IMG/VR virus record: IMGVR_UViG_3300034092_001651
Location: 1-37,440 of that record
Direction: 5' to 3' (one strand)
DNA length: 37,440 nucleotides
From: a virus
The position numbers and the translations under genes are program-made. Below the pieces are notes generated by a model. That model was not told the DNA's origin and ran no database searches. It saw nothing but the letters and a program-made list of their open reading frames with translations. This document shows, piece by piece, positions 1-37,440 of the stretch (its first letter is position 1; each line of letters begins with the position of its first letter).

Positions 1-126
1 AGTGAGTCCAAGATTCCGTCTAAGTCTTGGTTTTGCCAAAAGTCGCTTGAAGGCTCGGACTGAATACCACTCAAAAGCTCTGTATTTTGCACTTTGCTTT
101 CATCGATTACGGCCTTTACAAACTCA
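1..126. repeat. Terminal direct repeat (left copy), circular joint
   Basis: Bases 1-126 are identical to 37307-37432. The next eight bases (127-134 versus 37433-37440) differ at two positions (C/A at 127, G/T at 133). Joining the copies extends a single open reading frame across the joint, so this is an overlap of a circular or circularly permuted genome rather than an internal duplication. The implied unit length is about 37,306 bp. Confidence 0.9.
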
Positions 127-452
127 CAGATTGTCGGTATGGTAGTTTCATCGACATTGATAAGCTCGAATAGATTTGCGCGGACTTTCAAATATGCAGT
201 CTTTACAATTTCTTGGAACTCGAACTCTTGCATAATGTCTTTAAATGCGTCTTGCCCCTTTGTTAAGTCTATCTTTTTTGCAAGGCTCTCGCGGCTAAAT
301 ACCTTCTCCATGATCTCGGTCTCGGCGGCTGCTTGCGCGCCTTTAGTATTTGCAAGTTCAGAGAGAAGCGGCGTAACCTTGTCATAAAGAGCGGGGGTCA
401 ATTTTGAATAGAGTGCTACTTCGTGTGCTGTTTCGTTTAGATATAATTTCAT
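1..452 (-). CDS. Tail assembly chaperone, first frame (gpG-like), 5' part, runs off the window start
   Basis: The reading frame opens at ATG 452 with GGAG seven bases upstream and stays open to base 1. Across the circular joint it continues from 37306 to a TGA at 37261, giving 165 residues in total. It is mostly helical, begins MKLYLNETAHEVALYSKL and has no recognised domain. The assignment rests on position: it sits between the major tail protein and the tape measure gene and is followed by a second overlapping frame. This is the lambda G/GT arrangement, in which the pair bind the tape measure protein during tail assembly. A terminator-like hairpin separates it from the major tail gene, which should lower its expression. 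The family call is inference from gene order. Confidence 0.75.
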   Translation of the reverse strand, partial: MKLYLNETAHEVALYSKLTPALYDKVTPLLSELANTKGAQAAAETEIMEKVFSRESLAKKIDLTKGQDAFKDIMQEFEFQEIVKTAYLKVRANLFELINVDETTIPTICEFVKAVIDESKVQNTELLSGIQSEPSSDFWQNQDLDGILDS

Positions 453-475
453 GCTATCTCCATAGTAAAAATAAG

Positions 476-496
476 GGGGCGGGTTTTGCCCGCCCC
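476..496 (-). terminator. Intrinsic terminator/attenuator after major tail protein gene
   Basis: The hairpin has a perfect 8-bp GC stem (476-483 with 489-496) and a 5-base loop. Read on the minus strand it is followed by CTTATTTTTACT, a T-rich tract. It lies between the stop of the putative major tail protein and the ribosome site of the chaperone gene. That is a sensible place to make much major tail protein and little chaperone or tape measure. Confidence 0.75.
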
Positions 497-503
497 GTGT
501 GAA

Positions 504-1043
504 TTAAGGAGCTGTAAACCAGATCTCTTTGTAACCAATCTTTGCAGGGATTGTGACCGCAGTCGCACCGCTTACAAGAGTAGTTAAAAAGTAACTTGTC
601 CCGATAACAAGATCAGTGTCATTATTTACCACATCGCCGCCTACTTTTGGCTTTGTATATTTACCTGATTCTTGGTCAAACGCGCCAGCGTCTTGTGCTA
701 ATTTGCAAAGCATCAATACAACCTTACGCTTGTTTAGAGTAGTATCAACACCACCGTAAACGATTTGCAAAAGTGTATCGCTTGTCGCTTGTGAAGAGTT
801 GAATTTTGTCCCGTCCTCATATTCCCCTTGATCTGCAGTGACCGTTGTAATAGGTGCATAGTTTTCAAGGAATGAAGTAAGTTCCGGATTGTCTTCGTTT
901 TGATCGATTGTAAAAGTCGTGCGTGTTAATGAAGTCTTGATTTTGCGCTTCATTGTATGAATTGCGGTAGCTCCTACTGTAGGATTTGTACCGAGTTCAT
1001 TTGCTGTATAGAATACGCTAAGGTTAGCGCCGCCTACTACCAT
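504..1043 (-). CDS. Putative major tail protein
   Basis: The protein has 179 residues and starts MVVGGANLSVFYTANELG; AGAGGTAA lies upstream of the ATG. It is rich in Thr, Val, Gly and Asn with short alternating hydrophobic stretches, as expected for the beta-sandwich subunit of a siphovirus tail tube. No specific motif was recognised. It lies after the connector and tail-completion genes and before the chaperone pair and tape measure, which is the standard place for the tube protein. A terminator hairpin directly downstream fits the high expression expected of it. Assignment is by position and composition. Confidence 0.65.
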   Translation of the reverse strand: MVVGGANLSVFYTANELGTNPTVGATAIHTMKRKIKTSLTRTTFTIDQNEDNPELTSFLENYAPITTVTADQGEYEDGTKFNSSQATSDTLLQIVYGGVDTTLNKRKVVLMLCKLAQDAGAFDQESGKYTKPKVGGDVVNNDTDLVIGTSYFLTTLVSGATAVTIPAKIGYKEIWFTAP

Positions 1044-1047
1044 GATA

Positions 1048-1743
1048 TTACCTCTTAGATAATTGTTTTAGATATGAAAATGTGTTAACTAAATAATCCC
1101 AGTTTCTTTGTGATTTATCGCGTGTGTATTCTCTTACCATCAAGCCGCCGTTTCGTTCTGCTTTTTGTATCAAGACTTCAGTGTCTTGGCTATATCCTTT
1201 GTGGTATAGCAATATGTCAGTATCAGCTACGACCGTTCCATTCGGATCTACTTCGAGTGTCTCATGGCATATTCTTTGCCATTTGAGAAACGCGCTTCTT
1301 CTATGCAATCGCATTGCCGGTATATTATACCTCTTTCGAATATGTGTATATTGCGGATCTAGATCATTATTGCAACCTCCAATGGATAGATAAGCCGCGA
1401 CCGCTTCGGTATTGTTAAGCTCTTCGATGTATTGCCAAAACTCATCTTCAGGACTTGCAAGGCGCTCGTCTGAATCCATGTGCAAAATCCAGTCTCCAGT
1501 CGCATACTCATCTAGCTTATTACGGCAATAACTGAAGTCGAAATACTCTTCGAAGTCTGGATATTCCCATGAGAGAACTATATGGTCATCAATGCGACCG
1601 ACTTCTTGAAAAACAGGCTCTTTAAGTTTCGGATTTACCGCCGTGCGAAGTGCTACGACTTCGACATTATCACTCGGCAAAGAATCCCTCCATCCTTTCA
1701 GGTCATCTCCATCCTGAAAGATTACACATGCACTTAACTTCAT
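1048..1743 (-). CDS. Family 2-like glycosyltransferase embedded in the head-tail module
   Basis: This 231-residue protein has a GT-A-type start (MKLSACVIFQDGDDL). A DxD-like metal/nucleotide-sugar site occurs as HMDSDER (about residues 88-94), after ATGDWIL. The segment around residues 140-175 (RRSAFLKWQRICHETL) resembles the acceptor-side part of GT2 enzymes of the LPS-core type. It probably transfers a sugar from an NDP-sugar in the cytoplasm; acceptor unknown. It overlaps the upstream tail-completion gene by four bases and stops four bases before the major tail gene, so it is co-expressed with virion parts. It could decorate the virion or a host surface glycan. The fold call is fairly secure, the target is not. 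Confidence 0.75.
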   Translation of the reverse strand: MKLSACVIFQDGDDLKGWRDSLPSDNVEVVALRTAVNPKLKEPVFQEVGRIDDHIVLSWEYPDFEEYFDFSYCRNKLDEYATGDWILHMDSDERLASPEDEFWQYIEELNNTEAVAAYLSIGGCNNDLDPQYTHIRKRYNIPAMRLHRRSAFLKWQRICHETLEVDPNGTVVADTDILLYHKGYSQDTEVLIQKAERNGGLMVREYTRDKSQRNWDYLVNTFSYLKQLSKR

Positions 1744-2204
1744 ACATCTCCTCTGTAATATACCGTCCTAAAAGTCATGAAAGATATGCCTTTCGTTTCA
1801 TCGTCATTAAATGTAACCGCTTGCGCGTCGATAAAATGCACGGGCGCAAAATAAGTCCTTTCGTAATCGGACTCATAGACATCGGGCTTGTAGTTTGTGA
1901 GCTTATTCTCGATTGCCTCGCATAAATCTGCAAGTGCTTCTCTTAAATTAGCCTTACCCGCCGTGCTATTCTTTTTTACTTGCACTCCGACAAGCAAGTA
2001 CATATCCAAAGTGCCTTTATTTGCAAAGGCTGAATCGTCTTCAAGGCCTATTACCTCGCGAGCATCTGCACCTGACAAAACGCCGACAAAAGGGAACTGG
2101 TAAGTATTCCATTTGTCTAGCATTACTTGGTCATAGACTTTGACTCCGCTCATTGTGCGAAGTCTATCTGCTATGGATTTGATCGCCGCTGATTCTCTTG
2201 CCAT
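1740..2204 (-). CDS. Putative tail terminator/completion protein
   Basis: The protein has 154 residues (MARESAAIKSIADRL start). An alternating helix/strand pattern includes a central amphipathic helix (ANLREALADLCEAIENKL) and a strand-rich C-terminus ending FMTFRTVYYRGDV. This resembles the small neck/tail terminator proteins (lambda gpU-like) that cap the tail tube. It overlaps the upstream HK97-gp10-like gene by 34 bases and the downstream glycosyltransferase by four bases. Position between the gp10-like protein and the major tail protein is the main argument. Confidence 0.55.
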   Translation of the reverse strand: MARESAAIKSIADRLRTMSGVKVYDQVMLDKWNTYQFPFVGVLSGADAREVIGLEDDSAFANKGTLDMYLLVGVQVKKNSTAGKANLREALADLCEAIENKLTNYKPDVYESDYERTYFAPVHFIDAQAVTFNDDETKGISFMTFRTVYYRGDV

Positions 2205-2764
2205 TGTTGTATTCCGTTTATGACTTCTTGTCTTATATTACTTGCGAATTTGCCATCATTGCGTAATTTTTCGACAGCAGGATTAAAGTACGGGCGGGCT
2301 GGTATGTTTACGCCGCCGTTTTTCTCAACTCCAAGTGCAAGCCGTTTGAAGTATGGTTGCTTAGTAGTGTAATACTTAGCCCAAAAAAACTGAGCCATAA
2401 CATATGTCGACTTATTCATCTTTCGACCGCTCTTGCTTTTAATTACGGTCACGGGAGTAGCCTTTATGAATCCACCGAATTCATGAATAGCCGCGTATTT
2501 TATGCTTGACCCGTATTCTACATCAAAGTTACCGCCTTGCTCGGAGACTTTGAAAACATTACCGGGCTGACCTTTTGTGAAGCTACGGAAGAGAGCGCCT
2601 GAGTAAGTTGTTAGCTTATCGCTCTTTGATGGCGCTATCCTATCGGCTTGACCTTGGAAGTTCATATTAGTTCCGATATACGCCTGCATCACAAAAGGCA
2701 TGCGCTCCAAGCTCTTCATAATAACAGGCCGTAGAATGCCTTTTAAAGCCTCTGTACTTAGCAT
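2171..2764 (-). CDS. HK97 gp10-like / Mu gpG-like head-tail completion protein
   Basis: The protein has 197 residues. It shows the familiar pattern of this family: a strand followed by KYAAIHEFGGFI (about residues 89-100) and, later, IPARPYFNPAVEKL (about 154-167). These correspond to the HExGG and PARPF motifs of phage virion-morphogenesis/tail-completion proteins. It should act at the head-tail interface. It sits two bases downstream of the connector gene and overlaps the following gene by 34 bases. Near its start LERMPFVMQAYIGTNMN is helical, as usual for the family. Confidence 0.75.
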   Translation of the reverse strand: MLSTEALKGILRPVIMKSLERMPFVMQAYIGTNMNFQGQADRIAPSKSDKLTTYSGALFRSFTKGQPGNVFKVSEQGGNFDVEYGSSIKYAAIHEFGGFIKATPVTVIKSKSGRKMNKSTYVMAQFFWAKYYTTKQPYFKRLALGVEKNGGVNIPARPYFNPAVEKLRNDGKFASNIRQEVINGIQQWQENQRRSNP

Positions 2765-2766
2765 AA

Positions 2767-3393
2767 TTACACCGTTGGTATAACGAACTGAGCAAAGTAC
2801 TTATGCCATCCTATATCGGTTTTGAGTGATTGGCTGACTGTTTGACCCGCGCCGCCTGTAGCGACGGAGTTAAGTCCGAACCAATTACCGCCTTGAGGGC
2901 TTTGCTTATATGCAAGAGTGACCATTTCGGCTATGCCTTGCAAGATTGTATATGGCATTGACGCATCTGAATACCCAGTGCTTAGCGTCGCCTTAAATTG
3001 TCCATTTGTCTTATCACGAAAGACAATGTAATTAGCATACGGCTCGGCGTTCCATGCATAGTTACCCGCGTCAAAGTTCGCATACGTTGCAAACTCATTC
3101 TCGCGCCACTGCAAAGCCGTAAGAGCCGTGTTAGCATTGTAGGGGATATATTTCCATGAGTGATTCGCTTCGAGGCCGCGTTGAGCCTTTGAGGCGTAAA
3201 ATTGGTAATATATCGTCCCACTACGAAGAGGCTGACCGCAATAGCCTTCAGCCTCTACATAGCAAGTTGTTATCAGGTCATCAAACCAAGTATACAGCGC
3301 CGTATCCTCGGAGGTCGGATCGCCATTAACTTCCAAATTAAGAAAGGTCATGAGAGCATTAAACGCCCTCGGATTTGCGCTTGTATATGGCAT
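2767..3393 (-). CDS. Putative head-tail connector (gp6-like adaptor)
   Basis: The protein has 208 residues. A helical N-terminal half contains FDDLITTCYVEAEGYCGQPL, which resembles the helix of HK97-gp6-like adaptors, where Ala/Glu-rich helices are followed by an aromatic-rich region. The middle part (TALQWRENEFATY) and the C-terminus (HKYFAQFVIPTV) are not diagnostic. It lies directly after the capsid and a 52-residue gene, and before the gp10-like gene, as adaptor proteins do. It probably docks under the portal. Moderate certainty. Confidence 0.6.
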   Translation of the reverse strand: MPYTSANPRAFNALMTFLNLEVNGDPTSEDTALYTWFDDLITTCYVEAEGYCGQPLRSGTIYYQFYASKAQRGLEANHSWKYIPYNANTALTALQWRENEFATYANFDAGNYAWNAEPYANYIVFRDKTNGQFKATLSTGYSDASMPYTILQGIAEMVTLAYKQSPQGGNWFGLNSVATGGAGQTVSQSLKTDIGWHKYFAQFVIPTV

Positions 3394-3395
3394 GG

Positions 3396-3554
3396 TTATT
3401 TACCTGTTTTCTTTGTTTCTACTTTCGGCGCGGGCTTTGCATCTTTCGCCTTGCCTTGTTTAATAAGAGCCTCGGCAATCTCGGCAGGGAGAGAAGTCTC
3501 ATACCCTGCCGAAACACCTTTATACGGCTCGATTAGAATTACATCTACGAGCAT
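3396..3554 (-). CDS. Small 52-residue protein between capsid and connector
   Basis: The ORF starts at ATG 3554 and stops with TAA at 3396-3398. The product begins MLVDVILIEPYKGVSAGYET and ends in a Lys-rich tail. The pattern (strand, then 'Y..G...LPAEIAEALIKQGKAK') matches the short phage proteins often found right after capsid genes, in which a strand pair is followed by a helix carrying 'A..LI..GkA'. It fits exactly between the capsid stop and the connector start. Its role is unknown, possibly head completion. Confidence 0.7.
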   Translation of the reverse strand: MLVDVILIEPYKGVSAGYETSLPAEIAEALIKQGKAKDAKPAPKVETKKTGK

Positions 3555-3565
3555 AAATCACCTAA

Positions 3566-4750
3566 TTAGGTTGTTGAAGTTTTGAGAACACCGATAGCAC
3601 TTGGAGCTGGGAATGCGAAAGCAACGCGCTCGACAACTTCGATACCTTTTTGATGAGTACCACCCAAACCAGTCGCACCGAAATACTCTTTGTATTCGTT
3701 AACTGTTACATCCTCACGGATACCCATAACAGTGAACTGATTCCAATCAGCATAGAATGCAGATGCTGTATTCGCTGCACTTGTTGGGAAGAGTGCATCT
3801 GGTACGACATGCATCGGGCGGCCTGTTGGTGTAAAGTATGAATTACCTGTAAGCGCTGTCAAGCCGATTGATGTAATTTCGATAGGACGAACCATGTCGA
3901 AAACAGGGCGTGAGCCTGCTGTTTCTTTCATCAAGAATCCGAAAACTGATTGAGGCACTACGAATGCACCATTTGCACCAACGCCGGAATTTACACCGAG
4001 GCGCAAGTTCCAAAGGTCAGTCCATGAGATTTCGCCGAATGTATCCTTACCAGAGTTATTAGCACCACCTTGGCGAACTGTTGTAGTTCCGGAGATACCT
4101 GTTAAGCCTGTAAAGTTTGGAGCAGTACCATTGCCATTAAAGAACTGCTTGTCTTCTGTTTCAGCAAGCGCGCGGCCAAGACCGTTCACTACATAATCCA
4201 AGAATGCAGGGGTTGCATCTTGAAGTTGCTCTTCAGAGATGATAGCACCTGCTACAATCTTGCGAGCTGTAAGTTGAGTCGCTGTAAAGAAGTTAGTTGA
4301 GTCAGTCAAAGTCAAGCCAGAACCTTCAGCAACCACCGCGCCTGTAAACGCGCCACTTGATACGAGGTTCTCTGTTTTACCACGCATTGGATAGATTTTT
4401 GCGAGTGCTCTTGCATATCCATACTGATCTGCAAAGTTCATGATCTCTTCTACCCAAAACTGAGGAACCGCCGCGCCACCTTGAGATGCTGTTCCTGTAT
4501 TAAAGTCAGCTCTTGTGATGTACTTTTCGTTTGCCTTGCGTGCGATATCGTCTGCTTGTCCTTCGCGGCCTTTGTGAACTGCAAGAATATAATCTGCTAC
4601 GACGCGAGCTTGGTCACGGCGTGCGTCATGATCTGCTTTGATTGTTACAAAGCCATTGTTACTTGATGGCTTTTGTGTACGAAGTTGATCGGCAACTTTG
4701 CGGTCAACAACTTCTTTCAGTTGGTCTTTTGTTACGATAATGTTTTCCAT
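3566..4750 (-). CDS. Major capsid protein, HK97 fold
   Basis: The protein has 394 residues; AAGGAT lies nine bases before the ATG. The N-terminal 65 or so residues are charged and helical (delta-domain-like, TKDQLKEVVDRKVADQL), which in HK97-type phages is often removed by the prohead protease. Then come typical phage_capsid features: ASQGGAAVPQFWVEEIMNFA (about 107-126), the E-loop region, ISEEQLQDATPAFLDYVVNGL, and a helix with ALAETEDKQFFNGNG. It is preceded by the protease-scaffold gene and followed by connectors. No extra domain is evident. Whether it cross-links like HK97 cannot be told from sequence. Confidence 0.9.
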   Translation of the reverse strand: MENIIVTKDQLKEVVDRKVADQLRTQKPSSNNGFVTIKADHDARRDQARVVADYILAVHKGREGQADDIARKANEKYITRADFNTGTASQGGAAVPQFWVEEIMNFADQYGYARALAKIYPMRGKTENLVSSGAFTGAVVAEGSGLTLTDSTNFFTATQLTARKIVAGAIISEEQLQDATPAFLDYVVNGLGRALAETEDKQFFNGNGTAPNFTGLTGISGTTTVRQGGANNSGKDTFGEISWTDLWNLRLGVNSGVGANGAFVVPQSVFGFLMKETAGSRPVFDMVRPIEITSIGLTALTGNSYFTPTGRPMHVVPDALFPTSAANTASAFYADWNQFTVMGIREDVTVNEYKEYFGATGLGGTHQKGIEVVERVAFAFPAPSAIGVLKTSTT

Positions 4751-4762
4751 TATGCAATATCC

Positions 4763-5206
4763 TTAGATTAAATTAATAAGATCTTCTGTTGTGAGTTTTT
4801 TAGGCATATTCAAAGTGATTGAACGGCCTGCTTCGCCGGCTACTGCAGATTTAATAATCTTGTAACCGTTTTGAATCATATCCATACCTTCATTAATTTG
4901 CGCTTGTGTTGAAGCTGCAATTTTCTTACCGACTCGAGTTTCAGGAACCTCGAAACTAGCCTCGATGGACTCGGCTACCACTTCGACTGGGGGCTCGGCG
5001 GCGGCTGGTTCTTCGGCTACTTCGGGTGCGACTTCGCCTTGCAAAACTGCTAGCATTGGAGGAGCGCCTGCAGTGATAAAAGCGTTTACGGATGCTTCGG
5101 CTTCTTCAGGTGAAAAGCCGAGATTAATTACCTCGTTGACAAACGCTTCCTTAATTGCCGGAAGAAGTTCGTCTTTGATCTTGGCTTCGATCTCTGGGGT
5201 TAACAT
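4763..5206 (-). CDS. Possible internally started scaffold protein (nested in the protease gene)
   Basis: ATG 5206 lies in the same frame as the protease and is preceded by AAGGAAAAGAGA, a good ribosome site seven bases upstream. It would give a 147-residue product beginning MLTPEIEAKIKDELLPAIKE: helical, acidic, with a central Ala/Glu/Pro-rich stretch and a basic C-terminal end. This is the lambda C/Nu3 arrangement, where the scaffold is made in excess from an in-frame internal start. The site is seen directly; its use is inferred. The AAGGAAAAG also encodes Lys-Glu-Lys, so chance is possible. Confidence 0.45.
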   Translation of the reverse strand: MLTPEIEAKIKDELLPAIKEAFVNEVINLGFSPEEAEASVNAFITAGAPPMLAVLQGEVAPEVAEEPAAAEPPVEVVAESIEASFEVPETRVGKKIAASTQAQINEGMDMIQNGYKIIKSAVAGEAGRSITLNMPKKLTTEDLINLI

Positions 5207-6067
5207 TCTCTTTTCCTTTTTGTATTTTTGAATTGAATCTTGGAGTAAAGTCTTGATTGATTTCTTAAGCAAAGCTTGGCGATTTGCTGGGACTGATACG
5301 ACGCTAAATTCTACAAGCTCGGACTTTGTGTAAACAGTTACCTTTTGACCGTCGATTGTTTTATCTTCGTATTCATTTGGTATGATACCAACTGAAACGG
5401 CCTTTACAAAACCTGCATTAATTAGCTTATTGAGTTTCTTACCCTCTTCAGTAATACACTCAATTTGAATTGTAGCTTCTAGGTTTTCGCCATTCATTGC
5501 AAAACCCAAACAACGGCCGATAGGCCACTTGTCCGAGTCATGCTGTGCTAAGACTATGGGATTATTTAGATATGCTGTATAGTCTATTCCGCTTGGAACT
5601 ATGATTGTCCCATACCGGTCAACTTCGGGAGTCGATACTACGAATGTATAGAGATCATTCTCTTTTTCTTCATAGCCTTCTCCATTTTCCTTTTCGTAGC
5701 CGTCCCTGACTTGCAGGTTTAGCTCGCGTGTTATTAAATTCATATTAAAACCTCTATTTTTTAATTGCTCTACTATGTTCTTTGACCAACTATAACCAGG
5801 GTCACCACCCCAAAGACCCCAAGCGACTCTACCAGGTGAAGGATATCCATCCTCACCAGGCTCGAAGCCTTCAGCATCTTTTACGCCTTCTTGCCTTGAG
5901 AAAAAAGAATACATCCTTTTTACTGTATCCTCGCTTAGATTCTCGCCGCGTGCAATTTGCCTAGCTCTAATCTTACCTATCCGAGTACCACCTTTGCGGC
6001 CGTCTTCGACCCAACGGATAGCACGCTCTGCTTCTTCTTGCATTCCTTTGTTAGGCTTGTAACTCAT
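4763..6067 (-). CDS. Prohead protease (U35/HK97 gp4-like) with N-terminal extra domain and C-terminal scaffold
   Basis: The frame is open from 6094, but ATG 6067 is preferred. GTGGAAG lies just upstream and the start overlaps the portal stop (TAATG). The product has 434 residues. Residues 1-100 form a separate conserved-looking domain (EDTVKRMYSFFSRQ, GEDGYPSPGRVAWGLWGG). Residues about 135-275 are the serine protease: the catalytic His is in LAQHDSDKWPIGR (about 176), the Ser in VKAVSVGIIP (about 225), followed by ELVEFSVVSVPANRQALL. The last 147 residues are a helical scaffold-like domain with an Ala/Glu/Pro-rich linker. The protease should mature the capsid shell. Internal starts with ribosome sites are present at 5743 and 5206. 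Confidence 0.85.
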   Translation of the reverse strand: MSYKPNKGMQEEAERAIRWVEDGRKGGTRIGKIRARQIARGENLSEDTVKRMYSFFSRQEGVKDAEGFEPGEDGYPSPGRVAWGLWGGDPGYSWSKNIVEQLKNRGFNMNLITRELNLQVRDGYEKENGEGYEEKENDLYTFVVSTPEVDRYGTIIVPSGIDYTAYLNNPIVLAQHDSDKWPIGRCLGFAMNGENLEATIQIECITEEGKKLNKLINAGFVKAVSVGIIPNEYEDKTIDGQKVTVYTKSELVEFSVVSVPANRQALLKKSIKTLLQDSIQKYKKEKRMLTPEIEAKIKDELLPAIKEAFVNEVINLGFSPEEAEASVNAFITAGAPPMLAVLQGEVAPEVAEEPAAAEPPVEVVAESIEASFEVPETRVGKKIAASTQAQINEGMDMIQNGYKIIKSAVAGEAGRSITLNMPKKLTTEDLINLI

Positions 6068-8082
6068 TAGGCTTCCACGGGGAATAATTGGCATCTGCAG
6101 TTGACTGAATTTGAAGCGCTTAAGCCTTCTCCTAATGGTCTTACCGCTTTTTCGCTTTTGACTTCTACGATATTGCCTTCTTTATCTCGAACTTCAGTCA
6201 CTACCGTAAAATATCCATCCGCGCCTTGAGTCGAGCCTTCTAATGCAGCATGAGCTGGTCTTACTCGATTATCTCTTTCAGTTATCCATATCATTCCAAG
6301 GCCTTGCTCTTTGTAGACTGTATACTGCATTGCACTTGTAACATTAGCTGCAGTAGTATTTGCGATTGCTTTTGCTCTGCTTGTCTCAAGAGAATCGAAT
6401 TTTGAAGTAAGTATTTCGAATAATTCTTGTTTACTTCTGTTTGCATTTGCTTTTAATGTAGCTTGTACTTCGTTTTTAATTAATCCGATTGAATCTTTGA
6501 TTTGAGCACTTGACCCTTCAACGATTGCAACGATTTCTGCAGTGGGTGGTAAAGCTCCTTCAACTGCCAATGTAGAATATAATTCTTGCACTACTTCATC
6601 GCATGCTTGAGCTATTACTTCATCATATTTAGCAAAGTCAAGACTTGATACGCCTACAGTAGCAAGCGATAAAACGCCATCTTCTGCAAGCTTGAGTACT
6701 TGATCTTTCATTTGTATAATCATGCCTGCAACGACACTTTGTAACAATACAGAGTTTTCTTCTGTAACTCCATCAAAGTTTCTCCAAAACAAGTCCTTTG
6801 CATCGGCTGTAACGATAGGGAGCTTGGCATTTGCTCGTGTTAAGAGTTTTCGAGCCACCACGGGCACGGGAGCGGGGTTTACGGCGCTTTGAAGCGGGAC
6901 AAAACCATTAGCAATAAGCGGCGTATTGCCTTCAGGTATCGGATCATATCCGCGCTCGCCTCTTGCATCGTTGATTGTCTTGATTCCCCACTTAAGCTCG
7001 AACTCTTCTTGTCTCATATCAGCATCGGGATCTGCATATTCATACGGTTGCGCTTGAATTAAGACATCCTCTTCCCATCTACGGAAATGGCGTGTGAACT
7101 CTTCAGCAATGTAGAGCGCTTCGGGATCGATCGTGTTTTGTCTAAAGATTGCAAACTGAACCTCTGCAGTCGCTCGGTTTTGGAATGATCCGTCAAGCAT
7201 TCCAGGAGGCACGCCGAAAACTTGAGAGATTTGAGCGCGTGTATCACGGCTAACCGCGTCATAGCTCACTGCAAGCTCGCCTTTCGGTGGTAATTCTAAT
7301 TGCATACCACCTCCAAGCAAAGCTCGCAGCTTGTAGTCTGGTAGTTCTTCATTCCAAGCGCTTTTCATCTTTTGCCATTCGTCTGGTTCGAATCTTTCGG
7401 GGAACTTTGCAATAAGCGGCGGGACTGTATTATTAGCAAAGAGGCGAGCAAGATAAGCACTAACCTCGCGGTCGATATTCGCATATTCCAAAGCGGCTGA
7501 AACAAGACCAACGCCGAAGATATTCATACCGATTATCTCTTCCGGACGCGAGGCGGGATGCAACTTTGCAAGGTGAATAACCTCTTTCTCTGGTATAGCT
7601 ATATTGCCTTCTTGTGCTGACTGATAGACATACCCATCAATGAAGTTATTCTCGCCTTTAATGACTCGCATTCTTGTCGGATTTAGTACCCACATTTGCA
7701 AGGGCACTCGGTATCCATTTGTCGGAGTCCATATAAACGCATTGCCATTTATACTAAGCCAGTTTTCAATATATCCAAAGACTTGCGAGCGTGTGAAGTA
7801 CGGATTCGGATTACTAAGCAGCTCATTAGTCCAATGACCGCGACCGAGTTCCTCTTTCTCATAGTTCTGCTCTTTGTATGCATCGAACTTGATACCGCTC
7901 AAAGCATTCGCTCTATGCTGCAAGCAAGCGAAGACCGTCCCTCGAAGAGAGGCGTTTAACTCATTACCGACTTGAGTCGCACCGATATTGCGAGTACCAC
8001 CCGACCGAATAAATGGTCTGTCGTTTCTTCGCGGTGCAACTGCGCTCGCGATTCTATCTCTAAGTTGGTCAAGTAGACTCAT
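6067..8082 (-). CDS. Portal protein fused to a MuF-like minor head domain
   Basis: The protein has 671 residues. The N-terminal 400 or so are an HK97-type portal: ASLRGTVFACLQHRANALSG, WLSINGNAFIWTPTNGY, EVIHLAKLHPASRPEEIIGM, and AQISQVFGVPPGMLDGSFQN (about 285-304). A helical linker follows. The last 100 residues carry the phage Mu gpF signature, with ERDNRVRPAHAALEGST and, at the end, SVNCRCQLFPVEA. The portal forms the DNA channel at one capsid vertex; MuF proteins are usually a separate gene and may enter with the DNA. The single frame without interruption indicates a true fusion. The start overlaps the terminase stop (ATGA). Confidence 0.9.
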   Translation of the reverse strand: MSLLDQLRDRIASAVAPRRNDRPFIRSGGTRNIGATQVGNELNASLRGTVFACLQHRANALSGIKFDAYKEQNYEKEELGRGHWTNELLSNPNPYFTRSQVFGYIENWLSINGNAFIWTPTNGYRVPLQMWVLNPTRMRVIKGENNFIDGYVYQSAQEGNIAIPEKEVIHLAKLHPASRPEEIIGMNIFGVGLVSAALEYANIDREVSAYLARLFANNTVPPLIAKFPERFEPDEWQKMKSAWNEELPDYKLRALLGGGMQLELPPKGELAVSYDAVSRDTRAQISQVFGVPPGMLDGSFQNRATAEVQFAIFRQNTIDPEALYIAEEFTRHFRRWEEDVLIQAQPYEYADPDADMRQEEFELKWGIKTINDARGERGYDPIPEGNTPLIANGFVPLQSAVNPAPVPVVARKLLTRANAKLPIVTADAKDLFWRNFDGVTEENSVLLQSVVAGMIIQMKDQVLKLAEDGVLSLATVGVSSLDFAKYDEVIAQACDEVVQELYSTLAVEGALPPTAEIVAIVEGSSAQIKDSIGLIKNEVQATLKANANRSKQELFEILTSKFDSLETSRAKAIANTTAANVTSAMQYTVYKEQGLGMIWITERDNRVRPAHAALEGSTQGADGYFTVVTEVRDKEGNIVEVKSEKAVRPLGEGLSASNSVNCRCQLFPVEA

Positions 8083-9239
8083 ACATATATCTGTGGAGTT
8101 TTGCGAATAGCGTTGAAGGCATAGCCCAACGCGTCAATAAAGTCATCATGCTTGTCTTGCGGAGTGCCCGTAAACGAAAGCAGCTCCTCGGTAAAGTCCG
8201 GATTGATATGTGGGACATGATAAACAAGCCCTTGTTCATATCGTGCCTCGACTGGCTGAAAGCGAATAACCTTGTCTCGATCCGCTCTCACACCTACGAC
8301 ATTCATCTTAGTATTTCTTTTCAGCTCTTGAACCATCCAAGCTTGAGCTTGATTTGATTCGACTGCAACTACTCTTGCATTCCATCTTTGCTCGGCTGAC
8401 ATGATCTTACGGCCTATCTCTTGGAACTGCGCTCTGAAATGATCGGCTTCAACTACAACAACCTCACCATCTTTTGTCGTGCCTATTACCACGATTGCAG
8501 TATAATCTGCAGTTTCCTTTTGCGAGATTGCAAGGTCAACTCCGATGTAATACGCCGTGCATTCTTGGCCGTTTGTCGTGCGTAGCCATTCGCGTTTAAT
8601 CTTAGCCGCTGATCTATCGACATATTCAGCAAGAAACTCTTGCGCGAAAACCAAAGAGGGTAGCAGTTCCTTTTGCCTATCAACTTCGCTTATTTTGATT
8701 TGCCCGCCGTCGTATGTCGAGTAGTGGAATGATTGCCAGTCTGACATAGTCTCGGAGAGCTGATCTAATTGCCAAAAGTGATTTTTACCTTTCGGCGTTG
8801 AAAAGAAATACGCATCTCCTTCATAATCTGCTAGCATCGGAGAAAGCACAAAGTTCCAATCGTCTTCTGCATTTGGACAATGTGCCCACTCGTCGCAAAT
8901 CACTCTATGAAACTTATTACCTCGAAGTCCGTCAGCTCGGTAAATACCTTGCAAAACCAATGTACTACGACCTAGTTTAATCTGGCCTTGTTTGTAAGTT
9001 GCGCCAAGCGGTGCAAAGAAATTTTGTGCCTCGGTTTCTCGTCCTGAGAGCTCGGTGTATGATGGCGCGGTGTAGAGAACATACGACCCATCAACTTCAA
9101 GCATTTTCTCAAGGGCCAAAGCAAAAGCCAAATAAGACTTACCAAAGCGACGACCGCACCGAACAACATTAAAGCGCTTCCTATTCCGAAGTATCTCAAG
9201 CTGTTTATCATGCGGTTTTATCCGTATCACTGTATCCAT
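8079..9239 (-). CDS. Terminase large subunit
   Basis: The frame extends to a TTG at 9257, but ATG 9239 is the likely start, giving 386 residues. ATPase motifs are clear: Walker A RCGRRFGKS (K34), Walker B HRVICDEWAH (D116, E117), and a coupling-type FFSTPKGKN (about 146). The RNase-H-like nuclease part has VDLAISQ (D235), VAVESNQAQA (E294) and DKHDDFIDALGYA (D365, D366, D369). The protein packages DNA into the prohead through the portal. At 386 residues it is short for the family but has both domains. It overlaps the small-subunit gene by 32 bases. Confidence 0.93.
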   Translation of the reverse strand: MDTVIRIKPHDKQLEILRNRKRFNVVRCGRRFGKSYLAFALALEKMLEVDGSYVLYTAPSYTELSGRETEAQNFFAPLGATYKQGQIKLGRSTLVLQGIYRADGLRGNKFHRVICDEWAHCPNAEDDWNFVLSPMLADYEGDAYFFSTPKGKNHFWQLDQLSETMSDWQSFHYSTYDGGQIKISEVDRQKELLPSLVFAQEFLAEYVDRSAAKIKREWLRTTNGQECTAYYIGVDLAISQKETADYTAIVVIGTTKDGEVVVVEADHFRAQFQEIGRKIMSAEQRWNARVVAVESNQAQAWMVQELKRNTKMNVVGVRADRDKVIRFQPVEARYEQGLVYHVPHINPDFTEELLSFTGTPQDKHDDFIDALGYAFNAIRKTPQIYV

Positions 9240-9546
9240 TTTGCGAACCCCACTCAATTATCATTTTGCCTTTTTCTGCTACTTGATTATCCATGTGAGA
9301 TAGCAACTCCATTAGCAGTTTCATTGCCGTAATATCCTCTTTGACTAATATCTTTTTATGTATCAGCATTTCGATTATATCACCTGCTACAGTTTCTTTA
9401 GTCTTACCAGGTTTTGCAAGCTCTTCAGCCGCCATCTTTGCAAGGTCTTTGAGATACACGATGCTACCCTTTGGCCTACCATTTCGATTGATACGCTCGG
9501 GCTTGTCTCTGAAGCTATGTCCTTTGAGATTATCAGCGCCTGCCAT
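9208..9546 (-). CDS. Putative terminase small subunit
   Basis: The protein has 112 residues. The N-terminus GHSFRDKPERINRNGRPKGS resembles the 'F..G.S.N..GRPKG' start of phage DUF5681-type DNA-packaging proteins. It is followed by helices (YLKDLAKMAAEELAK; ITAMKLLMELLSHMDNQVAE) that could bind pac/cos DNA or oligomerise. It precedes the large subunit and overlaps it by 32 bases. The assignment rests on this position and the N-terminal motif. Confidence 0.7.
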   Translation of the reverse strand: MAGADNLKGHSFRDKPERINRNGRPKGSIVYLKDLAKMAAEELAKPGKTKETVAGDIIEMLIHKKILVKEDITAMKLLMELLSHMDNQVAEKGKMIIEWGSQNGYSDTDKTA

Positions 9547-10009
9547 AATAAACTCCCAAACCTAATCCAACACCAAGAGCACCAACAACCCATCCCCAGT
9601 TATTCTCGGTTTTCACTTCAGTCGGTAAAGTAATTACCTTAATTGAATCAGGGCGTGGGCGGTAAACAAGTGAGAAGTGACCCTTGCGATTTGCATAGGC
9701 AAAAGCCATATTGATTGTATCGCGAGTCGCGGTAATTACGCTATCGCTTTGTGCTACAAATGCAGTATCACCACATGGAATAATTACAGGCTTATCAAGA
9801 AAGTAAATCGTGTCCTTCGTCTTGATAGTCACCGACTTCGTATGTACTGAGTCTCTAATCGTTACAGGGCGCTCTAAGACTTCGACGCGAGTGATTGTAT
9901 CAGTTACACGCTTTGCGCTCGTACGGCCTACATGAAGCCCCGAAACAAAGCCGATAATAAGCAAGACTGCAAGAATTATCATCGCATTTAGTACATCATT
10001 GAATCTCAT
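9533..10009 (-). CDS. Membrane-anchored protein with periplasmic stalk, possible spanin-like
   Basis: The protein has 158 residues. A transmembrane segment spans about residues 8-25 (MIILAVLLIIGFVSGLHVG), followed by a Thr/Val/Asp-rich stretch with repeated 'DTI' units (VTDTITR, IRDSVHT, KTKDTIYF, ATRDTIN). It ends in a Gly-rich hydrophobic segment (VVGALGVGLGLGVYYG). This layout resembles small envelope proteins common in Bacteroidota phages, some proposed to help lysis. There is no lipobox, so a classic u-spanin is not supported. It sits next to the terminase genes rather than the lysin. Confidence 0.5.
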   Translation of the reverse strand: MRFNDVLNAMIILAVLLIIGFVSGLHVGRTSAKRVTDTITRVEVLERPVTIRDSVHTKSVTIKTKDTIYFLDKPVIIPCGDTAFVAQSDSVITATRDTINMAFAYANRKGHFSLVYRPRPDSIKVITLPTEVKTENNWGWVVGALGVGLGLGVYYGRR

Positions 10010-10863
10010 TGCACTACTCCATTCTCAATAAAGAGATTATCCACCATACCATTCTCTTGAATGATTGCAAAACCATGATTGCTATTTGAGTGTGGCATAT
10101 ATGCTTGTCTCAATTTGCATAGGCATCCCATTGTATATGCCTTGTAAAATTTACCGTCCAAGCTTTTGATAGATGCAAAAGAAGTACGATGCACATGACC
10201 CATAACAACATTAGCCGCGGCTTTGAGAATCAAAGCGCGGGCGGGATTTACGCCGCCTGAGACTTTCATTTCGTGACCGTGGACTATGTAGGTATTTTCA
10301 ACTTTCATAAATTGCGTAGATTCGACAAAGCGTATTCCAAGATCATCAAGTTTTAGCAGTTTGCGGAAATCAATCAAACCAGCAAGCGCGTCTGCATTTT
10401 GCATTAAGTACCGCTCCAAGCGGTCTTCATGATTGCCAATTTTAAAGTAGATATTCTGGTCTTTGAACTCGGACCTCAAGCCTTCTAAAAACTGCTTTGC
10501 AAGTTCGATCTCGTTTAAGAATTTTGGCGTATCAGCGTGTTTTGGGTGCCTTGAGATTTGAGCCGAGTCTAGTATATCACCGTTCAAAATGATATTCTCT
10601 ACTCGGTCTTGTTTTGCATATTGAATCGCTGCAATAAGCGCCGCTTTGTCATGGATACCTAAGTGAATATCAGAGAAGACCGCCGTCTTACCTTGAATAC
10701 GCAAAACGGGCAAAACCTCCTCGCGTCCATCTTCAAAGGTATTAAGCCAATCAGGAACTACTTCGGGCTTGTCTTCAGGGCTAGGCTCAAAGCCTTTACC
10801 TATCCGATAGTTAAGCACCGCCGTGTACTCATCATGGTTTAAGCGCGGTCTGTATTGACTCAC
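10006..10863 (-). CDS. Calcineurin-like metallophosphoesterase
   Basis: The protein has 285 residues and carries all motifs of the metallophosphoesterase fold in order: FSDIHLG (D65, H67), NGDILD (95-99), KIGNHED (143-147), VHGHEM (H195, H197) and MGHVHRTS (H223, H225). These bind two metal ions that hydrolyse phosphate esters. The substrate (nucleic acid end, nucleotide or phosphoprotein) cannot be told. The first 55 residues are an extension without motifs. It lies between a small tail-associated gene and the envelope protein gene, in the late block, with four-base overlaps on both sides. Confidence 0.9.
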   Translation of the reverse strand: MSQYRPRLNHDEYTAVLNYRIGKGFEPSPEDKPEVVPDWLNTFEDGREEVLPVLRIQGKTAVFSDIHLGIHDKAALIAAIQYAKQDRVENIILNGDILDSAQISRHPKHADTPKFLNEIELAKQFLEGLRSEFKDQNIYFKIGNHEDRLERYLMQNADALAGLIDFRKLLKLDDLGIRFVESTQFMKVENTYIVHGHEMKVSGGVNPARALILKAAANVVMGHVHRTSFASIKSLDGKFYKAYTMGCLCKLRQAYMPHSNSNHGFAIIQENGMVDNLFIENGVVQ

Positions 10864-11087
10864 TTGGTAGGAATCCCGTACTTTTCTAAAAGAGCTAGCA
10901 AAAGCTCTTGCTCTGCATTAAGTTCTGATTGCTCGGGCGCTTGAAACTTTGCAGACCATTCTGCTTCGTGCTCTTCAGTACAAGGCACTGCATTACAACC
11001 ATCGGGAAGCTCAATAAGTGAGTGACCATCCCAAATGATTATATTTTGTATCTCATTTGTAGCTGTATTTATTACTGCATATCTCAT
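10860..11087 (-). CDS. Small protein downstream of the tail adhesin, tail-fibre-assembly-like
   Basis: The protein has 75 residues and starts MRYAVINTATNEIQNIIIWD. The early strand pair 'yAvin..tneI.NiIiwD' followed by an acidic helix (NAEQELLLALLEKYGI) is common in small proteins next to phage tail fibre genes, some of which are assembly chaperones. It lies four bases after the glycine-rich fibre gene and overlaps the metallophosphoesterase by four bases. Function unproven. Confidence 0.6.
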   Translation of the reverse strand: MRYAVINTATNEIQNIIIWDGHSLIELPDGCNAVPCTEEHEAEWSAKFQAPEQSELNAEQELLLALLEKYGIPTK

Positions 11088-11091
11088 GTGT

Positions 11092-12354
11092 TTATCCTTC
11101 TGTAATAATTACAATAAAGCCATTACCACCATTCCCACCAGCACCGCTTGCAAAGTCATTATCTGAAGCCGCGCCGCCGCCGCCACCAGCACCATATACG
11201 CCGTTCCCGCCGTTCCCTGTAGCTTGTCCTGTTTTGTAGGAACCTGAACCGCCTCCAGTGCCTAGGGTAATTCCAAGAGGAGAATATGTAAAAGTATTTC
11301 CATTGCTACCATTCCCACCATCTGTACCGCCCGCTCCACCAGCCGTTGAGCTTTGGTAAAAGTACGAGCCATCGGTTGAACCACCAGCTCCACCAGCTAC
11401 AGTAGTTGTAACGTTTGCAGTTTGACCAGCCCCGCCGCATCCGCCTGTAATTTGCCAGTTGTTTGTGCTTGGACTTGTCGGAGTCGGAGTTGTCCCTGTT
11501 TCACCACGAGAGCCGCCGCCAAATCCGAAATATGAAAATAAAGGACCTGATACACCGCTTGAAAATGTAGAACTACCATTTGAAGTGCTACCACCTCCAC
11601 CGCCTGAAGTAGCTAGTCCAAATCGTACATAATTACCAAATAAAGTCGCACCACCAGCAGCGCCTGCATTACCATTTGTATTATTAGTTGTAACAGACGC
11701 TCCACCCGCTCCACCTGCTCCAATTGTATATGAAACTGTAGAACCAAGTTGAGCCGCATCAAATATCATTGTATGCATGCCATGTGACTGACCTCCCGAT
11801 CCGCCCGCTCTTGCTGATGTAGTTGCTCCTCTTCTACCAGATCCACCACCACATCCACCACCTACCAATAAAACGCTTACTTTTTTTGCAAAGGCTGGCT
11901 TAGTCCAAGTTCCTGAAGTTGTAAATTGCTCTACTTGGATTTGATAAGCCGTACCACCACCGCCACTCGCGGCCAAAGTAGTCCCCGTCATTGTCAAGCC
12001 CGTGCCGAGTGTTATCTCTTGCACATCACCAGAACCTGAATCACCACGGCCTAAAAGCTTTGAAGCGGCTGATACATTCTGAATCTTTGCATAAGTGACC
12101 GCGTCATTATCTACAGTCCAAGTAGCGCCACTACCAGAGACTGTAATATCGCCTTTGTCACCATCGGTCACACCACCGCCGCCCGCCGTAGCCCAAGACA
12201 AAGTACCACTACCGTCAGTGCTAAGTACCTGACCATTTGACCCGCCTGCAATGGATAGCTTGGTAAGATTCGTATTGATTGTATTGCTTGTCCCGATTGT
12301 CTTTGAATCAAACGAGTTAGGCAATTGGCCGTTATTTAGTTTTGTTGTTGGCAT
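11092..12354 (-). CDS. Glycine-rich tail fibre/receptor-binding protein
   Basis: The protein has 420 residues. The N-terminal part has fibre-like elements (NGQVLSTDGSGTLSWATAG; KGDITVSGSGATWTVDNDAVTYAKIQNV). From about residue 140 a glycine-rich domain begins with FTTSGTWTKPAFAKKVSVLLVGGG and continues as many GGxGG runs (GGAGGAS, GGNGGNG) to the end. Such domains fold as packed polyglycine-II helices in phage adhesins (for example S16 gp38-type tips), with variable loops binding the receptor. The variable stretches between Gly runs here are candidate specificity loops. Position upstream of terminase, away from the tail-tip genes, is notable. Confidence 0.75.
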   Translation of the reverse strand: MPTTKLNNGQLPNSFDSKTIGTSNTINTNLTKLSIAGGSNGQVLSTDGSGTLSWATAGGGGVTDGDKGDITVSGSGATWTVDNDAVTYAKIQNVSAASKLLGRGDSGSGDVQEITLGTGLTMTGTTLAASGGGGTAYQIQVEQFTTSGTWTKPAFAKKVSVLLVGGGCGGGSGRRGATTSARAGGSGGQSHGMHTMIFDAAQLGSTVSYTIGAGGAGGASVTTNNTNGNAGAAGGATLFGNYVRFGLATSGGGGGSTSNGSSTFSSGVSGPLFSYFGFGGGSRGETGTTPTPTSPSTNNWQITGGCGGAGQTANVTTTVAGGAGGSTDGSYFYQSSTAGGAGGTDGGNGSNGNTFTYSPLGITLGTGGGSGSYKTGQATGNGGNGVYGAGGGGGAASDNDFASGAGGNGGNGFIVIITEG

Positions 12355-12358
12355 CTTA

Positions 12359-13183
12359 TCACTTCAAATAATCAGCAATTAAAACATCTCCGCTAATTGG
12401 AGCCGTCGCCATCGTGATCGTATTGGTTGAAAGCGTGTAATCATTACCCGCTCCGCTTCTTAGCCTCATACCGTTTAAGTGCAAGCGCAAAGTTCCTGCA
12501 GTCGGAGTGTCGGGCAAAGTGTAAGCCGTATTCGAGCCGTCGATATTTCCACTTGGTATGACTTCAGTTGCAAAGTTGCTCGGAGTCAAAGTTCCTGACT
12601 CATCTTGCACATAAGTGACCGCCGTAGAACCAAGCGTTCCGCCTGAATTTGAAGTGCAATAGAATCTCTTATCGCCATAAGTCGTACCTGCGTCAACATG
12701 GACAAAGGAGCCTGTAAGCTCATCCCAAGCGTCCGAATCAGTTGCACGAGTTAAAGCGCTTGAAGAGCCATTGAAAACATAGATACCGTTTTGGCTTTGA
12801 GTCGATTGCTGCCATACCAAAAGGCGCTGACCGCTTGTTAAAGCATGACCGTCGAAAGTATCCGTTCCGGGATTGCTTATGGTGATATTCGCAGTCGTAG
12901 CCGCGTGGACATTGCGATACTTGTAAGCACTTGACAAACCTGCTATTTGCGTATCTACATACCCCTTAGTTGCAGCATCGCCTGAGTCAGTCGGAGTTGC
13001 AATGGTCGTAAGCTTGTTGTTACCCATTGACTGAGCGCCCGTAAACGCTACGCTCCCATCCTTCTTTACAAAGTTCGCGCCGTCCGCTAATTTACTCGAA
13101 TCTATTGCAGCGCCCGCAGCTACTTTCGCGTTGGTTATCGCACCATCGCGTATTTGGCGGCCTGCTATTGTGGTCTCTGGCAT
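12359..13183 (-). CDS. Tail fibre protein
   Basis: The protein has 274 residues. It starts with a fibre coil motif (IRDGAITNAKVAAGAAIDSSKLADG), then NKLTTIATPTDSGDAATKGYVD, widespread in tail fibres. A middle beta region (GQRLLVWQQSTQSQNGIYVF) resembles carbohydrate-facing fibre repeats. The last 65 residues form a module (GNIDGSNTAYTLPDTP ... LHLNGMRLRSGAGNDYTLS) also found in the next protein upstream in transcription. It probably forms trimeric fibres with its neighbours for host recognition. Confidence 0.75.
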   Translation of the reverse strand: MPETTIAGRQIRDGAITNAKVAAGAAIDSSKLADGANFVKKDGSVAFTGAQSMGNNKLTTIATPTDSGDAATKGYVDTQIAGLSSAYKYRNVHAATTANITISNPGTDTFDGHALTSGQRLLVWQQSTQSQNGIYVFNGSSSALTRATDSDAWDELTGSFVHVDAGTTYGDKRFYCTSNSGGTLGSTAVTYVQDESGTLTPSNFATEVIPSGNIDGSNTAYTLPDTPTAGTLRLHLNGMRLRSGAGNDYTLSTNTITMATAPISGDVLIADYLK

Positions 13184-13187
13184 CGTA

Positions 13188-13490
13188 TTATCCTAGTTTG
13201 TAATGTATTCGTATAACATCACCAACGACAGGCGAAACATTCAAAGTTATTGTCGTCGATCCGCTTGTCGTATAATCGTTTGTAAGCACTTGCAATACGC
13301 CATTAATGAAGACTTGCAAAGAGTTAGGGACAAAGTTCTGCAATGATGTGAAAGTCGCATTTGAGCCGTTGATATTTCCAGTCGGCGTTTCATTCCAGAT
13401 GTAAACAGCCGCGCCTGAGTTGATTGTAGCACCAACTGAAACTCGGACAACTTCAGGAAGCGCCGTAATGACTACATTGTTAGTACTCAT
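13188..13490 (-). CDS. Small fibre-module protein, paralogous to the C-terminus of the adjacent fibre
   Basis: The protein has 100 residues. Residues about 34-100 (TPTGNINGSNATFTSLQ ... SLQVFINGVLQVLTNDYTTS ... VGDVIRIHYKLG) match the C-terminal module of the adjacent fibre in pattern: G.I.GSN..[FY]TL, a strand with NG, a DYT turn, and GDV.I..Y. This is a free-standing copy of a fibre head or trimer module. It overlaps the upstream gene by four bases. Confidence 0.7.
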   Translation of the reverse strand: MSTNNVVITALPEVVRVSVGATINSGAAVYIWNETPTGNINGSNATFTSLQNFVPNSLQVFINGVLQVLTNDYTTSGSTTITLNVSPVVGDVIRIHYKLG

Positions 13491-13828
13491 GAAGTCACCG
13501 TATCAATAATATCCAAATCACCACCAAGCCAATACTTTGTATCTCCACCAAGCCATGTTATCTTGACATCATACACAAGTCCCTTTTGCGGAGTTAAAGC
13601 AAGGCTCGTAGCTCCCGGCAAAGAGATTGAAAACTTGCCATCGCTTGCAGGGGAGGTTATTGTCGTATTGAAAGTAAAGAGCGTCGCATTCGTAGCCTTT
13701 ACTCTGCATTGTGCGGTCAAAGTCGCATTCACCAAAGTAATAGCCGCGCCGTCCGCGTCTTTCAATTCAACTGCAAGTGAGAAAGTCTCACCTCGGTAAA
13801 TTGCTATATTGAATCTATCTCTTCTCAT
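13487..13828 (-). CDS. BppU-like / Ig-like baseplate accessory protein
   Basis: The protein has 113 residues. The pattern 'I.RGETFSLAVELKDADGAAITL' near the N-terminus and 'LVYDVKITWLGGDTKYWLGGDLDI' near the C-terminus matches small beta-sandwich proteins of phage baseplates (BppU N-domain type), which join fibres to the baseplate. It lies first among the fibre genes. Function inferred from pattern and context. Confidence 0.65.
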   Translation of the reverse strand: MRRDRFNIAIYRGETFSLAVELKDADGAAITLVNATLTAQCRVKATNATLFTFNTTITSPASDGKFSISLPGATSLALTPQKGLVYDVKITWLGGDTKYWLGGDLDIIDTVTS

Positions 13829-14025
13829 GGCTTATCCGTAAAAAGCTTTGCAATGAAAGACCCACCGACCGCGAACCCTAACAAGGTAATAGCTAGAGTT
13901 ACATTATCGCGTAAATAGGCAAAACCGCAGCCGGCAATGCCAGCGGCGGCTAAAGCACTAGACACTCTGCGAATCTTCGCAGGTGTAGGCTCGTTCCAAT
14001 ATTTAAAGCCAAAATGCAAACTCAC
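13825..14025 (-). CDS. Small membrane protein, unknown (holin candidate)
   Basis: The protein has 66 residues. A basic, hydrophilic start (FKYWNEPTPAKIRRVSS) is followed by two hydrophobic segments (about 24-40 and 43-60) and a charged tail. Two-segment small proteins like this can be holins, and the WNEPTPAKIRR start recurs, as I recall, in Bacteroidota phages. It sits directly after a single-span coiled-coil protein with a four-base overlap, downstream of the lysin. Confidence 0.55.
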   Translation of the reverse strand: MSLHFGFKYWNEPTPAKIRRVSSALAAAGIAGCGFAYLRDNVTLAITLLGFAVGGSFIAKLFTDKP

Positions 14026-14318
14026 TTGTTAAGCCCTGCAATTATGGAGTAGATTTGATCAAGTCTTGAGTGAACCAAAGCAAACTGCTTGTCTATCGAT
14101 TCCGCTTGCTCTTTCTCGGTCTTTTCCAAGTTAGCCACGCGGTGCTCTAAAGTAGCAGTATTGAATACGTGCTTAGCCGTTTTCTCAATGACATCTGCAA
14201 TTTGTTTTGCGTGTTGCAAGCGTTCCCTATTCATGAATCTGAAAAACATGATAACAATCGTCACCGTACTTACCAGAGTCGCTAGAACATTGCGCAAGAG
14301 TTCACTAAATATATCCAT
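14022..14318 (-). CDS. Membrane-anchored coiled-coil protein
   Basis: An ORF is open from 14417, but the first 33 codons cover the terminator hairpin. ATG 14318 is the sensible start, giving 98 residues. A transmembrane segment (about 10-27, VLATLVSTVTIVIMFFRFM) is followed by a long amphipathic helix with heptad character (TLEHRVANLEKTEKEQAESIDKQ is within it). This is an inner-membrane anchor with a cytoplasmic or periplasmic coil, similar to i-spanin or holin-regulator layouts. It is the first gene after the terminator, so it heads the late block. Confidence 0.65.
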   Translation of the reverse strand: MDIFSELLRNVLATLVSTVTIVIMFFRFMNRERLQHAKQIADVIEKTAKHVFNTATLEHRVANLEKTEKEQAESIDKQFALVHSRLDQIYSIIAGLNK

Positions 14319-14336
14319 TGTATCTATCTTAAAACA

Positions 14337-14358
14337 AGGGCTTCCCGAAAGAAGCCCT
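14337..14358 (-). terminator. Intrinsic terminator closing the early/lysis block
   Basis: The stem is 7 bp (14338-14344 with 14351-14357) plus one flanking A-T pair, with a six-base loop. Read on the minus strand it is followed by TTGTTTTAAG. It lies between the lysin stop (14444) and the start of the next gene (14318). It therefore separates the early-plus-lysis block from the fibre/packaging block unless antiterminated. Confidence 0.75.
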
Positions 14359-14402
14359 CGCGGAGTGAAGGCATGAGATAAGGAGTGCCTATGTTGGCAA
14401 AA

Positions 14403-14410
14403 CAAATATA
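14403..14410 (-). promoter_or_regulatory. Candidate TAnnTTTG (-7) box of a late promoter
   Basis: Minus strand TATATTTG fits the Bacteroidota -7 consensus TAnnTTTG exactly, in the only sizeable gap (125 bp) before the late genes. A matching -33 TTTG at the right spacing is not present, and the terminator at 14337-14358 would lie in the leader. So either it is an attenuated late promoter or a chance match. Confidence 0.35.
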
Positions 14411-14443
14411 AGCACAACCAAAAGGGACTTAGAAATTATTTTT

Positions 14444-15001
14444 TTAATAAATCACAAAGTCCGTAATCCTGAAGTATGAGGTAGGGTTAATTACTCGCGT
14501 CCGTGCCCAAACGCCATCACCGTCATGCTGAGAGCCTCGAAGCCCCGAGCTTGTATTCCCTTCTACAGTCGTGCCCTTTTTCCCTTGCCATTTATCTACT
14601 ATCCCTGCATGACCAAAGGGAGTAGTTCCCCTTCGCCATACAATGATCGTGCCCGGTGGTAGTGTCATGTTTTTGGTAATGACTTCCGTAGCCTTTATGG
14701 TTTTATTCCGAGTAGCAAAGTGCCTAGCAAGCCCTGATCCTGTAAACGGCAAGCCTTTGACCCCTGCAGAGTCTAAGCAAAAGTTCACGAAACTTGCACA
14801 CCATTGAGCGCCCCTCGGGCTCTTGGTCGAAGCTTGAAAGCGGCGAACCCAGTAGCCCCCGTTATTGCCCTCTTCTTTCGTACCGATAAAGCCCTTGGCA
14901 ATTAGCAGAACCTTAGGACTGACTGAAGCAGAGAGCGGCTGTAATGATGTTAGCAGACAAGTAAAGAGCGTAAGCGATAGGATTTTGTGCGATAATTTCA
15001 C
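14444..15001 (-). CDS. Exported CHAP-domain endolysin
   Basis: The protein has 185 residues. The start is GTG 15001, with an AAGGAGGT ribosome site eight bases upstream, embedded in the preceding gene. Residues 1-25 are a cleavable signal peptide (KILSLTLFTCLLTSL, then ASVS). The CHAP (NlpC/P60-like) catalytic set is visible: QWCASFVNFC (C68), FGHAGIV (H131) and VEGNT (E147/N149). It should cleave peptide bonds in peptidoglycan after export by the Sec system, which suits a Gram-negative host. It overlaps the holin candidate by 89 bases, so the two are translationally coupled. Confidence 0.88.
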   Translation of the reverse strand: MKLSHKILSLTLFTCLLTSLQPLSASVSPKVLLIAKGFIGTKEEGNNGGYWVRRFQASTKSPRGAQWCASFVNFCLDSAGVKGLPFTGSGLARHFATRNKTIKATEVITKNMTLPPGTIIVWRRGTTPFGHAGIVDKWQGKKGTTVEGNTSSGLRGSQHDGDGVWARTRVINPTSYFRITDFVIY

Positions 15002-15179
15002 GAGTATTTACCTCCTTGATTAAGTACGAATCCACAAACCACGCCGCCCCTACTGCAAGTGCATACTTGCTAAGACCGACCGCGAATGTGCTAAAACTCC
15101 CATCTCCCACGCCTAAGGTCGCACCAAGTGCAATAACTGATAATGCGACCAAAGGGACAAAGGTCTTCAATGCATCCAT
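14913..15179 (-). CDS. Putative holin, three membrane segments
   Basis: The protein has 88 residues; AGGAA lies upstream of the ATG. Hydrophobic segments lie at about 7-24, 33-51 and 68-85, with one acidic/basic loop (LIKEVNTREIIAQNP), the class I holin layout. Its 3' end overlaps the start of the exported CHAP lysin by 89 bases and includes that gene's ribosome site. With an exported lysin it would depolarise the membrane and time lysis. Assignment by topology and context. Confidence 0.65.
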   Translation of the reverse strand: MDALKTFVPLVALSVIALGATLGVGDGSFSTFAVGLSKYALAVGAAWFVDSYLIKEVNTREIIAQNPIAYALYLSANIITAALCFSQS

Positions 15180-15190
15180 TGTGATTATTC

Positions 15191-15826
15191 CTAAATAGAA
15201 ACTAAAATACGTCTAAGCTGTGGATTAAATTGCTTAGACTCTAGAACTGTATATTCCGTTGTTGTTATTCCGCTCTTGGATTCTGTATCCAAAAGCGAAG
15301 CCTGAAACTTAGTCCAGTTTTCCTCTTGCCATTTGTCATAGTTCTCACGGTCATGGTCATCACTGTAGAACCAGCCCTCCCTTCTTGCAAAGCCTGTCAA
15401 TACGCATCTCCAATATAGATCGTCATCGTCAACGGCCCAACCCCAGTATTCATTGGAGTAGCCGTTTATTTTGCGGTATGACTCTTTGTCAAATAGCGTA
15501 ACTCCACCAAAGTAAGCACGGTAAGGCATATCCCATTCGTATTGTTCTACATACCTTGCCAAATGAGTCGGCGTAAAGACTGGTGAATAGTCCGCGTCTT
15601 TGGCGTACATATCCACGTCATGAAAGCAAAAGTAATCAGCATGCTGAGACTCTATGAATCCGATGTTTTTCATCATACCGGTATTGAATAGCTTGCCCTC
15701 TTCTTGCTCTACAATGGTAATGCCAAACTCTAAGCCTTGAGCCTCAAGCGTCTTGAATAAGTGAGGCACTTGCTTGCGAATGTGAGCCTCGCGATTCCGG
15801 TAGGGAATAATTACTTCAAGTCTCAT
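15191..15826 (-). CDS. GT7-family (beta-1,4-galactosyltransferase-like) glycosyltransferase
   Basis: The protein has 211 residues and matches the B4GalT fold through most of its length: VIIPYRNREAHI (5-16), FGITIVEQEEGKLFNTGMM (34-52), FCFHDVDM (DVD at 70-72, metal site), YFGGVTLFDKESYRKINGYS (105-124) and EYWGWAVDDDDLYWR (126-140). In animal enzymes the last motif is WGWGxEDDD; here Ala-Val replaces Gly-Glu, with four Asp. It should transfer a sugar (Gal, GalNAc or similar) from a UDP-sugar. There is no signal or membrane anchor, so it acts in the cytoplasm. The acceptor is unknown. It lies between SSB-related genes and the holin. Confidence 0.88.
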   Translation of the reverse strand: MRLEVIIPYRNREAHIRKQVPHLFKTLEAQGLEFGITIVEQEEGKLFNTGMMKNIGFIESQHADYFCFHDVDMYAKDADYSPVFTPTHLARYVEQYEWDMPYRAYFGGVTLFDKESYRKINGYSNEYWGWAVDDDDLYWRCVLTGFARREGWFYSDDHDRENYDKWQEENWTKFQASLLDTESKSGITTTEYTVLESKQFNPQLRRILVSI

Positions 15827-16083
15827 TCCAAGTTCTCCAATACATAAAACTCCGCCTTTACCATCGCATCGTTTAGACTCATATTACGGAATCTAAGCTC
15901 CAAAGCATAACGGCCTGTTATCTTGTTGGTTAACTTCAGCTTCCATCCCGAACCTGCGAGAAACAGGCGCGCCTCGAAAGGCACGCCGTTTTTCATTATC
16001 TCGGTCTTGAAGTCTTTATCTTTGAGCTCCTCCCAATCAAGGGTAGGCATCTCATCAAAGCTATCGTCAAAATGGTATAGCAT
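15823..16083 (-). CDS. Unknown 86-residue protein
   Basis: An acidic N-terminus (FDDSFDEMPTLDWEELKDKDF) is followed by an alternating strand/helix part (EARLFLAGSGWKLKLTN, LNDAMVKAEFYVLENL). No family was recognised. It overlaps the SSB gene end by 17 bases and the galactosyltransferase-like gene by four bases, so it belongs to the same transcript. The acidic start could mimic DNA or bind a basic partner; that is speculation. Confidence 0.6.
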   Translation of the reverse strand: MLYHFDDSFDEMPTLDWEELKDKDFKTEIMKNGVPFEARLFLAGSGWKLKLTNKITGRYALELRFRNMSLNDAMVKAEFYVLENLE

Positions 16084-16390
16084 CGGGAACCTCTACAGGC
16101 GCGGGCTTGTTTTCATAAATCTTAGCGAGTTTGATACTTGTGATGTATCCAATCCCGCCCTCTTTCTTTTGGTATTCCTTACCGCCGACAAAGCCCTCTG
16201 CAGTTACTTGCATTCCTACCGGATACCCTCGCATGAGTTCGACCTTGTCATTAATCGCCTCGAATTTGATAAACTCGGGATACTTACTTGTCGAATCCTT
16301 TACCACGATCTCCGCTTTGGTGAATTTATCGGAATACTTTACAGGCGCTCCGACATACACTACCTCGCCGCTAATCTCAATCTTTGCCAT
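16067..16390 (-). CDS. Single-stranded DNA-binding protein (OB fold, DUF3127-like)
   Basis: The protein has 107 residues. The strand pattern MAKIEISGEVVYVG, AEIVVKDSTSKYPEFIKFEA and GMQVTAEGFVGGKEYQ follows the DUF3127-type OB fold common in Bacteroidota. The C-terminus is a linker ending DAIPF, close to the DDIPF tip by which bacterial SSBs recruit PriA, RecQ, exonuclease I and others. It likely coats replication intermediates and recruits host enzymes. Partner genes here are a primase, helicase and Sak4-like annealing ATPase. Confidence 0.82.
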   Translation of the reverse strand: MAKIEISGEVVYVGAPVKYSDKFTKAEIVVKDSTSKYPEFIKFEAINDKVELMRGYPVGMQVTAEGFVGGKEYQKKEGGIGYITSIKLAKIYENKPAPVEVPDAIPF

Positions 16391-16958
16391 TCTCTTCGCT
16401 CCTAGAAATGTATAACCATGACTTGCCGATTATTTGCAAGTCCGTAAAATATGTATCTACTGCAGTCTTTACGCCTTCATGCGTCGTATAATCGTGACCG
16501 CCGATCATACCGCCCGGCTTGAGCTTCGGTAGCCATAACTCAATATCTACGCAAACCGAGTCGTAATCATGTGAGCCGTCGATAAAGATAAAGTCTACGC
16601 TCTGCTTTTTGAACTTCTTTGAAGCTTCTCCGCTTGGCATATCCAAAGTCTTGACTATCGACTTAACAGGCTCGATGTTAGTCAGGTACTGACCGCGAAG
16701 CTCACCGCTTTGAGTCGCATAGTCGTAGTGAGCCGATACGGGATTGCGGTGCTCTTCAGAGCCTAAGAAGTGATCTACTGCATAGTAAGTGATAGCCTTC
16801 CCACTATTCATGATCTCAACGCCCGCAAACGCGGCGCTCTTGCCCTTCCAGGCTCCGATCTCTACAAACTTAGCGCCGTCTTCGGCTTTGTCAATAGCGA
16901 GTTTGATTATCTCTTCGTAGTCAAACCAGCCGTGGATGTTATGGTAGTAATGATTCAT
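16377..16958 (-). CDS. Class I SAM-dependent methyltransferase
   Basis: The protein has 193 residues. Motif I is FVEIGAWKGKS (about 32-42). The later part reads DFIFIDGSHDYDSVCVDIEL (motif II-like) and KLKPGGMIGGHDYTTHEGVK, the standard pattern of Methyltransf_24-type enzymes. Such phage proteins often act on sugars or peptides rather than DNA; no DPPY is present. It precedes the SSB gene with a 14-base overlap and lies close to the GT7 gene, so a role in glycan modification is possible but unproven. Confidence 0.82.
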   Translation of the reverse strand: MNHYYHNIHGWFDYEEIIKLAIDKAEDGAKFVEIGAWKGKSAAFAGVEIMNSGKAITYYAVDHFLGSEEHRNPVSAHYDYATQSGELRGQYLTNIEPVKSIVKTLDMPSGEASKKFKKQSVDFIFIDGSHDYDSVCVDIELWLPKLKPGGMIGGHDYTTHEGVKTAVDTYFTDLQIIGKSWLYISRSEENGKD

Positions 16959-16971
16959 AAGTGTAATATAC

Positions 16972-17292
16972 TCAAATATCTATGGACTTTACAAATTCTT
17001 CAAAATTTCTTATTATGCAATATCGATAACCTGCATTCTCTACTTGGCTTTGCCACCACTTTTGGCGGTCTGTTTGGCGACCAGTCGGAGTCTTAAACTC
17101 CAAGAATATCGGACCGCTCTTGGATAGGTAAGTCATATCTGCAACTCCAGAGATCATACCCATCACCTTTAGTTGAGCGCCGTGCCTCGCATCGCGTGGG
17201 TTATTGTGATTCATGTACAAAAGCCCGCGCTCTTCAGGGCGCGCGTTCCAATGCCATGTAAAACAGTGCGCTTGTAATTGTTGCTCACTCAT
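16972..17292 (-). CDS. VRR-NUC domain nuclease
   Basis: The protein has 106 residues. It shows the compact VRR-NUC pattern: an early Glu/Gln helix (SEQQLQAHCFTWHW), a basic loop (NPRDARHGAQLKVMGM), GVADMTYL (catalytic Asp, about residue 52), FLEFKTPTGRQTDRQKWW (ExK, about 64-66), and a final hydrophobic strand (YRYCIIRN). The family acts as structure-specific endonucleases, for example Holliday junction resolvase-type. It likely resolves replication or recombination intermediates before packaging. Confidence 0.85.
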   Translation of the reverse strand: MSEQQLQAHCFTWHWNARPEERGLLYMNHNNPRDARHGAQLKVMGMISGVADMTYLSKSGPIFLEFKTPTGRQTDRQKWWQSQVENAGYRYCIIRNFEEFVKSIDI

Positions 17293-17446
17293 TCAGCAAA
17301 TAATCCATCATTGCGTAAAACTTCGGGCTCCATCTTAGTAACTCTGCAAGCCAAGCAAAGAGCATAATACGCGCCGTATCATGAGACACGCCGTATTCCA
17401 TGACTATGTCATCGATCATATCGTTAAGCCATTGCTCGGTAGTCAT
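17285..17446 (-). CDS. Small 53-residue helical protein
   Basis: The ORF starts at ATG 17446 and stops with TGA at 17285-17287. The sequence begins MTTEQWLNDMIDDIVMEYGV and is helical and acidic. It overlaps the nuclease upstream by four bases and the VRR-NUC gene downstream by eight, filling an otherwise empty 150 bp in a gap-free operon. That context supports it as real. No family recognised. Confidence 0.65.
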   Translation of the reverse strand: MTTEQWLNDMIDDIVMEYGVSHDTARIMLFAWLAELLRWSPKFYAMMDYLLNE

Positions 17447-17856
17447 TTTGGTAATATATTGAAAGTTGAGATATCAAATATTATTCTTTTACCAGTCTTG
17501 GTCAAGACTTTTTTATCATCAGGTAAATCATTAAGGACATCCAAATATTGCCAATAGACAATCTCATCGTCAGTATCATACACGAATAATACTGCCCTTG
17601 CATCTATACGCTTTGCAAACTCAAGTCTTTTCTGCATTTGATACGGCGGTAATCCATGACCGTCAAAAGGGTAGTCGGGTAATCGCTTTGTAAACTTCTC
17701 TTGTGACTTCACTTCGCATATAAAGTAATTACCATCCTTTTCGCAGACTATGTCTATTTGCATAAAGTCGTATTTACTCTTTGCAAGATAATCCCTAACA
17801 ATACCCTCGCCAATAAAGCCCTTGCGTATTTCTTCCAATGAATTATCAAAGTTCAT
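17443..17856 (-). CDS. PD-(D/E)XK-type nuclease
   Basis: The protein has 137 residues. The active-site pattern is GFIGEGIVRDYL (Glu helix, about 13-24), MQIDIVCEKDGNYFICEVKS (Asp about 34, ExK about 48-50), then a Q-containing helix (PPYQMQKRLEFAKR). This matches restriction-endonuclease-like/Mrr-like small nucleases. It directly follows the DNA methylase (four-base overlap), so it could be a restriction partner or a junction nuclease used by the phage. Fold call good, role open. Confidence 0.75.
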   Translation of the reverse strand: MNFDNSLEEIRKGFIGEGIVRDYLAKSKYDFMQIDIVCEKDGNYFICEVKSQEKFTKRLPDYPFDGHGLPPYQMQKRLEFAKRIDARAVLFVYDTDDEIVYWQYLDVLNDLPDDKKVLTKTGKRIIFDISTFNILPK

Positions 17857-19025
17857 AATCTGCTCTTAATTAAATCAACATACTTACTCTCTATCTCTAT
17901 CCCAGTGCATTTTCTATTTGTATTCTTTGCCGCCACTAATGTACTTCCACCACCAGCAAAAGGATCAAGAATTAAGTCATTCTCTTTTGTGCTTTTCTTA
18001 ATCAAATATTCTAGCATATCCAAGGGCTTCTCCGTTGGGTGAATCATCTTTGCAGGGTCGCATCGGTTGTAATAAAGAATATCTCTATCCCTTGTACCGT
18101 TTAAATCTCGCCATACTTTATTAACACCAAAATATACCACATCAAAAGACTTACCATAAGACTTCAAATCTCCCATTCCAATAACACGCCTGTCCCATAT
18201 AAGTATGTTTTTCAATGTTAAGTATTTCTCAATTATTGGTCGTAATTCTCCAATATAATCTATACTTCCAAATAGGTAAAAGTGAGCATCTTCTTTTAAG
18301 TGCTTTACTGATTTCGATAGTACACTTTCAAAAAGCTCGATAGTATCATCAATCTTATCATTAGCAATCTTTTCTTTATCGCTCCATCCGGACTTAAAAT
18401 CCATGCCGTACGGCGGATCACTTAACAAAAGATCAAACTTTGGTCCGTCGTAACTTTGCAAGTATTCTCTTGAATCTGCATGAATGATAATCTGGTCTAT
18501 ATTTTTGGGCTTGATTTCAGCATTGAAAGTGGTCTTAGCTTCTTCAAACTTAAATTTCTTATCCCTCTCTTTCACCACCTGTAGAACCGCCGTTCTTGTA
18601 GCAAGATCATCATTCTCTCGTGCCTCTTGCTTAATCTGCTCGACTATCTCTTTGTTTGCGGCAAGGGTTTGAAAGCGGTGCACTTGTTTTCTATCAAAGC
18701 CTAATTTCTCAACGGCTTGTTCTTTGGTTTCTAACCTTGTTCCAGTGGTGGAACGAGGTTGCAAATCCGTTCTTGCTCCACTCGCCTTTGGCATCCTTGC
18801 CAATATCTCACCAATCTTTACCTCGGCATCAAGAAGCGCCTCGGCTAACATTTGAGCCTCTTCTTTCTTTTGCTGGCGAACGCCCTCGGCTACATCAAGC
18901 TTATCAAGTGCCTTGATACCAGCCCTCACCATCGCGAGCTTATCGCGTCCAACAAGCACAAACTGAGCAAGGTCTTCAATCTTGCTCGGTAAATTACTCT
19001 CTACTCTCATCACTCCATTACTCAT
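17853..19025 (-). CDS. DNA methyltransferase (N6-adenine/N4-cytosine type) with N-terminal helical domain
   Basis: The protein has 390 residues. The C-terminal part is a beta-class amino-methylase: LLLSDPPYGMDF (DPPY at 203-206) comes first, then HPTEKPLDMLEYLI and the SAM site LILDPFAGGGSTLVAAK (354-361). The first 150 residues are helical and resemble ParB/regulator-like extensions (KIGEILARMPKASG; KLGFDRKQVHRFQTLA, which looks like a helix-turn-helix). It probably methylates phage DNA, protecting against host restriction; the extension may give DNA binding. Overlaps the helicase and nuclease genes by four bases each. Confidence 0.88.
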   Translation of the reverse strand: MSNGVMRVESNLPSKIEDLAQFVLVGRDKLAMVRAGIKALDKLDVAEGVRQQKKEEAQMLAEALLDAEVKIGEILARMPKASGARTDLQPRSTTGTRLETKEQAVEKLGFDRKQVHRFQTLAANKEIVEQIKQEARENDDLATRTAVLQVVKERDKKFKFEEAKTTFNAEIKPKNIDQIIIHADSREYLQSYDGPKFDLLLSDPPYGMDFKSGWSDKEKIANDKIDDTIELFESVLSKSVKHLKEDAHFYLFGSIDYIGELRPIIEKYLTLKNILIWDRRVIGMGDLKSYGKSFDVVYFGVNKVWRDLNGTRDRDILYYNRCDPAKMIHPTEKPLDMLEYLIKKSTKENDLILDPFAGGGSTLVAAKNTNRKCTGIEIESKYVDLIKSRL

Positions 19026-20443
19026 ACCAAATGCCTCGTTTTATCTTTGTGAATAAATAACCAGCCTCTCGCATATCCCATCGCATCTCGGTAGTCTTCG
19101 GCTTCGCTTCGCAACTTACATAAACTTTGCAGAACATACAAAGGATGCAACTTACCCGCCTTGGTTAGTGCAATCCAATCCGGCAAGCCTCCGAGCTTAG
19201 CCATCTCGCGAGCCTCATGCTTTGTCAATATAACTAACTCTTCCAGAACTTCGCGCTCTGTTTTCGGGATAAGTTTTCCACACTCCGAGCAAACTCTTGC
19301 ACTGGCATATATGAACGCGTCGCAATGAATGCAATTCTTGTAAACTGCTAAACCATCCCGTTTCTTCTTTGGCGGCTTAGTCCAATCTCTCGAATCATCC
19401 CACATGCCAAAGCGGTAAAGGTTATTCCCGAAGTCAAGCACCGTGAATTTGTCCTTACCCTCGCAAGTCCGAGACCCTCGACCTACCATCTGCAAGAAAA
19501 GAGGCAGAGACTTAGTAGCTCTGTATAGAATGACCGTCTCAATGCTCGGTTCGTCAAAGCCCGTGGTAAAAAGTCCTACATTGATTAAAACCGCGCCGTT
19601 GGTCTCTTTATACCACTTAAGAGCGTTTCGCCTCGCCTCGCGCCCCGCAGATCCGTCCAATGATATTACAGGGTGCCCCGCCTTCTCGAATTCTGCATAG
19701 AGTTCGGCCGCGCTCTTCAAATTCGGCGCAAAAGCTATCGCCTTTGTCCCTGGTGTCCATCGTTGGTAGTTTTGCACCGCGCCCTTGAATATCTGCATTC
19801 GTGAGTATTCGGCTCCTAATGAATCAGCATCAAAGTCATTGCCTTTGGTTTTTACGCCGCTTAAGTCAATCGGCACGGAATAGTATGAAGGCTTGGCAAG
19901 GTAGCCATCGGAGATAAGACTCGGAATAGTCGAAGCCTCTACCATGTGAGAATACAAGTCAGTCAACGGCGTTCCCTTCCCTTCGCGGTATGGTGTGGCC
20001 GTCGCTCCGAGTACTCTCGCATGAGAGGGAAGAAGAGGGAAGAGCTTGTCAAATGTTCGCTTATGGCATTCATCAAATATGAATAAGTCCACCGAGTTTA
20101 GCAGTTCGCTGTAGATCCGCTGTTCAGCTCGGCGGTATATCGTCTCGATCATAGCCACAAAGATTCGCTGACTTGAGTTAACTCTGGTAGTCTCGGCTGT
20201 AATAAGCTCGGGAACGATAGCAAGGTTATTAAGCGCCCCGCCTGCTTGCCATAGTAGCTCGCCTCGGTCGGTCAAGATCATGACTCTTTTGCCTTTCTGC
20301 AATGCGCTTTGTGCAATAGCAGAGAACATTATTGTCTTTCCAGCTCCGGTCGGAGCGCAAAGAATTACAGCGCGGTGACCATCGGCAAAGGCTTTGCGTA
20401 GGTTCTCAATTGCATCGGCTTGGTATTTTCGTAGTTGTATCAT
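19022..20443 (-). CDS. DEAD/DEAH (SF2) helicase
   Basis: An ORF is open to 20491, but ATG 20443 (MIQLRKYQADAIENL) gives the normal start, 473 residues. Motifs: Q-like RKYQ, motif I CAPTGAGKT (31-37), motif Ia ILTDR, motif II FDECH (124-127), motif III GATATP, and motif VI QMVGRGSR. A zinc-ribbon-like CIHC ... CSEC lies in the C-terminal third. Resembles phage replicative/repair SF2 helicases of the RadD/UvsW type. It lies immediately downstream of the iteron array at 20444-20676, whose repeats run up to its start codon. Confidence 0.88.
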   Translation of the reverse strand: MIQLRKYQADAIENLRKAFADGHRAVILCAPTGAGKTIMFSAIAQSALQKGKRVMILTDRGELLWQAGGALNNLAIVPELITAETTRVNSSQRIFVAMIETIYRRAEQRIYSELLNSVDLFIFDECHKRTFDKLFPLLPSHARVLGATATPYREGKGTPLTDLYSHMVEASTIPSLISDGYLAKPSYYSVPIDLSGVKTKGNDFDADSLGAEYSRMQIFKGAVQNYQRWTPGTKAIAFAPNLKSAAELYAEFEKAGHPVISLDGSAGREARRNALKWYKETNGAVLINVGLFTTGFDEPSIETVILYRATKSLPLFLQMVGRGSRTCEGKDKFTVLDFGNNLYRFGMWDDSRDWTKPPKKKRDGLAVYKNCIHCDAFIYASARVCSECGKLIPKTEREVLEELVILTKHEAREMAKLGGLPDWIALTKAGKLHPLYVLQSLCKLRSEAEDYRDAMGYARGWLFIHKDKTRHLV

Positions 20444-20676
20444 GTGGTAAGGTGGTAAGAGTGTGGTAAGCAATTTTTTTACTCTTACCACACTTTAAGT
20501 TCTTAAAAATTATTGAGTTACACTATTATGTGGTAAGTGGTAAGAGAATATATATATATATATATATTATATATAGTATAGTAAGTGCAATCACACACAT
20601 AAAAAATGCTAGGAAGTTTTAGGGCGTTTTTTACCTCTAGTCTTACCACACGCCACAATGGCGAAAAATTGACGAA
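20444..20676. other. Putative origin of replication / iteron control region
   Basis: This 233-bp region has no supported gene, in a genome with almost no gaps. It contains five forward GTGGTAAG copies and two reverse CTTACCAC copies, and an A/T-only tract of alternating AT at 20547-20575. A 10-bp inverted repeat (20461-20470 with 20484-20493) can form a hairpin. It is placed between the primase and helicase genes. Five of the seven copies extend to TGTGGTAAG, whose complement CTTACCACA shares the CCACA half of the DnaA box. Origin use is inference; operator use is the alternative. Confidence 0.6.
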
Positions 20677-20709
20677 TTAACCGTAACTGCTGAAATTTGA
20701 TGTGGTAGG
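20444..20709. repeat. GTGGTAAG iterons (5 forward, 2 reverse, 1 imperfect)
   Basis: Forward copies lie at 20444-20451, 20452-20459, 20463-20470, 20530-20537 and 20537-20544. Reverse copies lie at 20484-20491 and 20642-20649. An imperfect copy (TGTGGTAGG) at 20701-20709 lies inside the 3' end of the primase gene. The first two are directly abutting and the last two forward ones share one base. I saw no such cluster elsewhere in the window. Confidence 0.9.
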
Positions 20710-22881
20710 CAGTATCTCTTTTACCTTGTAGCACTTCACTGACTTACCATTTTTGCGCTTTGAGGTCCTTTCAAATCCTAAATTTCTGAGAGCGATTCCG
20801 ACTCTTTGAGTGTTAAAATGCAGTTTTGAGTACTGCATCATGTAGGATATGATCTCGGTTGTTGTCTTCGTATTTGATTCATGATTCGAGTCAGTTTTCT
20901 CAAAAAACATCATGATAGCCTCTTCGACTGTATCTACTTGCTCGTTATATGAAGTGAGCTGGTTCAGGTTTTCAATATCCTCTTTGGATAATTGCCAAGA
21001 GCTATTACCTTCAGTGTGATAGATGCGATATGCCTCCATGAATAACTCTGTTTTGTCGATCGCGTTGAATGCCTCGAAGTCAATTGCTTTTATATTGATA
21101 GGCACGATACGGCGGTTCCCGGTCGGGTCGTTTATGATCTCAAGGTCATTTGAAGTTCCTGAAAGCACGGCATAGCGTGTGAAGTCTTGCGTTCGGCGGC
21201 CGTATGGCAATCTAAGAGTAATAGTTTGCTTTGAACTTATGTCTTTAATATGCTTGTATTCGCTTTTGTTCTTACCGGAGAACTCATCGTCGCATAGTAT
21301 CAGCTTTGTACACATAAGCATAAGATCGTCCTTGCCGGTATCGAGTTTGGATTCTCCGTAATAGCTTCTTAGGTCTTTTGGCAAGAGCCACCTGAAGAAG
21401 TTGGTTTTGCCAATGCCTTGTCCTCCGACAAGCACTAGGATCAAAAGAGAGTAAGTGCCGTGCATGGATGCAACGATTGATACTATCCACTTGCGAAGAA
21501 AGGCGTGCGCATATGCTTGGTATTCTTCGTATGTAACTCCTTGAGAGTCAAAGGTGATACACTCTGCGAGCTTTTCGATATTGTTTTGGGTTGTTTTATC
21601 TTTATTTGCCTCAAAAAACTGCATAAATGGGTTATATCGAGGCGTTGCATCCGAATTTATAATGTCTTCGATGGTTGTTTTAGCACAACGCGTTCCAAGC
21701 GAGTCAGCTATCTCACCCCAGATGGTATTTACATCCCAATCGGTAAGTGCTCGGTCTTGATATTCGATCATGTTAGTTACTTCATTTAGTTTTAGGCCGT
21801 AGGTAGCCAGCGCGGCGCGGATTTCGGGTAATAGGTTTGCTTGTTTCTCTTTTGTTAGCTCCGAGCGTGGTATGGCTAGTGTTTGATTAATAATCTCTTG
21901 AGTTATTTTAGGGTCAATGCCATCTTGATTGCCTAATTTGTTTACGGATTCATTTATCTCCGCGTCCGACTTGAACCCATGCAGCATTTGCGCTTTGGTA
22001 TATCGCTCTATCTTTCGAGTTTCCTCTGTTTGTATCTCAATACCCGCTTCTTTGCACTTGTAGAAAAAAGTATTGATTTTTACGCGTCCATTCCCAGTCC
22101 GTAGGCACTCGGTATACTTAGCATCACACTTTGCAGCGTCATACTTAGAACCTTGTTGAGATATGCAGTGAAAGTAGGTCCGGCCTTGTTCTCCGTAGTG
22201 GCCTGCGATTGCAAAGCCGATTTGCATCCAATCATAGTATGAGTCTACTAGGTCGATACCACGCGAGCCGATTTGCATTAGGATATGATCTATATCGGAT
22301 TTGGTATGTGGGTAATACCTCCGCGCCTCTGCTTTTGGTTGCTTAAGGTATCGTTTAAATACTTGTGTTTTGCCCTCGCGTCTGTAGAGATGCGGATCAA
22401 ATGAAACAAAGCGAAGTCTAGAGGTGTCCTTACAAGCCGGATCGCAAATAAGGTGGTAACTATCGGCTAAGTGCTTTTCGATAGCGTGGTAGGCTTCTAA
22501 GTGCTTTGTAGGCTCAATTAAGAAGTATACTGCATAGCCGTATCCTCCGACTGACTGATGGTAGGCATATACATACGGGTCCGATTGCAGTTGCTCTATT
22601 TGCATTTCGGGGTTGTCTTTCTCATCAATATCCATGCAAAGAATACCCGAATGCGCCTCTAAAGCGTCCGCTTTGCGTTCTGCGAACTTGCCGGACGGCG
22701 ATATAGCAGGGAGCTTGCGTTTAAAGTTGGTTTTGTTTTCGCCTTCGGGTAGATTCCGGTAAGTAATAACGATATCTTGCCATATACCTTGTTCTACTGA
22801 CTTCAGAAAGAAGTCGAAGTCCATAGTCTTCGCGGCTTTGGTTTCGCGTGTTGAGTTGAAGAAAGAGATAGTAATACTCAT
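20677..22881 (-). CDS. Primase-helicase: VirE-N/AEP-like primase, PriCT-2-like, VapE/VirE ATPase
   Basis: The protein has 734 residues. The N-terminal domain is BT4734/VirE-N-like, with ILCMDIDEKDNP (Asp84/Asp86), HQSVGGYGYAVYFLIEP (108-124) and CDPACKDTSRLRFVSFDP (146-163), the metal and nucleotide sites of archaeo-eukaryotic primase-like folds. Residues about 195-285 match a PriCT-2 pattern (WMQIGFAIAGHYGEQGR). Residues about 430-650 are a VirE/VapE-type P-loop ATPase: LVGGQGIGKTNFFRW (Walker A 486-493) and LILCDDEF (about 528-535). It likely primes and unwinds phage DNA, and starts the module flanking the putative origin. Confidence 0.88.
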   Translation of the reverse strand: MSITISFFNSTRETKAAKTMDFDFFLKSVEQGIWQDIVITYRNLPEGENKTNFKRKLPAISPSGKFAERKADALEAHSGILCMDIDEKDNPEMQIEQLQSDPYVYAYHQSVGGYGYAVYFLIEPTKHLEAYHAIEKHLADSYHLICDPACKDTSRLRFVSFDPHLYRREGKTQVFKRYLKQPKAEARRYYPHTKSDIDHILMQIGSRGIDLVDSYYDWMQIGFAIAGHYGEQGRTYFHCISQQGSKYDAAKCDAKYTECLRTGNGRVKINTFFYKCKEAGIEIQTEETRKIERYTKAQMLHGFKSDAEINESVNKLGNQDGIDPKITQEIINQTLAIPRSELTKEKQANLLPEIRAALATYGLKLNEVTNMIEYQDRALTDWDVNTIWGEIADSLGTRCAKTTIEDIINSDATPRYNPFMQFFEANKDKTTQNNIEKLAECITFDSQGVTYEEYQAYAHAFLRKWIVSIVASMHGTYSLLILVLVGGQGIGKTNFFRWLLPKDLRSYYGESKLDTGKDDLMLMCTKLILCDDEFSGKNKSEYKHIKDISSKQTITLRLPYGRRTQDFTRYAVLSGTSNDLEIINDPTGNRRIVPINIKAIDFEAFNAIDKTELFMEAYRIYHTEGNSSWQLSKEDIENLNQLTSYNEQVDTVEEAIMMFFEKTDSNHESNTKTTTEIISYMMQYSKLHFNTQRVGIALRNLGFERTSKRKNGKSVKCYKVKEILPTTSNFSSYG

Positions 22882-23531
22882 GCCTTGGCGCCTCCGAATA
22901 AGTCAGTTTGCGATATGAATAAATTATAGCGTTTCTCTTGAGCCTCAAAATACTCTTTGTCAAGTTCGCATCCGACAAAGTCAAGACCCGCTTTATGTGC
23001 AGCAATCCGAGAAGAGCCAGAGCCGAGATGGGTATCAAGAATCTTATCGCCTTCTTTTGCGTAGTTTTTGAATATCCAAGAGTAGAGGGCGATGGGTTTT
23101 TGAGTGGGGTGGAATTTACTTGCCTTATCTAAATATGCTGAATATCTAAAAATTTTAGGTGCTTTGTCATATGAAGTCCAAGCCATCTCACAATCCGCAA
23201 AAGATAAGCCTTGTGGAATTTCTTTATCCCAAATGATATAATTTTTACAAGGTGGTAATTCAAAATAGTTACCGCCCCAAATAATTTGATTTTTAGAAAT
23301 TCTAAATAATTTATCAAAATAATCATTACTTGGTGTTTCCTTATCCCAGTCTTTTGGCTTCCATTTCCTGTTGTGTATTTTAGATGCTTTTTTGCTTTTA
23401 CCTATTCCCATATTCATATTTGCCAAATCCAACCCATACGGCGGATCAACAACCGCAAGATCAAAATACTTATCTGGGTATCTTGCCATGACTTCCATGC
23501 AGTCTTCATTGTATACGATTGATTCTCTCAT
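22878..23531 (-). CDS. DNA methyltransferase (N6-adenine/N4-cytosine type)
   Basis: The protein has 217 residues. Motif IV is VVDPPYGLDL (29-33) and motif I lies near the C-terminus as ILDTHLGSGSSRIAAHK (164-173), with HPTQKP before it: the beta-class order. Compact enzymes of this type are common in Bacteroidota phages and host islands and often stand alone. It probably protects phage DNA from restriction. It overlaps the primase gene start and the DnaA-like gene end by four bases each. It has no N-terminal extension, unlike the second methylase at 17853-19025. Confidence 0.9.
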   Translation of the reverse strand: MRESIVYNEDCMEVMARYPDKYFDLAVVDPPYGLDLANMNMGIGKSKKASKIHNRKWKPKDWDKETPSNDYFDKLFRISKNQIIWGGNYFELPPCKNYIIWDKEIPQGLSFADCEMAWTSYDKAPKIFRYSAYLDKASKFHPTQKPIALYSWIFKNYAKEGDKILDTHLGSGSSRIAAHKAGLDFVGCELDKEYFEAQEKRYNLFISQTDLFGGAKA

Positions 23532-23968
23532 GCCTTGGCCTTGCGAATAAGTTGTAAGTAGATTTCGTTGAAATTCGGGTCTAGTATGCGCTCGTGTTTG
23601 ATATTCCGGGCTGCAATTATAGGCAATTTACGATCGCAATTAAATATAAAAGCGATATCCGTCATTGTAAAGCTAAAGTCTTGATAGCATATTGTTATGG
23701 CCACATGACGCGCAAAGCTTTGGCGCTGGTGAATATGCTGAACCGATATCTCATAGTATTCCGCAACTACTTGAATAACCCGCTCGGATACTTCATAGAG
23801 TTCGGCGGTGTTCAGTTTTCGAACACGCCCGCGCGGTTTCTTTGTTCGATTTCCGAACAACTCCTCGCGTTCTATTTTAAGAATCGATGAAAGCGGGAGC
23901 GTAGCCAGCGGCTTAGGGTTTGTATCTTGCGCGAGGTCACTGATGTGACCGATCGGATGTAAGGGCAT
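23528..23968 (-). CDS. DnaA domain IV-like DNA-binding protein
   Basis: The protein has 146 residues; AGGA lies seven bases before the ATG. Residues about 60-145 follow the DnaA C-terminal pattern: VSERVIQVVAEYYEISVQHI, then RQSFARHVAITICYQ (basic helix like 'R.iaR.vAmyl'), SFTMTDIAFIFNCDRKLP and a last helix AARNIKHERIL. The canonical DHTTV recognition loop is replaced by DRKLPI. The N-terminal part has PLSSILKIEREEL, a motif shared with neighbours. Likely binds double-stranded DNA, perhaps the iterons at 20444-20709. Confidence 0.65.
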   Translation of the reverse strand: MPLHPIGHISDLAQDTNPKPLATLPLSSILKIEREELFGNRTKKPRGRVRKLNTAELYEVSERVIQVVAEYYEISVQHIHQRQSFARHVAITICYQDFSFTMTDIAFIFNCDRKLPIIAARNIKHERILDPNFNEIYLQLIRKAKA

Positions 23969-24007
23969 ATTTTTTCCTCAATATAATATCCGACTTGTAA
24001 AGTAGTT

Positions 24008-24571
24008 TCACGATCTAAATTGTTCATGTCGAGTCCAGAGATAGTCTTCGATTTTTTGCGCTGTTAGTTGCACTTGCGAGTAAGTATCGAGCTCGTCCAT
24101 AGCCGCGTAAATATGATGCGATAGAGTCGAGCGATTCATGTCTAGGTATTCGGCGATCTTGAATGATGTGAGCTTCAGATATACGGTTGCAAAGAATATA
24201 AACATTCGCTTCGCTGCTATTAGCTCTTGAAATCTTACCTTGTCTCTTAGCGTGTGATTTGTCGGGAAGTGTTTGAGCACTTCGACTTCAAGACCGGATA
24301 GCTCCGCGTATGGATTTGCAAATGAGAAGTCCGTGCCTCGCTTCATAAAGTGAGCGCTTTTGGTTTTCGTGTTAATTTGAGCGTATTGAAGCTGTGGCCT
24401 CTTTTGTTTTGCAAAGTAATAGTCTGCTAGGTTGTTCTTAGTTTTTATTGCTTGGTTGGTTTTGCGTTCGAGTTCTTCGCGTTCCTCTCTTAGTTGCTCT
24501 GATAGGCTTTTGCCTTTGATGAAGGGGGTCGGTAGACCTTCCCCCTCATCTAGTAAAAACACTGAATTCAT
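24008..24571 (-). CDS. Second DnaA domain IV-like protein with LSxQLREER motif
   Basis: The protein has 187 residues. Residues about 105-180 again look like DnaA domain IV: RFQELIAAKRMFIFFATVYL (AAKR basic helix), TSFKIAEYLDMNRSTLSHHI (helix-turn-helix, with RSTLSHH in place of DHTTVLH) and a final helix. The N-terminus carries GKSLSEQLREEREELE. It overlaps the RHH gene by four bases. The two DnaA-like proteins have different recognition loops, so they probably do not bind the same site identically. Confidence 0.65.
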   Translation of the reverse strand: MNSVFLLDEGEGLPTPFIKGKSLSEQLREEREELERKTNQAIKTKNNLADYYFAKQKRPQLQYAQINTKTKSAHFMKRGTDFSFANPYAELSGLEVEVLKHFPTNHTLRDKVRFQELIAAKRMFIFFATVYLKLTSFKIAEYLDMNRSTLSHHIYAAMDELDTYSQVQLTAQKIEDYLWTRHEQFRS

Positions 24572-24876
24572 TTCACATCCTCGAAATCTTTAAAGTACAT
24601 AGTTAGTGCTCGGCGGAATAGCTCTCTTTGTGAGATATTTTGCGCTCTTGCGAGTTCTCTGAATCGAGCGGCCATTGCATGTGGTAACTTGAGTGCAAGC
24701 GGCGTAATGCCTTGTCTTTCATCAGGTGTGAGGCCTTCGCCTTTGCTTTTTTGGTATCCGATTGCAGTTTTCTCAATTACCTTGCGTTCCTCGCGCAATT
24801 GATGCGACAATGGGACGCCGGGCTTAAGCGAAGTCTCGATACCGGCGACTTCTTTGTATAGAGCGGATGTTTTCAT
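24568..24876 (-). CDS. Ribbon-helix-helix-like regulator with LSxQLREER motif
   Basis: The protein has 102 residues. The second half (TPLALKLPHAMAARFRELAR, then NISQRELFRRALTMYF) has the strand-helix-helix layout of CopG/Arc-type repressors, with the strand LALKL contacting DNA. The first half contains GVPLSHQLREERKVIEKT, nearly the same motif as in the downstream DnaA-like protein. It probably regulates transcription or replication of this operon. No operator was identified with confidence. Confidence 0.65.
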   Translation of the reverse strand: MKTSALYKEVAGIETSLKPGVPLSHQLREERKVIEKTAIGYQKSKGEGLTPDERQGITPLALKLPHAMAARFRELARAQNISQRELFRRALTMYFKDFEDVK

Positions 24877-25496
24877 GCTAGCACTCCTTCTTTCAATTGC
24901 AAAACATCCTCTTTATCAAGTCCTCGAACTAAGATATACTCATGCAAGTAGTGTATCATATTTCGAACATATTCGTAATTGTACGCAGGTCTCGGAAATG
25001 AGTATTCCGCTTTGTTTTTAAAGTCCATCGCTTCAGGTGAGTCGAACTCGAATATCTTGTAATGGACATACGGGGCGTTGAATAACTCGCAATATACACG
25101 CCATTGCAGAGAGTTATAATAGTCATCAAAACTGATTGTACTATACTTGGTTTTGATTTCTACGACATCAAGCCCGATAAGTTGATCTGCGACGCCTGTT
25201 ACTGATATATCACCGAATTGAGTGCGGAAGACGCGGCGAACTTTGTACTCGAATACTCGCGAGCGATAATCCATGCAAGCTCTCGCATCTAAAATGCAAT
25301 CAGTGCTGAACTTGCCTTCAAACTCCATAGGGTAGTCGGTCTGCATCATTTCGTGAAACTCTATCCCTCTTTGCATCATTGCATTCGGTGGATCGAGTCT
25401 AAGCAAGGAGCGCTCGAACTGCTCGACTGTAATCAGACCGTCTATAAAGCGGCGGTAAGATTCGAGCTGGGTGGCACTAATTTTGATCATTTTCAT
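24873..25496 (-). CDS. Cas4/RecB-like PD-(D/E)XK exonuclease
   Basis: The protein has 207 residues. The family pattern is ISATQLESYRRF (N-terminal helix), RGIEFHEMM (His48), VTGVADQLIGLDVVEIKTKY (D104, D110, E113, K115) and NSLQWRVYC (QhxxY-like helix). It lacks the four Cys of Cas4. Phages pair such nucleases with annealing proteins to process ends in recombination. Here the Sak4-like ATPase is about 1.1 kb upstream in the same transcript. Overlaps the small paralog gene by 20 bases. Confidence 0.8.
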   Translation of the reverse strand: MKMIKISATQLESYRRFIDGLITVEQFERSLLRLDPPNAMMQRGIEFHEMMQTDYPMEFEGKFSTDCILDARACMDYRSRVFEYKVRRVFRTQFGDISVTGVADQLIGLDVVEIKTKYSTISFDDYYNSLQWRVYCELFNAPYVHYKIFEFDSPEAMDFKNKAEYSFPRPAYNYEYVRNMIHYLHEYILVRGLDKEDVLQLKEGVLA

Positions 25497-25671
25497 CCTC
25501 CTTCATGTCATCAATTGCCTGCTCATATCCAAATTGGAACTCTGCTTGTAAATAGCCTTTTTCGATTTCTTTTGCTTTTGCGAATAAATCAGCAAAATGA
25601 TCGAAATTCATTACAGTATTAGTTTGCAAGTATTTCTTTATCTCACTTTCCAACCACTCCACTGCTCTCAT
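25477..25671 (-). CDS. Small 'TAxxWL'-type protein, paralog 1 (diverged)
   Basis: The protein has 64 residues and starts MRAVEWLESEIKKYL. It shares with the following genes an N-terminal 'AvxWLxxxI' helix, a middle helix with A/E/K (FAKAKEIEKGYLQAEF), and an acidic C-terminus (KEDENDQN). Proteins of this type recur in Bacteroidota phages and prophages; their role is unknown. It overlaps neighbours by four and 20 bases. Confidence 0.65.
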   Translation of the reverse strand: MRAVEWLESEIKKYLQTNTVMNFDHFADLFAKAKEIEKGYLQAEFQFGYEQAIDDMKEDENDQN

Positions 25672-25901
25672 ACTTCCTCCTGTCCATATACTAGTCTATA
25701 ATACGCTTCCGGCGTGCATGCTTCTTTCAATTTTGCGCCCGCCTCAAATGCTTTAATTAATTGCTCGCGTTCCTTTGCAATAAGGTCAACTGTTTGGAAT
25801 CTGATCTGCGATAATACTTCGCCTGGTGTCCGAGTCACTGAAGCTTCATAATATGCAAAGTCGAGTGATTGTCGTAGGGTCTGCATTGCGGTTTTACTCA
25901 T
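25668..25901 (-). CDS. Small paralog 2 of the tandem family
   Basis: The protein has 77 residues. The later part, LIAKEREQLIKAFEAGAKLKEACTPEAYYRLVYG, matches paralog 3's MEKEQIIDAFHSKKIINTISAEQYYQETYG in spacing and key residues (KE.., AF, EAYY, YG). The N-terminus (MQTLRQSLDFAYYE) has lost the TAxxW motif. Unknown function, probably protein binding. Confidence 0.65.
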   Translation of the reverse strand: MSKTAMQTLRQSLDFAYYEASVTRTPGEVLSQIRFQTVDLIAKEREQLIKAFEAGAKLKEACTPEAYYRLVYGQEEV

Positions 25902-26163
25902 GGTCGCCTCCGTAGGTTTCTTGATAGTATTGTTCTGCTGATATGGTATTGATTATTTTTTTACTGTGAAATGCATCTATTATCTGCTCTTTTTCCATTT
26001 GCTTGGCTTGTTGAAAAAACTCGTCTAATTTTTCGGGCTGTATTCTAATTACAAGGTAATTGAAACTATCGCCCTTTTGGTTATAGTATAATTCCGAACC
26101 CCAATGTATAGATGTATTTTCTATACTTTGCCTCATCCAATCTACTGCCGTTTGCTTACTCAT
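25894..26163 (-). CDS. Small paralog 3 of the tandem family
   Basis: The protein has 89 residues and is the best-preserved member: KQTAVDWMRQSIENT at the N-terminus, QAKQMEKEQIIDAF in the middle and AEQYYQETYG at the end. The pattern 'TAvdWl ... mEKeQIIdAf ... aEqYY.ETY' is well known from Bacteroidota phage genomes. Overlaps genes on both sides by eight bases. Confidence 0.7.
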   Translation of the reverse strand: MSKQTAVDWMRQSIENTSIHWGSELYYNQKGDSFNYLVIRIQPEKLDEFFQQAKQMEKEQIIDAFHSKKIINTISAEQYYQETYGGDHE

Positions 26164-26362
26164 CGATATACTCCTGATACGGGTCTCTTAAATTGCGAAT
26201 CTTTACTTGTTCGCGTTCATGTATTGTAATTCTTGCTATGCTTACCATCTCTTTCTCAAAGCGATCATAAGCCCATTCTCTGACATCCTCTTCGCTTATT
26301 GCGTAGTCTAAAAGGATATCGTCTTCATCGAATGCGCCCCAGACTTCAAAGGTGTGACTCAT
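26156..26362 (-). CDS. Unknown 68-residue acidic protein
   Basis: The protein has 68 residues. The start SHTFEVWGAFDEDDILLDYA and a later strand (VSIARITIHERE) suggest a compact alpha-beta fold. It lies between two members of the small paralog family but does not clearly share their motifs. Overlaps of eight and four bases with its neighbours. Function unknown. Confidence 0.6.
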   Translation of the reverse strand: MSHTFEVWGAFDEDDILLDYAISEEDVREWAYDRFEKEMVSIARITIHEREQVKIRNLRDPYQEYIDE

Positions 26363-26592
26363 GATTCATCTCCGTAAATTTGCTCAAATGATTTACCACC
26401 TTCTTGCGTAGACTCTATAGCATTTTGCCATACTTCTAGTAACTGTTTACGATCCATTCGCCTTGCTCTTATTACAAATGCTGCTAAATTTATATGTTCA
26501 AGATATTTGCTTTTATACTCTATATCTCCATCCCAATCAGACTCATATAATATACGGTCAATTAACCAGTTTAAGGCAGTTTGCTTCTTCAT
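26359..26592 (-). CDS. Small paralog 4 of the tandem family
   Basis: The protein has 77 residues. It keeps the KKQTALNWLIDRILYESD N-terminal motif of the family and the middle segment ARRMDRKQLLEVWQNAI. The C-terminus KSFEQIYGDES replaces the YYxETY motif. Four-base overlap with the Sak4-like gene, so it is in the same transcript. Confidence 0.65.
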   Translation of the reverse strand: MKKQTALNWLIDRILYESDWDGDIEYKSKYLEHINLAAFVIRARRMDRKQLLEVWQNAIESTQEGGKSFEQIYGDES

Positions 26593-27482
26593 CTCACCAC
26601 CTCTTCAAACTTACCGCTTTCTTTATTCCATTGCAAGCCACGCTCTCCGAAGGTAGTCACTACTGAAGCCCAAACCGCGCGCTTCAAAGCATCCTCAAGA
26701 CCAGCTTTGCTAAGTTCTGATACAAACTTATTAGCATCCTTTGCGGCTTTTGCTTTTTCGGACCACTCGCTGACCAAGGCAATTGCGGCCTCTTGCTCTT
26801 TGGAGCGTCTGCTTATTGCCGATTTGGTATGTTCTAAGATATCAGCAAGGCAAGTAGTCATAGAGTGCAAGCCATCTACATGTACAGGTGCAATCTCCGC
26901 GCAATTTTTGGCTACGATTGAATCACTAAGGTCAAAGGTTAGCACGCGCTTATTGCCTTGCGTGGTATAGTAGCCTACTAGGTCGCATGACTGCATAAGT
27001 AGGTCGTAACTTGCACCCGGTATGAGAGGGCGTTTAATTCGCATATCGCCTTCTTCTTTCTCTTTGGCATGTGCTATGAAAACTACATTCTTACCGCTTA
27101 ACTTCAGAGGCGTAAAAAACTCTTGGAATGTTCTCTTTGTTTCGCCCCATAGTTTAATAGTATTGCGAAGAAGTCCGGGGTTATTGATAGTAAGGTGCAT
27201 CTGCATTAATTCAATAACAGTGCCCGCCGTATCGATAATAATAGTATCATGCTTGGCAAGGATGCTATCAAGCTCTTGCTTGTTATTCAGCAAGTCTTGC
27301 CATGACTCGAACTGAAGACCATTCTTAAGTAGTGAGGATCTATGGAGCCCTCGGTCGAAGTCTAGTACAATTGGATTAGGCGCGGTGTTCGCGAGTGTGG
27401 TCTTTCCAATACCAGGATCGCCGTAGATTAGGACGTTAAGCCCGTTTACTTGCATCCCGCCTGTTTGTGTGATTAGTCTCAT
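26589..27482 (-). CDS. Sak4-like RecA-fold ATPase (phage nucleotide-binding, AAA_24)
   Basis: The protein has 297 residues. Walker A is LIYGDPGIGKTTL (21-28) and Walker B DTIIIDTAG (D84), followed by FIAHAKEKEEGDMRIKRPLIPGASYDLLMQ, typical of the AAA_24/Sak4 group. Sak4 proteins are short Rad51/RecA-like phage annealing or exchange proteins that work with SSB. The C-terminal third is a helical extension. With the DUF3127-type SSB and the Cas4/RecB-like nuclease it would form the recombination set. Confidence 0.85.
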   Translation of the reverse strand: MRLITQTGGMQVNGLNVLIYGDPGIGKTTLANTAPNPIVLDFDRGLHRSSLLKNGLQFESWQDLLNNKQELDSILAKHDTIIIDTAGTVIELMQMHLTINNPGLLRNTIKLWGETKRTFQEFFTPLKLSGKNVVFIAHAKEKEEGDMRIKRPLIPGASYDLLMQSCDLVGYYTTQGNKRVLTFDLSDSIVAKNCAEIAPVHVDGLHSMTTCLADILEHTKSAISRRSKEQEAAIALVSEWSEKAKAAKDANKFVSELSKAGLEDALKRAVWASVVTTFGERGLQWNKESGKFEEVVR

Positions 27483-27691
27483 CTCTTTACTCCTAGTATT
27501 CTTTTTAATTCAGTATAATTTAGTAGATACATTGTCTTTTCGCCGTACGGTACTTGCTTTACTTTTCTTAGCACCGCTTCTTTCTCATTCCTTTCTTTGC
27601 TTGCAGGCCGTCCGACTGCCATATAGTGCAAGAGTCTTCGCGATACTTGGAATAATTCGGCGGCCTCGCGAATAGTCAGCCAGTCACTCAT
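27479..27691 (-). CDS. Excisionase/MerR-like small HTH protein
   Basis: The protein has 70 residues. WLTIREAAELFQVSRRLLHYM is a winged-helix HTH of the Xis/MerR-like DNA-binding group, followed by a basic wing (AVGRPASKERNEKEAVLRKVKQ). No integrase is present in the window, so a regulator of the early transcript is more likely than an excisionase. It overlaps the Sak4-like gene and the upstream micro-gene by four bases. Confidence 0.75.
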   Translation of the reverse strand: MSDWLTIREAAELFQVSRRLLHYMAVGRPASKERNEKEAVLRKVKQVPYGEKTMYLLNYTELKRILGVKR

Positions 27692-27795
27692 TGCAGTGCT
27701 CCATACATATACATTTCAAAGCGATTAAGAATGTAGTGTGCGAGTATGATAAATACCACGCCATGCCATAGCTTTAGTTCTAATCTTTTTTTCAT
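27688..27795 (-). CDS. 35-residue single-span membrane protein
   Basis: ATG 27795 to TGA 27688-27690. The product starts MKKRLELKLWHGVVFIILAH: a basic N-terminus, then one hydrophobic segment. It overlaps the stop of the upstream micro-gene and the start of the HTH gene by ATGA junctions. The exact chain of overlaps supports translation. Function unknown. Confidence 0.6.
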   Translation of the reverse strand: MKKRLELKLWHGVVFIILAHYILNRFEMYMYGALQ

Positions 27796-27902
27796 CGTAC
27801 AAGTCCATTAATGATAGCGTAAACAATTAAGTAAGATAGAAATAGGCCTCCGAATAGTCCGACTAGCATTTCGAATATCGCGCGTTTAGTTTCGGTTTTC
27901 AT
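27792..27902 (-). CDS. 36-residue single-span membrane protein
   Basis: ATG 27902, with AAGGAG at a good distance upstream, to TGA 27792-27794. A charged start (MKTETKRAIFEML) is followed by a hydrophobic segment (VGLFGGLFLSYLIVYAII). Linked to its neighbours by ATGA overlaps on both sides. Possibly a small envelope-acting early protein such as a superinfection-exclusion factor; that is only a guess. Confidence 0.65.
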   Translation of the reverse strand: MKTETKRAIFEMLVGLFGGLFLSYLIVYAIINGLVR

Positions 27903-28033
27903 TTTGCGCTCCTTGTTAAGATTACCCATTTGCCATTATATGGCATTACCTGAGCTTCGCCAGGTGGATGCAAGAAGATTGCAGCCATTGCCTCGGCAAA
28001 AGTGTCATAGAGTTTGTGTGGTTTGAGTTTCAT
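27899..28033 (-). CDS. 44-residue unknown protein
   Basis: ATG 28033 has AAGGAG seven bases upstream; it stops with TGA at 27899-27901. The sequence MKLKPHKLYDTFAEAMAAIF continues with PPGEAQVMPYNGKWVILTRSAK and looks like a small alpha-beta protein. It heads the chain of micro-genes after the hairpin at 28061-28077. Function unknown. Confidence 0.65.
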   Translation of the reverse strand: MKLKPHKLYDTFAEAMAAIFLHPPGEAQVMPYNGKWVILTRSAK

Positions 28034-28060
28034 GCCTTCGCTCCTTGAAGTGTGAATAGT

Positions 28061-28077
28061 GGGGGCTTAAAGCCCCC
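28061..28077. terminator. Short strong hairpin between two early genes
   Basis: A 7-bp GC-rich stem (28061-28067 with 28071-28077) with a three-base loop. On the plus strand it is followed by GTTTGTTGATT; on the minus strand it has no T tract. In the minus-strand transcript it may be an attenuator or an RNA-stability element behind the first early gene rather than a full stop. Confidence 0.45.
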
Positions 28078-28086
28078 GTTTGTTGA

Positions 28087-28392
28087 TTAGTAAAGTTCTC
28101 TGAAATTTCCGTCCCATCCTTCAGTAGAAAAGTAAACTATCTTGCCGTTATCGTAGTGCTCTTCTATCTTTTTGCCGTTCTCATCAAATATCCTTATCGG
28201 TCTCATTTCTTGTCCATAGTGCTCGAGATTATAGATGAAGTCGCAAAGTGAATCCCAAGTAAGGTAAAGCTCGTCTCTCAATTTGATATCAGTTGTATTT
28301 TCTGCTTTTTCTTTTATGACATCTTTCAAGTTTTTGAATTCTTGAACTCTGTCTTGAATTCTTTGCTGTTCTTTTTTCTCTTTCTTTGTCAT
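28087..28392 (-). CDS. First early gene, unknown 101-residue protein
   Basis: The ORF is open to 28455, but ATG 28392 has GGAG eight bases upstream and lies at the right distance behind the promoter at 28437-28465. The product is 101 residues with a highly charged start (MTKKEKKEQQRIQDRVQEF), a helical middle and a beta end (GKIVYFSTEGWDGNFRELY). Being the first gene after the strongest promoter, it may act early on the host. No family recognised. Confidence 0.65.
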   Translation of the reverse strand: MTKKEKKEQQRIQDRVQEFKNLKDVIKEKAENTTDIKLRDELYLTWDSLCDFIYNLEHYGQEMRPIRIFDENGKKIEEHYDNGKIVYFSTEGWDGNFRELY

Positions 28393-28436
28393 GTCCGTAC
28401 TCCGTTGTGTTATTGTGTGTCGTTGATTACGGTGCG

Positions 28437-28465
28437 AACTTACGAAACAAAACAATACATGTCAA
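28437..28465 (-). promoter_or_regulatory. Main early promoter
   Basis: On the minus strand TTGACA (28465-28460), 17 bases, then TAAGTT (28442-28437), continuing as TAAGTTCG. This reads as a sigma-70-like promoter with a weak -10. It also fits the Bacteroidota pattern: TTG, 20 bases, then TAAGTTCG against TAnnTTTG with one mismatch. A long A/T run lies upstream. It would start transcription near 28430, ahead of the ATG at 28392, and read the whole early block. Confidence 0.7.
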
Positions 28466-28479
28466 GTCTTTTTTTTTAT

Positions 28480-28692
28480 TTATCTAATTATTTTTATCTT
28501 TTGAGGTAGGTCAAGCGAGCCTAAGTAGTTGAATTCTCTAGGAGTTATGGCAAAAATAAAAATTTTCGAAATTGTAGGAATTTCGGCAAGATTTTGCACG
28601 GACTGCAGAGAGGGAAGGGCGGCGCGGTAAGATTCGCCGTTTTTTTTATGTATTTCTATTTGAATCATTTTAGTATATTCGTATGTCATCAT
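28480..28692 (-). CDS. Unknown 70-residue protein
   Basis: ATG 28692, or 28668 (MIQIEIHKKNGESYRAALPS). No clear ribosome site at either. The sequence looks like a genuine alpha-beta protein (strand, 'G.sYRAALPSLQSVQNLAEIP', strand KIFIFAITP). It lies between the late terminators and the early promoter. A 27-codon plus-strand ORF (28547-28630) with its own terminator overlaps it antisense, so the coding strand here is not beyond doubt. Confidence 0.55.
   Translation of the reverse strand: MMTYEYTKMIQIEIHKKNGESYRAALPSLQSVQNLAEIPTISKIFIFAITPREFNYLGSLDLPQKIKIIR
28620..28647 (+). terminator. Plus-strand terminator-like hairpin
   Basis: A 5-bp GC stem (28620-28624 with 28635-28639) and 10-base loop, followed on the plus strand by eight T. 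It lies inside the minus-strand 70-residue gene. The stem is short, so the evidence is modest. Confidence 0.45.
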
Positions 28693-28738
28693 GCTGAATT
28701 TTTGCAGGTGGCCAAATACTCAAAGCATTGGCGTGCGA

Positions 28739-28767
28739 AAGGCTACCCGGGGAAGGTAGCCTTTTTT
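28739..28767 (+). terminator. Plus-strand intrinsic terminator
   Basis: A 9-bp stem (28739-28747 with 28755-28763), loop of seven, followed by a T run to 28767 and ATTT. The T tract is on the plus strand; on the minus strand only TTTCG follows. No plus-strand gene precedes it. Confidence 0.7.
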
Positions 28768-28784
28768 ATTTCGAATTATTTCCG

Positions 28785-28876
28785 TATGTTTGAATCAGCG
28801 GCCTATCATAGCCGTATCTTGTAACTCCCCCCAGAGCTGAAGCCCTGAATGTGTATGACTTTCAGGGCTTTTTTTT
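28785..28876 (+). ncRNA. Candidate plus-strand small RNA (promoter box plus terminator)
   Basis: TATGTTTG at 28785-28792 fits the TAnnTTTG box. About 10 bases later a transcript would begin and hold a small hairpin with CGGC/GCCG arms (about 28798-28814). It would end at the 9-bp terminator stem 28841-28849 / 28861-28869 with seven T, about 80 nt in all. The -33 box is weak. There is no evidence beyond these signals. Confidence 0.3.
28841..28876 (+). terminator. Plus-strand intrinsic terminator at the end of the late block
   Basis: A 9-bp stem (28841-28849 with 28861-28869), 11-base loop, then T 28870-28876. The T tract is on the plus strand. The stop codon of the minus-strand gene ending at 28862 lies within its stem. 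In the minus direction it is preceded by A but not followed by T, so it would terminate late transcripts only weakly. Confidence 0.7.
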
Positions 28877-29059
28877 ATAGTACTCTTCTTTCATGACTTT
28901 CAGCATGAATTTACAAGTAGCTATCTCGCCTTGCGCCATAATGAGTTGATCGCATTCTTTTACGGCCAAAGATACGGCCTTATTTATTGGCAATTTCTTG
29001 CGAATAGCATAGGCTCTGATAGCTCTTTGCTCTGCTGGATCTGTTATGCGAATTACCAT
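28862..29059 (-). CDS. Small helical protein, last late gene
   Basis: ATG 29059 overlaps the stop of the preceding gene (TGATG); 65 residues. The start MVIRITDPAEQRAIRAYAIR then KKLPINKAVSLAVKEC suggests a ribbon-helix-helix-like or helical DNA-binding fold, followed by a basic tail. Being last in the late block and RHH-like, it may be a late regulator. Weak assignment. Confidence 0.55.
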   Translation of the reverse strand: MVIRITDPAEQRAIRAYAIRKKLPINKAVSLAVKECDQLIMAQGEIATCKFMLKVMKEEYYKKKP

Positions 29060-29553
29060 CAATCGCGTCTTAATACGATTTGACCTTTAATAGTTGCACC
29101 TGATGCGAAAGTCTCTCCGGATGCTTTGAGCTCGGGCACCATGTATAGCGTCTTGCTTGTCGATTGACAATTGTACACTAGATTAGGGTTAATTTGGGCC
29201 ATAGAAACGCCTGTGCCTCCGTTTATCCAATTTGCGGCTACTATATCGGTATAACCGACAAGCACATCAAATTGAGCACTTGTGAAGGCTTGCGGGCTAT
29301 TCCGCGCGGCGGGTGTAATAGCAGATCCGAAAAACCATAGTCGAATAGCAGGGGCTTGCAAAGTTCCCGAGCTTGTTTCTTTGAGAATGATACGCTCAAT
29401 CACTCCCGAGAATCCCAAAAAGCGAGCCGCGTCGATTGAGATCGCTCCTGAAGTAAGTATATCATTTTCAGCATATGCAGCGGTGTCGAGCGTTCCGAAG
29501 TCGATTGCTCTTAATACTCGGTCTTGTCCTGTTTTTCCTGTATAAAATTCCAT
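29059..29553 (-). CDS. Tail-tip accessory protein A (paralog pair)
   Basis: The protein has 164 residues and is rich in strands. It shares with the next protein upstream in transcription (29555-30091) the start '[GY]..GQDR', the block RLWFFGSAITPAARNSPQAF and TSAQFDVLVGYTDI, and the end '..I.l.RD'. This indicates a gene duplication. The function is likely structural, at the tail tip, given its position behind the tail-tip genes. Confidence 0.65.
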   Translation of the reverse strand: MEFYTGKTGQDRVLRAIDFGTLDTAAYAENDILTSGAISIDAARFLGFSGVIERIILKETSSGTLQAPAIRLWFFGSAITPAARNSPQAFTSAQFDVLVGYTDIVAANWINGGTGVSMAQINPNLVYNCQSTSKTLYMVPELKASGETFASGATIKGQIVLRRD

Positions 29554-29554
29554 G

Positions 29555-30091
29555 TTAGTCTCTTTTAATGATTAAGTAGCAATGAAGGTATCTATCGTAT
29601 AGCGTCGTACCCGTTCCGATGTATTCTTGTACGACATCAAGTACTGGATATTCGCTATTTATTGCAAACGGTATATTGACTTCTTTATGTATGATATTTG
29701 CGTATGGTACGGTATTTATTCCTGGTATCCATAAATCGTCATTAGGCGGGTCGCTATCACCAGGGTTTCTAATATCGAAAGCTCCTACGACTGAATCCAT
29801 TTCGGCCGAAGTGAATGCTTTTGCACTACCTCGGACTGCAGATGTGATAGTATTTTGAAAAAACCACAAACGATGCGAGAGCCTAGTATTTAGACTGAAG
29901 TCGGATGTATTTTCGTAGATCACGCTTTCAATTATTCCCGTTTGGAATGGCATAGGTACTTTTACCGAGCCTGTAGTCATGATAGTACCTGCGTCATCAA
30001 AGCGCTCATTACCTGTAGGGCCGTAATGATTAAGCAGGAATCTTACGACCGTTCTATCTTGTCCTAACTGTCCGAGGTATCTATTCAGCAT
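29555..30091 (-). CDS. Tail-tip accessory protein B (paralog pair)
   Basis: The protein has 178 residues. Conserved with protein A: GQLGQDRTVVRF, HRLWFFQNTITSAVRGSAKAF, TSAEMDSVVGAFDI and the C-terminal LIIKRD. An insert (PGDSDPPNDDLW) distinguishes it. Beta-rich, probably a structural protein of the tail tip or fibre. It follows the larger minor tail protein by seven bases. Confidence 0.65.
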   Translation of the reverse strand: MLNRYLGQLGQDRTVVRFLLNHYGPTGNERFDDAGTIMTTGSVKVPMPFQTGIIESVIYENTSDFSLNTRLSHRLWFFQNTITSAVRGSAKAFTSAEMDSVVGAFDIRNPGDSDPPNDDLWIPGINTVPYANIIHKEVNIPFAINSEYPVLDVVQEYIGTGTTLYDRYLHCYLIIKRD

Positions 30092-30098
30092 ATCTCAC

Positions 30099-30848
30099 TC
30101 ATGCAAAGTTGTAAGTGTTTTCATCTTCGAAAGGTCGTAGCCAAATTATCTGAAGTTGAGCCTCGACATTTTCATCGTCAAGCTCGTATACTTCAGAGCC
30201 GTGGCCGGGGTTTTGGCTTCTAAATTCTATCTGTATTCCACCATCGATTGTCGTGCTTGGTTTTCCTAGGTTATTACCGCCCGGAACTCCTATAAGCGTC
30301 GAGAGGCGTAAAACAGGGTAGGTATCAGTAATGCATACATCTTGCATGGTATAGAATGAATCGGGCTGGTCAACTGCAAGCGCTCTAAGATAATATATTG
30401 AATTGTTATGATGCCACTCTGTTTGTAAAAATATCACATTGACAAGATACCATCCTTTCTTGCGGACTCGGATAATGGTCGGGTCTTCGGTATCAATATA
30501 CGCAAGGCTTGTATTTATTCCATAGGCTTCATTACGCGGGTCTGATTCCCATTTAATGAGGCTATTACCGAGGTGACTCGAGTTTACGGTATGAGTCCAA
30601 GGCACTACGGTCTTAATACCCCAGACTTCATTCATATTATTGCTAATTGCACTACTTGCAGCCGAATAAGCGAGCACGCGGGCACTTTGCACGGCTTGTG
30701 CAAGTACGGCTTGATTCTCTTCTATGTTATTTATTTCTTCATTGTCTTGTTGCTCGACTATTGTCAGGCTACTAGGCATATCGGGCATTGAAAAAGCTAC
30801 TTGCTTTCTTCCAATACCTGAAGGTCTTACGGGTTCATTAAATTTCAT
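30099..30848 (-). CDS. Minor tail protein with C-terminal beta domain
   Basis: The protein has 249 residues. The N-terminal 90 residues are partly helical (NNIEENQAVLAQAVQSARVL, heptad-like) and could form a trimeric stalk. The remainder is beta-rich with RVRKKGWYLVNVIFLQTEWH, similar in layout to C1q/TNF-like fibre heads. Overlaps the previous gene by one base. Receptor contact is possible. Confidence 0.6.
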   Translation of the reverse strand: MKFNEPVRPSGIGRKQVAFSMPDMPSSLTIVEQQDNEEINNIEENQAVLAQAVQSARVLAYSAASSAISNNMNEVWGIKTVVPWTHTVNSSHLGNSLIKWESDPRNEAYGINTSLAYIDTEDPTIIRVRKKGWYLVNVIFLQTEWHHNNSIYYLRALAVDQPDSFYTMQDVCITDTYPVLRLSTLIGVPGGNNLGKPSTTIDGGIQIEFRSQNPGHGSEVYELDDENVEAQLQIIWLRPFEDENTYNFA

Positions 30849-32650
30849 TATTCAGACTCCGCGTCGATTCGTAGTGTAATATCGGCCATACCTTCATAGA
30901 CTTTATGCGAGTGTTTTGTCATAACTGCAAGCGCGGTCTCTTCGCCGTAGATAGATTCCAAGAGCGTATTATAGTCTACAAGGTCAATTGTACATCGTTT
31001 ACCTACATCCGTAAACTTTGCAGTAGTGAAGTTTGTTGTTAGAGTCGCTTCGGCTTGTTTTTTGCGACCTAAGAAAGTGACCATAGCCTCTGATATAGTT
31101 TGAGGGAGGCAAGCATTTTGTTGCTTCCAAATTACTTGCGTACTTGGATCGATATAGGGGCTTGTATCAGTTGGGGCGGCGTAATCTTCACCACCAAAAA
31201 ATACATTTACGATAGGCTTTGGAACTATAATTATATTACTTGCCTCAAAGTATAGCAAGTATCCACTATTTATCGTATTTCTTTGCCATTTTATGAAAGT
31301 CGAGTACGGTATATCTGCATAAGATGCAAGATTTGCAGAACGGCTTGTCAATTGAGGCACATTATGAAACATGATTTTCAAGTCTTTGCTATTATCGCCG
31401 CTTGTCCCTTGTTTACCGCTTGGGAATGAAGTTGTATCACTATTTCCCGTTATGCTTGTAACTTCCGTAGTTACTTGATTAAGCACTTCGCTAAACATTT
31501 TTATTTTGAAATTGCTATATGTATTATCCTGATCGAATGTAATTGACGGCGTTGCAAGCACTGGATAAGGATTACTTGATACCATTGTAATAGTATAAGC
31601 ATCTGGATTTCCGCTTGTGAAGCTATATGTAGGTCTTACAGTTTCAAGAGCATTATCGCAAAGCATCTTATATGCTTCGTAGAAATTCGTAAACTGTGCA
31701 AACATCTTAGAATCACCAAGAGCGCCGCCTACGAGTTGACCTTGGTTATCGTAAATTTCGGATACATAACAAAGATACTGAGGCAAAATAAAGTTATTGC
31801 TTGAATCTCTAAGAAATACCGAATAAGTAAATATATCATGGCATACAAAGGACGCGGTCAATTTACCTGTAAGAGCTCTGAGGTATTTTGAGTACATTTC
31901 ACCTATCTTAGTTTTGAGCCTTGCGAATGTACTGATATACATCGAGAATCCATCGGGCAAAATATCAAGCATTGCATAACCAGTATTCGGGTCATCAAGC
32001 ATAAATCCCGAATAGAGCTGATTAAATTGCGTGTTTTCGCTTAAGGCTACCGATGCTGAATAATTGACCGTTGTATTATCCCTCATTAGCAATCGCGACC
32101 ATATATGAGGAGTTATTGCCTCTCCGATGCATCGTTGTATGTCGTAAATTTCAATTGTAAAGGTAATCACATTATCAAGCGCGGTAATTTCGAGTTCATT
32201 TTCGGCGCTGTATTTTTGGCATCCTATGAATGCGGTCTTGAATCCAGAGCCGTCATTGTATTGAATCACGAATGTATTGAATGCATCGAATTCAGTTTGC
32301 TCTGTTGTAGTGAATGCATCTATCCATGGCGTTCCATCGCTATTGAGGGGGCGTTTTTTTGTCGTAGTCCCTTGCAATAAGTCAACGCGCAAATCATTGA
32401 GCGCTGTAGTGCCTTGTAAAGCGGCTATATTGACATTTATCTTAAGCACTTGGCTGACAAGCCCCGCGGGAATACTTCCAAGCTCGGTATCGAGACTCAT
32501 ATCCCTTAGTAAAAACTCACTAGGGAGCGTCACATTTGAACTCAAGGCGGGGGTAATGTAATCCACACTACTCGGTATGATATACATACGCCATTGAATA
32601 GAGTCTTCGCTAGTCCAAGTAGTTACAAATCTTTGGTTTGATAATGGCAT
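30848..32650 (-). CDS. Tail-tip / tail-associated hub protein (Tal-like position)
   Basis: The protein has 600 residues. It directly follows the Dit-like gene with a one-base overlap. Early part (SIQWRMYIIPSSVDYITPAL) and a long beta-rich body, with no lysozyme or peptidase motif seen. In siphoviruses this place holds the baseplate hub that closes the tail tube and contacts the cell surface. Motif evidence is thin, position is good. Confidence 0.6.
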   Translation of the reverse strand: MPLSNQRFVTTWTSEDSIQWRMYIIPSSVDYITPALSSNVTLPSEFLLRDMSLDTELGSIPAGLVSQVLKINVNIAALQGTTALNDLRVDLLQGTTTKKRPLNSDGTPWIDAFTTTEQTEFDAFNTFVIQYNDGSGFKTAFIGCQKYSAENELEITALDNVITFTIEIYDIQRCIGEAITPHIWSRLLMRDNTTVNYSASVALSENTQFNQLYSGFMLDDPNTGYAMLDILPDGFSMYISTFARLKTKIGEMYSKYLRALTGKLTASFVCHDIFTYSVFLRDSSNNFILPQYLCYVSEIYDNQGQLVGGALGDSKMFAQFTNFYEAYKMLCDNALETVRPTYSFTSGNPDAYTITMVSSNPYPVLATPSITFDQDNTYSNFKIKMFSEVLNQVTTEVTSITGNSDTTSFPSGKQGTSGDNSKDLKIMFHNVPQLTSRSANLASYADIPYSTFIKWQRNTINSGYLLYFEASNIIIVPKPIVNVFFGGEDYAAPTDTSPYIDPSTQVIWKQQNACLPQTISEAMVTFLGRKKQAEATLTTNFTTAKFTDVGKRCTIDLVDYNTLLESIYGEETALAVMTKHSHKVYEGMADITLRIDAESE

Positions 32651-33111
32651 TATATCAAGTCCCTACGATAGCAGGTGATTGTAAATTTCTCCAAGCCTGA
32701 AGCCCATTGTTTTTCATTGCTAAAGTCGCATCGTGCAAAGACAAAGGGAATAAGCGCTTTCGAGTAAGTGAAAGAGCTTGTGGACTGATACCTTGTCGGC
32801 ATTTGCTTTGGAGCGGTCGGTTCTACTATCCGAGTGTATTTCTTTTGCAGAATCTCTTGCAATAGGTAGTACACATTATCACTATTCACCGTGCCGTAGT
32901 CCCATGTGCTTACCGGGATGCAATCTACTTCGAGTGCTATCCTGATTCGGCGCTGTCCTATTTCTGTTCCTGACATGCTGACTTCATTCGAGGACTCGAC
33001 TGTAAAGGTCGGCAATATCCCGAAAACAGGTAACTCAACTCCGAGCGTATTTATCGATGCAAAGGTCGGATCGTCTGACCCTTCGAATTTGACCCAATAT
33101 CTCCAAGACAT
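32650..33111 (-). CDS. Distal tail (Dit-like) protein
   Basis: The ORF extends to 33129, but ATG 33111 follows GGAGAGG at a suitable distance, giving 153 residues (MSWRYWVKFEGSDDP start). Beta-rich, with features of small distal tail proteins (GTEIGQRRIRIALEVDCIP; a C-terminal FTITCYRRDLI). It sits between tape measure and hub, as Dit does. It forms the ring that joins tube and baseplate. Confidence 0.6.
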   Translation of the reverse strand: MSWRYWVKFEGSDDPTFASINTLGVELPVFGILPTFTVESSNEVSMSGTEIGQRRIRIALEVDCIPVSTWDYGTVNSDNVYYLLQEILQKKYTRIVEPTAPKQMPTRYQSTSSFTYSKALIPFVFARCDFSNEKQWASGLEKFTITCYRRDLI

Positions 33112-33112
33112 A

Positions 33113-36100
33113 TTATCCTCTCCTTGCATTACGGCGGCGATCTCTTTCGATTACGGCCTTTATTGAGTTATTATCGGCTACAAGCGCGCCGCTTATTTCT
33201 ACATGAGTATTTCGGTTGATTTGCTTGCCTAATCCGCGCGTCTCTTCGCGAAGTTTCCTAACCTCTTGGATTAGATTACCATCCTCTTGCACTGAGTATC
33301 GCATTTGCGGAGCGTTGGAAGTAAAGTAATCACGAATACTCATTCCGGGGTTGTTATTCATCCATTCGAGCTCTTGGCGGTTTGCCCGCGTGCCCGCCGC
33401 TGTAATAACTGACTCGCCTTTCGATAGCCATGCGGGTATAGAGTCGCTTCTTTCAGTGCCCGGGCCTTCGAGTCCTACGACCCCGTCTTTGAAGCCTAGC
33501 GCGCCTCTGGCGTTTGCTAAAAGAAGCTCAAGCCCTGCAGTTAGGGTAGCTGCAATAAGAGGCCCTGCAATCGGTCCGAGTGTGGTGATCGAGCTTCCCA
33601 AAATACCTACGACAAAAGACGGTATCATCTTAGAGACGGCATCAAACGCCGCGCCCGCGGCTGCATTTCCAAAGTCTGCAAGTGTGGCTTTTCCTGAAGC
33701 TGCAAGCGTTCCAAATTGTTCTAAGGTTTGACCGACAAATTCATTAAATACTTTCTGATTCCCTTCCATGCCTTGAGCGTTTTTCTTGAATATCTCGGAT
33801 TGAGATTTGAATATGCTCGCGGCCGCTTGATCTCCTGCACCTTTGAGCCTTTGCAAGAAAGTTATTTCTGTTTGCTCTTCGACTTGCTTTCTTTGCGCGT
33901 CAATATCTGCTATCTTAGCAGCATAATCCTCGAAGCTAATTTCTCTCTTTGCAAGGCTCTTTGTCAGGTCATCCTCTTCGGCGTTCAAAGCTCCGAGGCG
34001 TTCCTCTCTGATCTTATCATTAGCCTCTTTTTCCTTTCTGATTTTGTCCGAGTTGAAGGCATCGAGAATGCTAGTTTGCAAAGCGGTCTGTATTTGGAAT
34101 TCGAGAGTAGACTCGCGGGCGGCTTTTTCGATTGCCGTTTTGCTTTCAGTTCCGAATCGCTCTAAGCGAGAACTAAGCAAGTTGATATTCTGTATATTGG
34201 TTTGGATTGATTCGCCGAATTTATCCGCCGCTTCTTGATTACCCGCCGCTAATGCCTCTGCTTGCTTGAGTGCAATCTCATCGTTCTGAAGCTTTATGAA
34301 GTCGATATATTGCTGAACCTTCGCAATAGTACCATCAAGCGCTTCTTGACTCGTAGCGAGCACTGTAGGCACTAAGGATTCGCTATTTTTTGCAATGTCT
34401 TTTGCAAGTGTATCGAATTCTTTTTCTAATTCTTTGAATTCGGGCGGTTTTGCACTGATACCAACTTCGACTGTTAATTTATCTCCTATTTTTGCCATCT
34501 CTTGCGTATAGAAATTATCTATATCCGCAACTGTTTCGCCTTTCTTTTTGCTTGGAGTTATCTTTGTAGTAAGTTGGTTTTTATCTAGGAATGCATTTGC
34601 ATCTGCAATGCCTCCGATACGCTCGTTAAGGTATTTTCTTAATTCGACATTAGCTTCGGCTTCGAGTTGTGTGCGTAGTGCCTTTAAGTCTTTCCCTCTG
34701 TTTGCTTCAGAATTTAGCTCGCGCTCAATATCATTCTTAAGCTCGTCTTGGCGGCCTTTGTAGAATCTTTTGAGTTCCTGAAGTTCGGATTCTGCTTCTG
34801 CTCCTTTCCCTTTTGCATTTGCGAGCGCTAATTTTCTTAATCTTTCCTTTTCTGCAGCATCCGCTTTTTCTTTGGCTAATTTCTCAGCCGCTGCTTTTGC
34901 AGCCGCTGCTTTTGCAGCTTCATTTGCAGCGTCTTCATTGCCTTTTTTTACAACTTGATTAGTTTTTTTAATTTGTTCTTTTGTAGCATTAAATCCTTTA
35001 TCATAAGCATCGCTTAACTTATCACCAAAACCAGTGAATGCAGAAAGCGCCTTTTGAATATCAAGTTGCGTAATAGCATCCCAAAACTCACCGATAGTAG
35101 TTTTGATTTGAATAAAGGACTCGCGAACGCCTCCGATAGTTCCTCTGATGTTATCGAATGCTTGTCGAAGTGTATCGATAAAACCTTTTGACTTATTGAC
35201 TGCCTCGCCTGACTGTTTTACTGATTCGGTATTTGCATCATTGCTTTGCATCCATCCTGCAATCGATCGCACTACATCGGCAATGACTTCGATAACTGTT
35301 TGAAGCGGAGTGATAAGGAATTCTATAAGAAGACCGCCAAAGTCTGAAACTATGCCGCCTATTTCTCCAATTACCTCGCCTACAAAATTAAGTGCTTCTT
35401 GAAATGAGGCCACGACATCCATACCCTCGCCAAGAGCGCCGTCCATACCAAAAGCTTGCTTAAATGTATCTATAAGCGGCTTGATAGCATTTGCAATAGC
35501 ATCGAACACGCTTGTAAATATATCAAGTACGGTAGTTACTACAGTAATTGCAATGTTAAAAGCTCCGACAATGTTAGTCATAATTGCCGCGCCGATTCCC
35601 ATCACAATCGGACCGATTACAGTCCATATCCTCTCAAATACACCACTCAAAGTCGCACCAAGTTCGGAGAATGCAGGCCCTACTGCAGTCGCTATCATTC
35701 CGAATGCATCAGAAGCGCCTTTCACTACGACCGCGCTTGCTTTTGTGAATGCAAGTTCTATGTTACGACTCACCATGTCAAAACTAAGATACTGACCTGC
35801 AGCATTCATAGCATCTTGACCGGCTTGCGCTGCTTTTTTCTTGATTTCTTCGACTGGTATTGGAGCGCCGAACATTTTATTATATGCTTCGACTCCAATA
35901 TCTTCGGCGGGCGTACCGGCTACGGCTACTTGTAATTGGCTTGCCATAGCTTCAGAAATTTGACCTGCATCAAACGCCGTTTTGATTGATTCCCCTGACT
36001 TTTGCAAGAATTCTTTGATTGTGATTTGGCCACTAGATGCAAGTTGCTCAAGATTGCCAAGAGTTGAACCAAGCGCTTGAGGCAATTGGTTTTTAATATC

Positions 36101-37009
36101 AGTAAATGCCTTTGCAGTATCCCCTGCTTTTAGTCTGATTTGAGCTTCTTTGATCGAGTCTGCAATCTTGTCAGTATTAAATAATCCCTCTTGCCCTGCG
36201 ATTGCCATTTGACCCGCGAACTCTTCAGCGCTGAATCCTGCTTCACTTAGTAATTGCGAGTATTCGGCAAGCGTATCAAGTACATCGTCTTGCGAAGTCT
36301 TACCCTCTTTTGCGGCGAATGCAATTAAGTCGAATGCTTCTTGACCATCAAGCCCAAACTGCTTAATAAACGGCGTTGACTTGGCAATGACTTCGTTAAC
36401 ATCCTTCTCATACAAATTACCAAGAGCTTGCGCGCCTTTTACGAATTCTCCAATTTGATCGGTAGGCAAGGCATCTTTAAGAACTACCTTTGCATTGCTT
36501 ATCACTTTTGTAGCTTCGGCTACTGATTCACCAACGCCACCGAGAAACGCCTCATCGGCTGCATTTTTCAGGGCCTCAAATTCCGCACCCGTTGCGCCTG
36601 TTTGCGCTTGCAAATCGCCTTGCGCTGAAATAAGCCCTCGCCCTGCATCTACAACCGCCCCAAAGCCATCGACAATAGCACCGACCCCCGCTTGCACGCC
36701 AGCGGCCAAGCCACCACCTACAAGCCCTCCAATCAAGCCACCGCTAAGAGCGTCACCTAGCCCGCCTTTGAGTCCTTCAAATACACCACTTATACCGCTT
36801 GCAGAATCACCAACGCCATCAATTGCCGCGGATAGCTTGTTGACATCTGCGACGGCTCCCGAAGTATTTATATCGGCCATTTTATCAAGTGCTTGGTCGG
36901 TTTGCTTCGACTCATTTTGCACCTGATTAAGTTCGGTAGTGACTTTATTCAGACCGTTGAATAATTCGGCTGCATCCAGTCCAAGTTTGATTTTGATATC
37001 ATCGGCCAT
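33113..37009 (-). CDS. Tape measure protein
   Basis: The protein has 1,298 residues, far the longest. It has an N-terminal coiled helix (LNGLNKVTTELNQVQNESKQ type), a glycine/alanine hydrophobic stretch around 90-125, a second hydrophobic block around 465-510 (VGPIVMGIGAAIMTNIVGAF), a long charged Ala/Lys/Glu coiled region (about 690-800) and a hydrophobic C-terminal block (VVGILGSSITTLGPIAGPL). This is the classic tape measure layout and sets tail length (roughly 195 nm if 0.15 nm per residue). The hydrophobic blocks may form the DNA channel in the membrane. It starts 11 bases inside the second chaperone frame. Confidence 0.9.
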   Translation of the reverse strand: MADDIKIKLGLDAAELFNGLNKVTTELNQVQNESKQTDQALDKMADINTSGAVADVNKLSAAIDGVGDSASGISGVFEGLKGGLGDALSGGLIGGLVGGGLAAGVQAGVGAIVDGFGAVVDAGRGLISAQGDLQAQTGATGAEFEALKNAADEAFLGGVGESVAEATKVISNAKVVLKDALPTDQIGEFVKGAQALGNLYEKDVNEVIAKSTPFIKQFGLDGQEAFDLIAFAAKEGKTSQDDVLDTLAEYSQLLSEAGFSAEEFAGQMAIAGQEGLFNTDKIADSIKEAQIRLKAGDTAKAFTDIKNQLPQALGSTLGNLEQLASSGQITIKEFLQKSGESIKTAFDAGQISEAMASQLQVAVAGTPAEDIGVEAYNKMFGAPIPVEEIKKKAAQAGQDAMNAAGQYLSFDMVSRNIELAFTKASAVVVKGASDAFGMIATAVGPAFSELGATLSGVFERIWTVIGPIVMGIGAAIMTNIVGAFNIAITVVTTVLDIFTSVFDAIANAIKPLIDTFKQAFGMDGALGEGMDVVASFQEALNFVGEVIGEIGGIVSDFGGLLIEFLITPLQTVIEVIADVVRSIAGWMQSNDANTESVKQSGEAVNKSKGFIDTLRQAFDNIRGTIGGVRESFIQIKTTIGEFWDAITQLDIQKALSAFTGFGDKLSDAYDKGFNATKEQIKKTNQVVKKGNEDAANEAAKAAAAKAAAEKLAKEKADAAEKERLRKLALANAKGKGAEAESELQELKRFYKGRQDELKNDIERELNSEANRGKDLKALRTQLEAEANVELRKYLNERIGGIADANAFLDKNQLTTKITPSKKKGETVADIDNFYTQEMAKIGDKLTVEVGISAKPPEFKELEKEFDTLAKDIAKNSESLVPTVLATSQEALDGTIAKVQQYIDFIKLQNDEIALKQAEALAAGNQEAADKFGESIQTNIQNINLLSSRLERFGTESKTAIEKAARESTLEFQIQTALQTSILDAFNSDKIRKEKEANDKIREERLGALNAEEDDLTKSLAKREISFEDYAAKIADIDAQRKQVEEQTEITFLQRLKGAGDQAAASIFKSQSEIFKKNAQGMEGNQKVFNEFVGQTLEQFGTLAASGKATLADFGNAAAGAAFDAVSKMIPSFVVGILGSSITTLGPIAGPLIAATLTAGLELLLANARGALGFKDGVVGLEGPGTERSDSIPAWLSKGESVITAAGTRANRQELEWMNNNPGMSIRDYFTSNAPQMRYSVQEDGNLIQEVRKLREETRGLGKQINRNTHVEISGALVADNNSIKAVIERDRRRNARRG

Positions 37010-37295
37010 TGATTCTGCGCTCCATTTTGCGGCGTTCTTTGTGATAGGTTATTGTATAGGCATAAGTACGGATTACATCCACACGCGGGGTATCGTAATA
37101 TAGTCTTAGATACGCTGCAGGATCGCCGCCTGCAACGCCTTTGAATATCCAATATGAGCCTACAATTTCGCCAAGGTAATAAGCACTCTCATCTCCGTCC
37201 GTCTCTTCATACTCGTCATCGTCTGGGTCGTTAAATACAGTCAAGTCCTCAAGATAGTACTCACATAATGCGGACTCTTCGGCATACCGTTTCAC
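36999..37295 (-). CDS. Tail assembly chaperone, second frame (gpT-like)
   Basis: The nominal start is GTG 37295, with no ribosome site in front (the bases before it are the T6 run). There is no ATG until near the end, so independent initiation is unlikely. The 98-residue product (MKRYAEESALCEYYLEDL start, acidic DDDEYEETDGDES, basic RRKMERRINGR end) lies in the +1 frame relative to the first chaperone. It overlaps that frame's end by 35 bases and the tape measure start by 11. It is most likely made as a C-terminal extension by frameshifting. Confidence 0.75.
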   Translation of the reverse strand: MKRYAEESALCEYYLEDLTVFNDPDDDEYEETDGDESAYYLGEIVGSYWIFKGVAGGDPAAYLRLYYDTPRVDVIRTYAYTITYHKERRKMERRINGR

Positions 37296-37440
37296 GAAAA
37301 AACTTGAGTGAGTCCAAGATTCCGTCTAAGTCTTGGTTTTGCCAAAAGTCGCTTGAAGGCTCGGACTGAATACCACTCAAAAGCTCTGTATTTTGCACTT
37401 TGCTTTCATCGATTACGGCCTTTACAAACTCAAAGATTTT
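37261..37440 (-). CDS. Tail assembly chaperone, first frame, 3' part
   Basis: The frame is open from the window end (37440) to TGA at 37261-37263 and is the continuation of the gene that starts at 452. Shared residues around EFVKAVIDESKVQN are identical to the left-end copy. The last eight bases differ from the left copy and change the encoded residues from T-I-C-E to K-I-F-E, which may be end-of-contig error or a population variant. The frame ends ..SLKFFRETVCRRVRIM. Confidence 0.8.
   Translation of the reverse strand, partial: KIFEFVKAVIDESKVQNTELLSGIQSEPSSDFWQNQDLDGILDSLKFFRETVCRRVRIM
37297..37302 (-). promoter_or_regulatory. Candidate ribosomal frameshift site (T6 run)
   Basis: Read on the minus strand, the first chaperone frame passes AAG TTT TTT CGT. 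Six T in two Phe codons allow slippage of +1 (or -2) into the second frame, giving ..SLKFF(F)VKRYAEES. The second frame is open upstream only to a TAG about 40 bases earlier, so the shift must occur within that short window, which contains the T6 run. Confidence 0.65.
37307..37432. repeat. Terminal direct repeat (right copy)
   Basis: Identical to bases 1-126. It is the overlap by which the circular or circularly permuted genome was linearised. After it, two substitutions occur within eight bases, at the extreme end of the window. Confidence 0.9.

Follow-up and report, generated by a model that had tools for sequence, protein, structure and literature searches.

Two predicted small RNA genes read against the protein genes at the late-early junction of a phage family

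Introduction

Why would a phage genome whose recognisable genes all lie on one strand carry a cluster of terminator-like hairpins on the other? The question is raised by positions 28480-28880 of the virus record IMGVR_UViG_3300034092_001651, the whole 37.4 kb of which (37,440 nt) was analysed and is called the window here. A sequence-only reading of this DNA had listed three plus-strand hairpins, each followed by a run of T, and had offered two interpretations, namely that they end antisense transcripts or that they define small plus-strand RNAs. Inspection finds the hairpins and their T runs where that reading placed them. Its description of the surroundings is also borne out: all annotated functions fall on the minus strand (major head protein, protease, portal, terminase, tape-measure protein, primase, helicase and a Sak4-type protein), and the cluster sits with the early genes on its left and, on its right, the late block of structural genes, which is read towards the left.

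Positions 1-126 recur at 37307-37432, with 8 non-matching bases after the second copy, a terminal repeat of 126 bases that would be expected of a circularly complete or terminally redundant genome. The host probably belongs to the Bacteroidota, a phylum with unusual promoters and translation start signals. As an indirect clue to the host, the primase of the window is closest to primases of Flavobacteriia phages. Elsewhere in the window, proteins with glycosyltransferase family 7 and class 24 methyltransferase domains are encoded at 15191-15826 and 16377-16958, and a CHAP-domain lysin (14444-15001) lies near them.

Results

A strict scan of both strands of the whole window finds four sites at which a strong stem is followed by at least five T, all on the plus strand (15966, 28616, 28738 and 28840), and no such site on the minus strand. 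Two window sites score at least 24, compared with one site in total when the whole window was dinucleotide-shuffled 40 times; at a score of at least 14, these shuffles yield a mean of 1.3 sites each. A looser hairpin scan is at chance level (17 sites, 16.6 expected), and it is therefore the strong sites alone that carry the claim. The features of the junction are collected in Table 1.

Table 1. Positions of the genes, hairpins, predicted RNAs and promoter elements around the junction in the window
Feature	Position	Strand	Remarks
Early gene-strand promoter, TTGACA-N17-TAAGTTCG	28435..28465	-	relatives have TTTGCAT-N17-TAAGTTYG
62-aa conserved protein gene	28480..28668	-	IFAITPREF motif; alternative start 28692
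Hairpin 1	28616..28647	+	inside minus-strand coding sequence 28480-28668; T8 encodes Lys-Lys
RNA1 putative -7 box, TATATTCG	28674..28681	+	TATATTTG in most near relatives
RNA1, predicted sRNA of ~80 nt	28688..28767	+	just before RNA2; predicted 5' end
Hairpin 2, predicted RNA1 terminator	28738..28767	+	10-bp stem, loop CGGGGAA, T6
RNA2 predicted -7 promoter box, TATGTTTG	28785..28792	+	relatives have TATATTGC, TAGGTTGC, TATATTTG
RNA2, predicted sRNA of ~80 nt	~28796..28876	+	predicted 5' end; 3' end at T run
RNA2 hairpin H1	28798..28815	+	stem GCGGC/GCCGU, 8-nt loop CUAUCAUA
RNA2 C tract, CUCCCCCC	28825..28832	+	inside small hairpin loop in several relatives
Hairpin 3, predicted RNA2 terminator	28839..28876	+	T8; overlaps stop codon of 28862-29059
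65-aa gene	28862..29059	-	last of the late block; stop codon overlapped by hairpin 3
164-aa conserved gene (MEFYTGK...)	29059..29553	-	constant neighbour of RNA2

The stretch 28480-28880 is not free of genes on the minus strand, since the conserved 62-aa gene occupies 28480-28668. Because this gene covers hairpin 1, we assign hairpin 1 to coding sequence and reject it as a terminator. It consists of codons of the gene (KKNGESYRAA) and is not conserved; several relatives lack it and have KISGQSY at those codons. The 62-aa protein is 48-99% identical among relatives, and L119 and L122 encode more distant homologs that have IFAITPR in common with it. This uncharacterised IFAITPR family of 62-65 aa adjoins the RNA module, with homologs at L119:4919-5113 and L108:891-1076.

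A fourth, weaker hairpin had been proposed at 28061. Its stem is present (28058-28080, GGGGGC/GCCCCC) and is kept in four near phages with varying loops (TTTA, TTGA, TTCA, ACG). It was nonetheless rejected as a terminator, having no real T tail and being intercistronic on the gene strand, and it is not part of the RNA module. On the gene strand this stem lies between two early genes, directly before a GGAG start site.

Hairpins 2 and 3 behave differently from hairpin 1. Conservation of the stems by compensatory changes, which the sequence-only reading had named as a check, is found for these two and fails for hairpin 1, and it is for these two that a small plus-strand RNA, rather than the end of an antisense transcript, is strongly supported. 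We propose that two sRNA genes stand in tandem here, opposite to all protein genes, in the interval where the late operon has ended and the early genes have yet to start, and that each would have its own Bacteroidota-type box and its own intrinsic terminator, hairpin 2 for RNA1 and hairpin 3 for RNA2. From comparison of sequences, we hold it highly probable that RNA1 and RNA2 exist as plus-strand RNA genes, and very likely that they are real regulatory RNAs, the structure of which is kept while the sequence changes.

RNA2 is the better conserved of the two, with a 5' hairpin carrying an 8-nt loop, an exposed C5-6 tract and a terminator. An RNA of about 80 nt starting from a TAnnTTTG box at 28785 had already been suggested. 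The box is confirmed there, and it is conserved jointly with the 5' hairpin, the C tract and the terminator, with compensatory changes and plus-specific G-U pairs, in agreement with the predicted RNA. Across relatives, the box TAnnTT[TG][GC] is followed by the hairpin GGC-CYATCATA-GCC and then by CUCCCCCC, and L052 has TT/AA in place of GG/CC. The 8-nt loop of H1 has the consensus YNAYMAUR, and its stem pairs keep pairing through two-sided changes (GC to UA). A tract of C5-C8 is present in all RNA2 members. The stem of hairpin 3, GCCCTGA...TCAGGGC in the window, becomes GACCCTAGCAGA...TCTGCTAGGGT in L026 and ACCCGCTTAT...ATAAGCGGGT in L030, with two-sided changes at 7 of the 7 pairs counted.

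When 27 distinct RNA2 sequences are aligned, 324 of 324 pair cells pair and 10 of 12 pairs show two-sided changes, counts that are inflated towards this structure because the covariance-model alignment is fitted to it. None of 500 shuffles is as good, a significance that is overstated since the sequences are related, and slid controls pair at 26-58%. H1 is visible by eye, and the contrast between strands is independent of the alignment fit. Among the 324 cells of the 27 sequences there are 30 G-U wobbles and no A-C, which places the RNA on the plus strand, since a minus-strand reading would give 30 A-C mismatches. The same asymmetry bears on the idea that the locus is a DNA signal, such as an origin or a packaging or recombination site, with cruciforms that resemble RNA hairpins. 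A single copy per genome in a fixed place would suit such a signal, but wobbles that are all G-U on the plus strand, T runs that stand 3' of the stems on a single strand, and upstream promoter boxes would not, and we regard this explanation as very improbable.

The window's RNA2 folds 4 standard deviations below shuffled sequences (z -4.0). In members such as L052 and L131 it contains no ATG, so that RNA2 is not a small coding gene, and its overlap with the gene at 28862-29059 is confined to ~15 nt at the 3' end of that gene. RNA2 thus appears, from its sequence, to have the features by which phage sRNAs are broadly recognised: its own box and terminator, no conserved reading frame and a conserved plus-strand structure.

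Relatives were gathered through the Sak4-like protein, a structural protein and the 164-aa neighbour protein. A first covariance model, built from 18 near relatives, was run on distant loci held out of its building. It found matches in the same syntenic place, opposite to the genes, in L108 (66 bits), L088 (62), L057/L132 (58 for L132), L117 (48), L121 (45), L131 (39), L119 and L120 (39), L122 (34) and L032/L130 (21 for L130). At distant loci the 62-aa gene is often absent and the next gene is different, so that RNA2 is kept more steadily than the genes beside it. The model R2 gives one strong RNA2 match per record in 19 records, the sequences of which were included in its building except L130, which scores 31 bits with it; most of the weak additional matches of R2 come from the hairpin 3 palindrome on the other strand. 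When all viral contigs were scanned for the RNA2 pattern, with no protein anchor, matches came from this phage family only, and the predicted RNA2 family would span about a dozen lineages of relatives. Cellular genomes yielded neither a match to the RNA2 pattern nor a relative of the 164-aa neighbour protein. RNA2 is likewise absent from the cultured phages P12024S and phi46:1, which have the closest primases. Contigs recruited through the terminase also lack it, but they are partial and carry no weight here. A weak match in G023 was rejected, being a different sequence.

RNA1 has two dissimilar types. In the window's group a core of ~50 nt is nearly invariant, even in L026 with its diverged flanks, and its 5' part differs from the other type. 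In L030, L052, L058, L108 and L088, RNA1 has TTTG-N20-TATTTTTG or TTTG-N20-TATTTTGC, the TTTG standing exactly 20 nt upstream, together with a terminator that has a G-rich loop and a 5' hairpin (TGYAAYC/GRTTRCA, two compensatory changes) drawn from these five sequences only. The stem of hairpin 2, GGCTACC...GGTAGCC, is GGCTAAC...GTTAGCC in L026 and GGCGATC...GGTCGCC in L030; replaced or compensated in these and in L052, L108 and L119, it retains its T tail and G-rich loop. In L130 the G-rich terminator stands at the opposite flank of RNA2, which, like the existence of two dissimilar types, counts against RNA1 as proposed. At 4480-5150 of L110, a locus with no RNA2 match, there are apparently two tandem opposite-strand units, the first with the box TATATTTG and a GGGA terminator loop, the second with the box TATATTGC and a UCUUCCCC terminator loop, and these are possibly a very diverged version of the RNA module.

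The TAnnTT box is found in 30 of 30 aligned RNA2 members. TTG stands 18-22 nt upstream of it in 18 of 31 members, which cover most of the distant lineages; this -33 element is missing in 13 of the 31, the window among them, and that of RNA1 is not recognisable in the window's own group. Bacteroidota promoters have the consensus TAnnTTTG, with TTTG near -33 (PMC7366714). The promoter layout of RNA1 and RNA2 fits both this consensus and the layout of early promoters in the same phages, from which we infer transcription by the host polymerase. Both RNAs would be transcribed during infection. In L030, L108 and L088, the divergent 62-aa gene has its box (CAAAGATA on the plus strand) two bases away from that of RNA1, an arrangement shared by L052 and L058 (GCAAGTTA TG TATTTTGC). 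The promoters of RNA1 and the 62-aa gene therefore overlap in these loci.

The junction differs between phages with and without RNA2. Two strong opposite-strand terminators follow the 164-aa gene in all 15 RNA2-bearing loci examined (the window has hairpin 1 as a third opposite-strand site), and these loci have no gene-strand terminator except for bidirectional hairpins in L026 and L117. The window's own junction has no intrinsic terminator on the gene (minus) strand. In 13 of 13 sister phages that lack RNA2, there is one terminator on the gene strand and none on the opposite strand. L109 and L110, which have no RNA2 match, do have an opposite-strand terminator, with their genes arranged differently. 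The RNA module and an ordinary late terminator are alternatives.

This comparison touches a rival explanation, in which the hairpins are only terminators, or bidirectional terminators, that end the late operon and keep convergent or antisense transcription out of the early region, the RNA product being irrelevant. The location at the late/early junction, the gene-strand terminator of the sister phages at the same junction and the bidirectional hairpins of L026 and L117 all suit it. It does not account, however, for H1 with its conserved loop, the C tract and the promoter box, all of which persist in relatives with a replaced terminator sequence, and T tails are confined to the plus side in most lineages. 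We consider it improbable that termination is the whole role of the locus.

Discussion

If RNA1 and RNA2 are regulatory RNAs, it remains to consider how they might act. The C tract of RNA2 would be a natural pairing site, and the GGGG of RNA1 or G-rich sites in mRNAs would be possible partners. We tentatively rank first, at somewhat less than even chances, a role of RNA2 as a trans-acting antisense RNA that uses its C tract on G-rich phage or host mRNAs, with RNA1 as its partner or sponge. Our target search, over 30 gene clusters in 9 genomes, placed the terminase start first. The signal is weak (1/100 in a shuffled-linker control) and its G run also encodes a conserved Trp-Gly; we do not claim it as a target.

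That no phage target clearly stands out would also be expected if RNA2 worked by binding a protein, with an RNA-binding protein of phage or host recognising the H1 loop and C tract for titration or assembly. The stem of H1 changes but its loop stays conserved, as is the case in hairpins that proteins recognise. We have no candidate protein, though, and antisense RNAs commonly use a plain C tract as their seed; protein binding is placed second to antisense pairing, as a less probable but sizeable alternative.

The two RNAs may instead mainly control each other, with GGGG pairing to the C tract in a sponge or antitoxin-like manner. GGGG occurs in RNA1 in 12 of 12 lineages, where 6.2 would be expected, and the complementarity sum is 72 compared with 63.5, 5 of 500 shuffles being as good. 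Cognate pairs nevertheless bind no better than swapped ones (p 0.93; second test p 0.21), co-evolution of RNA1 with RNA2 is accordingly not supported, and we think mutual control unlikely to be the main function. It is tempting to speculate, at longer odds still, on a two-component RNA switch in which the C-tract RNA silences G-rich phage (or host) mRNAs and the G-tract RNA sponges it. The overlapping promoters of RNA1 and the small protein, of which only one could fire, might then set early against late timing in a phylum without Shine-Dalgarno control.

It is very likely that RNA1 and RNA2 are phage sRNAs not described before. Rfam 15 has no family at the gathering threshold in the window or in ten relatives, and sub-threshold matches are at chance level only. 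The literature searched describes phage sRNAs such as OOP, sar, PreS and VpdS but none that resembles RNA2, and the main text of a review of the field does not mention Bacteroid- (PMC12197685). Lambda OOP and P22 sar are, like RNA2, small terminated phage RNAs on the strand opposite to their neighbours at a regulatory junction (PMC12197685). They are complementary to an overlying mRNA (cII, ant), whereas RNA2 lies in a gap, overlaps only the last bases of a late gene and lacks their extensive overlap with a regulated mRNA. None of its conserved parts overlaps an mRNA, and for that reason RNA2 is not of the OOP/sar type. PreS of lambda and VpdS of VP882 are short phage RNAs that act on phage or host mRNAs, as proposed for RNA2 (PMC12197685), but they are Hfq-dependent and belong to proteobacterial phages, and no Rfam relation was found for RNA2.

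Among bacterial sRNAs, Bacteroides intergenic RNAs of the GibS type have, as RNA2 does, a TAnnTTTG box and an intrinsic terminator (PMC7366714), but are encoded by the host. Bacteroidota mRNAs are without classical Shine-Dalgarno sites (PMC7366714). The C-rich-motif sRNAs of Gram-positive bacteria, of the staphylococcal IsrR type, have an exposed C-rich stretch as their likely seed. RNA2 has such a stretch too, which is a resemblance only; with no Shine-Dalgarno sites in Bacteroidota, the usual target of C-rich sRNAs is largely absent there, though GGAG precedes the start codon in several early genes of the window. A structured RNA family present in about a dozen lineages, with clean presence or absence relative to sister phages, would offer a comparative system for phage sRNA function in Bacteroidota.

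Two homopolymer-rich stretches were seen in other contigs. At ~1537-1706 of L152 (record G010), the gene strand has eight runs of five or more G, of which seven are closely spaced (~10-15 bases). L114 ends in a dense array of C6-C9 runs (8395-8486), which is either a biological repeat or an assembly artefact.
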